Assembly (NCBI RefSeq): GCF_030813715.1
Contig: NZ_JAUSUZ010000001.1
Span: 5,828,001 to 5,892,000 of the forward strand
Reading direction: 5' to 3'
Source: Catenuloplanes indicus
GTDB lineage: Bacteria; Actinomycetota; Actinomycetes; Mycobacteriales; Micromonosporaceae
Length of the DNA stretch: 64,000 nt
Position numbers and translations under genes: made by a program. Each line of letters begins with the position of its first letter. Position 1 is the first letter of the stretch. Of this stretch, positions 1 to 64,000 are shown piece by piece. Under the pieces are notes generated by a model that saw only the letters and a program-made list of their open reading frames with translations, made no database searches and was not told where the DNA came from.

Positions 1-1293
1 GCCGATCGAGCCCATCGTCACCCGGTGCAGCAGCAGGTACGACGGCGGCAGGTTCAGGTGCCGACTGAGCTGGTAGGCCGGGCTCTTCGGACTGCCCAGC
101 CGGACCGCCTCGCCGCGCAACCAGGCCCTGGTGAACTGGAACTCCTCCTCGACCACCGGCGCGAGCATGGGCAGCAGGAACTCAAGCAGTCCGGCCGCGT
201 CCAGGTGGTCGTCGTCCGGCTTGACGAAGCCCTCCTCGACCAGCCCGGCCAGCACCGCGTCCGCGTCGCCGGCCAGCGCCAGCGCCAGCAGCCGGCCGAC
301 CGGCTCGGGCAGGCCGTCCGGCAGCCGGGCCACCGCGCCGAAGTCGATCACGCCGAGGCGGCCGTCCGGCAGGATCCGGAAGTTCCCCGGGTGCGGGTCG
401 GCGTGCAGCAGGCCGCAGCGCCGCGGCGCGGAGAAGTGCAGCACGGCCATCAGGCGGCCGGCCTCGTCGCGCTCCTCCTGCGTACCACCGGCGATGACCT
501 CGGACAGCGGGGTGCCGTCGATCCACTCGGTGACCAGCAGATGCGGCGTGGCCCGGATGACCTCGGGGACGTAGACGTCGGGATCGTCCGCGTACCCCGC
601 GTGGAAGGCTCGCTGGGTCTCCGCCTCCAGCTCGTAGTCCAGCTCCTCGGTGATCCGCTCGCGCAGCTCGGCGATTAGCGGCTTCACGTCGATGCCGGGC
701 TGGATCGCGCGGAACATGCCGGCCAGCCGGGACAGCTGCTTCAGGTCGCTCAGCAGCGCGTCACCCGCGCCCGGGTACTGGATCTTCACGGCGACCGTGC
801 GGTCCGGCACCCGCTTGCGGCCCCGGCCCGGAGGTGGCGAGCGCCACACCGCGCGGTGCACCTGTCCGATGCTGGCCGCCGCGGCCGGGACGTCGTCGAA
901 CTCGGCGAAATTGGCCCGCCAGTCCTCGCCCAGCTCGGCCGCGAGCACCCGGTGCACGCTGGCGGCCGGCAGCGGGGGAGCGGCCTCCTGCAGCTTGGTC
1001 AGCGCCTGACGGTACGGCCCGGCCAGCTCGTCCGGCAGCGCGGCCTCGAACACCGACAGCGCCTGCCCGAACTTCATCGCGCCGCCCTTGAGCTGCCCGA
1101 GCACGCTGAACAGCTGCTCGGCGGTGCGCTGCTGGATCTCGGCGGAGATCACGTCGGAGGCCATGCCGGTGACGCGCTTCCCCAGCCCCAGCACCGTCCG
1201 GCCGGCGAAGCCGAGCGGGAGGCTGGCGAGCTTGGCAGTGCGAGCGGCCGCCCGTCGGGGGATATCGGTCACCAGATCATTGTGCCTGGCCAT
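1..1293 (-). CDS. AarF/UbiB (ABC1) family kinase-like protein, 3' end outside window
   Basis: The 431 visible residues form an ABC1/UbiB atypical kinase-like fold. Near residues 69-80 is the KGGAMKFGQ motif (the family KxGQ signature). A VAVKIQYPG segment supplies the ATP-site lysine, HADPHPGN is the catalytic loop and VIDFG is the metal-binding motif. Family members act in isoprenoid-quinone lipid metabolism as ATPases or kinases; the substrate here cannot be read from sequence. The ATG at 1293 lies inside the last codons of the upstream ThiF-like gene (17-bp overlap), which suggests translational coupling. The frame is still open at base 1, so the C-terminus is missing. Confidence 0.9.
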   Translation of the reverse strand, partial: MARHNDLVTDIPRRAAARTAKLASLPLGFAGRTVLGLGKRVTGMASDVISAEIQQRTAEQLFSVLGQLKGGAMKFGQALSVFEAALPDELAGPYRQALTKLQEAAPPLPAASVHRVLAAELGEDWRANFAEFDDVPAAAASIGQVHRAVWRSPPPGRGRKRVPDRTVAVKIQYPGAGDALLSDLKQLSRLAGMFRAIQPGIDVKPLIAELRERITEELDYELEAETQRAFHAGYADDPDVYVPEVIRATPHLLVTEWIDGTPLSEVIAGGTQEERDEAGRLMAVLHFSAPRRCGLLHADPHPGNFRILPDGRLGVIDFGAVARLPDGLPEPVGRLLALALAGDADAVLAGLVEEGFVKPDDDHLDAAGLLEFLLPMLAPVVEEEFQFTRAWLRGEAVRLGSPKSPAYQLSRHLNLPPSYLLLHRVTMGSIG

Positions 1294-2434
1294 CTGTGAA
1301 GGTGCCGGGCCGGAAGCGAGGAGATCGGCGATGCCGGCGCCCGCAGTCGCACGACGGATGCTGCGTCCAGCGCCGTCGACGCATCCGGGACGGGCCGGCG
1401 ATCTCGGTCGCGGCGCCGACCGTCTCCGGAATCCCGCCGTCCAGGTGGGCCAGCACCTGCTCGGCAGCGTAGGCCGCGGCGGCCAGCACGGTGGCGGCCC
1501 CACCGGCCGGCGGGTCGTCACCCGGGCGCGGTACCAGCTGCGCGGCGAGCGCGGGCCAGGCCGGGTCGCGGTCGCGCCGGTGCAGGTCGAGGCAGCGCAG
1601 GCAGGGCACGCCCGCGGCCGGCACCAGCGGGCCGATGACCATGGTGCCGTCGCGCGCGCCGACCAGCAGGTGTGCCTGCCGGCGCTGCGCGAAGCCGGCG
1701 GCGAGGACCGGGGCGGGACGGTCGAGGCCGAGCTGGATCACGAGCGTGGCCCGGCCGCGCGGCACCGGGCCGGTCCGCACGTCCGGCGCGACGCGGGCGA
1801 TCGCGGCCCGTACCGCGCGGGCCCGGCCTCCGCCCGCGGTGACCGCGCCGGTCCGGCCCTCGTGCTCGACGGCGGTGCCGGGCCGGTGGTCGTCGTCGAC
1901 GACCGCGCCGCCGGCGCGGTCGCTGGCGAGCACCGGGCCGGTCAGGTCGGCGTGGACGCGGCCAACGCCGGCTTGCGCGAGCGCGACCGCGATCGGCCCG
2001 GCGGCCGGGCCCGGACCGGTGATCGCGACGCCGGCCGCGTATCTGCGGCGCAGCACGCGGGCCGGGTTGTCCACAGGCGCGGCGTCACCCAGCGCGATCG
2101 AGGCGGCCTCGCCGGACAGCCGGGAGCGGATCTCCGCGGTCAGCCGGGCGGGCAGGAAATGGTGTGCGCCGAACAGCAGACCGGCCTCGTGCAGCACGGT
2201 CAGCAGCGCCCGCGCCTCTTCCTCGGTGAGGCCCAGCCGGTGTGCGTGCCGCAGCAGCGTGCTCTCCGACCTGGTGCCGTCCACCAGGTCGAGCAGCTCA
2301 CCGACGGCACTCGGGGCCGGGGCCAGCACGATGCCGCGGCGGGTGCCGGTGCCGAGCTGCAGCGTGGTCTCGTCCCGCCAGGCCCGGGTCAGCCCGGGAA
2401 TCAGCATCGGACGGTACGGCGGTGACTCGGCCAT
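1277..2434 (-). CDS. ThiF/E1-like adenylyltransferase-family protein
   Basis: About 385 residues starting MAESPPYRP. An N-terminal part with a winged-helix look (residues 30-90) precedes a Rossmann-like segment (AITGPGPAAGPIAVAL). A CLRCLDLHR motif and a terminal HPSCDCG motif look like the zinc-binding cysteine pairs of E1/ThiF proteins. The classical E1 catalytic arginines and cysteine are not obvious. Such actinobacterial proteins are often labelled ThiF-family or TOMM-precursor-binding, but no peptide precursor gene is visible here. An upstream in-frame start at 2443 exists; I prefer 2434 because a perfect palindrome (2437-2451) begins just upstream. It overlaps the AarF-like gene. Confidence 0.75.
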   Translation of the reverse strand: MAESPPYRPMLIPGLTRAWRDETTLQLGTGTRRGIVLAPAPSAVGELLDLVDGTRSESTLLRHAHRLGLTEEEARALLTVLHEAGLLFGAHHFLPARLTAEIRSRLSGEAASIALGDAAPVDNPARVLRRRYAAGVAITGPGPAAGPIAVALAQAGVGRVHADLTGPVLASDRAGGAVVDDDHRPGTAVEHEGRTGAVTAGGGRARAVRAAIARVAPDVRTGPVPRGRATLVIQLGLDRPAPVLAAGFAQRRQAHLLVGARDGTMVIGPLVPAAGVPCLRCLDLHRRDRDPAWPALAAQLVPRPGDDPPAGGAATVLAAAAYAAEQVLAHLDGGIPETVGAATEIAGPSRMRRRRWTQHPSCDCGRRHRRSPRFRPGTFTDGQAQ

Positions 2435-2436
2435 GG

Positions 2437-2451
2437 GTGACACAGTGTCAC
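2437..2451. promoter_or_regulatory. Palindrome GTGACAC-A-GTGTCAC at the ThiF-like start
   Basis: A perfect 7-bp inverted repeat around a single central base begins 3 bp upstream of the chosen ATG. Position and symmetry fit an operator for a dimeric regulator acting on the ThiF-like/AarF-like pair. The regulator is unknown. Confidence 0.5.
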
Positions 2452-2473
2452 GCTCGGCCGGACATCCCCCGAG

Positions 2474-2535
2474 TTATCCACAGGACCGCACGGTTGTGCA
2501 CCCTGTTATCCACAGGATCCGGGGCGTTATCCACA
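2474..2535. promoter_or_regulatory. Cluster of three DnaA boxes
   Basis: TTATCCACA, the canonical DnaA box, occurs at 2474-2482, 2506-2514 and 2527-2535, each within a shared GTTATCCACAG core. All three face the same way. The start-to-start spacings of 32 and 21 bp are close to three and two helical turns. A fourth, actinobacterial-type box (TTGTCCACA) lies inside the neighbouring gene at 2067-2075. No dnaA, dnaN or gyrase gene is nearby, so this resembles an extra-origin DnaA cluster or a DnaA-controlled promoter rather than oriC. Confidence 0.7.
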
Positions 2536-2590
2536 GCCCTTCGTTATTACTCAACGTGTTCGAACCGTCGCGGTAACGGCTGTGTCCGAG

Positions 2591-2620
2591 AAAAGCTGAG
2601 GGGCGGCCGGAGCCGCCCCT
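2591..2620 (-). terminator. Terminator of the DUF5679 gene
   Basis: A perfect 9-bp stem (AGGGGCGGC / GCCGCCCCT) with a 4-base loop is followed on the minus strand by CAGCTTTT. It lies 17 bp beyond the DUF5679 stop codon. Confidence 0.75.
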
Positions 2621-2636
2621 GCTGAAGCGTGCCGCG

Positions 2637-2807
2637 TCAGGCCTTGTTGGCCTTGCCGAGGATGCGGTTCATCGTCGTACCGCAGACCGGGCACTTGCCC
2701 TTGGCCATGTTCATCCCCGTCTTGGACACCTCCACGGAGCCCTCGAAGTCGCGCTTCTCCTTGCACTTCACGCAGTACCCGTTGTACGACTGGGTCTTGG
2801 TGGCCAC
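2637..2807 (-). CDS. DUF5679 zinc-ribbon protein, 56 aa
   Basis: A 56-residue basic protein with two knuckles, CVKC near residue 12 and CPVC near residue 41, around a NMAKG segment and ending MNRILGKANKA. This matches the widespread actinobacterial DUF5679 family of small presumed zinc-ribbon proteins of unknown function. The GTG start is supported by a GGAGG Shine-Dalgarno about 7 bp upstream. It is too short for many gene finders, but the fit is close. The gene is monocistronic with its own terminator. Confidence 0.9.
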   Translation of the reverse strand: MATKTQSYNGYCVKCKEKRDFEGSVEVSKTGMNMAKGKCPVCGTTMNRILGKANKA

Positions 2808-3247
2808 GTGCCCCTCCTAGTTCGGTGACCGGCTTTGCCGCGCCCCGGTGTTCCCGGCGCGGCGACCTATCGGCGCCGGCTGTTCCATGCGACCGCCGCC
2901 GTGGGTCTCGGTCCTCGCGGACCCGTACCCAGCTGCGGTCGATTCCATGTCCGGCGCGTACGCCGAGGTGGAGTCTGCCCGCCGAATTGCCCCGTTTTGG
3001 GCAGGTTCGCGCGGACACGCCGGAGAAGCTTTGCCCCCCGTCCACCTCGGTGATCAAAAGGGTCCACCCCCGATGCTCAACCGCCGAAACCGGCGGGTAG
3101 TCTCGCTGTCGCGACAAATTTTTTTCGGACTTCAAGCCCGAAAGTGTATTTTTCGGGCGGGGCTCACCCGGATGGCTCTTGCGAACCCCTGGCCTCCAGG
3201 GATTAGCGTGCCGATGTGAACGGAACCCGGGGCTCCGCGGGCCGGTA
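2808..3247. other. 440-bp intergenic region with palindromes
   Basis: No gene is credible here. The region separates the divergent DUF5679 and metallopeptidase genes. It holds a stem (arms 2837-2844 and 2856-2863), a perfect palindrome TGTCGCGACA at 3107-3116, and an inverted repeat GCCCGAAA-N7-TTTCGGGC at 3136-3158. The last two flank the only AT-rich stretch of the neighbourhood (about 3113-3155), where promoter or regulator sites would be expected. Confidence 0.5.
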
Positions 3248-3778
3248 ATGGCTGCTACGCGGAAGCCGGTCGTCGAGGTGCGGCGCAGTCAGCGTCGTCG
3301 CCGGACGGTGTCCGCCTACCGGGACGGCGAACGCGTGGTCGTCCTCATCCCCGACCAGTTCTCCCGCGCCGAGGAGACCGAGTGGGTCGACAGGATGCTC
3401 GCCCGCCTCGCCGCCCGTGAGGAACGCCTCCTCCGCACCGACGCCGAACTGCTCGCCCGCGCCCGCCGCCTGATCACCCGCTACCTCGACGACCACCGCG
3501 ACCAGGTCCTCCCGGACAGCGTCCGCTGGGTCACCAACCAGAACGGCCGCTGGGGCTCCTGCACCCCCGCCGACCGCACCATCCGCATCTCCCATCGCAT
3601 CCAGGAAATGCCGGAGTGGGTCATCGACTACGTGCTGCTCCACGAACTGGTGCACCTCGTCGTGCCGAGTCACAATGCCCGCTTCTGGCACCTGGTCGGC
3701 CGCTACCCACGCACGGAACGGGCGCGGGGCTACCTTGAGGGCATCTCCGCGGCAACCGGCATGGTCCTGGACGATTAG
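3248..3778 (+). CDS. YgjP/M48-like zinc metallopeptidase
   Basis: A 176-residue protein of the YgjP-like (UTRA/SprT-like) metallopeptidase type. The C-terminal half carries NGRWGSCTPADRTIRIS, followed by HELVHLVVPSHNARFW: the HExxH helix with the third zinc ligand in the downstream HNxxFW. It is probably cytoplasmic, since no signal peptide is seen. I chose ATG 3248 because homologues begin with such a short basic segment and the longer in-frame start has no extra conserved sequence. The physiological substrate is unknown. Confidence 0.88.
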   Translation: MAATRKPVVEVRRSQRRRRTVSAYRDGERVVVLIPDQFSRAEETEWVDRMLARLAAREERLLRTDAELLARARRLITRYLDDHRDQVLPDSVRWVTNQNGRWGSCTPADRTIRISHRIQEMPEWVIDYVLLHELVHLVVPSHNARFWHLVGRYPRTERARGYLEGISAATGMVLDD

Positions 3779-4166
3779 AAATCCTTTTCCCGCCGGGTGA
3801 GTGTTCCGCCCGCGCTCGCGGCTTTGCGCGGTGGCCGGGCCGCCCTATGAGCGCAGGGCGGCGGCTGCCGCGGGATGCGTTGGATGGCCGCTCCGGCGGG
3901 GACGCCGCCCTTGTGGTCGGACCGGCGCCGCCCTCGCGGGCGGGTCGACGCCGGCGTTCGTGCGCTGGACCGGTCGGCTGCCGGACGGCCAACGGCTGCC
4001 TGATGCCCGCGGCCGGGTCATGCGTGCCGGTCGCGTTGGCGGAAAGGCCGCTCCGTGGGTGGACCGCGCCCGGGCTCGGCTCGGGTGCTGGCTCGGCCAG
4101 GTGGGCGAGAACGTCGGTGGGCGCTCCGCGCCCGAAATCTCGGCTCGATTCACCCGGCGCCATCAG
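3779..4166. other. 388-bp region without a recognisable gene
   Basis: Several overlapping open frames exist on both strands, as expected in such GC-rich DNA. None has a plausible start plus a recognisable protein. It may be part of the same decayed locus as the pseudogene that follows. Confidence 0.4.
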
Positions 4167-4560
4167 ATGATCACCGTCAATGTCGATCTCATGCGGGTGG
4201 CGGAGTATGCGGGGGTGGTTCGGAGGAGTGCGGTTCCGCAGCGGCTGAGGCTGGCTCCCTCACGCGGTGGAACAGCGGTGGCGCACGGGCTGGTGGCACG
4301 TGAGCAGCTGCGTTCAGGCGCGTGGCGGCGCCTGTTTCACGGGGTCTGTGTCGAGGCGGCGAGCTGTGCGGCCGGTGATCATCGGATGTGGTGCGAGGCG
4401 CCGACTTTGCTGCTGCCGCGGGGCGCAGCGATCAGCGACCAGTGCCGCGTTTCTCCGGGGCACGACCAAGCCTCGCGGAGATGACCCGGTGATCGTCACG
4501 CTGGCGCACGGCCGGCGGCTGCGGGCACGGCCTCGGCTGAGTGGCTCCTCCGGTGGTGGC
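4167..4560 (+). pseudogene. Decayed AbiEi-like antitoxin/DUF559-type gene
   Basis: From ATG 4167 the frame reads HGLVAREQLRSGAWRRLFHG and then LLLPRGAAIS. This is the N-terminal winged-helix block found in actinobacterial AbiEi-domain proteins. After about 4440 the homologous continuation (DDPVIVTLAHGRRLRARPRL, matching the family valine-threonine-leucine strand) is in another frame, and the first frame stops at 4484. Beyond 4540 similarity fades into repetitive DNA, including an exact 18-bp direct repeat at 4551-4568 and 4625-4642. At least one frameshift plus a 3' deletion is needed to explain this. Family assignment is by eye. Confidence 0.55.
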
Positions 4561-4700
4561 CGGCCTGGGCGCGTCGACCGGTTCGCGCGGCGTCCACCGT
4601 TCGCGCGGTGGGGGCCGGCTTGCGCGGTGGTGGCCGGCCTGGCGGCGGTGACCGCATGTGGGGAACCGGGTAGGGGGCGGGGGCGGGATAGCGTGGGGGG

Positions 4701-5297
4701 ATGACGCGGCGGGTGGCGGTGGCGGTGTTGGTGGCGGTGAGGTGGGCGCCGCCGGGGGTGGAGTTGGGGAAGTGGCGAGCGGCGCTTGCGGAGGATGTGG
4801 TGGATCTGCTGCGTGGGCTGGCGGTGGTGGATGCGGCGATCGCGGTGACGGCGGCGGACCGGGGTCTGGCGGACGGGATCCGGTGGCCGGGGATGCCGGT
4901 TTACGAAGTGGAGAGGCTGGACGCGCGCGGCATTTTCGCGGCGGCGTCGGCGGACGGGTATGAGCAGGCCGCGCTGGTGGCCGGGGATGCGCCGAATCTG
5001 CCGGGGCTGACCGTGGGGAAGTTGCTGCGGCCGCTCAGCAGCCGGCCGGTGGCGGTGGCGCGGGCGGACGGCGGGCGAGGGCTGGTCGGGGTCGCGGCGA
5101 ATCTGCCCGTACCGGCGTGGTTGCCGGATTTTGATCTTGAGGATGGGGACCCGGCGGTGTTACGGCGGGCGGCGGAGCGGCCGGAGCAGGTGGGGGCGGC
5201 ACCGGAGTGGCGGCGGATGCGGACGCCGGATGATCTGCACGCGCTGGATCCGGCCGTGGAGGGCTGGGACGTGACCCGGGCCCTCCTCGGCGGCTGA
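4701..5297 (+). CDS. Hypothetical protein, possibly DUF2064/GT-A fold
   Basis: A 198-residue soluble protein. The middle (VAGDAPNLPGLTVGKLLRPL, about residues 93-112, then VAVARADGGRGLVGVAANLP) resembles the DSP-LP and G-LVG-A features of DUF2064/CofC-like nucleotidyl- or glycosyl-transferase folds. That resemblance is weak, so the function should be treated as unknown. The start is supported by a run of G directly upstream. It is convergent with the DUF2342 gene, with 8 bp between stops. Confidence 0.65.
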   Translation: MTRRVAVAVLVAVRWAPPGVELGKWRAALAEDVVDLLRGLAVVDAAIAVTAADRGLADGIRWPGMPVYEVERLDARGIFAAASADGYEQAALVAGDAPNLPGLTVGKLLRPLSSRPVAVARADGGRGLVGVAANLPVPAWLPDFDLEDGDPAVLRRAAERPEQVGAAPEWRRMRTPDDLHALDPAVEGWDVTRALLGG

Positions 5298-5305
5298 GAC
5301 CTAGG

Positions 5306-6571
5306 CTAGGACTTCTCGGGGCCGGGATCCGCGTCGGACGGCGGCTCGTCGACGCTGGGCAGATCGTCCAGTTCGGCGATGTCGAAGTCGAGCTGGGAGC
5401 GGGCGAAGACCTCCGGGTGGGCGAAGTCGTCGTCCGTGGGGAGCAGGTCGGGGTGGCTCCAGATCGCGTCCCGGCCGGCGACGCCACGGTGCTCGGTGAG
5501 CGTGGCCCACAGCGTGCTGGCCTCGCGGAGGCGGCGGGGGCGCAGCTCCAGGCCGACCAGCGCGGCGAACGTCTGCTCGGCGGGGCCACCGGCGGCACGG
5601 CGGCGCCGGAACGCCTCGCCGAGCCGGACCACGTTGGGCAGGCGGTCCGCGACGGCGGAGTCGACCACGTGGCAGACCCAGCCCTCGACCAGCGCGAGCG
5701 CGGTCTCCAGGCGGTTGAGCGTGGCCTTCTGCTGCGGCGTGTCCTCCGGGCTGAAGATGCCCTCCAGCGCCATCGCCTGCATCGACTCCGGGTTGGCCGG
5801 GTCGATGCGGCCCATCGCCTCCTCGATCGCCTCGCGGTTGACCGTGATGCCGGCCGCGTACGACTCGACGGCCCCGAGCACGTGTGCGCGCAGCCACGGG
5901 ACGTGCTCGAAGAGGCGCTGGTGGGCGGCCTCGCGGAGCGCGACGTAGAGCCGGACCTCGTCCTCGGGGAGCTCGAGGCCCTTGCCGTACGCCGTGATGT
6001 TGGCCGGGACCAGCGCGGCCATGCCGGCCGGGCCGAGCGGGAGGCCGATGTCACCGGCGGAGAGCACCTCGCCCGCGAGCGAGCCGAGCGCCTGCCCGAG
6101 CTGGCCGCCGAAGAGCGCGCCGCCGAGCGTGGCGACCATCGACTGCATCGGGCCGAGCTGGGCGCGTGCCTCCTCGGGCACCAGGTCGCCCATGGCCGAG
6201 ACCATCCGCCCGGCGACCGGGTCGCAGAGCTTCTTCCAGACGTCCAGCGTCCGGTTCACCCACTCGGTGCGGTTCCACGCGACGGCGGTGCGGATGCCGG
6301 AGGGCAGCGCGGAGGCCGGGTTGAGCCACAGGTCGGCGAGCTGCAGCGCCTCGGTGACCGAGTTGCGCTCGAACGGCGTGAGCGACGAGTCCCCGCTCGC
6401 GGCGAGCTGGCTCAGCGCGACCTGCTTGGCCAGATCCCAGTTCACCGGGCCGTTGCCGGGCGACGCGAGGAGCTGTTGCAGCTGCGCCATGAACTGCTGC
6501 ATCTGCTGCGGGTCGTTGGGGTCGGGCGGCTGTGCGCCCGGCAGGGCGAAACCGAACGGGATGTCAGGCAC
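5306..6571 (-). CDS. DUF2342 zinc-dependent metalloprotease-family protein
   Basis: About 421 residues starting at GTG with GAGG upstream; the protein begins VPDIPFGFALPG, typical for the family. The DUF2342 hallmark ALREAAHQRLFEHVPWLRAH occurs mid-protein (about residue 200). A hydrophobic Gly/Leu-rich segment (GGALFGGQLGQALGSLAGEV) precedes it. The C-terminal 30 residues are acidic. The family is annotated as putative zinc metalloproteases or hydrolases, but I see no classical HExxH, so catalysis is unproven. It is divergent from the Lon-like protease gene, as in many actinobacteria. Confidence 0.85.
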   Translation of the reverse strand: MPDIPFGFALPGAQPPDPNDPQQMQQFMAQLQQLLASPGNGPVNWDLAKQVALSQLAASGDSSLTPFERNSVTEALQLADLWLNPASALPSGIRTAVAWNRTEWVNRTLDVWKKLCDPVAGRMVSAMGDLVPEEARAQLGPMQSMVATLGGALFGGQLGQALGSLAGEVLSAGDIGLPLGPAGMAALVPANITAYGKGLELPEDEVRLYVALREAAHQRLFEHVPWLRAHVLGAVESYAAGITVNREAIEEAMGRIDPANPESMQAMALEGIFSPEDTPQQKATLNRLETALALVEGWVCHVVDSAVADRLPNVVRLGEAFRRRRAAGGPAEQTFAALVGLELRPRRLREASTLWATLTEHRGVAGRDAIWSHPDLLPTDDDFAHPEVFARSQLDFDIAELDDLPSVDEPPSDADPGPEKS

Positions 6572-6690
6572 GTCCTCAACGGTACGCGCGCCGGGGGAGT
6601 TCCGGCCGCTCCCGGCCTTGCGCTCATAGCGAATCGGTACCGGATGCACAGGAAACGAACAGCCACGCCGCGATGGGTACGCTCAGCGGC

Positions 6691-7698
6691 ATGAAACGTC
6701 GTGGCTTCACGGTCCTTGCCGGTGCGCTCATCACCTTCGTGCTGACCATGGCGGCCGTGTACGCCCCGATCCCGTACGTGATCCTCAAGCCCGGCCCGAC
6801 CGTCGACACGCTCGGCAAGGACAAGGACGCCGAGATCATCCAGATCTCCGGCACCGAGACGTCCACCTCGGCCGGCCAGCTGCGCCTGACCACGGTCGGC
6901 GTCCAGCCCGAGCCGAACCTGGTGAGCGCGATTCTGGGCTGGTTCGACGGCACCGAGGCGGTCGTGCCGCGCGAGCTGATCTACCCGCCGGACGAGACCG
7001 AGGAGCAGGTCGACCAGCGCAACGCGGAGGAGTTCCAGGCGTCGCAGACCACGGCGGAGACGGCCGCGCTGCGCGAGCTGGGCCTGCCGATCCTGGTCAC
7101 CGTGGCGAAGGTCGCGGCGGACGGCCCGTCCACCGGCAAGCTCCAGGAGGGCGACGTGATCTCCGCGGTGGACGGCACCGCGGTCGAGTCCGCGCCGGCG
7201 CTGACCGACCTGGTCCGGGCGAAGCCGGCCGGGACCCTGCGCACGCTGGACGTGACCCGGTCCGGCCAGAAGATCGCGGTGCAGATCACCACGCAGGAGA
7301 TGGACGGGCAGCCGCGGATCGGCGTGGAGATCCAGGAGAAGCCGCCGTTCACGCTGGAGATCAAGCTGGACGAGATCGGCGGGCCGAGCGCCGGCCTGAT
7401 GTTCACGCTCGGGATCATCGACAAGCTCACGCCGGAGGACCTGACCGGCGGCAAGGTCGTCGCCGGCACCGGCACCATCGACGGCGACGGCAACGTCGGC
7501 GAGATCGGCGGCATCCCGCAGAAGCTGGTCGGCGCGAAGCGGGCCGGCGCACAGGTGTTCCTCGTCCCCGAGGGCAACTGCGCGGAGGCGAAGCAGAACG
7601 CGGTGGACGGGCTGCCCATGTACCGAGTGGCCACGCTCGATGACGCGCTGTCCGCGCTGGAGGCGATGCGTGCCGGCCGTACCCCCGAGCTTTGCTGA
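6691..7698 (+). CDS. PDZ-domain Lon-like (S16) membrane protease
   Basis: A 335-residue protein with one N-terminal transmembrane anchor (residues 6-27), a PDZ domain (about 140-215, GPSTGKLQEGDVISAVDG) and a C-terminal Lon proteolytic domain. The active-site serine is in GGPSAGLMF and the catalytic lysine in GGIPQKLVGAKRAG. This is the YlbL-type family: membrane-bound, ATP-independent, with no AAA module. An alternative start at 6673 would add six residues; ATG 6691 begins directly with the basic n-region MKRRG. Confidence 0.92.
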   Translation: MKRRGFTVLAGALITFVLTMAAVYAPIPYVILKPGPTVDTLGKDKDAEIIQISGTETSTSAGQLRLTTVGVQPEPNLVSAILGWFDGTEAVVPRELIYPPDETEEQVDQRNAEEFQASQTTAETAALRELGLPILVTVAKVAADGPSTGKLQEGDVISAVDGTAVESAPALTDLVRAKPAGTLRTLDVTRSGQKIAVQITTQEMDGQPRIGVEIQEKPPFTLEIKLDEIGGPSAGLMFTLGIIDKLTPEDLTGGKVVAGTGTIDGDGNVGEIGGIPQKLVGAKRAGAQVFLVPEGNCAEAKQNAVDGLPMYRVATLDDALSALEAMRAGRTPELC

Positions 7699-7765
7699 GT
7701 TTTTCCTGTAAGAACGCCGTTTGTGAGATCAGAACGTGAGCGAGGCGCGTGACGACTCCTGTGAC

Positions 7766-7784
7766 CACAAGCCGTAGTCTTGTG
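7766..7784. promoter_or_regulatory. Inverted repeat CACAAG-N7-CTTGTG upstream of UPF0182
   Basis: A perfect 6-bp dyad lies in the 157-bp space between the protease and UPF0182 genes, about 70 bp before the GTG start. It is a possible operator or leader hairpin; no partner is known. Confidence 0.3.
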
Positions 7785-7855
7785 CGTGTAATCGAGACAA
7801 CTCCGGCCGGAAGGCACCGGCTGGCGCAGGACCTATAGCGGGCGGAGAACCAACC

Positions 7856-10800
7856 GTGGTAGTGCGAAATAGTCCCCTACCGAGGATGAGCCGGCGTGGC
7901 CGTGCGACCATCGGCGTCCTGATCGGGGTGTTCGTCCTGTTCACCCTGCTCGGCTGGGGCGTCGATGCCTGGACCGACTGGTTGTGGTTCGACGAGGTCG
8001 CGTTCACGCAGGTCTTCACCGGCAAGCTGATCACCCAGCTGTTGCTCTTCCTGACGGTCGGTGCGGCCATGGCCGTGATCGTCGGTGGCAACCTCTACCT
8101 GGCGTTCCGGCTGCGCCCGATGCTGCGGCCGCCGTCCGCCGAGCAGGCCACGCTGGAGCGGTACCGGATGGTGCTGACGCCGCGGGTCGGCACCTGGATC
8201 GCGGTGCTGTCCGTCGTCGTCGGCCTGTTCGCCGGTCTGTCCGCGCAGAGCCGCTGGCAGGACTGGCTGCTGTTCCGCAACGCGCAGCCGTTCGGCGTCG
8301 CCGACCCCGAGTTCGGTGTGGACATCGGCTTCTACGTCTTCGAGTTCCCGTTCTGGCGCTATCTGCTCGGCGCCGGCTTCACCGCCGTGGTGCTGTCCGT
8401 GATCGGTGCGCTCGCCGTGCACTACATCTTCGGCGGCGTCCGGCTGCAGGGCATCGGCGACCGCATGACCACCGCGGCCCGCGCCCACCTGACCACGCTC
8501 GTCGCGATCTTCGTGCTGCTCAAGGCGGTCGCGTACGTGCTGGACCGGCGCGCGCTGCTGCTCAACTACAACAACGGCACCGATCTGTACGGCGCCGGCT
8601 ACGCGGACATCAACGCGCTGCTGCCGGCCAAGGAGATCCTGGCGTACATCTCGATCGTGGTGGCCATCGCGATCATCGTGTTCTCCAACGCGGTGATGCG
8701 GAACCTCACCTGGCCCGGCGTCTCGCTGGCGCTGCTCGGCATCTCCGCGGTCGCGATCGGCGGCATCTACCCCTGGGCGGTGCAGACCTTCGAGGTCAAC
8801 CCGAGCATCCGGGACAAGGAAGCGGAGTACATCCAGCGCAGCATCAACGCTACCCGGGACGCGTTCGGCGTGGCGGCCAGCGACGTGAAGGGCTTCGGGG
8901 CGAACAATCTGACCCCGCCGCCGGAGCTGACCAGCGACTCGGCCGTCGTGCCGAACATCCGGCTCCTCGACCCGCAGCTGGTCTCCGAGACGTACACGCA
9001 GCTCCAGCAGGTGCGCGGTTTCTACGACTTCGGTGCGAAGCTGGACATCGACCGGTACGAGGTGGACGGCAAGAGCCAGGACTACGTGGTCGGCGTCCGT
9101 GAGATCAACTACAGCGAGCTGACCGACCAGCAGAACAACTGGATCAACCGCCACACCGTCTACACCCACGGGTACGGGCTGGTGGCCGCGCCGGCGAACC
9201 GGGTGGTCTGCAACGGCCAGCCGTACTTCGTCTCCGGCTTCCTGAACGAGGCCCAGACGGACCCGGCGCAGGCCCAGCAGCAGCAGGAGTGCAACTCCAA
9301 CGAAGAGCTGATCAAGGTCGACCAGCCGCGCGTCTACTACGGCGAGCAGACCCGTGAGGAGGCCAACGACTACGCGATCGTCGGCTCCACCTCGCCGGAC
9401 GACCGTGCCGAGTTCGACCGGCCCGGCGCCAACAACACGGACACGTACTACACGTACACCGGCTCCGGCGGCATCCCGATCGGCTCGCTCACCCGGCGCC
9501 TGCTCTACGCGGTGAAGAACGCGGAGACGAACTTCCTGCTCTCCGACGCGGTCAACGACAACTCGCGGCTGATGTACGTACGTGACCCGCGCTCCCGGGT
9601 GGAGAAGGTCGCGCCGTTCCTCACCATCGACGGCGACCCGTACCCGTCCGTGGTGGACGGCAAGATCGTCTGGATCCTGGACGGCTACACGACGTCCGCG
9701 ACGTACCCGTACTCGCAGCGGATCAACCTGCAGACCGAGACCGAGGACGCCACCACCGGCGTCGGCGCGTTCGCGCTGGCCGGGCAGGACGTCAACTACA
9801 TGCGCAACTCGGTCAAGGCGACCGTCGACGCGTACGACGGCACGGTCACGCTCTACGAGTTCGACACGCAGGACCCGGTGCTCAAGGCGTGGAACAAGGC
9901 GTTCGGCGGCGACCTGGTCAAGCCGAAGTCGGAGATCCCCGCCGCGCTCGCCGAGCACCTGCGCTACCCGGTCGACCTGTTCAAGGTGCAGCGGAACCTG
10001 CTCTCCAAGTTCCACGTGACCGACCCGGGCGGCTACTTCACCGGTGACGACTTCTGGGCCGTGCCGAACACGCCGGGTCAGTCCGACTCGCAGACCAAGC
10101 AGCCGCCGTACTACCTCAACACCCAGCTCGGTGAGCAGCAGCAGACGACGTTCCAGCTCACCGCCGCGCTCAGCCCGGCCAAACGGCAGAACCTCGCCTC
10201 GATCATGTCCGGCTGGTACGACGAGGCCGGCAACCCGCAACTGCAGGTGCTCGAACTACCCGACTCCACGCCCGTGCTCGGCCCGGAACAGGTCTTCCAG
10301 CGGATGACCACGGAAGGCGACGCGCGAACCGCGATCAGCCAGCTGACCGCGGACGGGGCGGCCCGGATCGACTACGGCAACCTGCTGTCGCTGCCGTTCG
10401 GCGACGGCATACTGTACGTCGAGCCGATCTACGTGCAGAGCAACGACGAGAACGCGTACCCGCTGCTCCAGAGGGTGTTGCTGTCCTACGGAGACGGTAA
10501 GTACGTGGTGCTCGCGAACAGCATCACCGAGGGCATCAACACGCTGGTCGACCGGGCGCGGCGCGGGCAGACCTCGCCGCCGTCCACGCCGCCGGGCTCC
10601 AGCGGCGGCACACCGGCCACCCCGGCGCCGACCGGGTCCGCGAGCCCGGCGGCACCGGCCACACCGACGCCGAACGCGACACCGTCCGCACCGGCCGGCA
10701 ACGTCAGCCTCGACCAGGCCGCGCAGCGCGTCCAGGACGCGATCACCGAGGTCCGGGCGGCACAGCAGTCCGGCGACTTCGAGCGGTACGGCCGGGCGCT

Positions 10801-10876
10801 GACCCAGCTCGACGCGGCCATGAAGGAGTGGGACGCGGCGCAGCGAGCCGCCACCACGCCCAGCCCACAGGGCTGA
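7856..10876 (+). CDS. UPF0182 (COG1615) large membrane protein
   Basis: A 1006-residue protein. The first 330 residues contain about seven hydrophobic membrane segments. A long extracellular domain (about 330-900) follows, with family-typical stretches such as NRHTVYTHGYGLVAAPANRV and YFVSGF. The tail has a Pro/Ala/Thr/Ser-rich linker (about 905-950) and an acidic helical end. UPF0182 is conserved in actinobacteria and its function is unknown. The GTG start has GGAG about 9 bp upstream. Its terminator has been split by the insertion sequence downstream. Confidence 0.93.
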   Translation: MVVRNSPLPRMSRRGRATIGVLIGVFVLFTLLGWGVDAWTDWLWFDEVAFTQVFTGKLITQLLLFLTVGAAMAVIVGGNLYLAFRLRPMLRPPSAEQATLERYRMVLTPRVGTWIAVLSVVVGLFAGLSAQSRWQDWLLFRNAQPFGVADPEFGVDIGFYVFEFPFWRYLLGAGFTAVVLSVIGALAVHYIFGGVRLQGIGDRMTTAARAHLTTLVAIFVLLKAVAYVLDRRALLLNYNNGTDLYGAGYADINALLPAKEILAYISIVVAIAIIVFSNAVMRNLTWPGVSLALLGISAVAIGGIYPWAVQTFEVNPSIRDKEAEYIQRSINATRDAFGVAASDVKGFGANNLTPPPELTSDSAVVPNIRLLDPQLVSETYTQLQQVRGFYDFGAKLDIDRYEVDGKSQDYVVGVREINYSELTDQQNNWINRHTVYTHGYGLVAAPANRVVCNGQPYFVSGFLNEAQTDPAQAQQQQECNSNEELIKVDQPRVYYGEQTREEANDYAIVGSTSPDDRAEFDRPGANNTDTYYTYTGSGGIPIGSLTRRLLYAVKNAETNFLLSDAVNDNSRLMYVRDPRSRVEKVAPFLTIDGDPYPSVVDGKIVWILDGYTTSATYPYSQRINLQTETEDATTGVGAFALAGQDVNYMRNSVKATVDAYDGTVTLYEFDTQDPVLKAWNKAFGGDLVKPKSEIPAALAEHLRYPVDLFKVQRNLLSKFHVTDPGGYFTGDDFWAVPNTPGQSDSQTKQPPYYLNTQLGEQQQTTFQLTAALSPAKRQNLASIMSGWYDEAGNPQLQVLELPDSTPVLGPEQVFQRMTTEGDARTAISQLTADGAARIDYGNLLSLPFGDGILYVEPIYVQSNDENAYPLLQRVLLSYGDGKYVVLANSITEGINTLVDRARRGQTSPPSTPPGSSGGTPATPAPTGSASPAAPATPTPNATPSAPAGNVSLDQAAQRVQDAITEVRAAQQSGDFERYGRALTQLDAAMKEWDAAQRAATTPSPQG

Positions 10877-10886
10877 TCTCCGCAAC

Positions 10887-10904
10887 GCAAAACGGCCCCC
10901 GGCG
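10887..10904 (+). terminator. Left arm of the UPF0182 terminator, split by an IS
   Basis: GCAAAACGGCCCCCGGCG is an exact 18-base reverse complement of 12210-12227. Joined, the two arms form one long A-tract/T-tract hairpin 10 bp after the UPF0182 stop. The IS30-family element now separates them by 1.3 kb. Confidence 0.7.
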
Positions 10905-10922
10905 TACGGGCGGATTCCAGGG

Positions 10923-12192
10923 GTCGTTGCAACACAGTTGATCAACTGGTTTTGGTTAAGAGTTTAGTGAAGCGCTCGGCTGGGGTGTCCCAGCCGAGCG
11001 TTTTGCGTGGGCGTCCGTTGAGTTCGATGGCGACGGCGTCAAGGTGGTCGCGGCCGTGGACGGACAGGTCGGTGCTTTTCGGGAAGTATTGGCGTAGCAG
11101 GCCGTTGGTGTTCTCGTTGCTACCGCGTTGCCAGGGTGAGTGCGGGTCGCAGAAATAGACCGGGGTGCCGGTAGCGATGGTGAACTGCTGGTGCAGGCTC
11201 ATGTCGATGCCCTGGTCCCAGGTCAGCGACCGGCGTAGCTGTGTGGGCAGGTGGCCGATGGTGGCGGTCAGGGCGTCTCGGACGAGGTCGGCGGTGCGGC
11301 CGGCCGGCAGGTGGACGAGCATGACGTAGCGGGTGTGGCGTTCGACCAGGGTACCGATCGCGGAGCGGTTGTCCTTGCCGATGATCAGGTCGCCTTCCCA
11401 GTGACCGGGCACCGCGCGGTCGTCGGCCTCGGCGGGGCGTTCGCTGATCATGATCATCTCGGTGGCCATCCGGGGAGTGCGCTGCTGAGCCTGGCGGCGA
11501 GGCCGGCGGACCGCGCGACCGGTGCGTAACGCGGTGGTCAGCTCGCGGCGTAGCGCGCCGCGGCCTTGTACGTAGAGCGCCTGGTAGATCGTCTCGCGGG
11601 CCACGTGCATCTCCGGGCGGTCGGGAAAGTCCCGCCTGAGCGTCGCACAATCTGTTCGGGGCTCCACTTGAGGTCCAGCCGATCCTGGACCGCCTGCCGC
11701 AGCTCAGGACTGGCGGCGATCTTGCTGATTTTCGGGCGGGACCGGCGTGCCTGTGCACGCGCCTGCGCCGCGTGGGGCCGGTAGTCACCGCTGACCGGAT
11801 GCGCGTTACGCCGCAGCTCACGACTGATCGTCGATGGTTCACGGTCCAGTTCCACGGCGATCTGCCGGACTGAGGCCTGTTCGCGACGCCGGTCAGCGAT
11901 ATACAGACGTTCTTCCTCATTGAGGAACCGGCCACGCACCGACGGTGACGGCCCGGCCGTGATCGGCGGTGCCGCCTTTTCACGGCCGGTCGGGTTACGG
12001 CCGTTCCGCCAACGCCGGCCGGTCCGGACGTTGATCCCGACGACCCTGCACGCTTCTGCCGTTCCGACACCCTGACCCACGAGCGCAAGATATGCCTCAC
12101 GCTCGCGGGTCAGACGCCGACGGCCCTGAACAACCGAACGGTCCCGGATCTCGAAGTCCATCGCATTCCCTGAACTGGGGTGTTGCGACGAC
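10923..12192 (-). mobile_element. IS30-family insertion sequence, about 1.27 kb
   Basis: The element is bounded by 13-bp near-perfect terminal inverted repeats: GTCGTTGCAACAC at 10923-10935, and the complement of GTCGTCGCAACAC at 12180-12192 (one mismatch). It contains one transposase gene transcribed leftward. Size, ends and transposase fit IS30. I see no clear target duplication. It sits in the loop of a rho-independent terminator, and with a broken transposase it cannot move by itself. Confidence 0.85.
10942..12161 (-). pseudogene. IS30-family transposase, frameshifted
   Basis: The N-terminal part (ATG 12161) has the helix-turn-helix region ASVRQIAVELDREPSTISRE and runs into DLKWSPEQIVRR near 11655. 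The continuation (LRRDFPDRPEMHVARETIYQ and the DDE core) is in the -1 frame and ends at 10942. Catalytic residues are intact: D in PGHWEGDLI, D in LTWDQGIDM and E in RGSNENTNG. One missing base near 11650 explains the break. There is no slippery heptamer, so programmed frameshifting is unlikely. A sequencing error is the alternative. Confidence 0.8.
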
Positions 12193-12209
12193 TGCTAGAA
12201 CCCAAGCCG

Positions 12210-12227
12210 CGCCGGGGGCCGTTTTGC
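12210..12227 (+). terminator. Right arm of the split UPF0182 terminator
   Basis: CGCCGGGGGCCGTTTTGC pairs perfectly with 10887-10904. Its last bases overlap the -35 element of the tRNA promoter that follows. Confidence 0.7.
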
Positions 12228-12253
12228 AGCTCAGGTGACCACTGGGGTAATGT
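12224..12253 (+). promoter_or_regulatory. Promoter of initiator tRNA copy 1
   Basis: TTGCAG (12224-12229) and TAATGT (12248-12253) are separated by 18 bp. The predicted start is 5-6 bases before the mature tRNA. Confidence 0.6.
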
Positions 12254-12265
12254 TCTCAGAGCCGA

Positions 12266-12339
12266 CGCGGGGTGGAGCAGCTCGGTAGCTCGCTGGGCTC
12301 ATAACCCAGAGGTCGCAGGTTCAAATCCTGTCCCCGCTA
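12266..12339 (+). tRNA. Initiator tRNA-fMet(CAT), copy 1
   Basis: A 74-base cloverleaf without encoded CCA and with anticodon CAT. The anticodon stem carries three consecutive G:C pairs (GGGCTCATAACCC), and the 1:72 position is unpaired (C:U). Both are hallmarks of bacterial initiator tRNA. The acceptor stem is CGCGGGG/CCCCGCT. Its T stem (GCAGG/CCTGT) differs from copies 2 and 3. Confidence 0.95.
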
Positions 12340-12347
12340 CGAGGGTC

Positions 12348-12388
12348 GAGGGGCGTCTGTCCGCGGAGTGCGCGGACTGGCGCCCCTC
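12348..12388 (+). terminator. Terminator of initiator tRNA copy 1
   Basis: A two-part stem: outer GAGGGGCG/CGCCCCTC and inner GTCCGCG/CGCGGAC, followed by TTCGCATT. A second hairpin, TCCGGGGC-CGA-GCCCCGGA, follows at 12401-12419. The same architecture with different stem bases follows tRNA copies 2 and 3. Confidence 0.75.
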
Positions 12389-12543
12389 TTCGCATTCTGC
12401 TCCGGGGCCGAGCCCCGGAAGCCCCGCGTGCCTGTGGTTGCGGTGCGTGGTGTGGTGCGGTGGGTGCGTGTGGTGCGGTGGGTGCCTGTGGTGCGGTGCG
12501 TGCCTGTGGTGTGGTGCGTGCTTCGGTGGCCGGAGGGGTGTCG

Positions 12544-12867
12544 GTGGAGCCTGAGCTTGTGGTTGAGGTGGAGCGGCGAGGCGACGGCGTGGTGGGTGTG
12601 CGCGTCGTGGGGGATGTGGACCGGGACAGCGCGGGGAGTGTGCTGGAGGCCTTCGAACGGGCGCTCGCGGGGGATGAGCCCGCCCGGGTGGTTTTCGATC
12701 TGGGCGGGGTGGGGTTCTTGGACTCGGCGGGGATTCGGGTGCTGGTGACCTGCCGGGAGCGGGCGGAACTCGTCGGTGCCCGGCTCGAGGTGGAGCGGGC
12801 GCATGAGAACGTGCGGCAGGTGCTGACGATCACTGACCTGCTGGGCGTGCTGCGGGTGGCACCCTAG
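12544..12867 (+). CDS. STAS-domain anti-sigma factor antagonist
   Basis: A 107-residue SpoIIAA-like protein. VFDLGGVGFLDSAGIRVLV (about residues 50-68) contains the conserved D-S-A-G, whose serine is the usual phosphorylation site controlling partner switching with RsbW/SpoIIAB-type kinases. GTG 12544 is chosen for its GGAGG 7 bp upstream; a longer frame would run through GGTGCG-type low-complexity repeats (12434-12530). The stop overlaps that of the convergent ABC transporter in a CTAG. A candidate partner kinase is encoded at 44787-45224. Confidence 0.85.
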   Translation: MEPELVVEVERRGDGVVGVRVVGDVDRDSAGSVLEAFERALAGDEPARVVFDLGGVGFLDSAGIRVLVTCRERAELVGARLEVERAHENVRQVLTITDLLGVLRVAP

Positions 12868-14567
12868 GCACGGGCCGGCTCCGGGGTGGTGATCCGGAGT
12901 GCCTCGATCAGGGTGCGGTAGAGCGTGTCGGAGGCCAGGAGCTCGGGGTGGGTGCCCTGGGCGCGGATGCGGCCGGACTCGAGGACGATGATGTGGTCGG
13001 CGTCCAGGACGGTGGAGAGCCGGTGCGCGATCGTGATCACGGCGCCGGTGCGGGACTGGTCGCGGATGCACTCCTGCAGCGCCTGCTCGGTGAGCGCGTC
13101 CAGCTGGGCGGTGGCCTCGTCGAGCAGCAGCAGGTCGGGCGTGCGGATGATGGCGCGGGCCAGGGCGATGCGCTGACGTTCGCCGCCGGAGAGTTCGGTG
13201 GACGAGACCGGGTTGTCCAGGCCCTCCGGGAGCGCGGCGACGCGGTCGGTGAGGCGGACGGCGGCGAGCGCGGTGGCCAGCTCGGCGTCGGTGGCGTCCG
13301 GGTGGGTGAACCGCAGGTTGTCCCGGATCGTGCCGGGGACCAGCGGCGTCTCCTGCTCGACGTAGGCGATCTGCGAGCGGACCTGGTGGTTCGCGTACGG
13401 GATCCCGTTCAGCAGCAGTGTGCCGTGCGTCGGCTCGACGAAGCGCAGGATCAGGGAGAACAGCGTGGTCTTGCCCGCGCCGGACGGGCCGACGATCGCG
13501 GTGTGGCCGTGCCGCGGGACGACCAGGTCGATCTCGTGGACCGCGTCCGGGCCGTCCTCGGTGTAGCGCGCGGAGACCTGCCGCAGCTCCAGGACCGGGG
13601 CGGACGGCGAGGACGCGGCCGGCAGCTCGGACAGCTCCTCGACCGGCAGCTGCTCGATCGCGCGGAGCCGGGACGCGGCGGCGATACCGGCCTGCAGCGT
13701 GGTCAGGTTCTGGGTCATCTCGGCGAGCGGGCCGATCAGCTGGAACGTGTAGAGCAGGAACGCGATCAGGCCGGAGACCTGCAGCAGGCCGGCGTCCACC
13801 CGCCACGCGCCGATGGCGAGCACCACGATGATGGCGAGCTGCACGCCGCTCCACGACACGGTCATCACCTCGGCGGCCCGGTGCGCCGCGCGCAGGCTGT
13901 GCCGGAACGCGTTCTCCGCCGCGGTCACCACCCGGTCGGACTGGCGATCCTCGGCGCGGCTGGCCTTCACCGTCCGGATCGCGCGCAGGCTGCCCTCCAG
14001 CGTGCCGCCGAGCTCGCCGATCGAGCCCTGCGCGGCCTCCTGCGCCCGGCCGATCGACGGCAGCAGCGTGACCATCACCGTGCCGACGATCAGCACCGCC
14101 ACGATCGTGCTGCCCAGCAGCACCAGGTCGAGCACGGCCATCAGCGCCAGCGTGGCGACGGCCGCGACCGCGCTGTTGATCAGGTTGACCGCGCTGGCGG
14201 ACGCGTCGTGCAGCAGCTGCGGGTCGGAGGTCGCGCGGGTGACCAGCTCGCCGGTCGGGCGGCCGGTGAGCGCGTCGACCCGGGCCGCGAAGTAGCGCCG
14301 GACCACCGCGATCCGCGCCTCGAAGACGACCCGCTCGGCGAGCGTGGCCATCAGCTTCCACTGCCGGAACGAGATGATCGTGCCGACCACGACCAGCGCG
14401 AGCAGCGTCAGGACCGGCGCGACCGGGAAGCCGCCGCCGAGCGAATCGATGATCTGCTTGGCGGCCAGCGGCGTGGCCAGGCTCGCCGTGCTCGCGAGAA
14501 GACCCAGGACAAGACCGATCACGAGGGTACGGCGATGCGGGCGCAGATAACCGAGTAGGACTCGCAT
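12864..14567 (-). CDS. ABC exporter, fused permease and ATPase
   Basis: A 567-residue half-transporter. The type I exporter membrane domain (residues 1-310, six membrane helices) precedes a nucleotide-binding domain with Walker A GPSGAGKTT, signature LSGGERQRIALARAI and Walker B LLLLDEATAQLD. It should act as a dimer exporting a drug or lipid; the substrate is unknown. It is divergent from a TetR regulator, with the palindromic operator ending 3 bp before the ATG. There is no ribosome-binding site, so the message may be leaderless. Confidence 0.92.
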   Translation of the reverse strand: MRVLLGYLRPHRRTLVIGLVLGLLASTASLATPLAAKQIIDSLGGGFPVAPVLTLLALVVVGTIISFRQWKLMATLAERVVFEARIAVVRRYFAARVDALTGRPTGELVTRATSDPQLLHDASASAVNLINSAVAAVATLALMAVLDLVLLGSTIVAVLIVGTVMVTLLPSIGRAQEAAQGSIGELGGTLEGSLRAIRTVKASRAEDRQSDRVVTAAENAFRHSLRAAHRAAEVMTVSWSGVQLAIIVVLAIGAWRVDAGLLQVSGLIAFLLYTFQLIGPLAEMTQNLTTLQAGIAAASRLRAIEQLPVEELSELPAASSPSAPVLELRQVSARYTEDGPDAVHEIDLVVPRHGHTAIVGPSGAGKTTLFSLILRFVEPTHGTLLLNGIPYANHQVRSQIAYVEQETPLVPGTIRDNLRFTHPDATDAELATALAAVRLTDRVAALPEGLDNPVSSTELSGGERQRIALARAIIRTPDLLLLDEATAQLDALTEQALQECIRDQSRTGAVITIAHRLSTVLDADHIIVLESGRIRAQGTHPELLASDTLYRTLIEALRITTPEPARA

Positions 14568-14570
14568 GGG

Positions 14571-14615
14571 CCAGAGTGGAACATGATTGTTCCGTTCTGG
14601 TCAAGCGAGTATCCT
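14571..14615. promoter_or_regulatory. TetR operator and tetR promoter
   Basis: A 30-bp dyad at 14571-14600 reads CCAGA-N2-GGAACA-N4-TGTTCC-N2-TCTGG, with all arms perfect. A promoter for the TetR gene, TTGTTC (14587-14592), 17 bp, TATCCT (14610-14615), overlaps its right half. Binding would therefore block both the regulator and the exporter. Confidence 0.75.
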
Positions 14616-14623
14616 CAGACAGC

Positions 14624-15226
14624 GTGAGGGCCGATGTTCCGGAAACCGGCAGTCGTGCGCGGACCCGCCGGGCGATCCTGGACGCCGCGATCGCGGTGCT
14701 CGGGCGCAACCCGGCCGCCTCGCTCGGCGAGATCGCCACCGCCGCCGGCGTCGGCCGCACCACGCTGCACCGATACTTCCCGGACCGCTCCGATCTGCTC
14801 GGGGCGATCAAGGAGGACAGCGTCGTACGGATGGACCGCGCCGTGGAACTGGCCCGGCTGCCGGAGGGCACCGGCCGTGCCGCGGTCGTCCGGCTGGCCC
14901 GGGAGTATTTCGACCTCGGCGACCTGCTGTCGCTGCTGTTCGCGGACCCGCCGCTGGCCGGTGACCCGACCTGGGAGAAGGACACGGCCGGCTGCGACCC
15001 CCGGCTGGCGGAGGTGGTGGTCCGCGGCCACCGGGACGGCACGATCGACCCGGAGCTGCCGGCCGGATGGGTGGAGAGCCTGATCTGGTCACAGCTCTAC
15101 GCCGGCTGGGCGTACACCGCGGACGGCGCCTCTCGCCACGACACGCTGCGCCTGGTCCTGCGCACGCTCACCGGCGCACTGACCCCGGCCGCACCCGGCC
15201 CGGTGCACCGTGCGGGTCGTCCGTAG
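14624..15226 (+). CDS. TetR-family transcriptional regulator
   Basis: About 200 residues. The N-terminal helix-turn-helix reads ARTRRAILDAAIAVL, then GEIATAAGVGRTTLHRYFPD (residues about 33-52). The C-terminal ligand-binding domain ends AYTADGASRHDTLRLVLRTLTGAL. GTG 14624 is preferred over the GTG at 14576, because the latter lies inside the operator and upstream of the -10 box. With TATCCT 8 bp before it, the transcript is probably almost leaderless. It probably represses the divergent exporter and itself. Confidence 0.88.
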   Translation: MRADVPETGSRARTRRAILDAAIAVLGRNPAASLGEIATAAGVGRTTLHRYFPDRSDLLGAIKEDSVVRMDRAVELARLPEGTGRAAVVRLAREYFDLGDLLSLLFADPPLAGDPTWEKDTAGCDPRLAEVVVRGHRDGTIDPELPAGWVESLIWSQLYAGWAYTADGASRHDTLRLVLRTLTGALTPAAPGPVHRAGRP

Positions 15227-15285
15227 CGCGCATCCCGTACCCTCGATCGCTCTGTTCCTGTGCTGGTGAGCGAGAGGAAGCCGAC

Positions 15286-17900
15286 GTGCGGATCGTGCAG
15301 CCCGCGGCCGACGAGGACGTCATGGTGCCACTGCCCGGCTGGCGACGGAGTCACCGGCTGCGCCGTGGGGGCTGGTGGACCGATCGTCCGATCAGAACAG
15401 GCGCCGGGAAGGCCACCGCGGCCGCCACCGCGTTCCTGACCGGGTATCCGGCGCAGACGAAGGCGGTGCTGCGGCTGAAGCGGGCCGATCCGGCGGTGCG
15501 CACGGCCGGACTGGCCGCGTTCGCCGACCTGCCGGCCGCGACACCGGCCGGGATGGCAGCGCTGCTCGGCGCGCGATGCATCGTGGACCACCCGTCCGAT
15601 GCGGAGCTCCGGGCGGTGGCGGAGTACCTGCTCGCGGCGCGCGGGACCGCGTTCGCCGTGCGGGTGGCCGCGGAACTGGCCGGGCTGCGGGCGGAGGGCG
15701 GGTACCACGACGGCGAGACCCGGGGTGCCATGTCCCGCCTGACCAGCACGGCCTACACGCAGATCGACTACTTCGACGCGCTGCGGCCGGAGACGTCCGC
15801 GGCGTTCCGGCACTGGATCCGCGCGCACCTGGCGACGGGCTCCGCGGACGACTACGCGACGGCGGAGGCGGCGCTGACGCCCTACCGGGACGGCGCACCG
15901 CAACAGCGTGCGCTGGCCTCGTTCCTGCTGCCCACCCGGGAGGACTGGGTCGCGGAGGACGTGGCCTGGCTGGCGGCGCACCGGATCGGGAACGATCGGG
16001 CGGACTGGTCGTACCCGATCCAGGACGCGCTGCTGTCCTCGGTGCACACGCTTGATCAGCTCGACGCCGTGGAGACTCGTCCGCTGCACCACCGGTGGTT
16101 CTCCGGGGCGCTGGAGAACATCGGGCCCGCGGTGCTGCCCCGGTTGCTGCACACGCTGACCTGGTGGGACGACGCGGACAGCAAGCGGACCGTGTTCTCG
16201 GCCGTCGCGGTCGTCCCGACGGACGAGGCGTACCGGGCGCTGCTGGACCGGCGTGCGGACCGGGCCGCCCGGCCGGCGCTGCACGACGCGACCGTCCGGT
16301 TCCCGCGGCGGGCGCTCCGCCTGCTGGCCGAGGCCGGCGCGGACGACCTGCTCAGCGGGCACGTGGCCCGGAACCCCGGCATCGCGGAGTCAGTGCTGCC
16401 GGAGCTGACCGCGGCGGCTGCGGCGCGGGTCCGCGCCGCGCTCGCCGGAGCCGGGACCGATCGGGATGCACCCGCCGGGCGCGTGCCCGCGGATCTGCGC
16501 GTGCCGCCGGGCGCGGCCGGGCCCGTGGTCAGCGCGTGGGTGGACGCGGAGACGCTGCCCCGATCGGAGCTGCGCGACGGCTCCGGCGTGCTGCCGTTCG
16601 GGAGCGTCCGCTGCCTGATCGCGCTGCTGGCGACCATGGATCCGCGAGTGACCGGCGTGCGGGACACGCTGGTGCCGGGCGCGCTGCGGGAGCTGGGCTG
16701 GGAACTGTTCACGCGCTGGCAGGCCGGGGCGCCCCGGCGAACGACGGCTGGGCGCTCACCTCGCTGGCGCTCTCCGGCGACGACGAGACCGTCCGGCGGC
16801 TCACGCCGATCATCCGGGCGTGGCCGGGCCGGAGCGGGCACGCGCGTGCCGTGCTGGGGCTGGACGTGCTGGCCGCGATCGGTACCGAGACCGCGCTGAT
16901 GCACCTGCACGGCATCTCGCAGACCGTGCGATTCCGTGGGCTCCAGGAACAGGCGCGGGCGAAGGTGCGCGTCGTCGCCGACCGCCTCGCTCTCACGCCG
17001 GAGCAGCTCGCGGACCGGCTGGTGCCGAGCCTCGGGCTGTCCGCGGACGGCACGCTGCTGCTCGACTACGGTCATCGGCGGTTTTGGGCCGGGTTCGACG
17101 AACAGCTCCGGCCGTATGTGACGGATGCGGCCGGCAAACGGCTGGCGGCGTTGCCGAAGCCGGGAGCGCAGGACGACGCGCAGAAGGCCGCGGCGGCGTA
17201 CGCGCGATATGCCGCATTGAAGAAGGACGTCCGGACGCTCGCGCGTGACCAGCTCAGGCGTCTGGAGACGGCGATGGCCGGCCGGCGCCGGTGGATCGCC
17301 GCGGAGTTTCGTGCGCACCTGGCGGGTCATCCGCTGGTCGGGCACCTGGTCCGGCGCCTCGTCTGGGGCGTCTACGCGGACGGCGCGCTGGTCGCGGCGT
17401 TCCGGGTGGCCGAGGACCGCAGCCTGGCCGATTCGGACGACCGGGAGATGGTGATCGCCGACGACGCGCTGGTGGGCGTGGCGCACCCGGTGGAACTGGG
17501 CGGCGAGTGGAGCGAGGTGTTCAGCGACTACGAGATCCTCCAGCCGTTCCCGCAGCTGGGCCGCGAGGTGTTCACCGCGGCCGGTGCCGAGCTGCCCACC
17601 TGGGCGGAGAACCGGGCGCTGCTCGCGCTGGAGAAGCGCGGCTGGCGGCGCGGCGACCCCGGGCCGGGCGGCCAGCAGCAGTCGATCGGGAAGGCGATGA
17701 CCGGCGACGTGAGCGTCGAGCTGGAGTTGTCACCGGGCATTCCGGTCAACAATCGGCACGACGTCTGGGCGGACAGCCAGGAACTATCCGCCCCGCGCGT
17801 CACCGTCGGCAGGCGGCGGAACGTGCCGCTGGCCGCCCTTCACCCGGTGATCGCCTCGGAACTGCTGCGCGACCTGGCCACGCTCACCGCCGCACGCTGA
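15286..17900 (+). pseudogene. DUF4132 protein gene with a frameshift
   Basis: GTG 15286 with AGAGGAAG upstream opens a frame rich in HEAT-like alpha-helical sequence (to about 16725). The C-terminal half, including QDDAQKAAAAYARYAALKKD and the DUF4132 block RRLVWGVYADGALVAAFRVAED, is in another frame ending at 17900. The shift falls at a G/C run near 16727-16738, where ELFTRWQAGAP should continue ANDGWALTSLALSGDDE. The total is about 870 codons and each half is otherwise intact, so a sequencing error or a very recent mutation are both possible. The function of DUF4132 proteins is unknown. Confidence 0.8.
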
Positions 17901-17966
17901 CCGCGAGCTCCGGCGGCGGTGGAAATCCGGCTGCCGCCGGACCCGGGTGTGTCTACCATGGCGCGC

Positions 17967-17990
17967 ATGCCATACGTGCTCTACCTGTGA
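17967..17990 (+). CDS. Short upstream ORF (leader peptide) of the ABC-F gene
   Basis: ATG-CCA-TAC-GTG-CTC-TAC-CTG-TGA encodes a 7-residue peptide with two tyrosines; an in-frame ATG at 17958 would extend it to 10. TACCAT at 17955-17960 lies 6 bp before ATG 17967, so transcription may begin at that ATG. It is followed directly by a strong hairpin and, 100 bp later, by an ABC-F gene. This is the arrangement of ribosome-mediated attenuators controlling antibiotic-resistance ABC-F proteins. Confidence 0.55.
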   Translation: MPYVLYL

Positions 17991-18027
17991 GACGGCCGCC
18001 GGCTGCTCAGCCGGCCTCCCCGCCGTC
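17991..18027 (+). promoter_or_regulatory. Candidate attenuator hairpin before ABC-F
   Basis: It begins on the base after the leader stop codon. An outer stem GACGGC/GCCGTC (17991-17996, 18022-18027) encloses an inner stem GCCGGCT-GCTC-AGCCGGC (17998-18015). A ribosome stalled on the leader peptide would cover the 5' arm and prevent its formation. No T-run follows, so it may act on translation or through an alternative fold. Confidence 0.5.
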
Positions 18028-18092
18028 CACGTAAGCCTCGTCGAGCGCCGCCCGCCGGTCATGCGGGCGCGCCGCTCCGTGCTGGGAGAGCA

Positions 18093-19676
18093 ATGCCAAC
18101 ATCGACGATTCTGCCTGCGCGCGCCCGTGCGCAGCTGACCGCGACCGACATCCACATCGCGCGCGGCGGCGTACCCGTGCTGCGCGGCGCCGCCCTGACC
18201 GTCACGCCCGGCTCGCGCTGGGGCGTCGTCGGCGAGAACGGACGTGGCAAGTCCACGCTGCTGGCCGTGCTCGCCGGCACGCTCGAACCGGACTCCGGCA
18301 CGGTACGCCGCTCCGGCACGCTCGGCCTCGCCGCACAGGAACTGCACGCCACCGGCGACGCCACGGTCGGCGACGTGATCGACGCGGAGCTGTCCGATGC
18401 CCGGGCCGCGCTACGCGCACTCGACGCGGCCGCGGACGCGCTGACCCGGGCCGACCCCGGCGCGGCCGACCGATATGCCGGGGCGCTGCACGCCGCGGAG
18501 GCGCTGGAGGCCTGGGACGCCGACCACCGGGTCGACGCCGCGCTGGCCGCGCTGGGCGCGGAACGGGACCGGACGCGGCCGCTGGCCGAGCTGTCCGTCG
18601 GCGGCCGCTACCGGGTGCGGCTCGCCTGCCTGCTCGGCGCGGGGCACGACTTCCTGCTGCTGGACGAGCCGACCAACCACCTCGACGGCGGAGGGCTGGC
18701 CTACCTGACGTCGGCACTGACCGGCACCCGGGCCGGTGTGGTGCTGGTCAGCCACGACCGGGCGCTGCTGGCCGCGGTGGCCACCACGATCGTCGACCTG
18801 GACCCGTCGCGCGACGGCCTGCCGCGCGTCTACGGCGACGGGTACGCCGGATACCTCGCCGGTCGCGCGGCCGAGCGGGAACGCTGGCAGGAGGAGTACG
18901 ACAAGCAGCAGACCGAGAACGCGCGGCTGACCGCGAACCTGGCCGGCGCGCGGGACCGCCTGATCGACAACTGGCGGCCGGACAAGGGCACGAACAAGCA
19001 CAAGCGCGCCACCCGCGCGTCGTCCCAGGTCCGCACGTTCCACCGGCGGCAGGACGAGCTGGCCGCGCACGCGGTCACCATGCCGGAGCCGCCGCTGCGC
19101 CTGCGCCTGCCCGAGCTGCCGCGGAACGCGGCGATCACGCTGGACGACGTGACCGTGGCCGGCCGCCTGGAGCAGCCGGTCACGCTCACCATCGGGCCGT
19201 CCGGGCGGCTGCACGTCGACGGCCGTAACGGTGCCGGCAAGTCCACGCTGCTGGCCGTGCTCGCGGGGCGGTTGCGGCCGGACACCGGGACCCGGCGCGT
19301 CGCGCGGAGTCAGCGCATCGGCTACCTGGCGCAGGAGTCGCCGGAGCCGGGCGGCGCCACCGCGCGCACGTTGTTCGCGGCGGCCGGTGGCACGGTCGAG
19401 CTGGAGGGCCTCGGCCTGCTCGACCGGCGGGAGCTGGACCGGCCGGTACGGGAGCTGTCCACCGGCCGCCGGCGCCGGCTCGACCTGGCGCTGGTGCTGG
19501 CCCGGCGCCCGCACCTGCTGCTGCTCGACGAGCCGACGAACCACCTGTCGATCGCGCTGGTCGACGAGCTGACCGAGGCGCTGGGCGGCACCCGGGCGGC
19601 GGTCGTGCTGGCCACGCACGACCGGGCGCTGCGGGCCGACGTGGCCGGGTGGCCGCGGCTCACCGTGGGACGGTGA
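18093..19676 (+). CDS. ABC-F family ATPase, probable ribosome-protection type
   Basis: A 527-residue protein with two nucleotide-binding domains and no membrane segments. The first has Walker A GENGRGKST, a degenerate signature LSVGGRYRVRLACLL and Walker B DFLLLDEPTNHLD. The second has GRNGAGKST, STGRRRRLDLALVLA and LLLLDEPTNHLS. A charged linker (about residues 260-330) carries the interdomain arm that enters the ribosomal exit site in antibiotic-resistance ABC-F proteins. The start is supported by GGGAGAG upstream. Preceded by a leader-peptide/hairpin module, it may protect against a ribosome-targeting antibiotic. Which drug is unknown. Confidence 0.88.
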   Translation: MPTSTILPARARAQLTATDIHIARGGVPVLRGAALTVTPGSRWGVVGENGRGKSTLLAVLAGTLEPDSGTVRRSGTLGLAAQELHATGDATVGDVIDAELSDARAALRALDAAADALTRADPGAADRYAGALHAAEALEAWDADHRVDAALAALGAERDRTRPLAELSVGGRYRVRLACLLGAGHDFLLLDEPTNHLDGGGLAYLTSALTGTRAGVVLVSHDRALLAAVATTIVDLDPSRDGLPRVYGDGYAGYLAGRAAERERWQEEYDKQQTENARLTANLAGARDRLIDNWRPDKGTNKHKRATRASSQVRTFHRRQDELAAHAVTMPEPPLRLRLPELPRNAAITLDDVTVAGRLEQPVTLTIGPSGRLHVDGRNGAGKSTLLAVLAGRLRPDTGTRRVARSQRIGYLAQESPEPGGATARTLFAAAGGTVELEGLGLLDRRELDRPVRELSTGRRRRLDLALVLARRPHLLLLDEPTNHLSIALVDELTEALGGTRAAVVLATHDRALRADVAGWPRLTVGR

Positions 19677-19765
19677 TCGGCCGCTACGTCAAGCGATTGT
19701 CCGGTGACGGATAGCATCCTTGTCGGGGATGGTGATCAATATTGAGCCCTGGATAGCTTGGCGGC

Positions 19766-20461
19766 ATGCCCGGTCTACTGGAGATCGCCGCGGCCGACCC
19801 TGATCCGGGAGTCAACAAGGTGGCCTGGGCCGGCGCGCTGCTGGCCTGGCTGCTGGCGGTCCCGGCGTACGTCGTCTTCGGCCTGATCGACACGATCGCG
19901 CACGAGGGCGGGCACGCGCTGCTGGCCAAGCTGCTGTTCCAGCGCGTGCGGGCGATCCGGCTGTTCCGGGACGGCGGCGGCGCGACGTACTTCGACGAGG
20001 ACATGCCATGGGCGGTCGACGTCGCGGTCAAGTTCATCGGGTACGTCGCGCCGTCGCTGTTCGGCCTGGCCGCCGCGTGGCTGCTGGCCCGCGATCTGGT
20101 CGACGCGACGCTCTGGGCCAGCCTCGGATTCCTGTTCGTCATGCTGTTCGCGGTGCGCGGGCTGCTCGGCTGGCTGGTCGTGCCGACGCTGATGATCGTG
20201 ATCTGTTATGTCGCCCTGGCCGTGGAGCCGCCGATGCGCGAACTCTTCGCCCACGTCTGGGCCTGGTTCCTGCTGATCGCCGCCGTCGAGACCATGCTGA
20301 TCTTCCTCCGCACCCGCGGCTACGACCACAACTCCTCCGACGCCGGCGCCCTCCACCGCCTGACCAGTCTCTCCGGCGCCTTCTGGGCACTCCTGATGCT
20401 CCTCGGCACCACCACCGCCCTCATCTACGGCGGCACCCTGATGCTCCGCGCCGCGATCTAG
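19766..20461 (+). CDS. M50B-family membrane metallopeptidase
   Basis: A 231-residue integral membrane protein with about six membrane helices. The first helix region contains IAHEGGHALLAKL, an HExxH-type zinc site typical of M50B (site-2-protease-like) peptidases of unknown substrate. The protein is short, without a PDZ domain. The convergent GH3 gene shares its bidirectional terminator. Confidence 0.8.
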   Translation: MPGLLEIAAADPDPGVNKVAWAGALLAWLLAVPAYVVFGLIDTIAHEGGHALLAKLLFQRVRAIRLFRDGGGATYFDEDMPWAVDVAVKFIGYVAPSLFGLAAAWLLARDLVDATLWASLGFLFVMLFAVRGLLGWLVVPTLMIVICYVALAVEPPMRELFAHVWAWFLLIAAVETMLIFLRTRGYDHNSSDAGALHRLTSLSGAFWALLMLLGTTTALIYGGTLMLRAAI

Positions 20462-20515
20462 CGGCCCGCGAACCACCACCGGCTACGCCCTCGGAAACAG
20501 CCTCGCCCGTCGAGG

Positions 20516-20555
20516 CCGGGTGCCCGGACCGTGAGACCACGGTCCCGGCACCCGG
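20516..20555. terminator. Bidirectional terminator between M50B and GH3
   Basis: A long near-perfect stem: outer CCGGGTGCC/GGCACCCGG and inner GGACCGTG-AGAC-CACGGTCC. It is placed between convergent stop codons. Confidence 0.7.
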
Positions 20556-20564
20556 GGATCTCGT

Positions 20565-22847
20565 CTAGCGGACCGTGAGGGTGGCGGCGGATTCGCCGGC
20601 GGTGATGAGGTATCGGCCGGGGGTGACGCGGGGGGAGTCGGTGGAGATCATGTCGCCGGGGGTGACGGCGAGGCGGGATGCGGGGAAGTTGAGGGTCACG
20701 GTGCGGTTCTCGCCGGGGGCCAGCGAGACCTTGGTGAAGGCCACCAGGCGGCGGGGCGGGGCCAGCGGGTTGGCTACCGCCTGGCCGGCGTAGAGCGGGA
20801 CCACCAGGTCGCCGGCGCGGGTACCGGTGTTCGAGACGGTGACGGTGACGCGGACGTTGTCCTTGGGGCGGACCGTCGGGGACGCGAGTGTGGTGCCGGC
20901 CGTGGTGAACGTGGTGTAGGAGAGACCGGCGCCGAACGGGTACGCGGGGGTGTAGCCGGATCCGGTGCCGGCGTTCGTGCCGGGGAGCTGCTGGTAGTAG
21001 AGCGGCTGGTTGCCGATCTGGCTGGGCCAGGAGACCGGGAGACGACCGCTCGGGTTGGCGCGGCCGTAGAGGACGTCGGCGATCGCGTTGCCGCCCTCGC
21101 TGCCCGGGTTCCAGGCGGCGAGCAGCGCGTCCGTCGTGTTCGCCGGGCCGAGGACCAGCGGGCGGTCGGAGACGACCACCACGATCACCGGCGTGCCGGT
21201 CGCCTGCAGACGGGCGACCAGGTCCTGCTGGTCCGGGGCGAGCACCGGGTTCGGCATGTCGGCCTCGCCCTCGGCGGCGGCGCGGTTGCCGACCGCGACC
21301 ACCACGGCGTCCGCGTCCGCGGCCTGGGCGACGGCGTCGTCGGGGCTGGACGTGCCGACCACGGTGGTGCCGGCCGGTGCGGTGTCGCGCAGACCGGCCA
21401 GGATCGTGGTGCCGGGGATGGTGACGCCGTCCGGGATCCGCTGCCAGCCGACGGTCCAGCCGCCGACCTGGTCGGTGAGGTTGTCCGCCTGCGGGCCGGC
21501 GACCACGATCCGCTTCGTGTCCGGGCCGAGCGGGAGCGTGCCGTCCTGGTTGCGCAGCAGCACCAGCGACTCGGTGGCGGCCTGCCGGTTGAGCGGGCGG
21601 TCCGCCTGCAGCACGGCCGCGTCCGCCGCGGCCGGGTCCACGTACGGCTTGTCGAAGAGCCCGAGCTGGAACTTCAGCGTCAGGATCCGGCCGACCGCCT
21701 GGTCCAGCCGCTTCTTGGAGATCAGCTTCTGGTTCACCGCGTCCAGCGCGGCCTGGTGGAAGCCGCGGTCGTCCGGCGGGACCATCGCCATGTCCACGCC
21801 CGCGTTGACCGCGGCCGCGACCGCACCGGCGTAGGAGTCGGTGATGTGGTACGCGGTGTGCAGCAGCCGGACGTCGTTCCAGTCGCTGATCACCACGCCT
21901 TTGAAGTCCCACTCGTCGCGGAGCAGATCGGTGAGCAGCCAGCGCGAGCCGGTGGCCGGGATGCCGTTGACCGCGCCGGAGTTGACCATCACGGTCAGCG
22001 CGCCCGCGTCCACCGCGGCCTTGTACGGCGGCAGGATCGTGTCCTGCAGGTAGCGCGGGGACAGGTCGGCCGGCGTGCGGTCGTGCCCGTTGAACGGCTC
22101 GGAATAACCGGCGAAGTGCTTGACGGTCGCGGCGACCGGGCGGCCGGAGGCCTTGTTCTGCAGGCCGGTCACCGCACCGGCGGCCAGCGTGCCGGCCAGC
22201 ACCGGATCCTCCGCGTACGTCTCGTAGTAGCGGCCCCAGCGCTGATCCCGGGCCAGGTCGGCGACCGGGGCGAAGTTCCACGTGGTGCCGGTGGCCGCGA
22301 CCGCACGCTGGGTCGACTCCGCGGTCCGCTGGTTCAGCGCGGTGTTCCAGGTGGCGCCGAGCCCGAGCTGGTGCGGGAAGATCGACGCACCGATCACGTT
22401 GTTGTGCCCGTGCACCGCGTCCACGCCGTAGACGATCGGGATGCGCAGCCGGGAGTGCTCGATCGCGTACCGCTGAATGCTGTTGACCATTTCGGCCCAC
22501 GCTCTCGGCGTGTTCACGGCCGGTGCCGCGCCGCCGCCGGAGAGCACCGAGCCGGCGTGCTGGTCCGCGAGGACCTCCCGCATGCAGGTCTCGTTGAGTG
22601 CGCCGCCGCTCCAGTTGCAGTCGCCCTGCATCCGGTTGACCGCGATCTGCTGGAGCTGGCCGACCTTCTCCTCCACGGTCATCCGGCGCAGCAGGTCGGC
22701 GACCCGGGCCGGGGTGGACGCCTTCGCGTCGAGGTAGCGCTCACCCACGGCGCCGGCGGGCGTGGCGGCGAGCGTGAGCATCAGGACGCCGGCGAGCGCG
22801 GGTGCCAGCAGGCGCCGCCGGGTCGTGGGGGGATTGAGCAGTCGCAT
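20565..22847 (-). CDS. Secreted glycoside hydrolase family 3 (beta-glucosidase-like)
   Basis: A 760-residue protein. A signal peptide (residues 1-33, ending TPAGA) is followed by the GH3 barrel, with GVDAVHGHNNV, KHFAGYSEPFNGHDRTP and the nucleophile region GVVISDWND. The alpha/beta sandwich comes next (LPLGPDTKRIVVAGPQAD), then a C-terminal fibronectin-III-like domain (VTVTVSNTGTRAGDLVVPLY). It probably hydrolyses beta-glucosides outside the cell. ATG 22847 has GGGAGGATCC upstream. No sugar-regulator palindrome was found in its 110-bp promoter region. Confidence 0.93.
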   Translation of the reverse strand: MRLLNPPTTRRRLLAPALAGVLMLTLAATPAGAVGERYLDAKASTPARVADLLRRMTVEEKVGQLQQIAVNRMQGDCNWSGGALNETCMREVLADQHAGSVLSGGGAAPAVNTPRAWAEMVNSIQRYAIEHSRLRIPIVYGVDAVHGHNNVIGASIFPHQLGLGATWNTALNQRTAESTQRAVAATGTTWNFAPVADLARDQRWGRYYETYAEDPVLAGTLAAGAVTGLQNKASGRPVAATVKHFAGYSEPFNGHDRTPADLSPRYLQDTILPPYKAAVDAGALTVMVNSGAVNGIPATGSRWLLTDLLRDEWDFKGVVISDWNDVRLLHTAYHITDSYAGAVAAAVNAGVDMAMVPPDDRGFHQAALDAVNQKLISKKRLDQAVGRILTLKFQLGLFDKPYVDPAAADAAVLQADRPLNRQAATESLVLLRNQDGTLPLGPDTKRIVVAGPQADNLTDQVGGWTVGWQRIPDGVTIPGTTILAGLRDTAPAGTTVVGTSSPDDAVAQAADADAVVVAVGNRAAAEGEADMPNPVLAPDQQDLVARLQATGTPVIVVVVSDRPLVLGPANTTDALLAAWNPGSEGGNAIADVLYGRANPSGRLPVSWPSQIGNQPLYYQQLPGTNAGTGSGYTPAYPFGAGLSYTTFTTAGTTLASPTVRPKDNVRVTVTVSNTGTRAGDLVVPLYAGQAVANPLAPPRRLVAFTKVSLAPGENRTVTLNFPASRLAVTPGDMISTDSPRVTPGRYLITAGESAATLTVR

Positions 22848-22986
22848 GGATCCTCCCGAGCAAGGTCAATTCATCGATGCGACGCTATGGCTTGAATGTA
22901 AGTGCGTCAATGCGTTGGGTGAGGATGCGGGGAAAAGTCCGGTCAGGCGTTGAACCATGGCAAGGGCCGGATCCGAACAACAGGAC

Positions 22987-24663
22987 ATGACATGGGTACG
23001 GATGGTCGCCGCGGCGTTTCTCGGTGCGCTGATCGTGCTGATCGGCCCAGTGTCGCCCGCTTCCGCGCACGCGGTCGTGGTGGACACCGTGCCGGCGCGG
23101 GGTTCGGTCGTGGGCGCCGCGCCGACCGTCGTGACCATTACGTTCAGTGAGGCGGTCCGGCTGGTCCCGGGGCGGGTAAAGGTGGTCGCGCCGGACGGGT
23201 CACCGGTCACCGGCGGTGAGCCCACGCTGGCCGGCGCGGTGATGACGATCCCGGTGACGGCGGCGGAGCGCCCACTCGGCACGTACACGGTCAGTTACCG
23301 GGTGGTGTCCGCGGACAGTCACCCGGTCGGCGGCGGTTTCTCCTACTCCATCGGCGCGCGCTCGACGTTCGACGGCGCGGTCACCGGCGACGAGGTCGAC
23401 CCCGGCGTGACGGCCGGCATCTCGGTCGCGAAATACCTCGGCTACCTCGGGCTCACGCTGCTGATCGGGCCCGCGCTGCTGATGCTGTCACTGTGGCCGC
23501 GGCGGCTGCTGCGCACGCCGGCCGGACGGCGCGGGCCGCGGATCATGATGTTCACCGGCGCCGGGTTGATCGCGCTCGGCGCGCTCGCGGCGATCTGGCT
23601 GCAGGCACCGTACGCGTACGGTGGCGGGCCGCTGGACGCGACGGCCGACGGGCTGGGCGGGGTGATGATCAGCCAGTTCGGGCTGGCGCACCTGGGACGG
23701 CTGGTCGCGCTGGCGCTGGCCGTACCGTTGCTGGCCGGTCGTGCTTTTCGGTGGCGGGGCGTCGCGCTCGGCGTGGTCGCGGCCGCAGGGCTGGTGACCT
23801 GGCCGCTGTCCGGCCATCCGATCGCGTCCCGCATGCCGGTCGTCACGGTCTTCGCGGACTTCGCGCACCTGGCCGCGATGGCGGTCTGGCTCGGCGGGCT
23901 GATCGCGCTGGCCGTGTTCCTGCTGCGCCGCGCGGACGCCCGCGAACTGCGGGTGATCCTGCCGGTCTGGTCGCGCTGGGCCGCGCTCGCGGTCTACTGC
24001 CTGATCGCCGGCGGCGTGATCCAGGTGATGGTCGAGGTCGGTACGGTGTCGCAGCTGGTCACCACGAGGTTCGGGCAGCTGGTGCTGGCGAAGACCGCGC
24101 TGCTCGGCGTGGTGCTCGCGGTCGCCGGTGCGGCGCGGCTGCTGGTCCGGCGGATCGTGACCGGGTCCGCGACCGGCTGGGCCGCGCGCCTGGTGCCGGG
24201 CGGGCCGCCGGCGATCTGGCTGCGGCGGTCGGTCGCGGTCGAACTGGCGGTGACCGCGGTGGTGCTGGCCGCGAGCGCGGTGCTGGTGCAGACCACGCCG
24301 TCACGGAGCGTGGGTGAGGAGGCGCCGGTGGTGGTGCCGGAGACGTTCAGCGAGACGCTGACCAGCCCGATCTACACGCTGCAGTACGAGATCTACCCGG
24401 TACAGCGCGGCGAGTACAACACGCTGCACGGGTTCGTCTACACGCCCGAGGGACAGCCGATCCCGATCGAGGAGTTCCGGGTGACGATCGCGCTGCCGTC
24501 GGCCGGGCTGGAGCCGATCGACGCGCCGATGGCCATTCTGGACGAGAGCCACGGGCTCGGGCCGGTCAACTTCCCGCTGCCCGGTGAGTGGACGGTGAAG
24601 TTCACCATCCGGATCTCGGAGATCGACCAGGCCACGGTGTCCGGCGTGGTCAACGTCCCGTAA
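22987..24663 (+). CDS. CopC-CopD fusion copper-resistance protein
   Basis: About 558 residues. A signal peptide ends ASA, leaving a mature N-terminal HA: the histidine that binds copper in CopC. The CopC beta-domain (to about residue 120) includes SADSHPVGGGFSY with a second conserved histidine. The CopD part follows, with about eight membrane helices. The C-terminal periplasmic domain starts near residue 430 (ETLTSPIYTLQYEIYPVQRG). It imports or buffers copper at the membrane. Start choice is between ATG 22957 and 22987; the latter leaves a standard signal peptide. Confidence 0.88.
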   Translation: MTWVRMVAAAFLGALIVLIGPVSPASAHAVVVDTVPARGSVVGAAPTVVTITFSEAVRLVPGRVKVVAPDGSPVTGGEPTLAGAVMTIPVTAAERPLGTYTVSYRVVSADSHPVGGGFSYSIGARSTFDGAVTGDEVDPGVTAGISVAKYLGYLGLTLLIGPALLMLSLWPRRLLRTPAGRRGPRIMMFTGAGLIALGALAAIWLQAPYAYGGGPLDATADGLGGVMISQFGLAHLGRLVALALAVPLLAGRAFRWRGVALGVVAAAGLVTWPLSGHPIASRMPVVTVFADFAHLAAMAVWLGGLIALAVFLLRRADARELRVILPVWSRWAALAVYCLIAGGVIQVMVEVGTVSQLVTTRFGQLVLAKTALLGVVLAVAGAARLLVRRIVTGSATGWAARLVPGGPPAIWLRRSVAVELAVTAVVLAASAVLVQTTPSRSVGEEAPVVVPETFSETLTSPIYTLQYEIYPVQRGEYNTLHGFVYTPEGQPIPIEEFRVTIALPSAGLEPIDAPMAILDESHGLGPVNFPLPGEWTVKFTIRISEIDQATVSGVVNVP

Positions 24664-24747
24664 TTCTCCGATACCGGCCCCTCTTTCGTTTTTCGTCTGA
24701 AAAATGAGCCCGTAGGGTATTTGTCTCTTCGGGAAGGGGCGGCGTTC

Positions 24748-26346
24748 ATGACCACCCTCGAAGCCCCGGCCGCCGTGATCGACGACGACATCGACCTGGT
24801 CCGGCCGCTGCGAGTCTTCCGGTCCCGCCCGGCGCTCGGCGTGCCGTTCTGGCGCTGGGAATGCCGGGCCTGCGGCGATTCCGGTGGTGGCGGCAGCCAT
24901 CCGGACGCGGTCGGCCGCGCACTCACCCACTGCGTGGAACATCCGAGCCATCCGTCGTCGCTGGTTCCGCCGGTCAACTGCCGACAGGAGAATCCGCGGG
25001 CGCCGCTGCGCACGATCTACGAATGGCTGGTCGCCCGCAGCGCACTGGAACCGGCGGACGCGGACCAACTGCCGCTGCTGGTCGACGATCCGGCCGAGGG
25101 AACGGCGGCGCCCGGCGGCGGGACGGATGACGAACTGGCGTCGCTCGGGCCGGTGGACGTCGAGTGGATCTCGGCGGGCGATCCGGTGCCGGCGGCGGAT
25201 CTGGCGGCGCTGGCATGGTTGGCCGGCGATCATGCCGTGTCCGCCGGCGAGCTCGAGCCGCTTCCCGGCGGCCTGGCGCCGTCCGTCGGCGACCACGCGG
25301 CGCCCGGTGACGGGCTCGCGCCGCCCACCGGCGATCCGGCACCGGCCGACGGCGACGGTGTGTTGTCCACTGGCGTTCCGGCGGCGTCTGGCGGCGACAG
25401 TGTGTTGCCTACCCGGGATCCGGTGGCGTCCGGCGGCGATCGAGTGCTGTCGGCTGGAGACCTGGCGTCGTCCGGCGGCGATCGTGCGCTGCTGACCGGC
25501 GATCTCGCCTCGGGCAAGGGTGCCGCGCAGCCTGGCGGCGACGGCCGGCCGGCCGCCGATGATCCCGCGGGGGCCGGGGAGTCGGACGGTGCGCTGGTGC
25601 AGCGGCGGCTGGCCGACGGCTGGGCGCGGGCGCTGCCCACGGGTTGGCCGCCGCGCGAACTCACCGAGGGTTGCGGGCCGGTGATCGTACGGACGGCCGC
25701 CGGTATCGACGCTGGCGAAGCGGGATCCGCGGCGGCGGAGGCGGCCGGTTGCGGCGTGTCTTCCGTGCATGGTCAGTCTGCCGGCGGCCGGGGGTCTGCC
25801 GGTTACCGCGAGTTCTCCGAGAACCGCGAGTCTGCCGTTGATCGCGAGTCTGCCGGCGGACCTGAGTCCTCCGAGAACGGCGAACCTGACGGTGATGGCG
25901 AGTCTGCTGGCGGCCGGGAGTCTGCCGAGAACATCGAGTCCGGCGGCAACGGCGCGTTCACCGGTTCTCCGGAGTCCGCGGACGATCCTGAGTCGGCCGC
26001 TGACAGCGACCTCTCCGATGTTGCCGCAGCAGGCTTCGGTTTCGGCGACGAGGAGGCGCTGTCCGCCAGCCAGTCGCTTCCGCCGGCGAACGGCCTCGAC
26101 GGTGGCGCCGGGCTGCTGGAAGCCACCGAGATCGGATCGGCAGGCGACCGGATCGCCGTGCGTGAGCCGGTCAGCGGCCCCATGCTGCCGAGCCGCCGGT
26201 TCCTGCTCCCGACCGCCGGGCTCCTGCCGATCGTGCCGCCGGCCGCCGAGGCCGCTGGGCCCGGCGTGGCCTCCACTGATCAGGCGGCGGAGGAGGCGAT
26301 CGTGCAGGACGAGTTACCGGGGCTCGACGGCCGCGTGACCGGCTGA
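24748..26346 (+). CDS. Hypothetical protein with long repetitive acidic region
   Basis: About 532 residues. The first 90 look folded: CRACGDSGGGG then HCVEHPSH suggests a small zinc site, followed by RTIYEWLVARSAL. From about residue 150 the sequence is low-complexity. One tract repeats SGGD-x-VLS/T-GDLAS units (genomic 25330-25520). A second repeats ES(A/S)(G/E)-type blocks such as RESAGG and ESAEN (25770-25990). The C-terminus ends in an acidic EEAIVQDELPGLDG. It was not recognised. Low-complexity tracts of this kind usually form disordered linkers. Confidence 0.65.
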   Translation: MTTLEAPAAVIDDDIDLVRPLRVFRSRPALGVPFWRWECRACGDSGGGGSHPDAVGRALTHCVEHPSHPSSLVPPVNCRQENPRAPLRTIYEWLVARSALEPADADQLPLLVDDPAEGTAAPGGGTDDELASLGPVDVEWISAGDPVPAADLAALAWLAGDHAVSAGELEPLPGGLAPSVGDHAAPGDGLAPPTGDPAPADGDGVLSTGVPAASGGDSVLPTRDPVASGGDRVLSAGDLASSGGDRALLTGDLASGKGAAQPGGDGRPAADDPAGAGESDGALVQRRLADGWARALPTGWPPRELTEGCGPVIVRTAAGIDAGEAGSAAAEAAGCGVSSVHGQSAGGRGSAGYREFSENRESAVDRESAGGPESSENGEPDGDGESAGGRESAENIESGGNGAFTGSPESADDPESAADSDLSDVAAAGFGFGDEEALSASQSLPPANGLDGGAGLLEATEIGSAGDRIAVREPVSGPMLPSRRFLLPTAGLLPIVPPAAEAAGPGVASTDQAAEEAIVQDELPGLDGRVTG

Positions 26347-26364
26347 TCGCCCGGCCCCCGGCCA

Positions 26365-26400
26365 GCGGCCCCCGCACCGATGATCGGGTGCGGGGGCCGC
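26365..26400 (+). terminator. Terminator after the repetitive protein
   Basis: A perfect 14-bp stem (GCGGCCCCCGCACC and complement) with an 8-base loop, 18 bp after the stop codon. There is no T-run, as is common in actinobacteria. Confidence 0.7.
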
Positions 26401-26621
26401 CGTCCTCCTTCGGTCACCCGGCCGGAAAGCGAGATCAAGCCGTGGTCGCCCGGCATCAGCACGCCGAAGCCGATCACAGGGGGAGGGGCGCGGCGCCGCC
26501 GGCGGGAGCGCCCGCCGCCTCGGCCGGCCGTGCTCCCGATCGCGGTGCGGGTGCAGGCGGCCGCGGACATGACCGCGGCGGAGCCGACGATCGAGACGTG
26601 CTACCCGCCTGATACGGCGAC

Positions 26622-26673
26622 CGCGCAACTGTTTTGCGCGAGATTATCTTGACCGGGACGATCTGGCTATCCT
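26622..26673 (+). promoter_or_regulatory. marR control region
   Basis: A perfect inverted repeat CGCGCAA-CTGTT-TTGCGCG (26622-26640) is followed by TTATCT (26645-26650), 17 bp and TATCCT (26668-26673). TATCCT lies 6 bp before ATG 26680, which predicts a leaderless transcript. The palindrome is placed to act as an operator. Confidence 0.5.
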
Positions 26674-26679
26674 GGACCG

Positions 26680-27162
26680 ATGACCGCATCGCACCGTGTC
26701 GAACCTGACGTGTCGTTCCTGCTCAACCACGCGGCCCACGTGCTGCGGACCCGGATGGCCGCGGCGCTGGCCGAGGCGGGCCTGACCGCGCGCATGCATT
26801 GCGTGCTCACGCACGCGATGGGTGGGGAGCGGACCCAGGCCGAGCTGGCCGAGATCGGCGACATGGACAAGACCACGATGGTGGTGACCGTGGACGCGCT
26901 GGAGCGCGCCGGTCTGGCGGAGCGGCGGCCGTCCGCCCGGGATCGCCGCGCGCGGATCATCTCGGTCACCGACGCCGGTGCGGAGCTGGCCGTGCGGAGT
27001 CAGCGGATCGCGGATCAGGTGCACGCGGACGTGCTGGCCGCGCTGCCCCCGGACGAACGGGAAGTATTCCTGCGTGCGATGAAGCGGCTGGTCGAGGGGC
27101 ATCTGGCGACACCGGTGGAGGCGCCGGTGCCAGCCCGGCGGGCACGCCAGCGGGAGGGCTGA
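26680..27162 (+). CDS. MarR-family transcriptional regulator
   Basis: 160 residues. The winged helix reads RTQAELAEIGDMDKTTMVVTVDALERAGLAERRPSARDRRAR, with the recognition helix at about residues 62-76 and the wing ending in the DRR motif. The C-terminal helix LPPDEREVFLRAMKRLVEG serves dimerisation. It is followed after 77 bp by a multidrug MFS transporter, with a palindrome between them. The usual arrangement is repression of the efflux gene relieved by a ligand. No ribosome-binding site is seen, consistent with a leaderless message. Confidence 0.9.
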   Translation: MTASHRVEPDVSFLLNHAAHVLRTRMAAALAEAGLTARMHCVLTHAMGGERTQAELAEIGDMDKTTMVVTVDALERAGLAERRPSARDRRARIISVTDAGAELAVRSQRIADQVHADVLAALPPDEREVFLRAMKRLVEGHLATPVEAPVPARRARQREG

Positions 27163-27166
27163 GCTT

Positions 27167-27204
27167 CCGTAGCGGATAGTCTGCAACAGAACTATCTGCT
27201 ACGG
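27167..27204. promoter_or_regulatory. Palindromic operator between marR and MFS gene
   Basis: CCGTAGCGGATAGT, 10 bp, ACTATCTGCTACGG: 13 of 14 arm positions are complementary. It lies 35 bp before the MFS start and is the likely MarR binding site. Confidence 0.65.
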
Positions 27205-27239
27205 TTCAACCTGTCGCATCCCCGGCAGGGAGGACTGCC

Positions 27240-28730
27240 ATGTCCGCCGTACCCGTAACCGCGCCCACGCGCCGCACCTGGATCGCGCTCGGTGTGCTCG
27301 CCACCACAACGCTGATGACCATTTTGGACGGCAGTATCGTCACGGTGGCGCTACCCGCCATGCAGGCCGACCTCGGCTTCTCGCCGAGCGCGTTGAGCTG
27401 GGTGATGAACGCGTACCTGCTCGGCTTCGGCAGCCTGCTACTGCTCGCCGGCCGGCTCGGCGACCTGATCGGCCGGCGCCGCGTCTTCCTGGCCGGCACC
27501 GCGATCTTCACGGTCGCGTCCGTGCTGGCCGGCGTCGCGACCGGCGCCGGCACGCTACTGGCCGCGCGGTTCGTGCAGGGCGTGGGCAGCGCGGCCGCCA
27601 CCGCGGTCAGCCTCGGCATCCTGGTCGCGCTGTTCGCCGAGGGCCGGCATCGTGCGTTCGCGATCGCGGTGTTCAGCTTCACCGGCGCGGCCGGTGCCGC
27701 GATCGGCCAGGTGATCGGCGGCATCCTCACCGAGGCAGCCGGCTGGCACTCGATCTTCCTGATCAACCTGCCGATCGGCGCGGCCGCGATCGGGCTCGGC
27801 GCGCTCGTCCTGCCGGCCGACCGCGGCGTCGGCCTCCGCGCCGGTGCGGACGTGCTCGGCGCGCTGCTGGTCACCACCGGCCTGGCGCTGGCGCTGCACA
27901 CCGTGGTCATCGGCGCCGAACACGGCCCCTCCGAGACCGTCGCGATCACCGGGCTGACCGCCGCCGCGCTGCTGGCCGCGTTCGTGCTCCGGCAGGCGAC
28001 CGCCACGTACCCGCTGCTGCCCTTGCGGATCTTTCGCCACCGCGCGGTGACCGGTGCCAACGCGGCGCAGATCCTGATCCTGGCCGCCATGTTCGGCTTT
28101 CAGGTGCTGGTCACGCTCTACATGCAACGCGTCCTCGGCTGGTCCGCACTCGACACCGGCCTGGCCATGCTGCCCGCCGCGCTGCTGATCGGCACGATCT
28201 CGCTCACCGCGTCCGCGCCGCTGATCTCCCGCTTCGGTGCGCGCCGCATCCTGCTGGCCGGCCTGTCCCTGCTCGCGCTGCTGTTCGCCTGGCTCGCCCG
28301 TCTCCCCACCGACGGCACGTATGCGACCGACATCCTGCCCGCGATGCTGCTCGCCGCCGGCGCCGGCCTCGTTCTCCCCGCCCTGACCACGCTGGGCATG
28401 TCCGCCGCCGGCCCGGCCGACGCCGGCCTTGCCTCCGGCATCTTCAACACCACCCAGCAGATCGGCATGGCCCTCGGCGTCGCCACCCTCTCCGGCCTCG
28501 CCGCCACCCGAACCCACACCCTGACCAGCACCGGTACGCCCGAGGCGGAGGCCCTGACCGCCGGCTACCGCCTCGCCTTCCTGGCCGGCGCCAGCCTCAT
28601 CCTCGCCGCCATGGCCCTGACCACCCTCATCCTCCGCCCGGGTGCAACCCGCGGCCGCTCAATGGATTCGCAGTTTTCGCCAATCCGAGCTAGGGTTGAG
28701 AAACCGACGCGGGGTGGAGCAGCTCGGTAG
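27240..28730 (+). CDS. DHA2-type MFS multidrug efflux transporter
   Basis: A 496-residue protein with about 14 membrane helices. DHA2 features are visible: LDGSIVTVALPAMQADLG in helix 1, the loop GRLGDLIGRRRVFLAG (motif A) and a motif C-like segment GAAGAAIGQVIGGILTEAAGW. It is a probable proton-driven exporter controlled by the upstream MarR. The start has GGGAGGA. The last 20 or so residues (after LRPGATRGR) are not transporter-like: they are read through the tRNA promoter, and the TAG stop (28728-28730) lies inside the initiator tRNA gene. Confidence 0.92.
   Translation: MSAVPVTAPTRRTWIALGVLATTTLMTILDGSIVTVALPAMQADLGFSPSALSWVMNAYLLGFGSLLLLAGRLGDLIGRRRVFLAGTAIFTVASVLAGVATGAGTLLAARFVQGVGSAAATAVSLGILVALFAEGRHRAFAIAVFSFTGAAGAAIGQVIGGILTEAAGWHSIFLINLPIGAAAIGLGALVLPADRGVGLRAGADVLGALLVTTGLALALHTVVIGAEHGPSETVAITGLTAAALLAAFVLRQATATYPLLPLRIFRHRAVTGANAAQILILAAMFGFQVLVTLYMQRVLGWSALDTGLAMLPAALLIGTISLTASAPLISRFGARRILLAGLSLLALLFAWLARLPTDGTYATDILPAMLLAAGAGLVLPALTTLGMSAAGPADAGLASGIFNTTQQIGMALGVATLSGLAATRTHTLTSTGTPEAEALTAGYRLAFLAGASLILAAMALTTLILRPGATRGRSMDSQFSPIRARVEKPTRGGAAR
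28667..28696 (+). promoter_or_regulatory. Promoter of initiator tRNA copy 2
   Basis: TTCGCA (28667-28672), 18 bp, TAGGGT (28691-28696). It lies inside the 3' end of the MFS reading frame. Confidence 0.5.
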
Positions 28731-28781
28731 CTCGCTGGGCTCATAACCCAGAGGTCGTCAGTTCAAATCTGGCCCCCGCTA
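28708..28781 (+). tRNA. Initiator tRNA-fMet(CAT), copy 2
   Basis: 74 bases. It has the same initiator hallmarks as copy 1 (three G:C pairs in the anticodon stem, unpaired 1:72) but T stem GTCAG/CTGGC, which includes a U:G pair. It is identical to copy 3. The stop codon of the MFS gene lies in its D-arm. Confidence 0.93.
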
Positions 28782-28789
28782 CGAGGGTC

Positions 28790-28829
28790 GAGGGTGTCGT
28801 GTTCGCGGAAAGCGCGAACCGGCACCCTC
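28790..28829 (+). terminator. Terminator of initiator tRNA copy 2
   Basis: Outer stem GAGGGTG/CACCCTC and inner stem GTTCGCG/CGCGAAC, followed by a second hairpin CTCCGGGGC-CGA-GCCCCGGAG. Confidence 0.7.
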
Positions 28830-28952
28830 TTCGCATTCTGCTCCGGGGCCGAGCCCCGGAGACCCCACGTGCCGGGGGTGCGCTGCGTGGGGCGGTGCGC
28901 TAGGGCGGTGCGCTAGGGCGGTGCGGGGGCGGTGGGGTGGGGTGGTGCTGGG

Positions 28953-29627
28953 ATGATTTTGTTGTCGGATCCGGCTGTGGCGGCGATCGGGGCCGGGGAG
29001 AACGGCGAGGAGCTGGTTGACGCGCGTGGGCTGCTGCGCGTCGATGAGCGGGCGGCGGAGCCGAGTGGGCGCTTCGCACTGTTACGCAGCGGTGTGGTGG
29101 AACGGCTGTTGAAAGCGCAGGCGGCACTGCCGGGTGGGTTGCAGCTGCTGATGATCGAGGGCTATCGGCCCTACGACGCGCAGCTCGCGATCTTCACTGG
29201 CTATCGCGACCAGTTGCGCGGGCGCTACCCGGACTGGTCGGATGAGCGCGTGCACGTCGAGACCACCAAGTTCGTCTCGCCGGTGGAAGTCGCGCCGCAC
29301 AGCACCGGCGGCGCGGTCGATCTGACGCTCTGCGACTCCGGCGGCCACGAGATCGACATGGGCACCCCCGTCGACGCCACCCCTGACGACAGCAACAACG
29401 CCTGTTTCACCGCTGCGGTCAACATCTCGCCTGAGGCAGCCCGTAACCGGCGCATCCTGTCCGACGCACTCACGTCAGCCGGCCTGATCAACTATCCCAC
29501 CGAGTGGTGGCACTGGTCCTACGGCGAACGCTACTGGGCTCTCATGACCGGCAAATCCACCACCCTCTACGGCCCCATCCGCCTCCAGGACGAACACCGC
29601 CCTCGCACCGCCCCCGCACCGCCCTAG
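28953..29627 (+). CDS. VanX-like D-Ala-D-Ala dipeptidase (M15D)
   Basis: About 224 residues. The zinc site of the VanX/M15D family is clear: HSTGGAVDLTL (zinc histidine and aspartate) and EWWHWSYGERYW (catalytic glutamate and third histidine), with YRPYDAQ upstream. VanX-type enzymes cleave D-Ala-D-Ala, either for glycopeptide resistance or for cell-wall recycling. No vanH, vanA or vanRS genes are nearby, so recycling is more likely. There is no good ribosome-binding site. The start lies just outside the left arm and the stop codon inside the right arm of the inverted tRNA repeat. Confidence 0.85.
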   Translation: MILLSDPAVAAIGAGENGEELVDARGLLRVDERAAEPSGRFALLRSGVVERLLKAQAALPGGLQLLMIEGYRPYDAQLAIFTGYRDQLRGRYPDWSDERVHVETTKFVSPVEVAPHSTGGAVDLTLCDSGGHEIDMGTPVDATPDDSNNACFTAAVNISPEAARNRRILSDALTSAGLINYPTEWWHWSYGERYWALMTGKSTTLYGPIRLQDEHRPRTAPAPP

Positions 29628-29697
29628 CGCACCGCCCCACGCAGCGCACCCCCGGCACGTGGGGTCTCCGGGGCTCGGCCCCGGAGCAGAATGCGAA

Positions 29698-29737
29698 GAG
29701 GGTGCCGGTTCGCGCTTTCCGCGAACACGACACCCTC
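29698..29737 (-). terminator. Terminator of initiator tRNA copy 3
   Basis: Mirror copy of the structure at 28790-28829. Confidence 0.7.
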
Positions 29738-29745
29738 GACCCTCG

Positions 29746-29819
29746 TAGCGGGGGCCAGATTTGAACTGACGACCTCTGGGTTATGAGCCCAGCGAGCTAC
29801 CGAGCTGCTCCACCCCGCG
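29746..29819 (-). tRNA. Initiator tRNA-fMet(CAT), copy 3
   Basis: 74 bases on the minus strand, identical to copy 2 in the mature region, including the GTCAG/CTGGC T stem. Confidence 0.93.
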
Positions 29820-29830
29820 TCGGCTCGGTA

Positions 29831-29860
29831 ACCCTAGCTCGCTGGGGTGGGGATGTGCAA
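29831..29860 (-). promoter_or_regulatory. Promoter of initiator tRNA copy 3
   Basis: On the minus strand TTGCAC, 18 bp, TAGGGT. The -10 is inside the repeat arm and the -35 outside it. This copy therefore has its own -35, better than that of copy 2. Confidence 0.6.
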
Positions 29861-30024
29861 AACGATTGACGCTCGATCGTGTTGTGGCTGGTGGTGAGGC
29901 GAGGCGGCGGGGGTGCGGGGTGGAGCGAATAATGGGCGGTGTTCGCTGTGCGGGGAATCGCTTGGTTCGGGGGCCGCGGCGGCGGAGTGTTGACGAGGAC
30001 GTTGAAACGAGGGGTGGTTTGCGC

Positions 30025-30630
30025 ATGGACAGGGACGAGCTCGTGATGCGTGCGGGCGGCGGCAGCTTCGATGACGAGGTGTTCCAGCGGCTGCTCCGTG
30101 AGCGGATCATCTTCCTGGGCAGCCAGGTGGACGACGCGGTGACGAACCGGATCACCGCGCAGATGCTGCTGCTGGCGTCGGAGGACAGTGAGAAGGACAT
30201 CTCGCTGTACATCAACTCGCCGGGTGGTTCGATCAGCGCCGGCATGGCGGTCTACGACACGATGCAGTACATCAAGAACGACGTGGCCACGATCGCGATC
30301 GGCATGGCGGCCTCGATGGGCCAGTTCCTGCTGTGCGCGGGCACGCCGGGTAAGCGGTACGCGCTGCCGCACGCGCGGATCATGATGCACCAGCTGTCCG
30401 GCGGTATCGGCGGTACGGCGGCGGACATCGCGATCCAGGCGGAGAGCATGCTGCACATCAAGAAGGTCATGAACGAGCGGATCGCGTTCCACACCGGTAA
30501 GACGCCGGAGCAGATCGAGCGTGACTCGGACCGGGACCGCTGGTTCACCGCGGACGAGGCCAAGGAGTACGGCATCGTCGACCACGTGATCAGCCGGGCG
30601 AACGCGGGAGCGGGCGCGAACCTGCTCTGA
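30025..30630 (+). CDS. clpP: ClpP-type serine peptidase
   Basis: 201 residues. The catalytic triad falls at canonical positions: Ser97 (GMAASMGQFLL), His122 (RIMMHQ) and Asp171 (SDRDRW). The oligomerisation motif INSPGGSISAGMA is intact. ATG 30025 gives the standard N-terminus; a longer in-frame frame from 29866 is Arg/Gly-rich and unlikely. No second clpP, tig or clpX gene adjoins it, so it is probably an extra paralogue beyond the usual clpP1-clpP2 pair. The partner ATPase is unknown. Confidence 0.93.
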   Translation: MDRDELVMRAGGGSFDDEVFQRLLRERIIFLGSQVDDAVTNRITAQMLLLASEDSEKDISLYINSPGGSISAGMAVYDTMQYIKNDVATIAIGMAASMGQFLLCAGTPGKRYALPHARIMMHQLSGGIGGTAADIAIQAESMLHIKKVMNERIAFHTGKTPEQIERDSDRDRWFTADEAKEYGIVDHVISRANAGAGANLL

Positions 30631-30640
30631 CGAGCGAGGA

Positions 30641-30669
30641 GGGTGGGGGTGGAACCGGCGCCCCCACCC
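30641..30669 (+). terminator. Terminator of the clpP gene
   Basis: GGGTGGGGG/CCCCCACCC stem with an 11-base loop, 10 bp after the stop. An alternative pairing GGAACCGGCG/CGCCGGTTCC overlaps it. Confidence 0.6.
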
Positions 30670-30780
30670 TTGGTTCGCCGGTTCCACACCACACGGGAGC
30701 CTCCTCCGCCGGGACCCGGTGGAGAAGCCTCGTCGGACGAGCCAGTGGCAGCCGGCCCGCCGGGGAAAGTCTCGGAGGAG

Positions 30781-31452
30781 CTAGTGCAGCGCGCGGCTGC
30801 GGTGTACGGCCGCGAGCGCGGCGTCCGCGTACTCCCGCTCCTGCTGGAAGCCGAGGAGCAGCGCGCCGGGCAGCGGCACGGAGCCGACCTTGCGCTGGAA
30901 GTTGGGGCCGTTCATCAGCCCGCCCAGCGTCGCGATCTTGGTTTCGTTGAGGCCGAGCACGTCGGCGTGCTCGATCCGGAAGCCGGCGATCGCCCGGCGC
31001 AGGATGTTGGCCAGGAAGCCGCCGCCGACGTCGCCGCCGGAGAGCGCGAGTGTGGGGCGCCCACCGGCCAGCGCGGCGCCGCAGACCAGCAGCACTTCCT
31101 GGGTGGAGTGCACGTAGAGGTGGTACGGCCACTGGTAGAGCAGCTGGCCGACCATGGCCCGGCTGTCCCGGCGGCGGATCCACGCGCGGTGACTCCAGGC
31201 GCGGCCGCGCTCGGCACCGTCCTCCAGCTCCATCGGGCCGGCGAACGTGAGGCGCCGGTCGGTGACCATGACGGTCGTCGACGACGGCAGCGTCCAGCGG
31301 ACGGCGGAGCGGGTCATGGTCTCGCTGTACAGGTGTTCCGCGACGCTCGCCCGGCCGTGCCACAGCAGCTGTTCGCCCTCGTGGAGCCGGGGTCCCTCGG
31401 GCAGCCGCGCCCCTTCCGTCAAGCGGAAGTAGGAGGACGAGTGATCGGCCAT
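30781..31452 (-). CDS. Hypothetical protein with PH/GRAM-like look
   Basis: A 223-residue soluble protein with GAGGAGG 8 bp before ATG 31452. The N-terminal half (EGEQLLWHGRASVAEHLYSE, then TTVMVTDRRLTFAGP) resembles the first strands of bacterial PH or GRAM-like domains. The C-terminal half ends with LPGALLLGFQQEREYADAALAAV. There are no membrane segments. The function is unknown; the domain suggestion is weak. Confidence 0.75.
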   Translation of the reverse strand: MADHSSSYFRLTEGARLPEGPRLHEGEQLLWHGRASVAEHLYSETMTRSAVRWTLPSSTTVMVTDRRLTFAGPMELEDGAERGRAWSHRAWIRRRDSRAMVGQLLYQWPYHLYVHSTQEVLLVCGAALAGGRPTLALSGGDVGGGFLANILRRAIAGFRIEHADVLGLNETKIATLGGLMNGPNFQRKVGSVPLPGALLLGFQQEREYADAALAAVHRSRALH

Positions 31453-31531
31453 GAAAGAAACCTCCTCAATGCCCCACTCTGGTGGTTGAAGGCTCCACAG
31501 TCATGACACCTGTGCGGGGGTCAACCCCCGT

Positions 31532-32206
31532 TCAGTACCGATTGGATGCGTTCGACCGATATTCCTGGACATCGTCTGGTTTTATCAGACCGTCCTCAAT
31601 TGCCCTAGCGAGCAACGCGGCCTTGGATGCGGCCGGGCGACCCGCTTTCGCGTACTTGATCCGGGCGCGGTCCACGTACTGCTTCACGGTGTGCTCGCTG
31701 ATCTGCATGCGGCGGGCCACCGACGCCTTCGACATCGACTGGAACCACAGCAGCAGCGCCTCGCGCTCCTTCTCGGACAGCGACGGGCGCTCCGGCCGCC
31801 GGTCGCCGACCATGGCACCGGCCAGCGAGGGTGCCACGTACGGCTGGTCCATCGCGGCGGCGAGCACGGTGGCGACGCAGTGCTCCTTGCCCTCGTTCTT
31901 CGCCAGGAACGCGACCGCGCCGGCCTCGACCACGCGGAGCACCGTGTCCGGATCGGTGTGCTCGGAGTAGACCACCACGCGCAGGCCAGCCTCGCACAGC
32001 TCGGAGACCCGGTCGATCACCATGCGGCCGTGCAGGTTCAGGTCGAGCAGCAGCACCTTCACGTCGCCGGCGGCGGACAGCACGTCGTCGATGGAGGAAC
32101 CGGTCGCGACCACGCGCATCCGCGGGTCGTCGGCGAGCCAGGACCGCACGCCCTCGAGAACCACCGGGTGGTCGTCGACAATCGCCACCGTGACGGGCGT
32201 GTCCAC
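31532..32206 (-). CDS. LuxR/NarL-type response regulator
   Basis: 224 residues. The receiver domain (1-120) has IVDDHPVVLEG, the phospho-acceptor in VLLLDLNLHGR and a terminal lysine region AFLAKNEGKE. The output domain (about 150-215) is a helix-turn-helix, LSEKEREALLLWFQSMSKAS then ISEHTVKQYVDRARIKY. The GTG start at 32206 has AGGAGG 7 bp upstream. No histidine kinase is adjacent, so it is an orphan. The receiver lacks the usual K-P after the fifth strand. Confidence 0.88.
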   Translation of the reverse strand: MDTPVTVAIVDDHPVVLEGVRSWLADDPRMRVVATGSSIDDVLSAAGDVKVLLLDLNLHGRMVIDRVSELCEAGLRVVVYSEHTDPDTVLRVVEAGAVAFLAKNEGKEHCVATVLAAAMDQPYVAPSLAGAMVGDRRPERPSLSEKEREALLLWFQSMSKASVARRMQISEHTVKQYVDRARIKYAKAGRPAASKAALLARAIEDGLIKPDDVQEYRSNASNRY

Positions 32207-32360
32207 AGCGGTTCCTCCTACCGGTCGCAGTGGTCGGCCGAGAAGCCCCGAGTCCGCACTGATTGAACTCTGAATCAAATGGCGGCCGCAAGGTCTGTAT
32301 TGGAAATGCCTACTTCCGACACATAGGCCATTGGAAGTGCCGCCAATATATCGAACGGTG

Positions 32361-33227
32361 TCAGAGTTCGGGACGCTCCGGGCGGAGCAGTTCCGGCGGT
32401 GGCGGCGAGGATTCCGCGTCCGCGTCGGTGACCACGCGCCCGCCGTCCGCGAAGCGCTCCAGTTCCGGGCCGGCCTCGACCCGGCTCGGGAACCAGTCAC
32501 CGGCCATCCGGCGGCGCAGCTCGGGCAGCGGCAGCGGCGTGCGGCCCGCGGCCACCACCAGGTTGCCGTACCGGCGGCCGCGCAGCACGGTCGCGTCCGC
32601 GATCAGGCACAGCTCGGGCAGCACCGCGCGCACGGTCGCCACCGCGTTGCGGCCGAACCGCAGCGGCGGGCTGTCCGCCATGTTCAGGATGTAGCGGCCG
32701 TCCGGGCGCAGCACCCGGGCGACCTGGCCGACGAACTCCACCGAGGTCAGGTGCGCGGGCGTGCGGGCCTCGTCGAACACGTCGCCGATCACCACGTCGT
32801 ACGCCGCGTCCGGGCTGCCGGTGACCACCTCGCGGGCGTCACCGACGCGTACCCGGATCTTCGCGTCCTTGGGCAGCGGCAGCGTCTCGCGGATCAGCTC
32901 GACCAGCGCGCCGTCGATCTCCACCACTCGCTGGGTGGAGCCGGGGCGGGTCGCGGCCAGGTAGCGGGGCAGGCTCAGCGCGCCGCCGCCCAGGTGCAGC
33001 ACGCGCAGCGGGGTGCCGGGCGGTGCGGTCAGGTCGAGCACGGCCGCGATCCGGCGCATGTACTCGAACTCCAGCGCGGACGGGTCGGCGAGGTCCACAT
33101 GGGACTGCTGCGTGCCGTCCACGAGCAGCAGGAACGCGTTCTCCCGGTCGCGGTCCGGTACCACCTCGGCCACGCCGCCGCCGCGCACGATCCGGCGGAC
33201 CGTGCCGTCCCGCTTCTCTCTGCCCAC
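32361..33227 (-). CDS. Spermidine-synthase-like methyltransferase-fold protein
   Basis: 288 residues. The nucleotide-binding fold shows LRVLHLGGGALSLPRYLA (motif I), VVEIDGALVEL (acidic ligand) and VRVGDAREVV, then YDVVIGDVFDEARTP, matching the aminopropyltransferase family. The N-terminal beta domain is short and there are no membrane helices, unlike the fused MFS/spermidine-synthase type. Whether it transfers aminopropyl groups is uncertain. Confidence 0.82.
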   Translation of the reverse strand: MGREKRDGTVRRIVRGGGVAEVVPDRDRENAFLLLVDGTQQSHVDLADPSALEFEYMRRIAAVLDLTAPPGTPLRVLHLGGGALSLPRYLAATRPGSTQRVVEIDGALVELIRETLPLPKDAKIRVRVGDAREVVTGSPDAAYDVVIGDVFDEARTPAHLTSVEFVGQVARVLRPDGRYILNMADSPPLRFGRNAVATVRAVLPELCLIADATVLRGRRYGNLVVAAGRTPLPLPELRRRMAGDWFPSRVEAGPELERFADGGRVVTDADAESSPPPPELLRPERPEL

Positions 33228-33357
33228 CCGTCAACCCTCTCGCGCCGCGTTGATCTCGCGCAAATATGAGAAAGACAACGGGTGCAGCCCGGTTGCGGCC
33301 GGGGGCAGTCCGGTTGCGGCGGTTCAGGTTACCGCCCGGCCCGGCGACGGTGACGGC

Positions 33358-34896
33358 ATGACCGCACAGACCTCACGGCGTACGCTGCTCGGCGCCGCCA
33401 CCGCGGCCGGCGCGGCCCTCGCGATCGGCACGCCCGGCACCGCCGCGGCCGCGGACACCGGCCCGGCCGGACTGGTCGCCGCGGACCCCCTGCTGCACCT
33501 GCTGCGCCGCGCCACCTACGGCCCGACGCCGGCCTCGATCGCGGAGATCCGCTCGCTGGGCGCGACCCGCTGGCTGGACCGGCAGCTGAACCCGGCCTCG
33601 ATCGCGGACGACGCCTGCACCGCGCTGGTCGCCCGGCTGCCGCTGGCCGGCCGGGACATCACCGCGGTGCGCGCGGCCGCGAGCGCGGGAGTGTTCAAGA
33701 CGTACGGCTGGGAGGCGATGTTCCAGCTCGGCACGGCCGCGGTCAGCCGGGCGATCTGGAGCAACCGGCAGCTGCTCGAGGTGATGACCGACTTCTGGTC
33801 CAACCACCTCAATGTCACCTGCCCGAACGGTGACGTCTGGGACAGCCGGCCGGACTACGACGTGACCGTGATCCGCCGGCACGCGTTCGGCCGGTTCGCG
33901 GACATGCTGAAGGCGAGCGCGCGGCACCCGGCGATGCTGACGTACCTGGACAACCGCTACTCGACGAAGGCGAAGCCGAACGAGAACTACGCCCGTGAAC
34001 TGCTGGAACTGCACACGGTCGGCTTCGGCGCGCACGGCGAGGCGGACGTGCGCCAGGCGGCGCTGCTGCTCACCGGCGCGACCGTCGATCCGCGGACCGG
34101 GCTCTACCGGTACGACCCGGCCGCGCACGCGACCGGCGCGGTGACCGTGCTCGGCTTCAGCCACCCGAACGCGGACCCGGCCGGTGAGCCGGCCGTGCTC
34201 GCGCTGCTGGACTACCTGGCCACCCACCCGGCCACGGCGGAGCGGATCGCCCGGAAGCTGTGCGTGCGGTTCGTCGCGGACGAGCCACCGGCGGCGCTGG
34301 TCAGCACGCTGGCCAAGGTCTACCTGGCGAACGGCACCGCGATCGCGCCGGTGCTGCGCGCGCTGTTCACGTCCGCGGAGTTCGCCGCGTCCGCCGGGCG
34401 CAAGCAGCGCACGCCGCTGGAGGACCTGGCCGCCACCGTACGCACGCTCGGCTTCGGCCCGGACGCGTCCGGCACGGCCGGGCTGACCTCGCTCTACTGG
34501 GCGCTGGAGGCGAGCGGGCACCAGCCGATGGCGTGGGCCCCGCCGAACGGATACCCGGACGTCGCCGCCGCGTGGGCGTCGCCGTCCGGCCTGCTGACCC
34601 GGTGGAACGTGCACATCAACCTGGCCGCGAACTGGTGGTACAAGCAGCTGACCCGGCCGGCGTCGCTGCGGGCCGCGCTGGTCCCGGCCGTGCCCGCGAC
34701 GTACGGCGGTCTGGTGGACGCGCTCGCGGTGCGGCTCACCGGGACGAAGCTGGCCGCGGCGCACACCGGCGCGCTCGCCGCCTATTTCGGGAAAACGCCG
34801 GGAAGCGCGCTGAAATCGACCGATCCGGCGGTGAACGCCAATTTCCCGTACCTCGTCGCTCTCATCCTCGACTCGCCGTATTTCCTGGTGCGCTGA
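33358..34896 (+). CDS. DUF1800 protein, Tat-exported
   Basis: 512 residues. A twin-arginine signal, SRRTLLGAATAAGAALA, occupies residues 5-21. The DUF1800 body begins DPLLHLLRRATYGPTPASIAEI and contains TDFWSNHLNVT and KPNENYARELLELHTVG, the family signatures. It is followed after 33 bp by a DUF1501 gene, the usual pairing. Both are thought to act together outside the cytoplasm, possibly as a hydrolase or sulfatase-like partner set, but the function is not established. ATG 33358 is chosen to place the Tat motif at the N-terminus. Confidence 0.9.
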   Translation: MTAQTSRRTLLGAATAAGAALAIGTPGTAAAADTGPAGLVAADPLLHLLRRATYGPTPASIAEIRSLGATRWLDRQLNPASIADDACTALVARLPLAGRDITAVRAAASAGVFKTYGWEAMFQLGTAAVSRAIWSNRQLLEVMTDFWSNHLNVTCPNGDVWDSRPDYDVTVIRRHAFGRFADMLKASARHPAMLTYLDNRYSTKAKPNENYARELLELHTVGFGAHGEADVRQAALLLTGATVDPRTGLYRYDPAAHATGAVTVLGFSHPNADPAGEPAVLALLDYLATHPATAERIARKLCVRFVADEPPAALVSTLAKVYLANGTAIAPVLRALFTSAEFAASAGRKQRTPLEDLAATVRTLGFGPDASGTAGLTSLYWALEASGHQPMAWAPPNGYPDVAAAWASPSGLLTRWNVHINLAANWWYKQLTRPASLRAALVPAVPATYGGLVDALAVRLTGTKLAAAHTGALAAYFGKTPGSALKSTDPAVNANFPYLVALILDSPYFLVR

Positions 34897-34929
34897 CTCC
34901 GTACCCCCGATTGATTGGTGTTGACTTCG

Positions 34930-36159
34930 ATGACGCTGCCGACCGAGTGCGGATGTGCGGAGAACAACGGGCTGACCCGGCGCGGGCTGCTGGGCCGCGG
35001 GCTGGCCGCCGGGCTCGCCGGGCTGACCGGGGCCGGGCTCTCCAGCCAGCTGGCGTTCGCGGCCGCGCCGCACACCGGTGACGTGCTGGTCGTGCTGTCG
35101 CTGCGCGGTGGCTTCGACGGGCTGTCCGCGGTGGTGCCGATCGGCGACCCGGACTACTACGCGGCCCGGCCCGGCATCGCGGTGCCGAAGTCGCGGATCG
35201 TGGCCGGTGACGCCATGTTCGGCCTGCACCCGGCGCTGGCCCCGCTGGCTCCGCTGTGGCAGTCCGGGAAGCTGGCCGCGGTGCACGCGGTCGGCCAGGC
35301 CGCGCCGAACCGGTCGCACTTCGCCGCGATGGAGGAGCTGGAGCGCGCCGCGGCCGGTACGTCCACCCGGACCGGCTGGCTGGACCGGATGCTGGGCGGC
35401 CTCGGCGCGACCGGCGCGCTGGCCGGTGTCGCGGTCGGCTCGGCGCAGCCGCACCGCCTGCTCGCCGGGCCGTCCGGCGACCTGAGCCTGCGCGCGATCG
35501 ACACGTTCACGCTGAGCGGCGAGTCGAAGAACAAGATGTCCACCGCGCTGTCCGCGCTCTACTCGGGCGTGCCGGCCGAGCTGGCCGCACCGGCCCGGTC
35601 CGCGGTCGGCGCGCTGGCCGCGGTCGGCACGGTGCGCGCGGTCACCAGCGACGTGACCTATCCGGACACCGGGCTGGGCCGAGCGCTGCGCGACGTCGGC
35701 CGCCTGATCAAGGCGGACGCCGGCCTGGTCGCGGCCGCGGTCGACTCCGGCGACTGGGACATGCACGAGGGGCTGGGCGCGCGCATGCACGACAACCTCG
35801 GGCAGCTGGCCGCCGCGCTGGCCGCGTTCGCCGCGGACACCGCGGGCCGCCGGGTCACGCTGCTGACGATCAGCGAGTTCGGCCGGCGGGTGGCCGAGAA
35901 CGGCTCCGGCGGGCTGGACCACGGCTACGGCAACGCCATGTTCGTGCTCGGCGACGGCGTGCGCGGCGGCACGGTGCACGGCGCGTGGCCGGGCCTCGGC
36001 GCCGGCCGGCTGGTCAACGGCGACCTGGCGGTGACCACCGACTACCGGACCGTGATCGCGGAGATCCTGCGGAAGCGTTGCGGCGTCCCCGCGGCCGCGC
36101 TCGCCGACGTCTTCCCCGGCGTCACCGGTCCGGAGCTGGGCCTGGTGCTGCCGGCCTGA
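34930..36159 (+). CDS. DUF1501 protein, Tat-exported
   Basis: 409 residues. A Tat signal reads LTRRGLLGRGLAAGLAGLTG (residues 16-35). Family features include VVLSLRGGFDGLSAVVP, AAPNRSHFAAMEELERAA and LTISEFGRRVAENGSGGLDHG, the last resembling the metal-site region of alkaline-phosphatase-fold enzymes. It forms an operon with the preceding DUF1800 gene. It is exported folded, which suggests a cofactor or metal. Confidence 0.9.
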   Translation: MTLPTECGCAENNGLTRRGLLGRGLAAGLAGLTGAGLSSQLAFAAAPHTGDVLVVLSLRGGFDGLSAVVPIGDPDYYAARPGIAVPKSRIVAGDAMFGLHPALAPLAPLWQSGKLAAVHAVGQAAPNRSHFAAMEELERAAAGTSTRTGWLDRMLGGLGATGALAGVAVGSAQPHRLLAGPSGDLSLRAIDTFTLSGESKNKMSTALSALYSGVPAELAAPARSAVGALAAVGTVRAVTSDVTYPDTGLGRALRDVGRLIKADAGLVAAAVDSGDWDMHEGLGARMHDNLGQLAAALAAFAADTAGRRVTLLTISEFGRRVAENGSGGLDHGYGNAMFVLGDGVRGGTVHGAWPGLGAGRLVNGDLAVTTDYRTVIAEILRKRCGVPAAALADVFPGVTGPELGLVLPA

Positions 36160-36179
36160 TCACCGGTCACCCGACGGCC

Positions 36180-36204
36180 GGCACCCCGCGTCTCGCGGGG
36201 TGCC
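36180..36204 (+). terminator. Terminator of the DUF1800-DUF1501 operon
   Basis: Perfect 11-bp stem GGCACCCCGCG/CGCGGGGTGCC with loop TCT, followed by GGTTGTTTCC. Confidence 0.8.
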
Positions 36205-36216
36205 GGTTGTTTCCTT

Positions 36217-36258
36217 CCCGCTTCCGGCGTGCCCGCTTACCCAGTGCTCCCGCGGGCA
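36217..36258 (+). repeat. Dispersed intergenic repeat, copy A
   Basis: CCCGCTTCCGGCGTG, 13 bp, TGCTCCCGCGGGCA. It lies just after the DUF1501 terminator. The same two blocks recur at 41935, 46515 and 62316. Confidence 0.75.
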
Positions 36259-36297
36259 CCGCTTCCGTCGCTGGTCACCGAGGACCCCACGGCGGCG

Positions 36298-38262
36298 TCA
36301 GTGCGTGTTGAGCGTCTTGACGATGCTCTCCACCCGGGGGTCCGCGCGGAACTCCTCCAGCGTGACCGGCAGCGGGATGCGCCAGTTCGGGTACTGGTCG
36401 ACCGTGCCGGGCAGGTTGGGCTGGCGCAGCTCGCCGAGCACGTCGTACGGCGACGCCACCACCAGGCGGCACGGCGTCGCGGCCAGTGCCTCGTGCATCG
36501 CCGCGATGATCTCCTCGACGGACGGTTCCGGCGCGGTCAGGAAACCGTCCGCGCGCAGCAGCGCGATCAGCTGCGCCCGGTCCCGCCGGGCCTCCTGCTC
36601 CGCCTCGGACACCGGACCGGCCAGTTGCTTGAGCTCGGCCCGGACCCGGATGTGCTCCTCGGTCAGGAAACCCGCCGCGGTCGGCAGGTCGTGCGTGGAG
36701 ATCGAGGCCAGCGCGTTCGGCTGCCAGCCGGCCAGCGGGATGAAGCCGTCCGCCCAGGCGTCCGGGTCGCGGGCGAACCACATCACGGCGGAGCCCAGCA
36801 TGTTGCGCCGCTGCAGGCCGCGGGTCACGATCGGCAGCACGGTGCCCAGGTCCTCGCCGATCACCACGGCACCGGCCCGGTGCGCCTCCAGCGCCAGGAT
36901 GCCGGCCATCGCCTCCGGGTCGTACGTGACGTAGGTGCCGTCCGCCGCGCCCGCGCCGGGCAGCACCCACCAGAGCCGCCACAGCCCGGCGACGTGGTCC
37001 ACCCGCAGGCCGCCCGCGTGCCGCAGGATGCCGCGCAACATGTCCCGGTACGCCCGGTAGCCGGTCGCGACGAGCTGGTCCGGGCGCCACGCAGCCAGGC
37101 CCCAGTCCTGCCCGAGCTGGTTGAACGCGTCCGGCGGTGCGCCCGCGTGCACGCCGGCGGCCAGCACGTCCTGCAGCATCCAGCCGTCCGCGCCGCCCGG
37201 GTCGATGCCGACCGCGAGATCGTGCACGATGCCGACCGGCATGCCCGCGTCCGCGGCGGCCCGGTTCGCGGCCGCGAGCTGGGACGCGCACAGTTCCTGC
37301 AGCCAGCAGTGGAACGCGACCCGGTCGTGCAGCTCCGCGGCGAGCGTGGCGACCGCGTCGTTCGCCGGGTGCCGCAGCTCGGCCGGCCACTCCCGCCAGT
37401 TCGCGCCGTGCACCTCCGCGATCGCGCAGTAGGTGGCGTACCCGCGCAGGTCCTGATCTTCAGAAATGGTGTAGCCGGCCAGCGGGAAGAGCAGCTCGAG
37501 CGCGGCCCGCTTGGCCCGCCAGACCTCGTCGTAGTCGATCAGTTCGCCGAGCGCGGGCCGCAGCGCGTCGATCTCCGCCTTTCTCCCGTCGTAGCCGGGC
37601 ACGTCCGAGATGCGCAGGTAAAGCGGGTTCCAGAAGCGGCGGCTGGACGGCGAGTACGGCGAGGACGGCACCGGGTGCACCGGCACCGGGGCGTGCAGCG
37701 GGTTGAGCAGTGTCAGCCCGGCACCGGACGCGCCGGACCAGGCGGCCAGCGTGCGCAGGTCGCCGAAGTCGCCCATGCCCCAGGAGTCCGCCGAGTGCAC
37801 CGCGTAGAGCTGCAGCATCCAGCCCCACGCGCGCGGCGCCTCGGGCAGCGCGTCCGGCACCACGACCAGCGTGACCTCCTGGCCGGCGCAGGCCAGCGTG
37901 TGCCAGCCGAGCGGCAGGCCGGCGGGCAACCCGGTCCCGACCTCGCGGGACGTGCCGTCCTCGAACGTGATCGTGCCCGGCGACGGCAGCTCCCGCGTGG
38001 CGGACTCGCGCAGCACCACGGTCCCGGGCAGCCGGCCCGGGTCGTGGGCGGCGCGGACCGAGGCCAGTGCGGCCGCGACCGCGTCCGGCGTGGATGCGTC
38101 CACGCCGAGCAGCCGCAGCGTGCCGGTGACGGCGGCGCGGCTGACGTTCGTCGGCTGCCGGCGCCAGTTCTCGTACCAGGTGGCGACGCCGTGTGCCTCG
38201 GCGAGCTCGACCAGGCCGGGCTCCAGGTCCCGATTGACGTACGTCTCCAACGCGCCCTCCAC
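36298..38262 (-). CDS. malQ: 4-alpha-glucanotransferase
   Basis: About 654 residues of the GH77 (MalQ) family. Visible features are SSPYSPSSRRFWNPLYL, AIAEVHGANWREWP, the nucleophile region GGLRVDHVAGLWRLWW, the acid/base region VIGEDLGTVLP and the third carboxylate STHDLPTAAGF. It moves 1,4-glucan segments during maltodextrin and glycogen turnover. The start is uncertain: GTG 38262 is the best in-frame choice but lacks a clear ribosome-binding site. It lies 56 bp downstream of a sugar-binding lipoprotein gene on the same strand. Confidence 0.92.
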   Translation of the reverse strand: MEGALETYVNRDLEPGLVELAEAHGVATWYENWRRQPTNVSRAAVTGTLRLLGVDASTPDAVAAALASVRAAHDPGRLPGTVVLRESATRELPSPGTITFEDGTSREVGTGLPAGLPLGWHTLACAGQEVTLVVVPDALPEAPRAWGWMLQLYAVHSADSWGMGDFGDLRTLAAWSGASGAGLTLLNPLHAPVPVHPVPSSPYSPSSRRFWNPLYLRISDVPGYDGRKAEIDALRPALGELIDYDEVWRAKRAALELLFPLAGYTISEDQDLRGYATYCAIAEVHGANWREWPAELRHPANDAVATLAAELHDRVAFHCWLQELCASQLAAANRAAADAGMPVGIVHDLAVGIDPGGADGWMLQDVLAAGVHAGAPPDAFNQLGQDWGLAAWRPDQLVATGYRAYRDMLRGILRHAGGLRVDHVAGLWRLWWVLPGAGAADGTYVTYDPEAMAGILALEAHRAGAVVIGEDLGTVLPIVTRGLQRRNMLGSAVMWFARDPDAWADGFIPLAGWQPNALASISTHDLPTAAGFLTEEHIRVRAELKQLAGPVSEAEQEARRDRAQLIALLRADGFLTAPEPSVEEIIAAMHEALAATPCRLVVASPYDVLGELRQPNLPGTVDQYPNWRIPLPVTLEEFRADPRVESIVKTLNTH

Positions 38263-38318
38263 CCGTGCCGAAACCTGCGCCGTGCATACCCTTTCACGGC
38301 ACCGGCTAACGCGGGTGG

Positions 38319-39599
38319 TTACTTGAGCGCGGCGTTCGCCTCGGTCACGAACTGGGCCGCGGCCAGCGCCGGTGTCAGCGTCTCGCTCTGCGCGGCCTCG
38401 GCCGCCTTGACCAGCGCGGCCCGGATCGCGCCGTGCCCCTTCGGCGGCGGCAGTGGCGCCTTGCCGTACCGGGTGCTCATCTCGTTGGTGTACGCGATCG
38501 ACGCCTTCATGATCGGGTCGGTCAGCGAGATCTCCAGCGCGCGCCGGTTCCGCAGGTTCGGCGCGAGACCGCGCTCGGTGCCCAGGATCTCCGCCGCCTC
38601 CGCGTCGTTGACCAGGAAGTCGATCACGTCGGCCACCACGTCCGCGTGCGCGGTGTCGCGGTACCCGCTCCAGTACATCGAGGCGCGCGCCCAGGCCGCG
38701 TCCTCGCCGCCCGGGTACGCCGCGATGCCCAGCTCGCTCTTGGTCTTCTGCTGCATCTCGGGCAGCTGATTGGACCACATGAACGAGGTGGCGGCCTTGC
38801 CGGTGACCACGAGCTGCTTGGTGGCGTCGCCCGCGTTCGCCTCGTGCACGACCGGCGCGGCCGGGGTGATCCCCTCGGCGCGTGCGTCCCGCCACAGCGT
38901 GAACCAGGCGGTCACGTCCGCCTCGGTGAAGCCGAGCGCAGGACCGGCGTAGAACTCCTTGTCCTGCGAGCGCAGCCAGAGCCAGAACGCCTTGTAGTCG
39001 GCGGACGGGTCCATCGTGCCGGCCACCGTGCCCGCGCTCTTCTCGCTGATCTGCGCGGCCCAGGCGAGGTACTGCGGATAGTCCATGCCGTTGGCCGGCG
39101 CGGGCACGCCGAGCCGGTCGAGCAGCGTCTTGTCGTAGACCAGCGCGGCCGTGTTCTCCGCCGCGGCCACGCCGACCTGCGCGCTGCCGACCCGGCCGTA
39201 CCGGACCAGGCCGTTGGAGACCTGGGTCAGGTCGATCCGGTTGTCCGCCACGTACGGCCCGAGGTCGAGCAGGTAGTCGCGCTGCGCGAACTCGGTCAGG
39301 TAGTTGTCGTCGATCTGGAACAGGTCCGGCGCGTCACCGCTGTCGATCCGGTCCGCAAGTGTGTCGAAATAGCCCGAATTGGGCTGAGCCGCGACGTCGA
39401 ACGTGACCTCCGGATGGCGCCGGTGATAGAGATCCAGCACCTTCTGGGTCAGCTCGACGCGCTTGTCGCCGCCCCAGAAGAAGAAGCGCAGCCGCACCTC
39501 GGCCCGGTCGCCGGCACCGCCCTGGTCGCAGGCGGCGACACCGAGCGCGAGCAGCACGGCGGCCGTCGCCCGCAGCATGGTTGATCTGGAAATACCCAC
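38319..39599 (-). CDS. Sugar ABC transporter substrate-binding lipoprotein
   Basis: About 426 residues. A lipoprotein signal ends with lipobox LGVAAC (lipidated cysteine about residue 24). The mature part (RFFFWGGDKRVELTQKVLDL, then GDAPDLFQIDDNYL) matches family 1 extracellular solute-binding proteins for oligosaccharides. GTG 39599 with GGAG upstream is preferred; ATG 39578 also works. No permease or ATPase genes adjoin it, so transport must use components encoded elsewhere. Adjacency to malQ suggests maltodextrins. Confidence 0.88.
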   Translation of the reverse strand: MGISRSTMLRATAAVLLALGVAACDQGGAGDRAEVRLRFFFWGGDKRVELTQKVLDLYHRRHPEVTFDVAAQPNSGYFDTLADRIDSGDAPDLFQIDDNYLTEFAQRDYLLDLGPYVADNRIDLTQVSNGLVRYGRVGSAQVGVAAAENTAALVYDKTLLDRLGVPAPANGMDYPQYLAWAAQISEKSAGTVAGTMDPSADYKAFWLWLRSQDKEFYAGPALGFTEADVTAWFTLWRDARAEGITPAAPVVHEANAGDATKQLVVTGKAATSFMWSNQLPEMQQKTKSELGIAAYPGGEDAAWARASMYWSGYRDTAHADVVADVIDFLVNDAEAAEILGTERGLAPNLRNRRALEISLTDPIMKASIAYTNEMSTRYGKAPLPPPKGHGAIRAALVKAAEAAQSETLTPALAAAQFVTEANAALK

Positions 39600-39746
39600 G
39601 ATGTCTCCAGCCCGACACGAGTGACGCCTCATCTAGGCCGCGCGTCCTGTTAGCGGCAGATAGTCTCCGCCGTCCGGCGAGTCCTGAAACGACACCCGAA
39701 CGGGGGTCAGGTCGCCATCCTTGCGAGGGAAGGTCAAGATGGAGGT

Positions 39747-39992
39747 ATGTCTGACCTCAAGCGCTGGGCCGCCCGCCTGGGTGCGCTCTTCACCACCCTG
39801 ACCCTGAGCATCCTCGTCCCGGCCGCGGCCTGGGCGAGCACCAACGGCGTCGCCGACGCGCTGATCGAGGAGCGTCGCCGGCGCGGCGGAGGCGGTGGTT
39901 TCTTCCTCTTCGGCGCGGTCTGCTGCGTCGGTGTCGTCGTCGTGATCGTCGTCGTCCTCCTCCTGGTGTCCCGCGGCCGCCGGCGCAAGTAG
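39747..39992 (+). CDS. Small membrane protein, 81 aa
   Basis: Residues 1-31 look like a signal peptide (ending AAAWAS). A polar Arg/Gly-rich segment, EERRRRGGGGG, precedes one strong membrane helix (about residues 51-74) and a basic tail. The topology suggests a short extracytoplasmic loop anchored at the C-terminus. It was not recognised. It is 22 bp upstream of purC on the same strand. Confidence 0.65.
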   Translation: MSDLKRWAARLGALFTTLTLSILVPAAAWASTNGVADALIEERRRRGGGGGFFLFGAVCCVGVVVVIVVVLLLVSRGRRRK

Positions 39993-40014
39993 CCGCCGTG
40001 ATGTACTACCGGGC

Positions 40015-40845
40015 GTGGAGCTGCTGCATTCGGGCAAGGTTCGGGACGTCTACGCGGACGGCGACGATCTGATTCTGGTCGCGTCCGACCGCGTGTCGGT
40101 CTACGACGTGGTGCTGCCCACGCCGATCCCGGACAAGGGCAAGATCCTCACTCAGCTCTCGCTCTGGTGGTTCGACCAGCTCGCCGACCTGATCCCGCAC
40201 CACGTGATCAGCGCGACCGACGTGCCGGCGGAGTGGGCCGGTCGCGCGATCAGGTGCAAGCGGCTGACCATGGCCAAGGTCGAGTGCGTGGCGCGCGGCT
40301 ACCTGACCGGCTCCGGCATGAAGGACTACCTGGCGACCGGCGTGGTGTCCGGCGTGCGGCTGCCGGCCGGCCTGGTCGAGGCGTCGAAGCTGGCCGAACC
40401 GATCTTCACGCCGAGCACCAAGGCGCCGATGGGCGAGCACGACCAGCCGATGACCTTCCCCGAGGTGGAGAAGGAGGTCGGCGCGGACGTGGCCGCCCGG
40501 CTGCGGGACATCACGCTGAGCGTCTACCGGCGGGGCGCGGAGATCGCGGCCGAGCGCGGCCTGATCATCGCGGACACCAAGCTGGAGCTGGGCTGGGACG
40601 CCGACGGCGTGCTGACGCTCGGCGACGAGGTGCTGACGCCGGACTCGTCCCGCTTCTGGCCCGGCGAGGACTACCGGCCCGGCCGCGTGCAGTTCTCGTT
40701 CGACAAGCAGTACGTGCGCGACTGGTCGCTGTCCACCGGGTGGGACAAGACGCCGCCCGCTCCGGAGGTCCCGGAGCAGGTCGTCGAGGTCACCCGCGCC
40801 CGCTACGTCGACGTCTACGAGCGGATCACCGGCACCGCCTGGTAA
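40015..40845 (+). CDS. purC: SAICAR synthetase
   Basis: 276 residues. It performs purine step 8: ATP-dependent ligation of aspartate to CAIR. Signatures include LLHSGKVRDVY at the N-terminus (phosphate loop), VASDRVSVYDVVLPTPIPDKG, VECVARGYLTGSG, and LIIADTKLELGWD with LTPDSSRFWPGEDY near the C-terminus. The length suits the family. The GTG start is accepted because the K-V-R-D motif follows immediately. No other purine genes are in the window. Confidence 0.96.
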   Translation: MELLHSGKVRDVYADGDDLILVASDRVSVYDVVLPTPIPDKGKILTQLSLWWFDQLADLIPHHVISATDVPAEWAGRAIRCKRLTMAKVECVARGYLTGSGMKDYLATGVVSGVRLPAGLVEASKLAEPIFTPSTKAPMGEHDQPMTFPEVEKEVGADVAARLRDITLSVYRRGAEIAAERGLIIADTKLELGWDADGVLTLGDEVLTPDSSRFWPGEDYRPGRVQFSFDKQYVRDWSLSTGWDKTPPAPEVPEQVVEVTRARYVDVYERITGTAW

Positions 40846-40855
40846 GAAGGCCCTC

Positions 40856-41836
40856 ATGGCGCTCTTCGATCTACCGCTGGACGAGCTGCGGAACTACCGG
40901 CCGGAGCCGCACCTCCCCGACGACCTGGACGCGTTCTGGGCCGAGACACTGGCCGAGGCGCGATCCGCCGGTGCGCCCGCGGTCGCCACGCCGGTGGAGA
41001 CCCCGTTCGCGGGTCTGCGCACCTACGACGTGACGTTCACCGGCTACGCCGGGCAGCCGGTCCGGGGCTGGCTGAACCTGCCGGCCGCCGCGGACGGCCC
41101 GCTGCCGGTCGTGGTCGAGTTCATCGGGTACGGCGGCGGCCGCGGCCTGCCGCACGAGTGGCTGCTCTGGGCGTCCGCGGGCTATGCGCACTTCGTGATG
41201 GACACCCGTGGCCAGGGCGCCGGCTGGCGCGGCGGTGACACACCCGACCCGGGCCCGGACGGCGCCGGACCGTCGCATCCCGGCTTCATGACCCGCGGCA
41301 TCCTCGACCCACGCACCTACTACTACCGGCGGCTGTTCGCGGACGCGGCGCGTGCGGTGGAGAGCGCGGCCGGCCTGCCCGGCGTGGACGCGTCCCGGCT
41401 CGCGGTGGCCGGCTCCAGCCAGGGCGGCGCGCTCTCGCTGGCCGTGGCCTCACTGGTGCCGTCGCTGGTCGGTGCCGTGGTGGCGCAGGTGCCGTTCCTC
41501 TGCCACATCCGCCGGATGGTCACGCTGACCGACAGCGACCCGTTCCACGAGCTGGTCCGGTTCTTCCGGGTCAACCCGGACCGGGTCGCCGCGGCACAGC
41601 GGACGCTGGACTACATCGACCTGCTGCACTTGACGCCGCGGGCGACCGCGCCGCTGCTGGCGTCGGCCGCGCTGATGGACGCCACCTGCCCGCCCTCGGG
41701 CATCTTCGCGGCGGTGAACGCGTACGGCGGTGCGGAGAAGGACATCGCGGTCTACGAGTGGGACGGCCACGAGGGCGGCCGGGCCGACTTCCAGGGCCGG
41801 AGCGTCGCGTTCGTCAACGGCGTGCTCAAGGGCTGA
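40856..41836 (+). CDS. Acetylxylan esterase / cephalosporin-C deacetylase (CE7)
   Basis: A 326-residue alpha/beta hydrolase of carbohydrate esterase family 7. Family motifs are MDTRGQGAGW, the nucleophile elbow GSSQGG, the aspartate in LMDATCPPSG and the histidine in WDGHEGG. It removes acetyl groups from xylo-oligosaccharides and small acetyl esters. There is no signal peptide, so it acts on imported oligosaccharides. It starts 10 bp after purC, which may reflect chance co-transcription. Confidence 0.93.
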   Translation: MALFDLPLDELRNYRPEPHLPDDLDAFWAETLAEARSAGAPAVATPVETPFAGLRTYDVTFTGYAGQPVRGWLNLPAAADGPLPVVVEFIGYGGGRGLPHEWLLWASAGYAHFVMDTRGQGAGWRGGDTPDPGPDGAGPSHPGFMTRGILDPRTYYYRRLFADAARAVESAAGLPGVDASRLAVAGSSQGGALSLAVASLVPSLVGAVVAQVPFLCHIRRMVTLTDSDPFHELVRFFRVNPDRVAAAQRTLDYIDLLHLTPRATAPLLASAALMDATCPPSGIFAAVNAYGGAEKDIAVYEWDGHEGGRADFQGRSVAFVNGVLKG

Positions 41837-41850
41837 CCCCACGACGCAAG

Positions 41851-41880
41851 AGCGGGTCGCGGCGTCAGCCGCGACCCGCT
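41851..41880 (+). terminator. Terminator of purC-esterase
   Basis: Perfect 13-bp stem AGCGGGTCGCGGC with loop GTCA, followed by CCTGCTCTTTCTC. Confidence 0.85.
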
Positions 41881-41934
41881 CCTGCTCTTTCTCGGCCACC
41901 CACCCGGCTTGCCGGCAGGAGCGCCGGCGACCGG

Positions 41935-41975
41935 TGCCCGCGGGAGCATGCGGGCAGCACCACGCCGGAAGCGGG
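41935..41975 (-). repeat. Dispersed intergenic repeat, copy C
   Basis: On the minus strand CCCGCTTCCGGCGTG, 12 bp, TGCTCCCGCGGGCA. It lies between convergent esterase and GH16 genes, just after the terminator. Confidence 0.75.
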
Positions 41976-42001
41976 AACGTGAAGTTCCGCTTCTGCGGCC
42001 G

Positions 42002-43303
42002 CTAGGCTCGGTTCCACTTCTGGTTCGGCGTGCCCGCGCAGTCCCAGAGCTGCAGCTTGGAGCCGCCGCCGGTCGCGTTGCCGCGCACGTCGACGCACTT
42101 GTTCGCCGCGATGTTGACCAGGTCGCCGGCGCCGCTCAGCGTGAACTGCTGCCAGCCGGAGCCGTTGCAGTTGGCCAGCTGGATGTTCGTGCCGTTCGCG
42201 GGGTTGCCGCCGGCCACGTCCATGCACTTGCCGACCGCGGTCAGCGAGCCGTTGCCGTTGAACGTCCACTTCTGTGCCGCGGTGTTGTTGCAGTCCCAGA
42301 TCTGCAGCGGCAGGCCGTCCTGCGACGCGCCGTTCGGCACGTCGATGCAGCGGCCGGACTGCACGCCCTTGAGCGAGACGCCGCCGGTGGCCGGTGGGGG
42401 AGTGGTGCCGCCGTCGTACGAGTAGACCCGTACGTAGTCCGCGACCAGGCTCTGCGGGAACTGGGTGCTGCCGTCCGGGTTGCCCGGCCAGTTGCCGCCG
42501 ACCGCCAGGTTCATGATCATGAAGAACGGCTTGTCGAAGACCCACCGGTTGCCGTTCAGGTTGGCCGGCGTCTTCCGGGTGTACTCGACGCCGTCCAGGT
42601 ACCACACGATCAGGTTCGGCGACCAGTCCACCGTGTACGTGTGGAACGCGTCGCCGAGCGGCGCGCTGTGCACCTTGGAGCCGGTCAGCCCGCCACCGCC
42701 GGAGTAGCCCGGGCCGTGGATGGTGCCGTAGACGGTGTTCGGCTCCTTGCCGACGTTCTCCATGATGTCGATCTCGCCGCTGTTCGGCCAGCCGACCGAG
42801 CCGATGTCCGCGCCGAGCATCCAGAACGCGGGCCAGATGCCCTGGCCCTTCGGCAGCTTCAGGCGTGCCTCGAACCGGCCATACGTCTGGGTGAACTTGC
42901 CGTTCGTCATCAGGCGGGCGGACGTGTACTGACACGAGCCGTAGTGGCACTGGTAGCCGGCCGGGTTCTCCCGGCGGGCCGTGATCACCATGTTGCCGTT
43001 GCCGTCCAGCGCGGAATTGCTCGCGCTGTTCGTGTAGTACTGCAGCTCGTTGTTGCCCCAGCCGTGGCCGCCGGTCTCCTGCACCCACTTGCTGCCGTCG
43101 GGCCGGGTGCCGGCCGCGCCGTTGAACTCGTCCGACCAGACCAGCGTGCTGGCCGCGGACGCCTCGGGTTCGCTGTTGGTCAGGTACAACGCGCCGCCGA
43201 GGCCGGTCGCGACGACGGACAGCGCGAGCATCGCGCGGCCGATCTTGCTGCCGATGAACCAGCGGGCACGGTGGGGTCGGTGTGCCCCGGGGATCCGGTG
43301 CAT
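42002..43303 (-). CDS. Secreted GH16 beta-glucanase with ricin-type lectin domain
   Basis: 433 residues. A signal peptide/anchor spans about residues 20-45. The GH16 domain (about 52-290) has the catalytic motif GEIDIMEN (E-x-D-x-x-E) and WPAFWML. After a short TTPPPAT linker comes a CBM13 ricin-B trefoil (about 305-433) with three repeats ending in W-Q/K-W-type motifs. It probably cleaves laminarin-type beta-1,3-glucans. ATG 43303 has GGAGG. A LacI-type operator lies beside its -35 box. Confidence 0.93.
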   Translation of the reverse strand: MHRIPGAHRPHRARWFIGSKIGRAMLALSVVATGLGGALYLTNSEPEASAASTLVWSDEFNGAAGTRPDGSKWVQETGGHGWGNNELQYYTNSASNSALDGNGNMVITARRENPAGYQCHYGSCQYTSARLMTNGKFTQTYGRFEARLKLPKGQGIWPAFWMLGADIGSVGWPNSGEIDIMENVGKEPNTVYGTIHGPGYSGGGGLTGSKVHSAPLGDAFHTYTVDWSPNLIVWYLDGVEYTRKTPANLNGNRWVFDKPFFMIMNLAVGGNWPGNPDGSTQFPQSLVADYVRVYSYDGGTTPPPATGGVSLKGVQSGRCIDVPNGASQDGLPLQIWDCNNTAAQKWTFNGNGSLTAVGKCMDVAGGNPANGTNIQLANCNGSGWQQFTLSGAGDLVNIAANKCVDVRGNATGGGSKLQLWDCAGTPNQKWNRA

Positions 43304-43372
43304 GTGGGCGCACCTCCGGTCGAATCAGATGGTTAGCGGAACATCTGGATATGAACTCATCGATGGTCGTGT

Positions 43373-43390
43373 CGTCAAGAGAGCGCTCTC
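43373..43390 (-). promoter_or_regulatory. LacI-type operator and -35 box of the GH16 gene
   Basis: Perfect palindrome GAGAGCGCTCTC (43379-43390), the core recognised by actinobacterial LacI-family sugar repressors such as CebR. It abuts TTGACG (complement of 43373-43378) on the minus strand. Confidence 0.7.
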
Positions 43391-43437
43391 AAATTTAGGG
43401 CAGAGTTAGGCCGGGCCTGCTCAGTGGTGATCAGCGC

Positions 43438-44394
43438 GTGGTTAAGCTGCTCGCCGTGCGTGACATCGCAGTGTTCAGCGGAAGTGCCCACCCGGAGCTC
43501 GCCGAGGAGATCTGCAGCCACCTCGGCGTCCCCCTGCTCCCCACCCGCGTCTCCCGATTCGCCAACGACTGCCTGGAGGTCCAGCTACAGGCCAACTGCC
43601 GCGAGCGCGACGTCTTCCTGATCCAGCCGCTGGTGCCGCCGGTCCAGGAGAACCTGGTCGAGCTGCTGCTCATGCTGGACGCGGCCCGCGGCGCGTCCGC
43701 GGCCCGGACCACGGTCGTGCTGCCGCACTACGCCTACGCCCGATCGGACAAGAAGGACGCACCGCGCATCTCGATCGGCGGCCGCCTGGTCGCGGACCTG
43801 CTGGTCACCGCGGGTGCGAACCGCGTGCTCGCGATGACGCTGCACTCGCCGCAGGTGCACGGCTTCTTCAACATCCCGGTCGACCACCTGCACGCACTGC
43901 GCGAACTGGCCGACCACTTCAAGCAGTACGACCTGACCGACACCGTGGTCGTCTCGCCCGACCTGGGCAACGCGAAGGAGGCGGCCGCGTTCGCCCGCAT
44001 GCTCGGCACCCCGGTCGCGGCCGGTGCCAAGCAGCGCTTCAGCGACGACAAGGTCAAGATCTCCGCCGTGATCGGCGACGTGGTCGACCGCGACGTGATC
44101 GTCCTGGACGACGAGATCGCCAAGGGCAGCACCGTGATCGAACTGATGGACCACCTGCGCGAACTCAAGGTCCGCTCGATCCGCCTCGCCTGCACCCACG
44201 GCCTCTTCTCCAGCGGCGCGCTGCAGCGCCTCAGCGACCAGCCCGGGGTGGAGGAGATCGTCTGCACGAACACGGTGCCGATGCCGGCACTCAAACGCGT
44301 CCCGAAGCTCCGCACGCTCTCGGTCGCGCCGGCGCTGGCGGAGGCGATGCGACGCATCCACAACGGGGAGTCGGTCAGCGCGTTGTTCCACTGA
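43438..44394 (+). CDS. prs: Ribose-phosphate pyrophosphokinase (paralogue)
   Basis: 318 residues. It makes PRPP from ribose-5-phosphate and ATP. Features are IAVFSGSAHPELAEEI, LPHYAYARSDKKDAPRISIG (ATP flexible loop), VHGFFNIPVDHL and the PRPP loop VIVLDDEIAKGSTV. The last departs from the usual VDDMIDTGGT. With that change and no glmU partner gene, it may be a second, divergent PRPP synthetase. GTG 43438 is used; GTG 43456 is possible. Confidence 0.88.
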   Translation: MVKLLAVRDIAVFSGSAHPELAEEICSHLGVPLLPTRVSRFANDCLEVQLQANCRERDVFLIQPLVPPVQENLVELLLMLDAARGASAARTTVVLPHYAYARSDKKDAPRISIGGRLVADLLVTAGANRVLAMTLHSPQVHGFFNIPVDHLHALRELADHFKQYDLTDTVVVSPDLGNAKEAAAFARMLGTPVAAGAKQRFSDDKVKISAVIGDVVDRDVIVLDDEIAKGSTVIELMDHLRELKVRSIRLACTHGLFSSGALQRLSDQPGVEEIVCTNTVPMPALKRVPKLRTLSVAPALAEAMRRIHNGESVSALFH

Positions 44395-44761
44395 AAGCGC
44401 GGATATCTCCGCTTCTGGCGCTGGGTTGGTCCGCGCGTTCCGCGGGCCGGCCCACACCGAGGTCTTCGACTCCACCGCGCCTCGCTCCGCCTGTGGCGGC
44501 GTCGAGGCCGATCGCGGCGAGCAGCGGGCGGGCGGGGCCGCGGCGGTCGGCGAGCGTGCCGCCGGTGACCATGCCGACCGCGCCGGCCGCGAGCGTGGCG
44601 GCGAAGCCGAGCGTGTAGAGGTCGCGGCCGCCGAGATCGGCCGTGATGATCGGCATGATCGTGGTGACCGCGAGGAACTCGAACGCGGCCAGGAAGACCA
44701 GGCTGACCGCGCCGATCGTGGTCAGCAGACGGCGGCGGTCGAGGACACTGTCGATCATCAA
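44375..44761 (-). pseudogene. N-terminal remnant of an MFS transporter
   Basis: From ATG 44761 about 85 residues read as MFS helices 1-3 (LVFLAAFEFLAVTTIMPIIT, then MVTGGTLADRRGPARPLL, motif A). After LLAAIG (about 44500) the reading becomes Gly/Arg-rich and ends at 44375, overlapping the prs stop. No further MFS helices are found in any frame, so about 80% of the gene is missing. Confidence 0.7.
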
Positions 44762-44786
44762 GCGACGGTACGGCTTGAAGTGCGAT

Positions 44787-45224
44787 TCAGGTCAAGGCGG
44801 AGCTGATCCGCACCGTGGTGCCCCGCGGGCCGCTCGTCACCTCGATCATGTCGGTCAGCTTGTCCGCCAGGAACAGGCCCCAGCCGCCGGGCGTGGCCGG
44901 GACCGGTGGTGCGGCGAGCCGCACGGCCGTGACCGGGTCGAAGCCGCCGCCGGTGTCGGCCACCTCGCAGGTGACCGACTTCGGGTCGTGCCAGAGGTGC
45001 AGCCGGCCGTGCCCGCCACCGTGCCGGACCGCGTTCGTGAGCAGCTCGTAGACCGCGAGCACGAAGTCGTCGAGACGCTCGCCGCGCAGCCCCGCGACGG
45101 CGGCGCGGGCGGCGACGTGGTGGCGGAGCGCGGTCACGCCGGACGCGTCGAACCGGGTCTCGAGCAGCGCGACGGCGCCCGCGGGCGGAACCGCGAGCGG
45201 TGCGACGGGGTGGTGGTCGGCCAT
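44787..45224 (-). CDS. RsbW-like anti-sigma ATP-binding protein
   Basis: 145 residues of the HATPase_c_2 type. VYELLTNAVRHGGG is the N box and VADTGGGFDP the G1 box, and GGWGLFLADKLTDMIEV provides the second glycine-rich segment. Such serine kinases bind sigma factors and phosphorylate STAS antagonists like the one at 12544-12867; that partnership is only inference. The upstream AGGCGAGGGGAATTGGGC supplies a plausible ribosome-binding site. Confidence 0.85.
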   Translation of the reverse strand: MADHHPVAPLAVPPAGAVALLETRFDASGVTALRHHVAARAAVAGLRGERLDDFVLAVYELLTNAVRHGGGHGRLHLWHDPKSVTCEVADTGGGFDPVTAVRLAAPPVPATPGGWGLFLADKLTDMIEVTSGPRGTTVRISSALT

Positions 45225-45320
45225 GCCCAATTCCCCTCGCCTGCTGGTCAAGGGCTTACGGCATCCCCACCGTACGCGTTGCTTCGGTCCGGGGCTCGGC
45301 GAGTGTGACACCGTGGCACC

Positions 45321-46439
45321 GTGCAGCAAGGTCTGGCGGCTCCCATGTGGCGGGCGATCGGCGCGTACCGGATCGCCTCGCTGGTCTATGTGATGGTCCT
45401 GATGATCCGCAACGTGGACCAGTACGAGAAGCCGGTCGCGGCGGGCCCGGTGCTCGCGCTGATGGTCGGCTGGACCGCGTTCGCGACCGCCGCGTTCGCC
45501 CGCCCGGCCTGGCGCCGCTGGCCGCTGCTGATCGCGGATCTCGCGGTCGCGCTCGCCGTGGTGGTGGCCAGTCCGTACGTGGTGGGTCAGGACGCGCTGA
45601 GCGACGGCGTGCCCACGCTGGCCGTCGCCTGGCTCGGCGCGCCGGTGCTGGCCTGGGCGGTCTCCGGTGGCCGGCGGCGCGGACTGACCGCGGCGCTGCT
45701 GCTCGGCACCGCCGACGTGGTGGTCCGGGACCGGCTGCACCCGTCCACGCTCAACGGTTTCGCGCTGATGGTGCTGGCCGGTTTCGTGGTCGGGCTGGTG
45801 GCCCGGCTCGCGGTCGACGCGGAGGAGCGCATGCAGCGCGCGATCGAGCTGGAGGCCGCGACGCGCGAGCGGGAACGGCTGGCCCGCGACATCCACGACT
45901 CGGTGCTCCAGGTGCTGGCGCTGGTCCAGCGCCGGGGCGCGCACCTGGACGGCGAGGCCGGTGACCTGGCCCGGCTGGCCGGTCAGCAGGAGGCGAAGCT
46001 GCGCATGCTGATCGCGGACGGCCCGGCCGGCCCGCCGCCGGGTGAGGAGGGCGAGGCCGACCTGCGGGTGGCGCTCGGCCGGTTCGCCTCGGACACGGTG
46101 TCGATCGCGAGCCCGGCCACGCCGGTGCCGCTGCCGGTGCGCGCGGCCGAGGCGGTCGCCGCCGCGGTCCGCGCCACGCTCGACAACGTGGACCGGCACG
46201 CCGGCCCCGCCGCCCGCGCGTGGGTCCTGCTGGAGGACGACGACGCCACGATCACGGTCTCGATCCGCGACGACGGCCCCGGCTTCCCCGACGGCCGTCT
46301 CGAGGAAGCCGCCTCCCAGGGCCGCCTCGGCGTCGCCCAGTCCATCCGCGGCCGCATCGCCGACCTCGGCGGCACCGTCGAGATCTATTCGAAACCCGCC
46401 GAGGGTACGGAGGTGGAGCTCCGCATCCCGCGACGCTGA
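45321..46439 (+). CDS. Sensor histidine kinase (NarL-type partner)
   Basis: 372 residues. The N-terminal membrane domain (residues 10-165) has about five helices. The HisKA_3 dimerisation helix RERERLARDIHDSVLQVLAL carries the phospho-accepting histidine. The ATPase domain has LDNVDRHAG (N box), IRDDGPGFPDG (G1) and GRLGVAQSIRGRI (G2). It is followed after 199 bp by a response regulator on the same strand, probably its partner. The signal is unknown; there is no periplasmic sensor domain. Confidence 0.92.
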   Translation: MQQGLAAPMWRAIGAYRIASLVYVMVLMIRNVDQYEKPVAAGPVLALMVGWTAFATAAFARPAWRRWPLLIADLAVALAVVVASPYVVGQDALSDGVPTLAVAWLGAPVLAWAVSGGRRRGLTAALLLGTADVVVRDRLHPSTLNGFALMVLAGFVVGLVARLAVDAEERMQRAIELEAATRERERLARDIHDSVLQVLALVQRRGAHLDGEAGDLARLAGQQEAKLRMLIADGPAGPPPGEEGEADLRVALGRFASDTVSIASPATPVPLPVRAAEAVAAAVRATLDNVDRHAGPAARAWVLLEDDDATITVSIRDDGPGFPDGRLEEAASQGRLGVAQSIRGRIADLGGTVEIYSKPAEGTEVELRIPRR

Positions 46440-46514
46440 CCCACGCCGGGTACGCCCGGGCGGGTCTTCCCGGCCACCGCGGAACCGGCAGGGAGGCCGC
46501 CCGCGGCCGACCGG

Positions 46515-46555
46515 TGCCCGCGGGAGCACCGGGAAGCGACCACGCCGGAAGCGGG
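46515..46555 (-). repeat. Dispersed intergenic repeat, copy B
   Basis: On the minus strand CCCGCTTCCGGCGTG, 12 bp, TGCTCCCGCGGGCA. It lies in the gap between the kinase and regulator genes. Confidence 0.75.
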
Positions 46556-46638
46556 AAAAGCGCCCTGCTCCTCGCTTTTGTGATCCCGAGGGTTCGCCGC
46601 CTCCACCGGCCGCGCCGCGGCACCACTAGAGTTGCCTG

Positions 46639-47286
46639 GTGATCCGCGTGATGGTGGTGGACGACCACCCGATGTGGCGGGACGGCGTCGCCCGTGACCT
46701 GACCGAGGCCGGCCATGACGTGGTCGCGGCGACCGGGGAGGGGCGGCAGGCGGTGCGCATCGCGGCCGCTGCCCGGCCCGACCTGGTGGTGCTGGACCTG
46801 CAGCTGCCGGACATCGACGGCGTCGAGGTGATCAGCGGGCTGCTGGCCGCGCTGCCCGGCGTGCGCATCCTGATGCTGTCGGCCAGCGGCGAGCAGCAGT
46901 CGGTGCTGGACGCGGTGAAGGCCGGTGCGACCGGTTACCTGCTGAAGTCCGCCGGTCAGGCCGAGTTCCTGGCCGCGGTGGAGTCGGCCGCGGCCGGTGA
47001 GGCGGTGTTCACGCCGGGGCTGGCCGGGCTGGTGCTGGGCGAGTTCCGGCGGCTGGCGACCGAGCCGCCGCGTGCGGAGGACGACGGCACGCCGCGGCTG
47101 ACCGACCGGGAGACCGAGGTGTTGCGGCTGGTCGCGAAGGGGTTGTCGTACAAGCAGATCGCGGAGCGGCTGGTGCTGTCGCACCGCACCGTGCAGAACC
47201 ATGTGCAGAACACGCTGGGCAAGCTGCAGCTGCACAACCGGGTCGAGCTGACCCGGTACGCCATCGAGAAGGGTCTCGATCAGTGA
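46639..47286 (+). CDS. NarL/FixJ-type response regulator
   Basis: 215 residues. The receiver domain (VMVVDDHPMWRDG, DLVVLDLQLPDIDG with the phospho-aspartate, then YLLKSAG) leads to a LuxR-type helix-turn-helix (LTDRETEVLRLVAKGLSYKQ, RTVQNHVQNTLGKL). It is probably the partner of the upstream histidine kinase. Its TGA overlaps the GTG of the FolP2-like gene by 4 bp, so it is translated together with two folate/pteridine-type enzymes. That is unusual for a response regulator. Confidence 0.93.
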   Translation: MIRVMVVDDHPMWRDGVARDLTEAGHDVVAATGEGRQAVRIAAAARPDLVVLDLQLPDIDGVEVISGLLAALPGVRILMLSASGEQQSVLDAVKAGATGYLLKSAGQAEFLAAVESAAAGEAVFTPGLAGLVLGEFRRLATEPPRAEDDGTPRLTDRETEVLRLVAKGLSYKQIAERLVLSHRTVQNHVQNTLGKLQLHNRVELTRYAIEKGLDQ

Positions 47287-48176
47287 GCGGCTTCTTCCAG
47301 CCGGAGTTCATCGCGCCGAAGCGGCGGCTCGGCGCCCGCGAGTTCGACTTCTCCCGGCAGGTCGCGGTGATGGCGATCGTCAACCGGACGCCGGACTCGT
47401 TCTTCGACAAGGGCCGCACGTTCGCGTTGCAGGCGGCCGTGGACGCGGTGCTGGCCGCGGCCGCGGACGGCGCGGACTGGATCGACATCGGCGGCGTGCC
47501 GTTCGGCCCCGGCCCGGAGGTGACCGAGGCCGAGGAACTGGACCGGGTGATCCCGGTGGTCGAGGCGGTGCGCGCGGCCAGCGACGTGGTGATCTCGGTG
47601 GACACCTACCGGACCGGCGTGGCCCGGGCCGCGATCGACGCGGGCGCGGACGTCATCAACGACACCAGCGGGTTGCAGGACGACGCGCTGGCGTCGCTGG
47701 TGGCGGCGAGCGACGCCGCACTGGTGATCACGCACAGCCTGGCCTCGCCGCCGCGCACGCCGCACCCGAGCCCGGTGTACGGGGACGTGGCCGGGGAGAT
47801 CGCCGCGTTCCTCGCCGACCGGGCCGCGCGGGCGGTGTCGCTGGGCGTGCCGCCGGAGCGAATCATCATCGACCCGGGCCACGACCTGAACAAGAACACG
47901 CACCACACGCTGGACCTGAGCCGGCGGCTGCACGAGATCACCGCGATCGGCTACCCGACGCTGGCCGCGGTGTCGAACAAGGACTTCATCGGCGAGACGC
48001 TGGACCTGCCGTCCGGGCAGCGGCTGGCCGGCACGCTCGCGGCCGTGGTGCTGAGCATCGTGCAGGGCGCCCGGATCGTGCGGGTGCACGACGTACCGGC
48101 GGCGGTGTCGGCCGTGCGGCTGACCGAGGCGGTGCTCGGCTGGCGGGAACCGGTCTACACCCGGCACAACGTATGA
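47283..48176 (+). CDS. Dihydropteroate synthase-like protein (FolP2 type)
   Basis: A 297-residue TIM barrel of the DHPS family. AIVNRTPDSFFDKG is conserved. The pterin/pyrophosphate loop usually written GGESTRPGA is instead GGVPFGPGPEV. SVDTYRTGVARAAIDAGADV and DPGHDLNKNTHH follow. The altered loop matches the M. tuberculosis FolP2 group, which is reported not to complement DHPS, so the reaction is uncertain. It overlaps the regulator upstream (GTGA) and the reductase downstream (ATGA). Confidence 0.85.
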   Translation: MSGFFQPEFIAPKRRLGAREFDFSRQVAVMAIVNRTPDSFFDKGRTFALQAAVDAVLAAAADGADWIDIGGVPFGPGPEVTEAEELDRVIPVVEAVRAASDVVISVDTYRTGVARAAIDAGADVINDTSGLQDDALASLVAASDAALVITHSLASPPRTPHPSPVYGDVAGEIAAFLADRAARAVSLGVPPERIIIDPGHDLNKNTHHTLDLSRRLHEITAIGYPTLAAVSNKDFIGETLDLPSGQRLAGTLAAVVLSIVQGARIVRVHDVPAAVSAVRLTEAVLGWREPVYTRHNV

Positions 48177-48889
48177 GGGCGCTCGGCTACGCGGAGGCCG
48201 ACCTGGTCGCGGCCTACGCGGTGGAGCGGCCGTCGCTGCGGGTCAACTTCGTGGCCAGCGCGGACGGCGCGGCCACGCTGGACGGGCGGTCCGGCGGGCT
48301 CGGCAACGCGAACGACCAGCACATCCTCGGCCTGCTGCGGCAGCTGGCGGACGTGCTGGTGGTGGGCGCCGGGACGCTGCGGGCCGAGGGTTACGGCCCG
48401 CTGGCCCTGGGCGACGACGCGGTCGCGCACCGGCGCGCGCACGGGCTGCCGGACCATCCGCGGCTGGCCGTCGTCTCGGCGCGGCTGCACGGGCTCGGGC
48501 CGGAGCACCCGTCGTTCGCGGCCGCGCCGGTCCGGCCGCTGGTGATCACGATCGGTGCCTCGCCGGCCGAGCGGCGGCGCGCGCTGGCCGACGTCGCGGA
48601 CGTGCTGATCTGCGGCGACGACGAGCTGGACGCGGCCGCGCTGCCCGGTCTGCTGGCCGGCCGTGGGCTGCCCGGCGTGCTCTGCGAGGGCGGCCCGGCG
48701 CTGTTCGGCGCGCTGGTGGCCGCGGACGTGGTGGACGAGCTGTGCCTGACGCTGAGCCCGTGGCTGGCCGGTGCCGGCGCGAGCCGGATCGTGGCGGGCC
48801 CGCCGTCCGTGCCGCGCGCGCTCGGCCTGCGGCACGTGCTCAGCGACGACGAACTGCTCTTCCTCCGGTACGCCCGGCGGCGCGGCTGA
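48173..48889 (+). CDS. RibD C-terminal/DHFR-like reductase
   Basis: 238 residues. The reductase fold reads RVNFVASADGAATLDGRSGG at the N-terminus (substrate loop), DVLVVGAGTLRAEGYGPL (cofactor loop) and CEGGPALFGALVAADVVDEL near the C-terminus. It reduces a pteridine- or pyrimidine-type substrate with NADPH. Mycobacterial members of this stand-alone type can replace dihydrofolate reductase. Its ATG overlaps the stop of the FolP2-like gene. The pair may run a folate side reaction under the two-component system. Confidence 0.85.
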   Translation: MRALGYAEADLVAAYAVERPSLRVNFVASADGAATLDGRSGGLGNANDQHILGLLRQLADVLVVGAGTLRAEGYGPLALGDDAVAHRRAHGLPDHPRLAVVSARLHGLGPEHPSFAAAPVRPLVITIGASPAERRRALADVADVLICGDDELDAAALPGLLAGRGLPGVLCEGGPALFGALVAADVVDELCLTLSPWLAGAGASRIVAGPPSVPRALGLRHVLSDDELLFLRYARRRG

Positions 48890-48913
48890 CCGCGGCCGGC
48901 GCCGCGCCGCGGG

Positions 48914-49906
48914 TCAGCTCGCGCGCCGCCGCCGCGCGGTGAGGATGGCCGCCGCGCCCACCGCCAGCCCGGTCGCCGCGCCGGTCCGGGCCAGCATGCG
49001 GCCCATCCCGTGCCACTCACCCCGTACCCGGCCGGTCGCCAAGCTGCCGGTGAGGTTGCCGGTGGTGTCCGGGGCCGGCCGGTCGCTCAGTACGGTCCGC
49101 GCGCCGTACGCGCCGAGAATCCGTTCGGTCAGCCCCGGCAGCAGCCGCCACTGGTAGCCGAGCAGCGCCGCGGCCGCCCCGGCGTAGGTCTCCCGGCGCG
49201 GCCGCTCCAGCATCCGGATGATCGCGCGGGCCACCACCTCGGGCGGGTACACCGGTGGCGGCGGGGCCGGCCGGCGACCGGAATGATTCGCGGCATTCGC
49301 GAAGAACGGCGTGTCGATCGTCGCGGGCAGCACCGTGCAGACCGAGATCCGCCGCGCCCACGGCTCGTGCCGCAGCTCCTGCCGGACCGTGTCGGACAGC
49401 CCGCGCACGCCGTGCTTGGCCGCGTTGTACGACGACATGTACGGCATGGTGATCTCGGCCAGCACGGACGCGTTGTTGACCAGCACGCCGCCCCCGGCCG
49501 CGCGCAGGTGCGGCAGCGCGGCCCGCATGCCGTACGCGGTGCCGAGCAGGTTGACCTCCACCACCCGGCGGAACTCCTCCGGCGGCACGTCGGTGAGCAG
49601 GCCGTACACGGCCTCGGTGGCGTTGTTCACCCAGCCGTCGATCCGCCCGGTCGCGGCCGCCGCGCGGGTGGCCAGGTCGGTGACCGCGGCCGGATCGGTC
49701 ACGTCGGTCGGCACCACGAGCGCGCGTCCACCGGCCGCCCGGCAGTCCGCGGCGACCCGGCCGAGCGCCTCGGCGCCGCGCGCGGCCAGCACCACGGACG
49801 CGCCCCGGGCCGCGAGCGCGCGGGCGGTCGCCGCGCCGATGCCGCCGGAGGCGCCGGTTATCACGATCGTCGACTCGGAGAGCGCTGCGGTGAGTGGCAT
49901 GGGCAC
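48914..49906 (-). CDS. Short-chain dehydrogenase/reductase
   Basis: A 330-residue SDR. The cofactor motif is TGASGGIG (residues 18-25). The NAG-type motif is replaced by WVNNATEAVYG. Catalytic Ser-Tyr-Lys are in VLVNNASV and SSYNAAKHG. The C-terminal 70 residues extend past the usual fold and end in a hydrophobic helix plus RRRR, which may associate with the membrane. The substrate is unknown. Confidence 0.9.
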   Translation of the reverse strand: MPMPLTAALSESTIVITGASGGIGAATARALAARGASVVLAARGAEALGRVAADCRAAGGRALVVPTDVTDPAAVTDLATRAAAATGRIDGWVNNATEAVYGLLTDVPPEEFRRVVEVNLLGTAYGMRAALPHLRAAGGGVLVNNASVLAEITMPYMSSYNAAKHGVRGLSDTVRQELRHEPWARRISVCTVLPATIDTPFFANAANHSGRRPAPPPPVYPPEVVARAIIRMLERPRRETYAGAAAALLGYQWRLLPGLTERILGAYGARTVLSDRPAPDTTGNLTGSLATGRVRGEWHGMGRMLARTGAATGLAVGAAAILTARRRRAS

Positions 49907-50057
49907 GGCGTACCCACGGACGGTGTGGGTTATCCGGGGCCGCGATGTTTTGCCGGACCGCCGTGCGGTTAACCAGTGACCGGCTCTCTCAGCTGTACGT
50001 CACCCTGCCGGCGGCTGGTTTCTTGGTGTCCGTATGTCGAAACAGCGGAGGTGAGCG

Positions 50058-51209
50058 ATGCGTGTCGGCCTGATCAGGGCCAATGCCCGTCCCATGGAGG
50101 CGGGCACGTCCAGGGTGGCGGCCGAACTGGCCGCGCTCGGCCACGATGTGCGAATCTTCGAGTGCCGCGGCTCCGGGCCGGCCGACGGCGATGAGGTCTT
50201 CACCGAGAAGGGCTACGCCGTCCACCGGGTGTCGCCGCCGGCGCCGCAGGGCGCGGCCGGCCGCTTCGTGGCGCAACTGGCCGGTGTCGGCCGCCGGCTC
50301 GCCGACCGGTGGTCCAGCGGCTGGATCCCGGACGTGGTGCACGGCCACTACTGGCTCGGCGGTCTCGCGGCCGCGACCGCGGCACGCTCGTCCGGGCTGC
50401 CGATGGTGCAGACGTTCTACTCGGTCGGGTCCGCGCAGCGGTCGCTGGGCAAACCGGACGCGTGCCTCGGTGAGCGGATCGCGATGGAGCGGGTGCTGAC
50501 CCGGGCCGCGGACGTGGCGGTCGCGCAGTCGCCGGACGAGGCGGACGAGCTGACCCGGCTCGGTGCGCCGCGCGCGTCCGTGGCGCTCATCCCGTCCGGC
50601 GTCGACACCGGGATGTTCGCGCCGGACGGCGAGGCCGAGGCGCGTACCGGCGGGATGGAGCGGATCCTCTCGGTCGGGCTCGGCCCCGGGCACGGTCAGG
50701 ACCACCTGATCCGGGCGTTGCGCTACGTCCCGGGCGCGGAACTAGTGATCATCGGCGGTGACGCGGACCGGGACGTGGTGCGCGCGCTCGGCGAGCTGGC
50801 CCGGCGTTGCCAGGTGGAGGACCGGGTGCGGATCGTCGGTGCGGTCCCGCACGAGCGGATGCCGCACTGGTATCGGTCCGCGGACGTGGTGGCCTGCACG
50901 CCCCGGACCGCGCCGAGCGGCACCGTGCCGGTCGAGGCGATGGCGTGCGGCGTCCCGGTGGTCGGCTACGCGCTCGGCGGCATCGCGGAGAGCGTGGTGG
51001 ACGAGGTGACCGGTCGGCTGGTGAAGCCGGGCGACGTGCGCGCGACCGGGTACGCGCTGCGCGAGCTGGTCGGCACGAAGGTGCAGCGGACCGCGTACGG
51101 CGACGCGGCCGTGGACCGGGTGCGTTGCCGCTACACCTGGGAGCGCACCGCGTCCGCGCTGGAGGCGGTCTACCAGGGCCTGCTGACGCCCCGGGCGGTG
51201 ACCGCCTGA
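50058..51209 (+). CDS. GT4-family glycosyltransferase
   Basis: A 383-residue GT-B enzyme. The N-domain is poor in motifs apart from HGHYWLGGLAA. The C-domain reads RILSVGLGPGHGQDHLIRAL, and TAPSGTVPVEAMACGVPVVG contains the retaining E-x7-E type acidic pair. GGAGG lies before ATG 50058. It transfers a sugar from a nucleotide donor to an unknown acceptor. Its stop is 1 bp from that of the convergent transporter gene. Confidence 0.9.
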   Translation: MRVGLIRANARPMEAGTSRVAAELAALGHDVRIFECRGSGPADGDEVFTEKGYAVHRVSPPAPQGAAGRFVAQLAGVGRRLADRWSSGWIPDVVHGHYWLGGLAAATAARSSGLPMVQTFYSVGSAQRSLGKPDACLGERIAMERVLTRAADVAVAQSPDEADELTRLGAPRASVALIPSGVDTGMFAPDGEAEARTGGMERILSVGLGPGHGQDHLIRALRYVPGAELVIIGGDADRDVVRALGELARRCQVEDRVRIVGAVPHERMPHWYRSADVVACTPRTAPSGTVPVEAMACGVPVVGYALGGIAESVVDEVTGRLVKPGDVRATGYALRELVGTKVQRTAYGDAAVDRVRCRYTWERTASALEAVYQGLLTPRAVTA

Positions 51210-51210
51210 C

Positions 51211-52137
51211 TCAACTCTGAGATCGTTCCGAGCCTACGGTGAGCGGGATGTAGTTCCCTTTGGGAGCGGGTGGCGGCGCCGCCCTCTTCCGGGCCGCCGC
51301 GATCTCATGGTGGTGCTGTGGCTCGGCGTACCGGGTCAGGCCGATCACCGCGAGCAGCGTGACCACGAACCCCAGCGTGGCCAGCCACTCGCGGCCCGGC
51401 CAGATCCGGTCGCCGAGCAGCAGCAGGCCGATGACCGCGGCGGGCACCGCGCCGGCCGCGTCCATCGCGGCGACCGCGGCCGTGGTGGAGCCGCGCTGCA
51501 TGGCCAGGCCGAGCAGCAGCTGACCCACGATCGAGTGCACGATCAGCAGGTAGAGCAGCGGGTCACGCAGCACGTCACCGGGCGAGTGCAGTGACGCGAG
51601 CGGGCGGGCCGCGACCGCGGCGGCGGAGAACGCGATGCCGGCCAGCGAGCCGAGCGCGACCGATCCGGGCGCCCCACGTAATCGGGCGGCGAGCGCGCCG
51701 AGCACCCCGATCACGGGTACGGACAGCGCCAGCGCGAGCACGCCGGCCAGCGGCAACGGCCGGGCGGGCGCCGGCTCCGCGGCCACCACCAGCGCGGTGA
51801 TGCCGCCGAACAGCACGACGATCAGGCCCACCTCGGCCAGCGGCAGACGCCACTTGAGCAGCGCGACGCCGAGCACGGCGGTCACGCCGAGTCCCGCCGC
51901 GACGCTCGCCTGCACCAGGAACAGCGGCAGATCCCGCCGGGCCAGGAACGCCAGCACGAAGCCGAGGATCTGAAAGACCAGGCCGACCAGGTACGCCCGG
52001 TGGCCGGCCAGCCGCAGCAGCAGCCCCGGGTCGAACGTGTGGTGCACCGTCGTCCGGGTCGCCGCGATCGATTGAAGCAGGTTGGCGACGCCGTACGCGA
52101 TGATCATCGCGCCGAGGAAGAGCCATCCAGCCGACAT
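51211..52137 (-). CDS. DMT/EamA-like membrane protein
   Basis: 308 residues with about nine to ten membrane helices arranged as two similar halves, typical of the DMT (EamA-like) transporter group. Markers are SAGWLFLGAMIIAYGVANLL at the N-terminus and AAVAAMDAAGAVPAAVIGLL in the second half. The cytoplasmic tail is basic and Pro-rich. ATG 52137 places the first helix correctly; an upstream start would add a charged leader. The substrate is unknown. Confidence 0.8.
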   Translation of the reverse strand: MSAGWLFLGAMIIAYGVANLLQSIAATRTTVHHTFDPGLLLRLAGHRAYLVGLVFQILGFVLAFLARRDLPLFLVQASVAAGLGVTAVLGVALLKWRLPLAEVGLIVVLFGGITALVVAAEPAPARPLPLAGVLALALSVPVIGVLGALAARLRGAPGSVALGSLAGIAFSAAAVAARPLASLHSPGDVLRDPLLYLLIVHSIVGQLLLGLAMQRGSTTAAVAAMDAAGAVPAAVIGLLLLGDRIWPGREWLATLGFVVTLLAVIGLTRYAEPQHHHEIAAARKRAAPPPAPKGNYIPLTVGSERSQS

Positions 52138-52246
52138 CACCTGGCGAGGATAGACCGCGCCGGGACCCGCCCGCAGTTGCACCGGCGCAACCGGGCTGTT
52201 CGGCTGGGTGATCTTTTAGTCGGGTGGTCGTACCGTTACAAAGGGT

Positions 52247-53059
52247 TCAAAGCGCTCGGATTCCGGGGGACGAGAGCCGTTCCAGGACCTCGGTGTGCAA
52301 CCGGCCGTTCGTCGCGACCGCACTGCCACCACCGGGCCCGGGCCGTCCGGTCAGGTCGGTGAACCGGCCGCCGGCCTCGGTCACGATCGGGACCAGCGCG
52401 GCCACGTCCCAGAGCGACAGCTCCGGCTCGACCATCGCCTCCAGTGCGCCCTCGGCCAGCAGCATGTAGCCGTAGAAGTCGCCGTACGCCCGGTTCCGCC
52501 AGGTCTGGCGCATGATGTCCAGCATCGGGGCGAGCCGGCCGGACTCCTCCCAGCCCATCAGGTCGGAGTAACAGAAGCTCGCGTCGCTCAGCCGGCTCAC
52601 GCCGGAGACCCTGATCGGCGTGGCCGCGGCGGTGTGCTTGCCGGCGAACGCGCCGTGCCCGGTCGCGGCCCACCAGCGGCGGCCCAGCGCGGGCGCGGAG
52701 ACCAGGCCGACCACCGGCGTGTCACCCTCCATCAGCGCGATCAGCGTGGCCCAGACCGGCACGCCGCGGATGAAGTTCTTGGTGCCGTCGATCGGGTCGA
52801 TGACCCAGCGCCGGGTGCCTATGCCGGCCGCGGCCTCGGTCTGGCCGTACTCCTCGCCGAGCACCGCGTCCCGGGAGCGGGTGCGGGCCAGCGTGGCACG
52901 GATCGCCTTCTCCACCGCCGTGTCGGCGTCGGAGACCGGCGTCAGGTCGGGTTTGGCCTCCACGTGCAGGTCCAACGCCCGGAACCGGGCCATCGAGATG
53001 GAGTCCGCGGTGTCGGCGAGCACGTGGGCGAGCGAGAGATCGTCGGCATAGCTGGCCAT
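52247..53059 (-). CDS. hisN: Histidinol-phosphatase (inositol-monophosphatase fold)
   Basis: 270 residues. The metal-binding signatures are GEEYG (about residue 69), WVIDPIDGTKNF and LWDVAALVPIVTEAGG. The sequence SGRLAPMLDIMRQTWRNRAYGDFYGYMLLA is typical of the actinobacterial HisN group, which dephosphorylates histidinol-phosphate. It is last in the run aroA-rsgA-hisN, 32 bp after rsgA. Confidence 0.9.
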   Translation of the reverse strand: MASYADDLSLAHVLADTADSISMARFRALDLHVEAKPDLTPVSDADTAVEKAIRATLARTRSRDAVLGEEYGQTEAAAGIGTRRWVIDPIDGTKNFIRGVPVWATLIALMEGDTPVVGLVSAPALGRRWWAATGHGAFAGKHTAAATPIRVSGVSRLSDASFCYSDLMGWEESGRLAPMLDIMRQTWRNRAYGDFYGYMLLAEGALEAMVEPELSLWDVAALVPIVTEAGGRFTDLTGRPGPGGGSAVATNGRLHTEVLERLSSPGIRAL

Positions 53060-53091
53060 GGCGGAAAAACTAGCCGATCACGCGGAGCGGG

Positions 53092-54120
53092 CTAACCTCG
53101 GTCGGGCCCTTCCAGCCCGTCGCCGCCCGATCGGGACGCGAGCAACCGCCGGTACGACTCCAGCCGCCGCACGTCCGCGTGCCCGGCCGCGACCCACGCG
53201 GGCAGTGCGCACTCCGGGTCGGCCTCGGTGTGCTCGCAGTTCGGCGGGCAGTCGACGGTGCCCTCGACCAGGTCCGGGAAGCCGTGCAGCAGGCTCTCCG
53301 CGGAGACCAGCGCCAGGCCGAAGCTGCGCACGCCGGGCGTGTCGATGATCCAGCTCTCGGTCCGGCCGGGGAGCCGTAGCGCGACCGCGCTGGTGGACGT
53401 GTGCCGGCCCTTGCCGACCGCGCTGACCACGCCGACCGCGCGGTCCGCGTCCGGTACCAGACGGTTGACCAGCGTCGACTTGCCCACGCCGGAGTGGCCG
53501 ACCATCACCGAGACGCGCCCGGCCAGCACCTCGCGCAGCGCGCCCAGGTCGCCGTCCGGCGCGGAGAGCACGTACGGCAGGTCCAGTTCCGCGTAGTAAC
53601 CGAGCACGTCGGCTGGCCCGGCCAGGTCGGCCTTGGTCAGGCAGAGCAGCGGCGTGATGTCCGCGTCGTACGCCGCGACCAGGCACCGGTCGATGAAGCC
53701 GGTGCGCGGCGGCGGGTCGGCCAGCGCGCTCACGATCACCAACTGGTCCGCGTTCGCCACCACGACGCGCTCCAGCCGGCCCTCGGCCGTGGTGTCGTCG
53801 TCGTCCGCGGTGCGGCGCAGCACCGAGGTGCGCTCGCCGATCCGCACGATCCGGGCCAGCGAGCCGGCGCTGCCGGTGACGTCACCGACCAGCGCCACCC
53901 GGTCGCCCACCACCACCGACTTGCGGCCCAGCTCGCGGGCGCGCATCGCGGTCAGCGGCGCGTCGTCCACCATGCAGGTGTAGCGGCCGCGGTCGACCGC
54001 GATCACGAACCCCTCGACCGCGTCCTCGTGTTTCGGCCGGGTCCTGGTCCGCGGGCGTGAGGACTTGCTCGGTCGGATCCGGACGTCGTCCTCGTCGTAC
54101 TCCCGCCGCTTGCCGGTCAG
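53092..54120 (-). CDS. rsgA: Ribosome small-subunit-dependent GTPase A, CTG start
   Basis: 342 residues. RsgA is a circularly permuted GTPase helping 30S maturation. An N-terminal OB domain precedes the GTPase with TKAD (G4), GHSGVGKSTL (G1) and DTPGVRS (G3). The C-terminal zinc finger is CPPNCEHTEADPEC. Residues upstream of GTG 54006 (TGKRREYDEDDVRIRPSK and on) are clearly homologous to the family N-terminus. The only initiation codon that includes them is CTG 54120, with GGGAG 7 bp upstream and just 13 bp after aroA ends. Confidence 0.85.
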   Translation of the reverse strand: MTGKRREYDEDDVRIRPSKSSRPRTRTRPKHEDAVEGFVIAVDRGRYTCMVDDAPLTAMRARELGRKSVVVGDRVALVGDVTGSAGSLARIVRIGERTSVLRRTADDDDTTAEGRLERVVVANADQLVIVSALADPPPRTGFIDRCLVAAYDADITPLLCLTKADLAGPADVLGYYAELDLPYVLSAPDGDLGALREVLAGRVSVMVGHSGVGKSTLVNRLVPDADRAVGVVSAVGKGRHTSTSAVALRLPGRTESWIIDTPGVRSFGLALVSAESLLHGFPDLVEGTVDCPPNCEHTEADPECALPAWVAAGHADVRRLESYRRLLASRSGGDGLEGPDRG

Positions 54121-54133
54121 CGTAGATCTCCCT

Positions 54134-55429
54134 CTATCGATTGCCCGTGGTCATCGCCGACCATAGCGCCGGGAACTCGGGCAGCGTCTTTGAGGTACAC
54201 GCTACGTCGCTGAGTTCCACGCCGGGTACCGCCAGGCCGATCACCGCGGCCGCGTGCGCCATCCGGTGGTCCCGGTCGGTGTCCACCACACCGCCGCGCA
54301 TCGGCCGGGGCGTGATCCGCAGGCCGTCGGCCAGCTCGGTGACGCCGGTGCCGAGCCGGCCGAGCGCGCGGGCCAGCACCGTCAGGCGGTCGGTCTCGTG
54401 GCCGCGGATGTGCCCGATGCCGTGCAGCGTGCTCGGCGAATCGGCCAGCGCGGCGAGCGCGGCCAGCACCGGTGCCAGCTCGCTCAGCCCGGCGAGGTCC
54501 GCGTCCAGCCCGTGCACCCGGCCGGTGCCGCGCACGGTCAGCCCGCCGGTGCCGAGCCGCACGTCCGCGCCCATCCGCCGGAGCAGCTCGCGCACCTGCT
54601 CGACCGGCTGCATGCTGCTGCGCGGCCAGCCGGGCAGCACCACCTCGCCGCCGGTGACCAGCGCGGCCGCGAAGAACGGCAGCGCGCTGGACAGGTCCGG
54701 CTCGATCTGCCAGCCGCGCCCGGAGAGCCGGCCGGGCGCCACGCTCCACACGTCCGGCGTGGCATCGTCCACACCGGCGCCGGCGGAGCGCAGCATCTGG
54801 ACCGTCATCCGCAGGTGCGGCGCGGCCGGGACCGGCGGGCCGACGTGCCGCACCGTGATACCGCGCGCGAACCGTGCACCGGCCAGCAGCAGGCCGGAGA
54901 CCAGCTGGCTGGACGCGGACGCGTCGATCACCACCTCGCCGCCGTGCACCTCGCCGGTGCCGTGCACGGTCAACGGCAGCACGCCGTCCGGCCCGCCCTC
55001 GACCCGGACGCCGATCGCGCGCAGCGCCTCGACCAGCGGGCCGAGCGGCCGCCGCCGGGCGAGCGCGTCGCCGTCGAACGCGACCCGGCCGGCCGCCAGA
55101 CCCGCGACCGGCGGCAGGAAGCGCATGACCGTGCCGGCCAGGCCCACGTCGATGTGGCCGGCCGCGTGCAGTCGGCCGGGGCGGACCACCCAGCGGTCGT
55201 CCGCGGCGGTGGAGACGTGGGTGCCCAGCGCGCGCAGCCCGGCGACCATCAGCGCGCTGTCGCGCGCCAGCAGCGGCGAGGAGAGCGTGGACGGGCCGGT
55301 CGCAAGCGCGGCGAGCACCAGCGCGCGGTTCGTGACCGACTTGGAGCCCGGGAGCTGCACGGTCGCGTGCACCGGGCCGGCCGCGACGGGCGCGCGCCAC
55401 GGTATGACTGAGAGTTTTGCCACCGTCAC
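54134..55429 (-). CDS. aroA: 5-enolpyruvylshikimate-3-phosphate synthase
   Basis: 431 residues. This is the sixth step of the shikimate pathway, the target of glyphosate. Family signatures are LPGSKSVTNRALVLAALA near the N-terminus, AGTVMRFLPPVAGLA (mid) and DHRMAHAAAVIGLAVPGVEL near the C-terminus. It is first gene of the run aroA-rsgA-hisN and divergent from the SRAP gene. Confidence 0.96.
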   Translation of the reverse strand: MTVAKLSVIPWRAPVAAGPVHATVQLPGSKSVTNRALVLAALATGPSTLSSPLLARDSALMVAGLRALGTHVSTAADDRWVVRPGRLHAAGHIDVGLAGTVMRFLPPVAGLAAGRVAFDGDALARRRPLGPLVEALRAIGVRVEGGPDGVLPLTVHGTGEVHGGEVVIDASASSQLVSGLLLAGARFARGITVRHVGPPVPAAPHLRMTVQMLRSAGAGVDDATPDVWSVAPGRLSGRGWQIEPDLSSALPFFAAALVTGGEVVLPGWPRSSMQPVEQVRELLRRMGADVRLGTGGLTVRGTGRVHGLDADLAGLSELAPVLAALAALADSPSTLHGIGHIRGHETDRLTVLARALGRLGTGVTELADGLRITPRPMRGGVVDTDRDHRMAHAAAVIGLAVPGVELSDVACTSKTLPEFPALWSAMTTGNR

Positions 55430-55528
55430 AGTCTGACGTGTCCATCCATTGCTCTCCGTCTCTCTCTCGCTGATCGGGAAACTCGCGGTCCGCGGAGAAT
55501 GTCGTACCCGCGGCGTAGCGTGGACCGC

Positions 55529-56257
55529 ATGTGTGGCAGGTATGCGACCACCCGGAGTTCGGTGGATCTCAGCGCGCTATTCGGTGCGGAGGACGAGACC
55601 GAAATGCCGATTACCGCGCGTTTCAATGTTGCGCCCACCGCGCCGGTGCCGATCGTTCGCGTCTCGCAGCGGCGTGCACAGCGCGTTCTGCAAACCGCGC
55701 GGTGGGGTCTGTTGCCCCCGTGGGCGACGGATGTGCGCGCCGGTGCCCGCATGATCAATGCGCGTGCCGAGACGGTCGCGACGTCCCGCGCGTTCGCGCC
55801 GTCGTTCGCCCGGCGACGCTGCCTGGTGCCGGCCGACGGCTGGTTCGAGTGGGTCAAGCCCGCGGGCAAGGGCGCGAAACAGGCGTACTACATGACCCCC
55901 GCCGACGGTGGCGAGCTGGCCTTCGCCGGGCTCTGGACGGTTTGGGGCGAGGCCGATGCCAAGGTTCTGACCTGCAGCATCATCACCACGGCCGCGCGCT
56001 CGACGCTCACCGCGGTGCACGACCGCATGCCGCTGCTGCTGCCGCCGGACCGGTGGGACGCGTGGCTCGCCCCGGCCGCCGGTGAGGAGTCGCTGCTCGC
56101 GCCGCCGCCCGACGACTACCTCGCCGGTCTGGAGTTGCGGCCGGTCGGCCCGGCCGTCGGCAACGTCCGGAATGACGGTCCTGAACTCATTGCCCCAATT
56201 GCAGCGGATGCGCTTCGCCCCCCACCGGAAGATCCGGCGACATTGACGCTCTTCTGA
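55529..56257 (+). CDS. SRAP-domain (YedK/HMCES) abasic-site protein
   Basis: 242 residues. Cys2, exposed after removal of the initiator methionine (MCGRYATT), forms the thiazolidine crosslink with abasic sites in single-stranded DNA. Conserved features are ARFNVAPTAPVPIVR, RWGLLPPW, INARAETV, RRCLVPADGWFEW and HDRMPLLL. It protects stalled forks. ATG 55529 is forced by the Cys2 requirement. Confidence 0.94.
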   Translation: MCGRYATTRSSVDLSALFGAEDETEMPITARFNVAPTAPVPIVRVSQRRAQRVLQTARWGLLPPWATDVRAGARMINARAETVATSRAFAPSFARRRCLVPADGWFEWVKPAGKGAKQAYYMTPADGGELAFAGLWTVWGEADAKVLTCSIITTAARSTLTAVHDRMPLLLPPDRWDAWLAPAAGEESLLAPPPDDYLAGLELRPVGPAVGNVRNDGPELIAPIAADALRPPPEDPATLTLF

Positions 56258-56313
56258 CGCCTCACTCGATTGTAAAAAGATGTGAGCAATTCCCCGATAT
56301 TGGATTGAAACCC

Positions 56314-56343
56314 TTGCCTGTCCTATGTGAAGTGCGGTAGAAC
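56314..56343 (+). promoter_or_regulatory. Candidate promoter of the WhiB gene
   Basis: TTGCCT (56314-56319), 18 bp, TAGAAC (56338-56343). The leader of about 80 bases that follows contains a short palindrome, GTGTGG-TCGCG-CCACAC. Confidence 0.5.
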
Positions 56344-56431
56344 ACAGCGCCGGCGGTTGGCGCGATTGGGGTTTCGGTGTGGTCGCGCCACACGATGAAA
56401 ACGTTGCCAGCCCCACGGGGGAGGTGGGTGA

Positions 56432-56836
56432 ATGACACGGGCGCGCATGCCACGCCCGCAAGAGGTCGCCGCAGCTCGCAAGGATCCGCGACTGCTCCGC
56501 GCCCTCGACGAGCGAAGCCTGGACGAGGCCTGGCGGACCCGGGGGGTCTGTCAGAGCGTCGATCCGGAGACGTTCTTTCCGGCTCCGAACGAGCCGGCGG
56601 ACGGCGCCATCGCGTTGTGCGGTTCCTGTCCGGTCCAGGGCGCGTGCCTGGCCTGGGCGCTGGAGGTGGGTGACTGCCACGGGGTCTGGGGCGGCACGAC
56701 CCCGCGCGAGCGCCGGGCCATGCTCCGCGTCTGGCAGGAGCAGGTCCGCGACGACGCGGAGGCCGGCGATCCGGCGGTCCTGACCGGGCCACCGGTCCGC
56801 GACAAGCTGCTGGCGCTGGTGCCGGTGGGCAGGTAA
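56432..56836 (+). CDS. WhiB-family iron-sulfur regulator
   Basis: 134 residues. Four cysteines (40, 63, 66, 72) form the C-x22-C-x2-C-x5-C ligand set for a [4Fe-4S] cluster, followed by the GVWGG turn (84-88) and a basic TPRERRAML helix. WhiB proteins bind the housekeeping sigma factor and sense redox state or nitric oxide. The N-terminal 35 residues are longer than in WhiB1, and a Leu/Val-rich tail follows, so I do not assign a numbered member. ATG has GGGGGAGG upstream. Confidence 0.93.
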   Translation: MTRARMPRPQEVAAARKDPRLLRALDERSLDEAWRTRGVCQSVDPETFFPAPNEPADGAIALCGSCPVQGACLAWALEVGDCHGVWGGTTPRERRAMLRVWQEQVRDDAEAGDPAVLTGPPVRDKLLALVPVGR

Positions 56837-56887
56837 CCGGTTCCAGCGCGGGCCGTCCCGCACCCGGCGAGTCGGTGCCGTGGTGGG

Positions 56888-57502
56888 ATGACCGGCATGG
56901 AGACGATCACGATCGACACGGTGCGCGGGCCGGCCCGGGTGGACCTCGACCGTCCCGGGACCGCGCCCGTGAGCCTGCTGGTGCTGGGCCACGGCGCCGG
57001 TGGCGGCGTGGACGCGCCCGACCTGGTCGCGCTCCGCGATGCCGCCTGCGCGGCCGGCGTGACGGTGGCGCGGGTGACCCAGCCGTACCGGGTGGCCGGC
57101 CGTCGCGCGCCCGCACCCGCCGGGCACCTCGACGAGGCCTTCACCGGCGTGGTCCGGCGCCTGCGCGCGGACCATCCCGGCCCGCTGCTGCTCGGCGGCC
57201 GGTCCAGCGGCTCCCGGGTCGCCTGCCGCACCGCGCGCGAACTCGGCGCGGCCGGGATCGTGGCGCTCGCGTTCCCGCTGCACCCGCCGGGCAAGCCGGA
57301 GAAGAGCCGTGCTCCGGAACTGGACACCGGCCGGCCCACGCTGGTGGTCAACGGCGACCGGGACGCGTTCGGCGTGCCGGCGGCGTCCGGTGCGGTGACG
57401 GTACTGACCCGGGCCGGGGAGACCCACGACCTGAAACGGGATCCGGCCGGGATCGCCGCCGAGGTGGTGGCGTGGCTGCGGGCGAACGGCTGGGCGAACT
57501 GA
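56888..57502 (+). CDS. KANL3/Tex30-like alpha/beta hydrolase
   Basis: 204 residues. The short alpha/beta-hydrolase fold shows VLGHGAGGGVDAPDLVAL (oxyanion region), the nucleophile elbow GGRSSGSRVACRTA, the acid region VVNGDRDAFG and the catalytic histidine in GETHDLKRD. It is cytosolic; the substrate is unknown. Its 3' end adjoins the sigR promoter. Confidence 0.85.
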   Translation: MTGMETITIDTVRGPARVDLDRPGTAPVSLLVLGHGAGGGVDAPDLVALRDAACAAGVTVARVTQPYRVAGRRAPAPAGHLDEAFTGVVRRLRADHPGPLLLGGRSSGSRVACRTARELGAAGIVALAFPLHPPGKPEKSRAPELDTGRPTLVVNGDRDAFGVPAASGAVTVLTRAGETHDLKRDPAGIAAEVVAWLRANGWAN

Positions 57503-57519
57503 GCCACAGCTCACTCCGC

Positions 57520-57545
57520 GGAATGTGGCACCCGCGCTCATGGTT
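57520..57545 (+). promoter_or_regulatory. SigR-dependent promoter of sigR
   Basis: GGAAT (57520-57524), exactly 18 bp, GTT (57543-57545). This is the consensus recognised by sigma-R, so the gene should be positively autoregulated. The predicted start (about 57552) is upstream of the GTG at 57584. Confidence 0.8.
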
Positions 57546-57583
57546 GAAGCCCCCGGAGGCAACGAGCGGAAGGGGTTGATCTC

Positions 57584-58429
57584 GTGCGATCCGCAGTACG
57601 TGACCCGGACCGGCGGACCACCGCCGATTCAGGCGCCGAGCGCGTCAGGGTGCTGCTGAACGGTCCCGAGTGGCCCGCGGCACCGACCGAAGCCGAAGAT
57701 CGGGGCAAATTGTCTGTGTTGGCGACAACCGGCCGGGTGACACACCTGACACCCGACGTTTCCGAAACCATTGCCGGGGCACTCCACGTATCCTCTGCGG
57801 GACAGCGGAGGGGAGAGGAACGGGTGACCCGAGCGGAGACAGCCGAGGAACGGCGCGCGCGCTTCGAGCGCGACGCGATGCCGTTCGTCGACCAGTTGTA
57901 CGCGGCGGGCCTCCGCATGACGCGGAACCCGGCCGACGCCGAGGACCTGGTGCAGGAGACGTTCCTGAAGGCGTTCGCGGCCTTCCACCAGTTCGAGGAG
58001 GGCACGAACCTCAAGGCCTGGCTGTACCGCATTCTCACGAACACGTACATCAACTCGTACCGTCGCCGGCAGCGTCAGCCGATCCAGGCGCCGACCGAGG
58101 AGATCACCGACTGGCAGCTGGCCGAGGCGTCGTCGCACGCGTCCACCGGGCTGAAGTCGGCCGAGACCGAGGCGCTCGACCGGCTGCCGGACAGCGACAT
58201 CAAGAACGCGCTGCAGCAGCTCCCCGAGGAGTTCCGGCTGGCCGTCTACCTCGCGGACGTGGAGGGCTTCTCCTACAAGGAGATCGCGGACATCATGAAC
58301 ACGCCGATCGGCACCGTGATGTCGCGGCTGCACCGAGGCCGGCGTAACCTCCGCAAGCTGCTGGAGCGCTACGCTGCGGACCGGGGTTTCAACCGGTCCC
58401 CCGAGTCGGCGGCAGCGCAGGAGGTGTGA
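57584..58429 (+). CDS. sigR: Redox-responsive ECF sigma factor SigR, long and short forms
   Basis: The short form from GTG 57824 (201 residues; AGAGGAA upstream) is the complete SigR/SigH type: region 2 ([40 protein letters not shown]) and region 4 ([20 protein letters not shown] then [15 protein letters not shown]). An in-frame GTG at 57584 with GGAAGGGG upstream adds 80 residues. It is the first start downstream of the sigma-R-type promoter. In Streptomyces coelicolor a longer unstable isoform, sigma-R', arises the same way. It controls thiol-oxidative stress genes. Confidence 0.92.
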
Positions 58430-58433
58430 CGCG

Positions 58434-58718
58434 GTGAGTTGCGGCGAGCCACACGAGACGGACTGCGATGAAGTGCTCGGCGAGGTCTATCTGTACCTGG
58501 ACCTGGAGTGCGCCGACGAGCGCCGCGAGGTGATCCGCGAGCACCTGGACGAGTGCTCGCCCTGCCTCCGCGAGTTCGGCATCGAGCAGGAGGTGAAGGC
58601 GCTGGTGTCCCGCTGCTGCGGCGACGAGACCGCGCCGGAGGAGTTGCGGACCCGCCTTCGTTCGAAGTTGAGCGAGCTGGTCGTCGAGGCCGGCACCCGG
58701 GAGTACCTGCCCGACTGA
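58434..58718 (+). CDS. rsrA: Zinc-binding anti-sigma factor RsrA
   Basis: 94 residues. The redox-active residues fall at the same positions as in S. coelicolor RsrA: Cys3, His7, Cys11, His37, Cys41 and Cys44, with the H-x3-C-x2-C motif HLDECSPC. Reduced, zinc-bound protein holds SigR. Disulfide stress expels zinc and frees the sigma factor. It starts 4 bp after sigR, so production is coupled. Confidence 0.95.
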   Translation: MSCGEPHETDCDEVLGEVYLYLDLECADERREVIREHLDECSPCLREFGIEQEVKALVSRCCGDETAPEELRTRLRSKLSELVVEAGTREYLPD

Positions 58719-58728
58719 AGCAGATGAG

Positions 58729-58763
58729 GAAGCCGCCGTTCCCGTGCCGGGGACGGCGGCTTC
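58729..58763. terminator. Bidirectional terminator between rsrA and bL37
   Basis: A 15-bp stem GAAGCCGCCGTTCCC/GGGGACGGCGGCTTC (one wobble) with a 5-base loop, flanked by A-rich and T-rich ends. It lies 10 bp after rsrA. Confidence 0.85.
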
Positions 58764-58777
58764 TTCGTACCCAAAGC

Positions 58778-58852
58778 TCAGCTGTTGGGGCGCTTGCCGT
58801 GGTTGGCGCCGCTCTTCTTACGGGCCTTCTTCTTACGGGCCTTCTTCGCCAT
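58778..58852 (-). CDS. Ribosomal protein bL37, 24 aa
   Basis: A 24-residue, strongly basic peptide: MAKKARKKKARKKSG at the start and ANHGKRPNS at the end. The length and the terminal NHGKRPN motif match bL37, the tiny 50S protein seen in mycobacterial ribosome structures. GGAAGGA lies 9 bp before the ATG, and two repeated KKARKK units make up the N-terminus. It is too short for automated gene callers and is convergent with rsrA. Confidence 0.85.
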   Translation of the reverse strand: MAKKARKKKARKKSGANHGKRPNS

Positions 58853-59000
58853 GGCCGCGTCCTTCCGCTCGTCGGTGCGCCGCACCGAGGCGGCGTTGGT
58901 CCACCCCTGATGCTAATCGCCCAGCGAGACCGGCCTGCGGGCGCCCGCGCCATGATTGGATGCAGGGTAACGAGGCGCGACGACGGAGGGACCGGGAGCG

Positions 59001-59216
59001 ATGTCCGAGGAGATCCACGCCGAGATGGTGGCCAACGTCTGGAAGGTCGTGGCGAACGAGGGCGACACCGTGGCCGAGGGCGACACCCTGGTCATCCTGG
59101 AGTCGATGAAGATGGAGATCCCGGTCGTCGCGGAGGCGGACGGGACGCTGACCAGGGTCGCGGTGCACGAGGGCGACGTCGTGCAGGAGGGCGACCTGAT
59201 CGCCGTCATCGCCTGA
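59001..59216 (+). CDS. Biotin/lipoyl-attachment carrier protein
   Basis: 71 residues forming one biotinyl domain, with ESMKMEIPV carrying the modifiable lysine and a mirrored beta-hairpin structure. It corresponds to the M. tuberculosis TB7.3 protein (Rv3221c), found in the same neighbourhood of sigH/rshA. It probably serves as a carboxyl-carrier subunit for an enzyme encoded elsewhere. Its 3' end overlaps the convergent TPR gene by 11 bp. Confidence 0.93.
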   Translation: MSEEIHAEMVANVWKVVANEGDTVAEGDTLVILESMKMEIPVVAEADGTLTRVAVHEGDVVQEGDLIAVIA

Positions 59217-61041
59217 ACAGCCGCCGGAGGAAACCGGTCCTGCGCGGTGGCGGCGGGGCCGGTGTCTCCTCCGCCGGGCGCTCAGCCGCGATGATCGCCC
59301 GGGCCATCAGCTCGGTCTTCGCGTCCAGCTCCGGCGTGGCCAGCGCCAGCTGCGCCACCGACCAGGCAATGGTGACCGGGCGCTGGCGCACCACGGTCGC
59401 GACGTCGGCCAGCCGGTCGCGGATCAGGCCGGCCACGTCCGCCCGCACCTCCGGCGCCACCCACGCGGCCGTGACCAGGGCGAACAGCGCGGCCTCGGTG
59501 ATCCAGTCCTCCACACCCCAGGCCAGGTCGAGCAGCACGCGACGCCGGGTGCTGCTCTGCCACGGCTCGTCCGTGCGGTGGTGCAGCAGCCCTAGACACG
59601 CCCAGACCTGCACGCTGCGGACCCAGAGCGACGGGTCGTGGGCGGCCAGCGCGGCGCCCAGCTCGGTGGCGGGCGGCGCCGGCGGGTGCACCAGCAACGC
59701 CAGCAGATCGTCCATGTCCAGCAGCGCCAGCGAGACCGCCGCGTCGTAGGCGGCCTGCGGGTGCGGCCAGGCCGGCAGTGCGATCTGCCGGATCCGCTCG
59801 GCCGCGGCCTCGGACGGCTCGCGCAACGCGGGCAGCGCGTCCGTCTCGAAGAACTCCCAGACCGACCGCCCACCGGTACGCCGGGGAAGCCGCAGGTCCG
59901 GTTCCGGCACCCGCTCCACGATCACCGCCATGTCCGGCAGCGCGGCGCCGACCGTGCGCATCGCGGACGGCGGCTCCAGGTTGCTCAGCCGCAACCGTCC
60001 GCCGGTGATCGGCCCCTCGGTCTCCAGCATCTGCCGCAGCACGTTGATCACCGCTTCGCCCGCGGCCGGCAGCCGCCCCAGCCACGGCCGGTCCTGGCAG
60101 CACTCCGCGAGGTCGGTGTGCTCGTGCGAGTCGTCCGGGTGGTGCCGCTGGAAGTCGGCCAGCGCGACCAGGTGCGACAGCCGGCCGTCCCGGCGGTAGC
60201 GCAGCCGGTGCGCGGTGTGCACCGCGCAGTCGAACTCCGCGTCCCGGGCCAGTGCGTCGTCTATCCAGCGGATCGCCTCGTCCAGCTGGCCGCTGTCGGC
60301 GAGCGTACCGGCGATGTCCGCGTAGACGGAGAGGTCGGCCGGGTCGTGCGCGACGGCCCGGCGGAGCGCGGCGATCGACTCCCGGGTCCGGCCGGCGCTG
60401 CGGTACGCGTACCCGAGCCAGACCTCGCCCAGCTTCGTCGGCGCGACCCGGACGCCCCGCTGCGCCCACTCGATCGCGATCGCGGTTTCGCCCATCCGCC
60501 GGGCCAGCGCGGACGCGGCGCCGAGCAGCAGCGCGTGCCGGGGGTGCGCGGCCGCGGCGTGCTTGGCCACCCGCAGGTACGGCTGCAGCGGCCCGCGCTG
60601 CTCGTCCGGCACCGGGTCGGGCACGCCCGCGCAGACCTGCATGATCGTGCGGGCCAGCTGGTCCGGCTCGATCCGGGTGGCCAGCTCCGGGTCCGCCACC
60701 CAGGGCACGCCGGCCCAATCCGCGTTCGGCGCGTGCCCGGTCGCGGCGGCCAGCAGCTCCAGCGCCTCGCCCGGCTGCCCGGCCGCGGCCAGCAGGTGAC
60801 CGCGGGCCACCACGGCGCCGATGAACACGTGGTCGGCCAGCGGGTAGAGGTCGAGGGCGCCGCCGGTGCGCGCGGCCAGTTTGGCCAGCAGTTCGTGCAC
60901 CTCGGGCATGGTCGGCGCGTGCGCGAGCGCGCCGGCCACGTGGTCCGCGGCGTGCCCGAAGTCCGCCTCGTCGAGCGCCATCCGGGCCAGGGCCAGTTCG
61001 CCCTCCGCGGAGAGGCGTGGGTCGCCTATCCCCTCAGTCAA
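59206..61041 (-). CDS. Tetratricopeptide-repeat protein
   Basis: 611 residues. Helical TPR repeats cover about residues 10-270 (for example VWLGYAYRSAGRTRESIAAL and VYADIAGTLADSGQLDEAIR). The second half is helical without recognised motifs and ends with a Pro stretch plus RRTGFLRRLFRR, which could bind membranes. The TTG start is tentative. Its partners are unknown. Confidence 0.8.
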   Translation of the reverse strand: MTEGIGDPRLSAEGELALARMALDEADFGHAADHVAGALAHAPTMPEVHELLAKLAARTGGALDLYPLADHVFIGAVVARGHLLAAAGQPGEALELLAAATGHAPNADWAGVPWVADPELATRIEPDQLARTIMQVCAGVPDPVPDEQRGPLQPYLRVAKHAAAAHPRHALLLGAASALARRMGETAIAIEWAQRGVRVAPTKLGEVWLGYAYRSAGRTRESIAALRRAVAHDPADLSVYADIAGTLADSGQLDEAIRWIDDALARDAEFDCAVHTAHRLRYRRDGRLSHLVALADFQRHHPDDSHEHTDLAECCQDRPWLGRLPAAGEAVINVLRQMLETEGPITGGRLRLSNLEPPSAMRTVGAALPDMAVIVERVPEPDLRLPRRTGGRSVWEFFETDALPALREPSEAAAERIRQIALPAWPHPQAAYDAAVSLALLDMDDLLALLVHPPAPPATELGAALAAHDPSLWVRSVQVWACLGLLHHRTDEPWQSSTRRRVLLDLAWGVEDWITEAALFALVTAAWVAPEVRADVAGLIRDRLADVATVVRQRPVTIAWSVAQLALATPELDAKTELMARAIIAAERPAEETPAPPPPRRTGFLRRLFRR

Positions 61042-61154
61042 AGCCTTATGTCCCTTGTGAAGGCGTATGTCCGGCTGTCGAGCTGTCGTTGATCGTTACC
61101 CCGCAACCGCAGCCTATGGCACGACGGGCGCCACGCATCCATCCCGGCCGCTGT

Positions 61155-61200
61155 TGCTCAATACGTTGCGAAACACGCCTCTTTCGTGCAGCATTGAGCA
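61155..61200. promoter_or_regulatory. 46-bp dyad upstream of the SIS gene
   Basis: Outer arms TGCTCAAT/ATTGAGCA are perfect, and inner CGAAA/TTTCG lie symmetrically about the same centre. The dyad ends 32 bp before the SIS start codon. It fits an operator for a dimeric regulator, or a pair of sites; it does not match the DasR consensus. Confidence 0.5.
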
Positions 61201-61232
61201 CAGAGTCGTCACATCGTGCGCGAGGAGTCGTC

Positions 61233-62294
61233 ATGCCTGAGGTGCAGCCCGGGGCCGGGATGGCCGCCGACATCGCGGAGCAGCCGGCCGGCATCGCCCG
61301 CCTGCTGGAGGCGCCGCACGCCGCCGCGATCGCCACGGTCGCGGCCGCGGTCGTGGCCCGCCGCCCGAAGCACGTGGTCTTCGTCGCACGCGGCACGTCC
61401 GACCACGCCGCGCTCTACGGGGCATACCTGACCGAGATCCGCCTCGGTCTCCCGGCCAGCAGCTCCTCGCCCAGCGCGATCACGGTCTTCGACGCCCGCC
61501 CCGACCTGTCCCAGGCGCTGGTCATCGGCGTCAGTCAGAGCGGCGGCTCACCCGACCTGACCGAGGTCATGCGGGTGGCCCGCGCGTCCGGCGCGCTCAC
61601 CGTCGCGGTCGTCAACGTGCCCGGCTCCCCGCTGGCCGAGGCCGCCGAACACGTCATCGACGTCGCCGCCGGCCACGAGCGCGCGGTCGCGGCCACCAAG
61701 TCGTACGTGGCGGAGCTGCAGGCACTGCTCATGCTGATCGAGGGCATCCGGGCCGGCGACGGCGCGCTGCCGGCCGCCGAGCGCGCGATCCTGGAGACGC
61801 TGCCGGCGCACGCGGAGCGGGTGCTCGCCGACCCGACCGCGACCGACCTGGCCGCCCGCTACCGTTTCGCGGCACGCATCCTGACCACCGGGCGCGGCTA
61901 CGCGTACCCGACCGCACGCGAGTCCGCGCTCAAACTGATGGAGACGTGCTACCTGCCGTCCCTGTCGTTCTCCGGCGCGGATCTGATGCACGGCCCGCTC
62001 GCGCTCGCCGCTCCGGACGTACCGGTCCTCGCCGTCGTCGGCTCCGGCCCCGGCGGCGCCTCCATGTCCGAGGTCCTCGGCCGCCTCACCGACCGCCGCG
62101 CCGACGTGGTCGCCATCGGCTCCGCCGACGTCCCCGGCGCCTCCGCCCGGATCACCATCCCGTCCCTCGACGAACGCTACGCCCCACTCCTCGACATTCT
62201 CCCGGCCCAGCAACTGGCCCTCGCCCTCGCGGTCGCCCGCGGCGAGGACCCGGACGCACCTCGCGGCCTGAAGAAGGTCACCGCCACGCTCTGA
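61233..62294 (+). CDS. SIS-domain sugar isomerase/deaminase-like protein
   Basis: 353 residues with two SIS domains and no glutaminase domain. VFVARGTSDHAALYG and VIGVSQSGGSPDLTEVMRVA form the sugar-phosphate site of the first; GRGYAYPTARESALKLMETC opens the second, with the catalytic glutamate. It resembles the GlmS isomerase half (AgaS/NagB-II type), which converts amino sugar phosphates. ATG 61233 with GAGGAG upstream is chosen. Confidence 0.88.
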   Translation: MPEVQPGAGMAADIAEQPAGIARLLEAPHAAAIATVAAAVVARRPKHVVFVARGTSDHAALYGAYLTEIRLGLPASSSSPSAITVFDARPDLSQALVIGVSQSGGSPDLTEVMRVARASGALTVAVVNVPGSPLAEAAEHVIDVAAGHERAVAATKSYVAELQALLMLIEGIRAGDGALPAAERAILETLPAHAERVLADPTATDLAARYRFAARILTTGRGYAYPTARESALKLMETCYLPSLSFSGADLMHGPLALAAPDVPVLAVVGSGPGGASMSEVLGRLTDRRADVVAIGSADVPGASARITIPSLDERYAPLLDILPAQQLALALAVARGEDPDAPRGLKKVTATL

Positions 62295-62693
62295 CCCGGA
62301 TCAGAATTCGGTCTGCCCGCTTCCGGCGTGGTGGCGTTTCGCATGCTCCCGCGGGCAAACCTCGCCGAGGGCTCCGACTCCGCTGGCTCCGCTCCGCCCG
62401 CGGCGTCGGAGCCGGTCCCGCCGTGGGCCGGGAACGAACACGCGATTCCCGCCGCTCACGCCGCGCCACGCGGCCCGGGTTCCACCGCACCGCATCTCGG
62501 TGCCCTCGCCGCTCCGCGCCCGCGCCGAGGCCCGCCGGGATGTGCGCGATCTGTGCGGTCCGCGCGACCTGCGACGTGCGACGTGCGCGCCGAAGTTGCT
62601 GCCGCGGCCGTGGGATGCCGGGCTGCTGAGGTTCGGTGATGTGACGGTGTGACTGAGGCCGGAGTGGAAACGTGGCTGTGAAAGGCTAGCGGC
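62295..62693. other. 399-bp intergenic region
   Basis: Contains repeat copy D (62316-62357), then a loose hairpin (GGCTCCGAC near 62371 with GTCGGAGCC near 62403). The remaining 280 bp is GC-rich with no gene or promoter I can support before the kinase gene. Confidence 0.5.
62316..62357 (+). repeat. Dispersed intergenic repeat, copy D
   Basis: CCCGCTTCCGGCGTG, 13 bp, TGCTCCCGCGGGCA, 21 bp after the SIS gene stop. Confidence 0.75.
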
Positions 62694-64000
62694 GTGTCCA
62701 CGCTGCGCGACCTCGTCGAGGAGCACACCAAGCTCTCCTCCGCTGACATCGATCATCTGCACCGGCTGGCCGGCGACTGGCAGCTGCTGTCCGATCTGTC
62801 GTTCGCCGATCTGTTGCTCTGGGTGCCGGTGGGGGACCGGAGCGCGGTGCGGTCGTTCCTCTGTGTGGCGCAGGTGCGCCCGACGACCGGGCCGACGGCG
62901 TATCTGGATGATCAAGTAGGGCGGATCATCGGTGGGGCCGAGGTGGCGCACCTGGTGATAGCTCATCACCAGGGGCGGATCTGGCGGGAGGGCGATCCGG
63001 TCTGGTACGGCGAGACGCCCGCCCGGCACGAGGCGATTCCGGTGCGGACGCGGGACGACGACGGTGAGCCGGGGGACGTCATCGCGATCATCGGGCGGGA
63101 CACGAACCTGTCCACCGCGCGGACGCCGAGTCAGCTGGAGCTGAACTATCTGACCACGGCGGACGACCTGGCGCAGATGGTGGCGGACGGGACGTTCCCG
63201 CCGCCGCGGCATCCGGGGGAGACCACGTCCGCGCCGCGGGTCGGTGACGGGCTGATCCGGCTCGCGGCGAGTGGCCGGGTCACCTACGCCAGCCCGAACG
63301 CGCAGTCCGCGTACCGCCGGCTGGGGTTCTCCTCGCATCTGGTCGGTGAGGATCTGCCGGCGCTGACCGGCCGCCTGGCCCGGGACCCGCTGGACGGCAC
63401 GGACATCACCGCGAAGATGCTGTCCGCGCTGCGCGGGGAGGCGCCGGCCCGGCGGGAGATGGAGGCGCGCGGTGCGACCGTGCTGCTGCGCGCGCTGCCG
63501 CTGATGCCGGCCGGTGTGCCGATCGGCGCGCTGGTGCTGGTCCGGGACGTGACCGAGGTGCGCCGGCGAGATCGTGCGCTGGTCACCAAGGACGCCACGA
63601 TCCGGGAGATTCACCACCGGGTGAAGAACAACCTGCAGACCGTGGCCGCGCTGCTGCGGTTGCAGGCACGCCGGGTGGACAGCGCGTCCGCGAAGTCGGC
63701 GCTGGAGGAGTCGGTGCGCCGGGTCGCGTCGATCGCGCTGGTGCACGAGACGCTGTCGATGACCGGGAACGGCAACGAGACCGTGGAGTTCGACGGCATC
63801 CTGGACCGGGTCGCGACCGCGGCCACCGAGGTCGCGGCCACCGATTTCACGGTCGCGATCCGGCGCGAGGGCAGTTTCGGCGTGCTCGCCGCGGAGACCG
63901 CCACCAGCCTGGTCATGGTGCTGAACGAGCTGCTGATCAACGCGGTCGAGCACGGCTTCCCGGCGCGCGAGGAGGACGGGCCGGAGCTGGACGAGCTGAC
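62694..64000 (+). CDS. PdtaS-like sensor histidine kinase, 3' end outside window
   Basis: At least 435 residues. An N-terminal GAF domain (about 1-150) and a PAS domain (about 190-290) lead to the HisKA_2 box EIHHRVKNNLQTVAALLRLQ, with the phospho-accepting histidine, and the N box NELLINAVEHGFP. There are no membrane helices, so it is a cytosolic sensor. It matches M. tuberculosis PdtaS (Rv3220c), which works with an RNA-binding ANTAR regulator. No ANTAR gene is visible before the window ends. The ATPase domain is cut off. Confidence 0.93.
   Translation, partial: MSTLRDLVEEHTKLSSADIDHLHRLAGDWQLLSDLSFADLLLWVPVGDRSAVRSFLCVAQVRPTTGPTAYLDDQVGRIIGGAEVAHLVIAHHQGRIWREGDPVWYGETPARHEAIPVRTRDDDGEPGDVIAIIGRDTNLSTARTPSQLELNYLTTADDLAQMVADGTFPPPRHPGETTSAPRVGDGLIRLAASGRVTYASPNAQSAYRRLGFSSHLVGEDLPALTGRLARDPLDGTDITAKMLSALRGEAPARREMEARGATVLLRALPLMPAGVPIGALVLVRDVTEVRRRDRALVTKDATIREIHHRVKNNLQTVAALLRLQARRVDSASAKSALEESVRRVASIALVHETLSMTGNGNETVEFDGILDRVATAATEVAATDFTVAIRREGSFGVLAAETATSLVMVLNELLINAVEHGFPAREEDGPELDEL

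Follow-up and report, generated by a model that had tools for sequence, protein, structure and literature searches.

How does a bacterial genome come to carry two identical initiator tRNA genes that face each other across a single small gene, and does that gene turn between them? A locus of Catenuloplanes indicus raises this question. It lies in the 64,000-nucleotide stretch of DNA analysed here (the window), and a preliminary description had proposed that the tRNA genes are arms that allow a VanX-like dipeptidase gene to invert. We compared the locus with its counterparts in related genomes.

Two facing initiator tRNA genes and the gene between them

12266..12340, + strand: tRNA-fMet copy A, T stem CAGG/CCTG (ARAGORN)
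27240..28730, + strand: MFS transporter reading frame (open reading frame, Pfam, comparison with relatives)
28660..28707, + strand: putative promoter region of copy B, ATTCGCA ... TAGGGT (alignment, identity, column count)
28686..28934, + strand: arm 1 of the inverted repeat (complementarity search, alignment, shuffle test)
28708..28782, + strand: tRNA-fMet copy B (ARAGORN, Rfam)
28790..28829, + strand: terminator-like hairpin 3' of copy B (DNA fold, alignment)
28841..28861, no strand: REP-like palindrome of arm 1, CTCCGGGGCCGAGCCCCGGAG (sequence comparison)
28887..28948, + strand: GC-rich 13-nt tandem tail of arm 1 (Tandem Repeats Finder)
28953..29627, + strand: VanX-like gene of the M15 dipeptidase family, 224 aa (Pfam, alignment to PDB 1r44)
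29606..29841, - strand: arm 2 of the inverted repeat (complementarity search, alignment, shuffle test)
29666..29686, no strand: REP-like palindrome of arm 2 (sequence comparison)
29745..29819, - strand: tRNA-fMet copy C, divergent from clpP (ARAGORN)
29820..29875, - strand: putative promoter region of copy C, CGTTTTGCACATCC ... TAGGGT (alignment, identity, column count)
30025..30630, + strand: ClpP protease gene, the right-hand neighbour (Pfam)

ARAGORN identified three tRNA-Met(CAT) genes (copies A, B and C) and Rfam RF00005 found the same three, in agreement with the earlier count of three initiator genes within 17.5 kb. We assign all three to the initiators by what we take to be the marks of such tRNAs: in the sequence, C at position 1 does not pair with T at position 72, and the anticodon stem has GGG/CCC at its end. 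Each also has the CAT anticodon. The tRNA sequences of B and C are identical. Copy A has most of the tRNA in common with them and differs in its T stem, which is CAGG..CCTG where theirs is TCAG..CTGG, and in its terminator. A search of the window's own genome returned only these three as near-complete matches, all inside the window. Copy A probably occupies the ancestral site in the family; the genes to the left of this site are the same in eight of the nine genomes of other genera that were read, and the copy A sequence type is widespread among the matches listed.

Copies B and C do form an inverted repeat around the VanX-like gene. The arms (28686-28912 and 29615-29841) span 227 nt with 98% complementarity, and a second paired block (28903-28934 with 29606-29637) extends the paired tails to 28934 and 29606. 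The longest exact inverted match was 209 nt; when the 1350-nt region was shuffled 100 times with dinucleotides preserved, the longest match was at most 13 nt (mean of 10.2). After the identical tRNA-fMet, each arm continues with a terminator hairpin, then a 21-nt palindrome and a GC-rich tail of tandem repeats. The palindromes are presumably of the REP-like kind, which they resemble in being short, dispersed, GC-rich and downstream of genes; the palindrome region of arm 1 has dispersed partial matches elsewhere in the genome.

The spacer of 671-702 nt was described earlier as essentially one dipeptidase gene, and the M15 gene is indeed the only one there, with the refinement that its last codons are inside arm 2. 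The gene runs from an ATG at 28953 to a stop at 29627, its 3' end overlapping the arm 2 tail. The product belongs to Pfam Peptidase_M15 (E=1.2e-23; 84.4 bits versus a gathering score of 27) and has H..D and EWWH residues that we take to be zinc ligands. These residues are included in the alignment to VanX (PDB 1r44), which extends over 48-190. In this it resembles the VanX and DdpX D-Ala-D-Ala dipeptidases, but its scores of 46.3 bits for VanX and 72 bits for DdpX fall well below the NCBIfam equivalog cut-offs (320 and 176 bits, respectively). Pfam families found among the scanned neighbours of the gene were MarR, MFS and ClpP.

The left junction of the repeat is marked by the MFS reading frame, whose similarity to G001/G003, two genomes of the same genus, stops at 28639/28657 and whose frame continues into tRNA B of arm 1. 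These marks fit a rearrangement at 28639-28660.

The draft contigs of G002 break at these tRNAs, as they might if an assembler had duplicated one tRNA copy in inverted form. Such an artefact is nevertheless extremely unlikely in the window, because G004, a second Catenuloplanes-group genome and a separate assembly, shows the same inverted repeat on a single contig with its own, different arm sequence. The upstream regions of the window's two arms also differ.

Gene order in the Catenuloplanes group

Five genomes of the window's genus were available, namely, the window's own and G001, G002, G003 and G004. The order in G004 is that of the window (tRNA B on +, dipeptidase on +, tRNA C on -, clpP), with arms of 239 nt and 99% complementarity followed by tandem tails of 74-75-nt units; the dipeptidase reading frame, which enters the arm 2 tail in the window, ends earlier in G004. 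In G003, read in the window's orientation, the order is MFS, dipeptidase (-), tRNA B (-), about 0.9 kb, tRNA C (-) and clpP, that is, the unit of copy B and dipeptidase is inverted and the flanks on both sides are unchanged. Copies B and C of G003, which are direct, have only the tRNA in common (79 nt), its REP-like palindromes sit within tandem arrays, and a stretch of ~10.7 kb directly follows its copy A. G002 has B and C in tandem, an order partly inferred from contig ends as its contigs end in tRNA copies. Both copy B and the dipeptidase gene are missing from G001, in which A and C are convergent and 20 kb apart.

These arrangements bear on the proposed gene inversion, in which a RecA-dependent crossover between the tRNA arms would invert the dipeptidase gene and two orientations would coexist. 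Inverted homology of 209 nt suffices in principle for homologous recombination, and in the window it is perfect and separated by only ~0.7 kb; the gene is, in addition, inverted relative to its flanks in G003. However, the window and G004, the only two genomes with an inverted pair around this gene, carry it in the same orientation. The arms were also not the crossover sites in G003, because tRNA B and its upstream region were inverted together with the gene. Across the genus, the gene is downstream of tRNA B and on the same strand in three of the four genomes that have both (the G002 order coming from contig ends). No recombinase gene of the sort that a phase-variable element might carry was found between the arms, where the dipeptidase gene stands alone. 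Flipping of the gene by its tRNA arms is therefore improbable, and the earlier proposal finds no support in these genomes.

The dipeptidase gene was found in four of the five genomes of the genus, and our preferred reading is that it is cargo of a plastic initiator-tRNA locus. Outside the genus, the flanking sequence retrieved for 34 dipeptidase loci (at most 5 kb per side) contained no tRNA. C. japonicus L020, the contig of which stops inside a tRNA, is counted among these 34.

Homogenised tRNA genes and site-specific upstream regions

The identity of the arms had been attributed to recent duplication or gene conversion, and the regions upstream of the tRNA copies, which we presume to be working promoters, help to separate the two. 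Among alignment columns that divide copies B and C of the window and G004 two against two, 24 in the tRNA and downstream sequence grouped by genome and 0 by site; a gap is treated as a state here, some of the 24 lie in the repetitive tail, and columns of other patterns go uncounted. Upstream, 0 grouped by genome and 12 by site, in rows aligned without a one-base gap seen in a separate alignment. Downstream B-C identity was 1.00 inside the window and inside G004 and 0.91 between them. Over the 50 nt upstream, B-C identity was 0.68 in the window and 0.78 in G004, and identity between the two genomes was 0.78 for B-B and 0.88 for C-C. The upstream region of the window's copy C had an identity of 0.86 to copy C of G003, and that of G004 B was equally close to G004 C and window B (0.78 each). 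BLAST matches from the window to copy B in both G003 and G002 begin at 28660, where the upstream region of copy B starts, but by global identity this region was at 0.74 to G003 C versus 0.70 to G003 B. Site ancestry of the upstream region thus appears clear for C and less so for B.

The grouping of the upstream columns by site argues that B and C were probably separate, with their present promoters, in the common ancestor of the window and G004. The part made up of tRNA and tail would then probably have been homogenised separately in the two lineages since their split. Had B instead been copied from C (or C from B) recently and independently in each lineage, arm identity would reflect age, not conversion. 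Within-genome identity is what such copying would produce, copy number does vary (G001 lacks B), and in the neighbouring genus described below the second copy of one genome (G238) looks copied from the first. Against this, the 12 upstream columns that group by site leave only the tRNA and tail as new. Copying is contradicted if it included the promoter, and copying of the tRNA and tail alone would be conversion in all but name, so that recent independent copying is an unlikely reading. Of the two origins first suggested, conversion is thus favoured by the column counts and recent copying, promoter included, is not. We infer conversion from sequence patterns, and loss followed by re-copying of the tRNA and tail alone would look alike.

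A wider survey covered 66 genomes of the neighbouring genus g26, labelled Actinoplanes-like tentatively, from kinship. Two initiator genes occurred on one contig and within 40 kb in 56 of them (29 direct, 27 convergent and 0 divergent), which includes G144, added by hand; five of the remaining ten had copies on different contigs and five had one match. Downstream, within-genome A-C identity exceeded every same-site match elsewhere in 16 of 55 genomes, and upstream in 0 of 55. Paralogues within genomes were therefore more alike than orthologues between genomes, as expected under concerted evolution, for B-C in the window and G004 and for A-C in these 16. The flanks followed site ancestry, with exceptions in degree (G029, G186, G208 and copy B of G004). 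The homogenised state requires at least 13 changes on well-supported branches of the Actinoplanes-like tree.

Because the homogenised pairs comprise 8 direct and 8 convergent ones, inversion is not the cause of homogenisation. This also weakens the argument from the normal instability of long inverted repeats, as do convergent pairs 0.3-38 kb apart in 27 of the 66 genomes. Across 9 independent pairs on supported branches, orientation had no effect on homogenisation, with too few differing pairs for significance. Spacing was unrelated to arm length (Spearman rho of 0.08 for the 29 direct pairs, including a faulty row for G116, and 0.10 for the 27 convergent pairs). Distance is no simple rule either, as the G212 pair is homogenised at 38 kb and the window's copy A, 16-17 kb away, is not homogenised with B or C.

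Most Actinoplanes-like A-C repeats were either confined to the tRNA (~79-84 nt) or continued past it for tens to hundreds of nucleotides downstream, with a few in between. Extension by more than 40 nt was seen downstream in 21 of 55 genomes and upstream in 2 (G029 and G186). The promoter boundary is not absolute, since the upstream region is partly homogenised in one clade (51 nt in G029 and G186; 33 nt in G208).

Repeated re-orientation and its meaning

On a tree built from three neighbouring (anchor) proteins, the relative orientation of the two initiator tRNAs in the 56 Actinoplanes-like genomes required 11 changes, of which supported branches force 9 (bootstrap range of 9-12). The surrounding genes held their strand: left anchors W5.3 and W7.9 kept one relative orientation in all 56 genomes, and the strand of right anchor W30.8 did not vary among the 25 genomes showing it beyond the second tRNA, for either tRNA direction. 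Among 24 of these 25 (6 direct and 18 convergent, with G174 left out), 3 orientation changes were forced. In six genomes, one of two genes farther out on the left, W3.2 or W4.7, was on the opposite strand. Copy A was directed away from the left anchors in 55 of 56 genomes; the exception is G174, in which the first copy, with its A-type promoter, is the turned one.

Second-copy promoters look similar in direct and convergent species of one clade (G132 and G129), which favours turning of an existing copy. The direct second copy of G238, on the other hand, had more upstream bases matched to the first copy of G230 and G190 than to their second, a pattern that fits new copying rather than turning. 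Sister-species comparisons aligned only the tRNA arms and outer genes, and no breakpoints of turned units could be read from them. Inversion flanked by REP palindromes was considered and found no support, as CCGGGG-type palindromes flanked copy C on either side in 1 of 60 genomes, copy A in 6 of 60 and copy B in 0 of 3.

Intervals between the Actinoplanes-like copies carry MFS transporters, MarR regulators, lectins and lipases. Since tRNA 3' ends are classical attachment sites, this variable cargo, together with the ~10.7-kb stretch right after copy A in G003, could suggest the scar of an integrative element that delivered the tail and second copy by site-specific integration. However, the copies are whole tRNAs with upstream regions of their own rather than 3' fragments, and a search across the G003 insert found no further piece of a tRNA above 13 nt. 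No tyrosine-integrase family was among the 25 commonest of 129 families for the 112 interval proteins scanned (of 146 predicted, the middles of the longest intervals being left out), and integrase was also absent from ten proteins scanned individually. This origin is, in our estimation, highly improbable. One scanned interval protein, in G228, is an IS-type transposase.

We instead consider it quite likely that this is a multicopy initiator-tRNA locus at which the tRNAs and tails of B and C are homogenised in each genome, promoters are kept and units are rearranged, with the dipeptidase gene as cargo. Gene conversion, a homologous recombination that leaves no crossover, would copy the tRNA, terminator and REP-containing tail between B and C inside each genome, and each copy would retain the promoter of its own site, with promoter-replacing conversions being rare or removed. 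Separately, promoter-tRNA units would be turned or moved repeatedly while the outer genes hold order and strand, and copy B, its promoter and the M15 dipeptidase gene would sit inside that rearranged interval. Rearrangement would have left the window's B and C convergent, so that the homogenised stretch reads as an inverted repeat. Comparison among genomes shows the within-genome homogenisation, the site-specific upstream regions and the repeated change of relative orientation; that the homogenising process is non-crossover conversion is what we infer from them.

Repeated re-orientation of the second initiator tRNA, together with mostly one-sided homogenisation, is a more interesting result than the inverted repeat itself, and open-licence full texts searched yielded no title on inverted initiator-tRNA pairs in bacteria or on such re-orientation. 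Neighbouring initiator tRNA genes make up metZWV of E. coli, which is alike in having several such genes, often adjacent; here the partner copy has been repeatedly turned, with variable cargo in between. Direct initiator tRNA pairs 0.2-0.4 kb apart also occur in genus g3 (G006, G042 and G059). Concerted evolution by gene conversion is described for E. coli rRNA operons (PMC8022953), where, as in our genomes, copies of a gene for a translation RNA are kept similar by intragenomic recombination. Compared with those operons, the units here are single initiator tRNA genes, homogenised over tRNA, terminator and REP tail with an end mostly at the promoter, and the copies are close together and often inverted.

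When two identical tRNA genes form an inverted repeat, this alone is no evidence that the gene between them can switch. The internal boundary between promoter and tRNA plus tail separates homogenisation from turning, and the ~60 genomes represent a natural test system for both processes in bacteria. A broader and rather doubtful generalisation, which we offer tentatively, is that Actinoplanes/Catenuloplanes initiator tRNA genes form a recurrent rearrangement system, in which promoter-tRNA units are turned between fixed flanks and 3' cassettes are exchanged with a strong 3' bias that leaves the promoters in place. If true, it would point to directional or transcript-related recombination, or strong selection for two differently regulated initiator genes.

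Two initiator tRNA types and their upstream hairpins

The tRNA-fMet gene at 12266 (copy A) has the T-stem CAGG/CCTG, whereas those at 28708 and 29745 (copies B and C) have TCAG/CTGG, defining two initiator types that coexist in the window as well as in G001 and G004, relatives from the same genus. Copy A was also of the second type, TCAG/CTGG, in the congeneric G002 and G003. In 36 of 60 genomes, GC-rich hairpins lay in the 150 nt preceding copy A; the corresponding count for copy C was 11 of 60. At copy A of G004 and of a further comparison genome, G129, such a hairpin enclosed the -35-like bases TTTTGCA/TTTGCA.

Insertions beside copy A and interval cargo

An IS-like insertion in the window (10911-12208), carrying a transposase with an rve domain (Pfam PF00665), ended ~57 nt upstream of copy A; comparison of the window with G004 revealed that the latter lacks it. 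In G003, the usual terminator of copy A was replaced by a ~10.7-kb insert lying directly 3' of the tRNA gene (7108145-7118840), and a search of the far end of this insert recovered no tRNA fragment. Among the variable genes between initiator tRNA copies, one protein of comparison genome G204 (locus L164, 4585-6012) modestly matched, at E = 4.4e-8, the Pfam domain Toxin_10 (PF05431).

Arm tails and the dipeptidase junction

The tails of the tRNA arms were tandem arrays in three genomes.

Tandem arrays in the arm tails
Window, 28887-28948: 13-nt units
G004, locus L012, 1054-1418: 74-75-nt units
G003, locus L086, 9362-9975: 71-nt units, with REP-like palindromes

In G003 (L086, 10411-11184), the VanX-like dipeptidase gene has its start codon ~17 nt past the terminator hairpin of tRNA B, accompanied by a ribosome-site-like GGAGGG. 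The gene could therefore be fed by readthrough from tRNA B.
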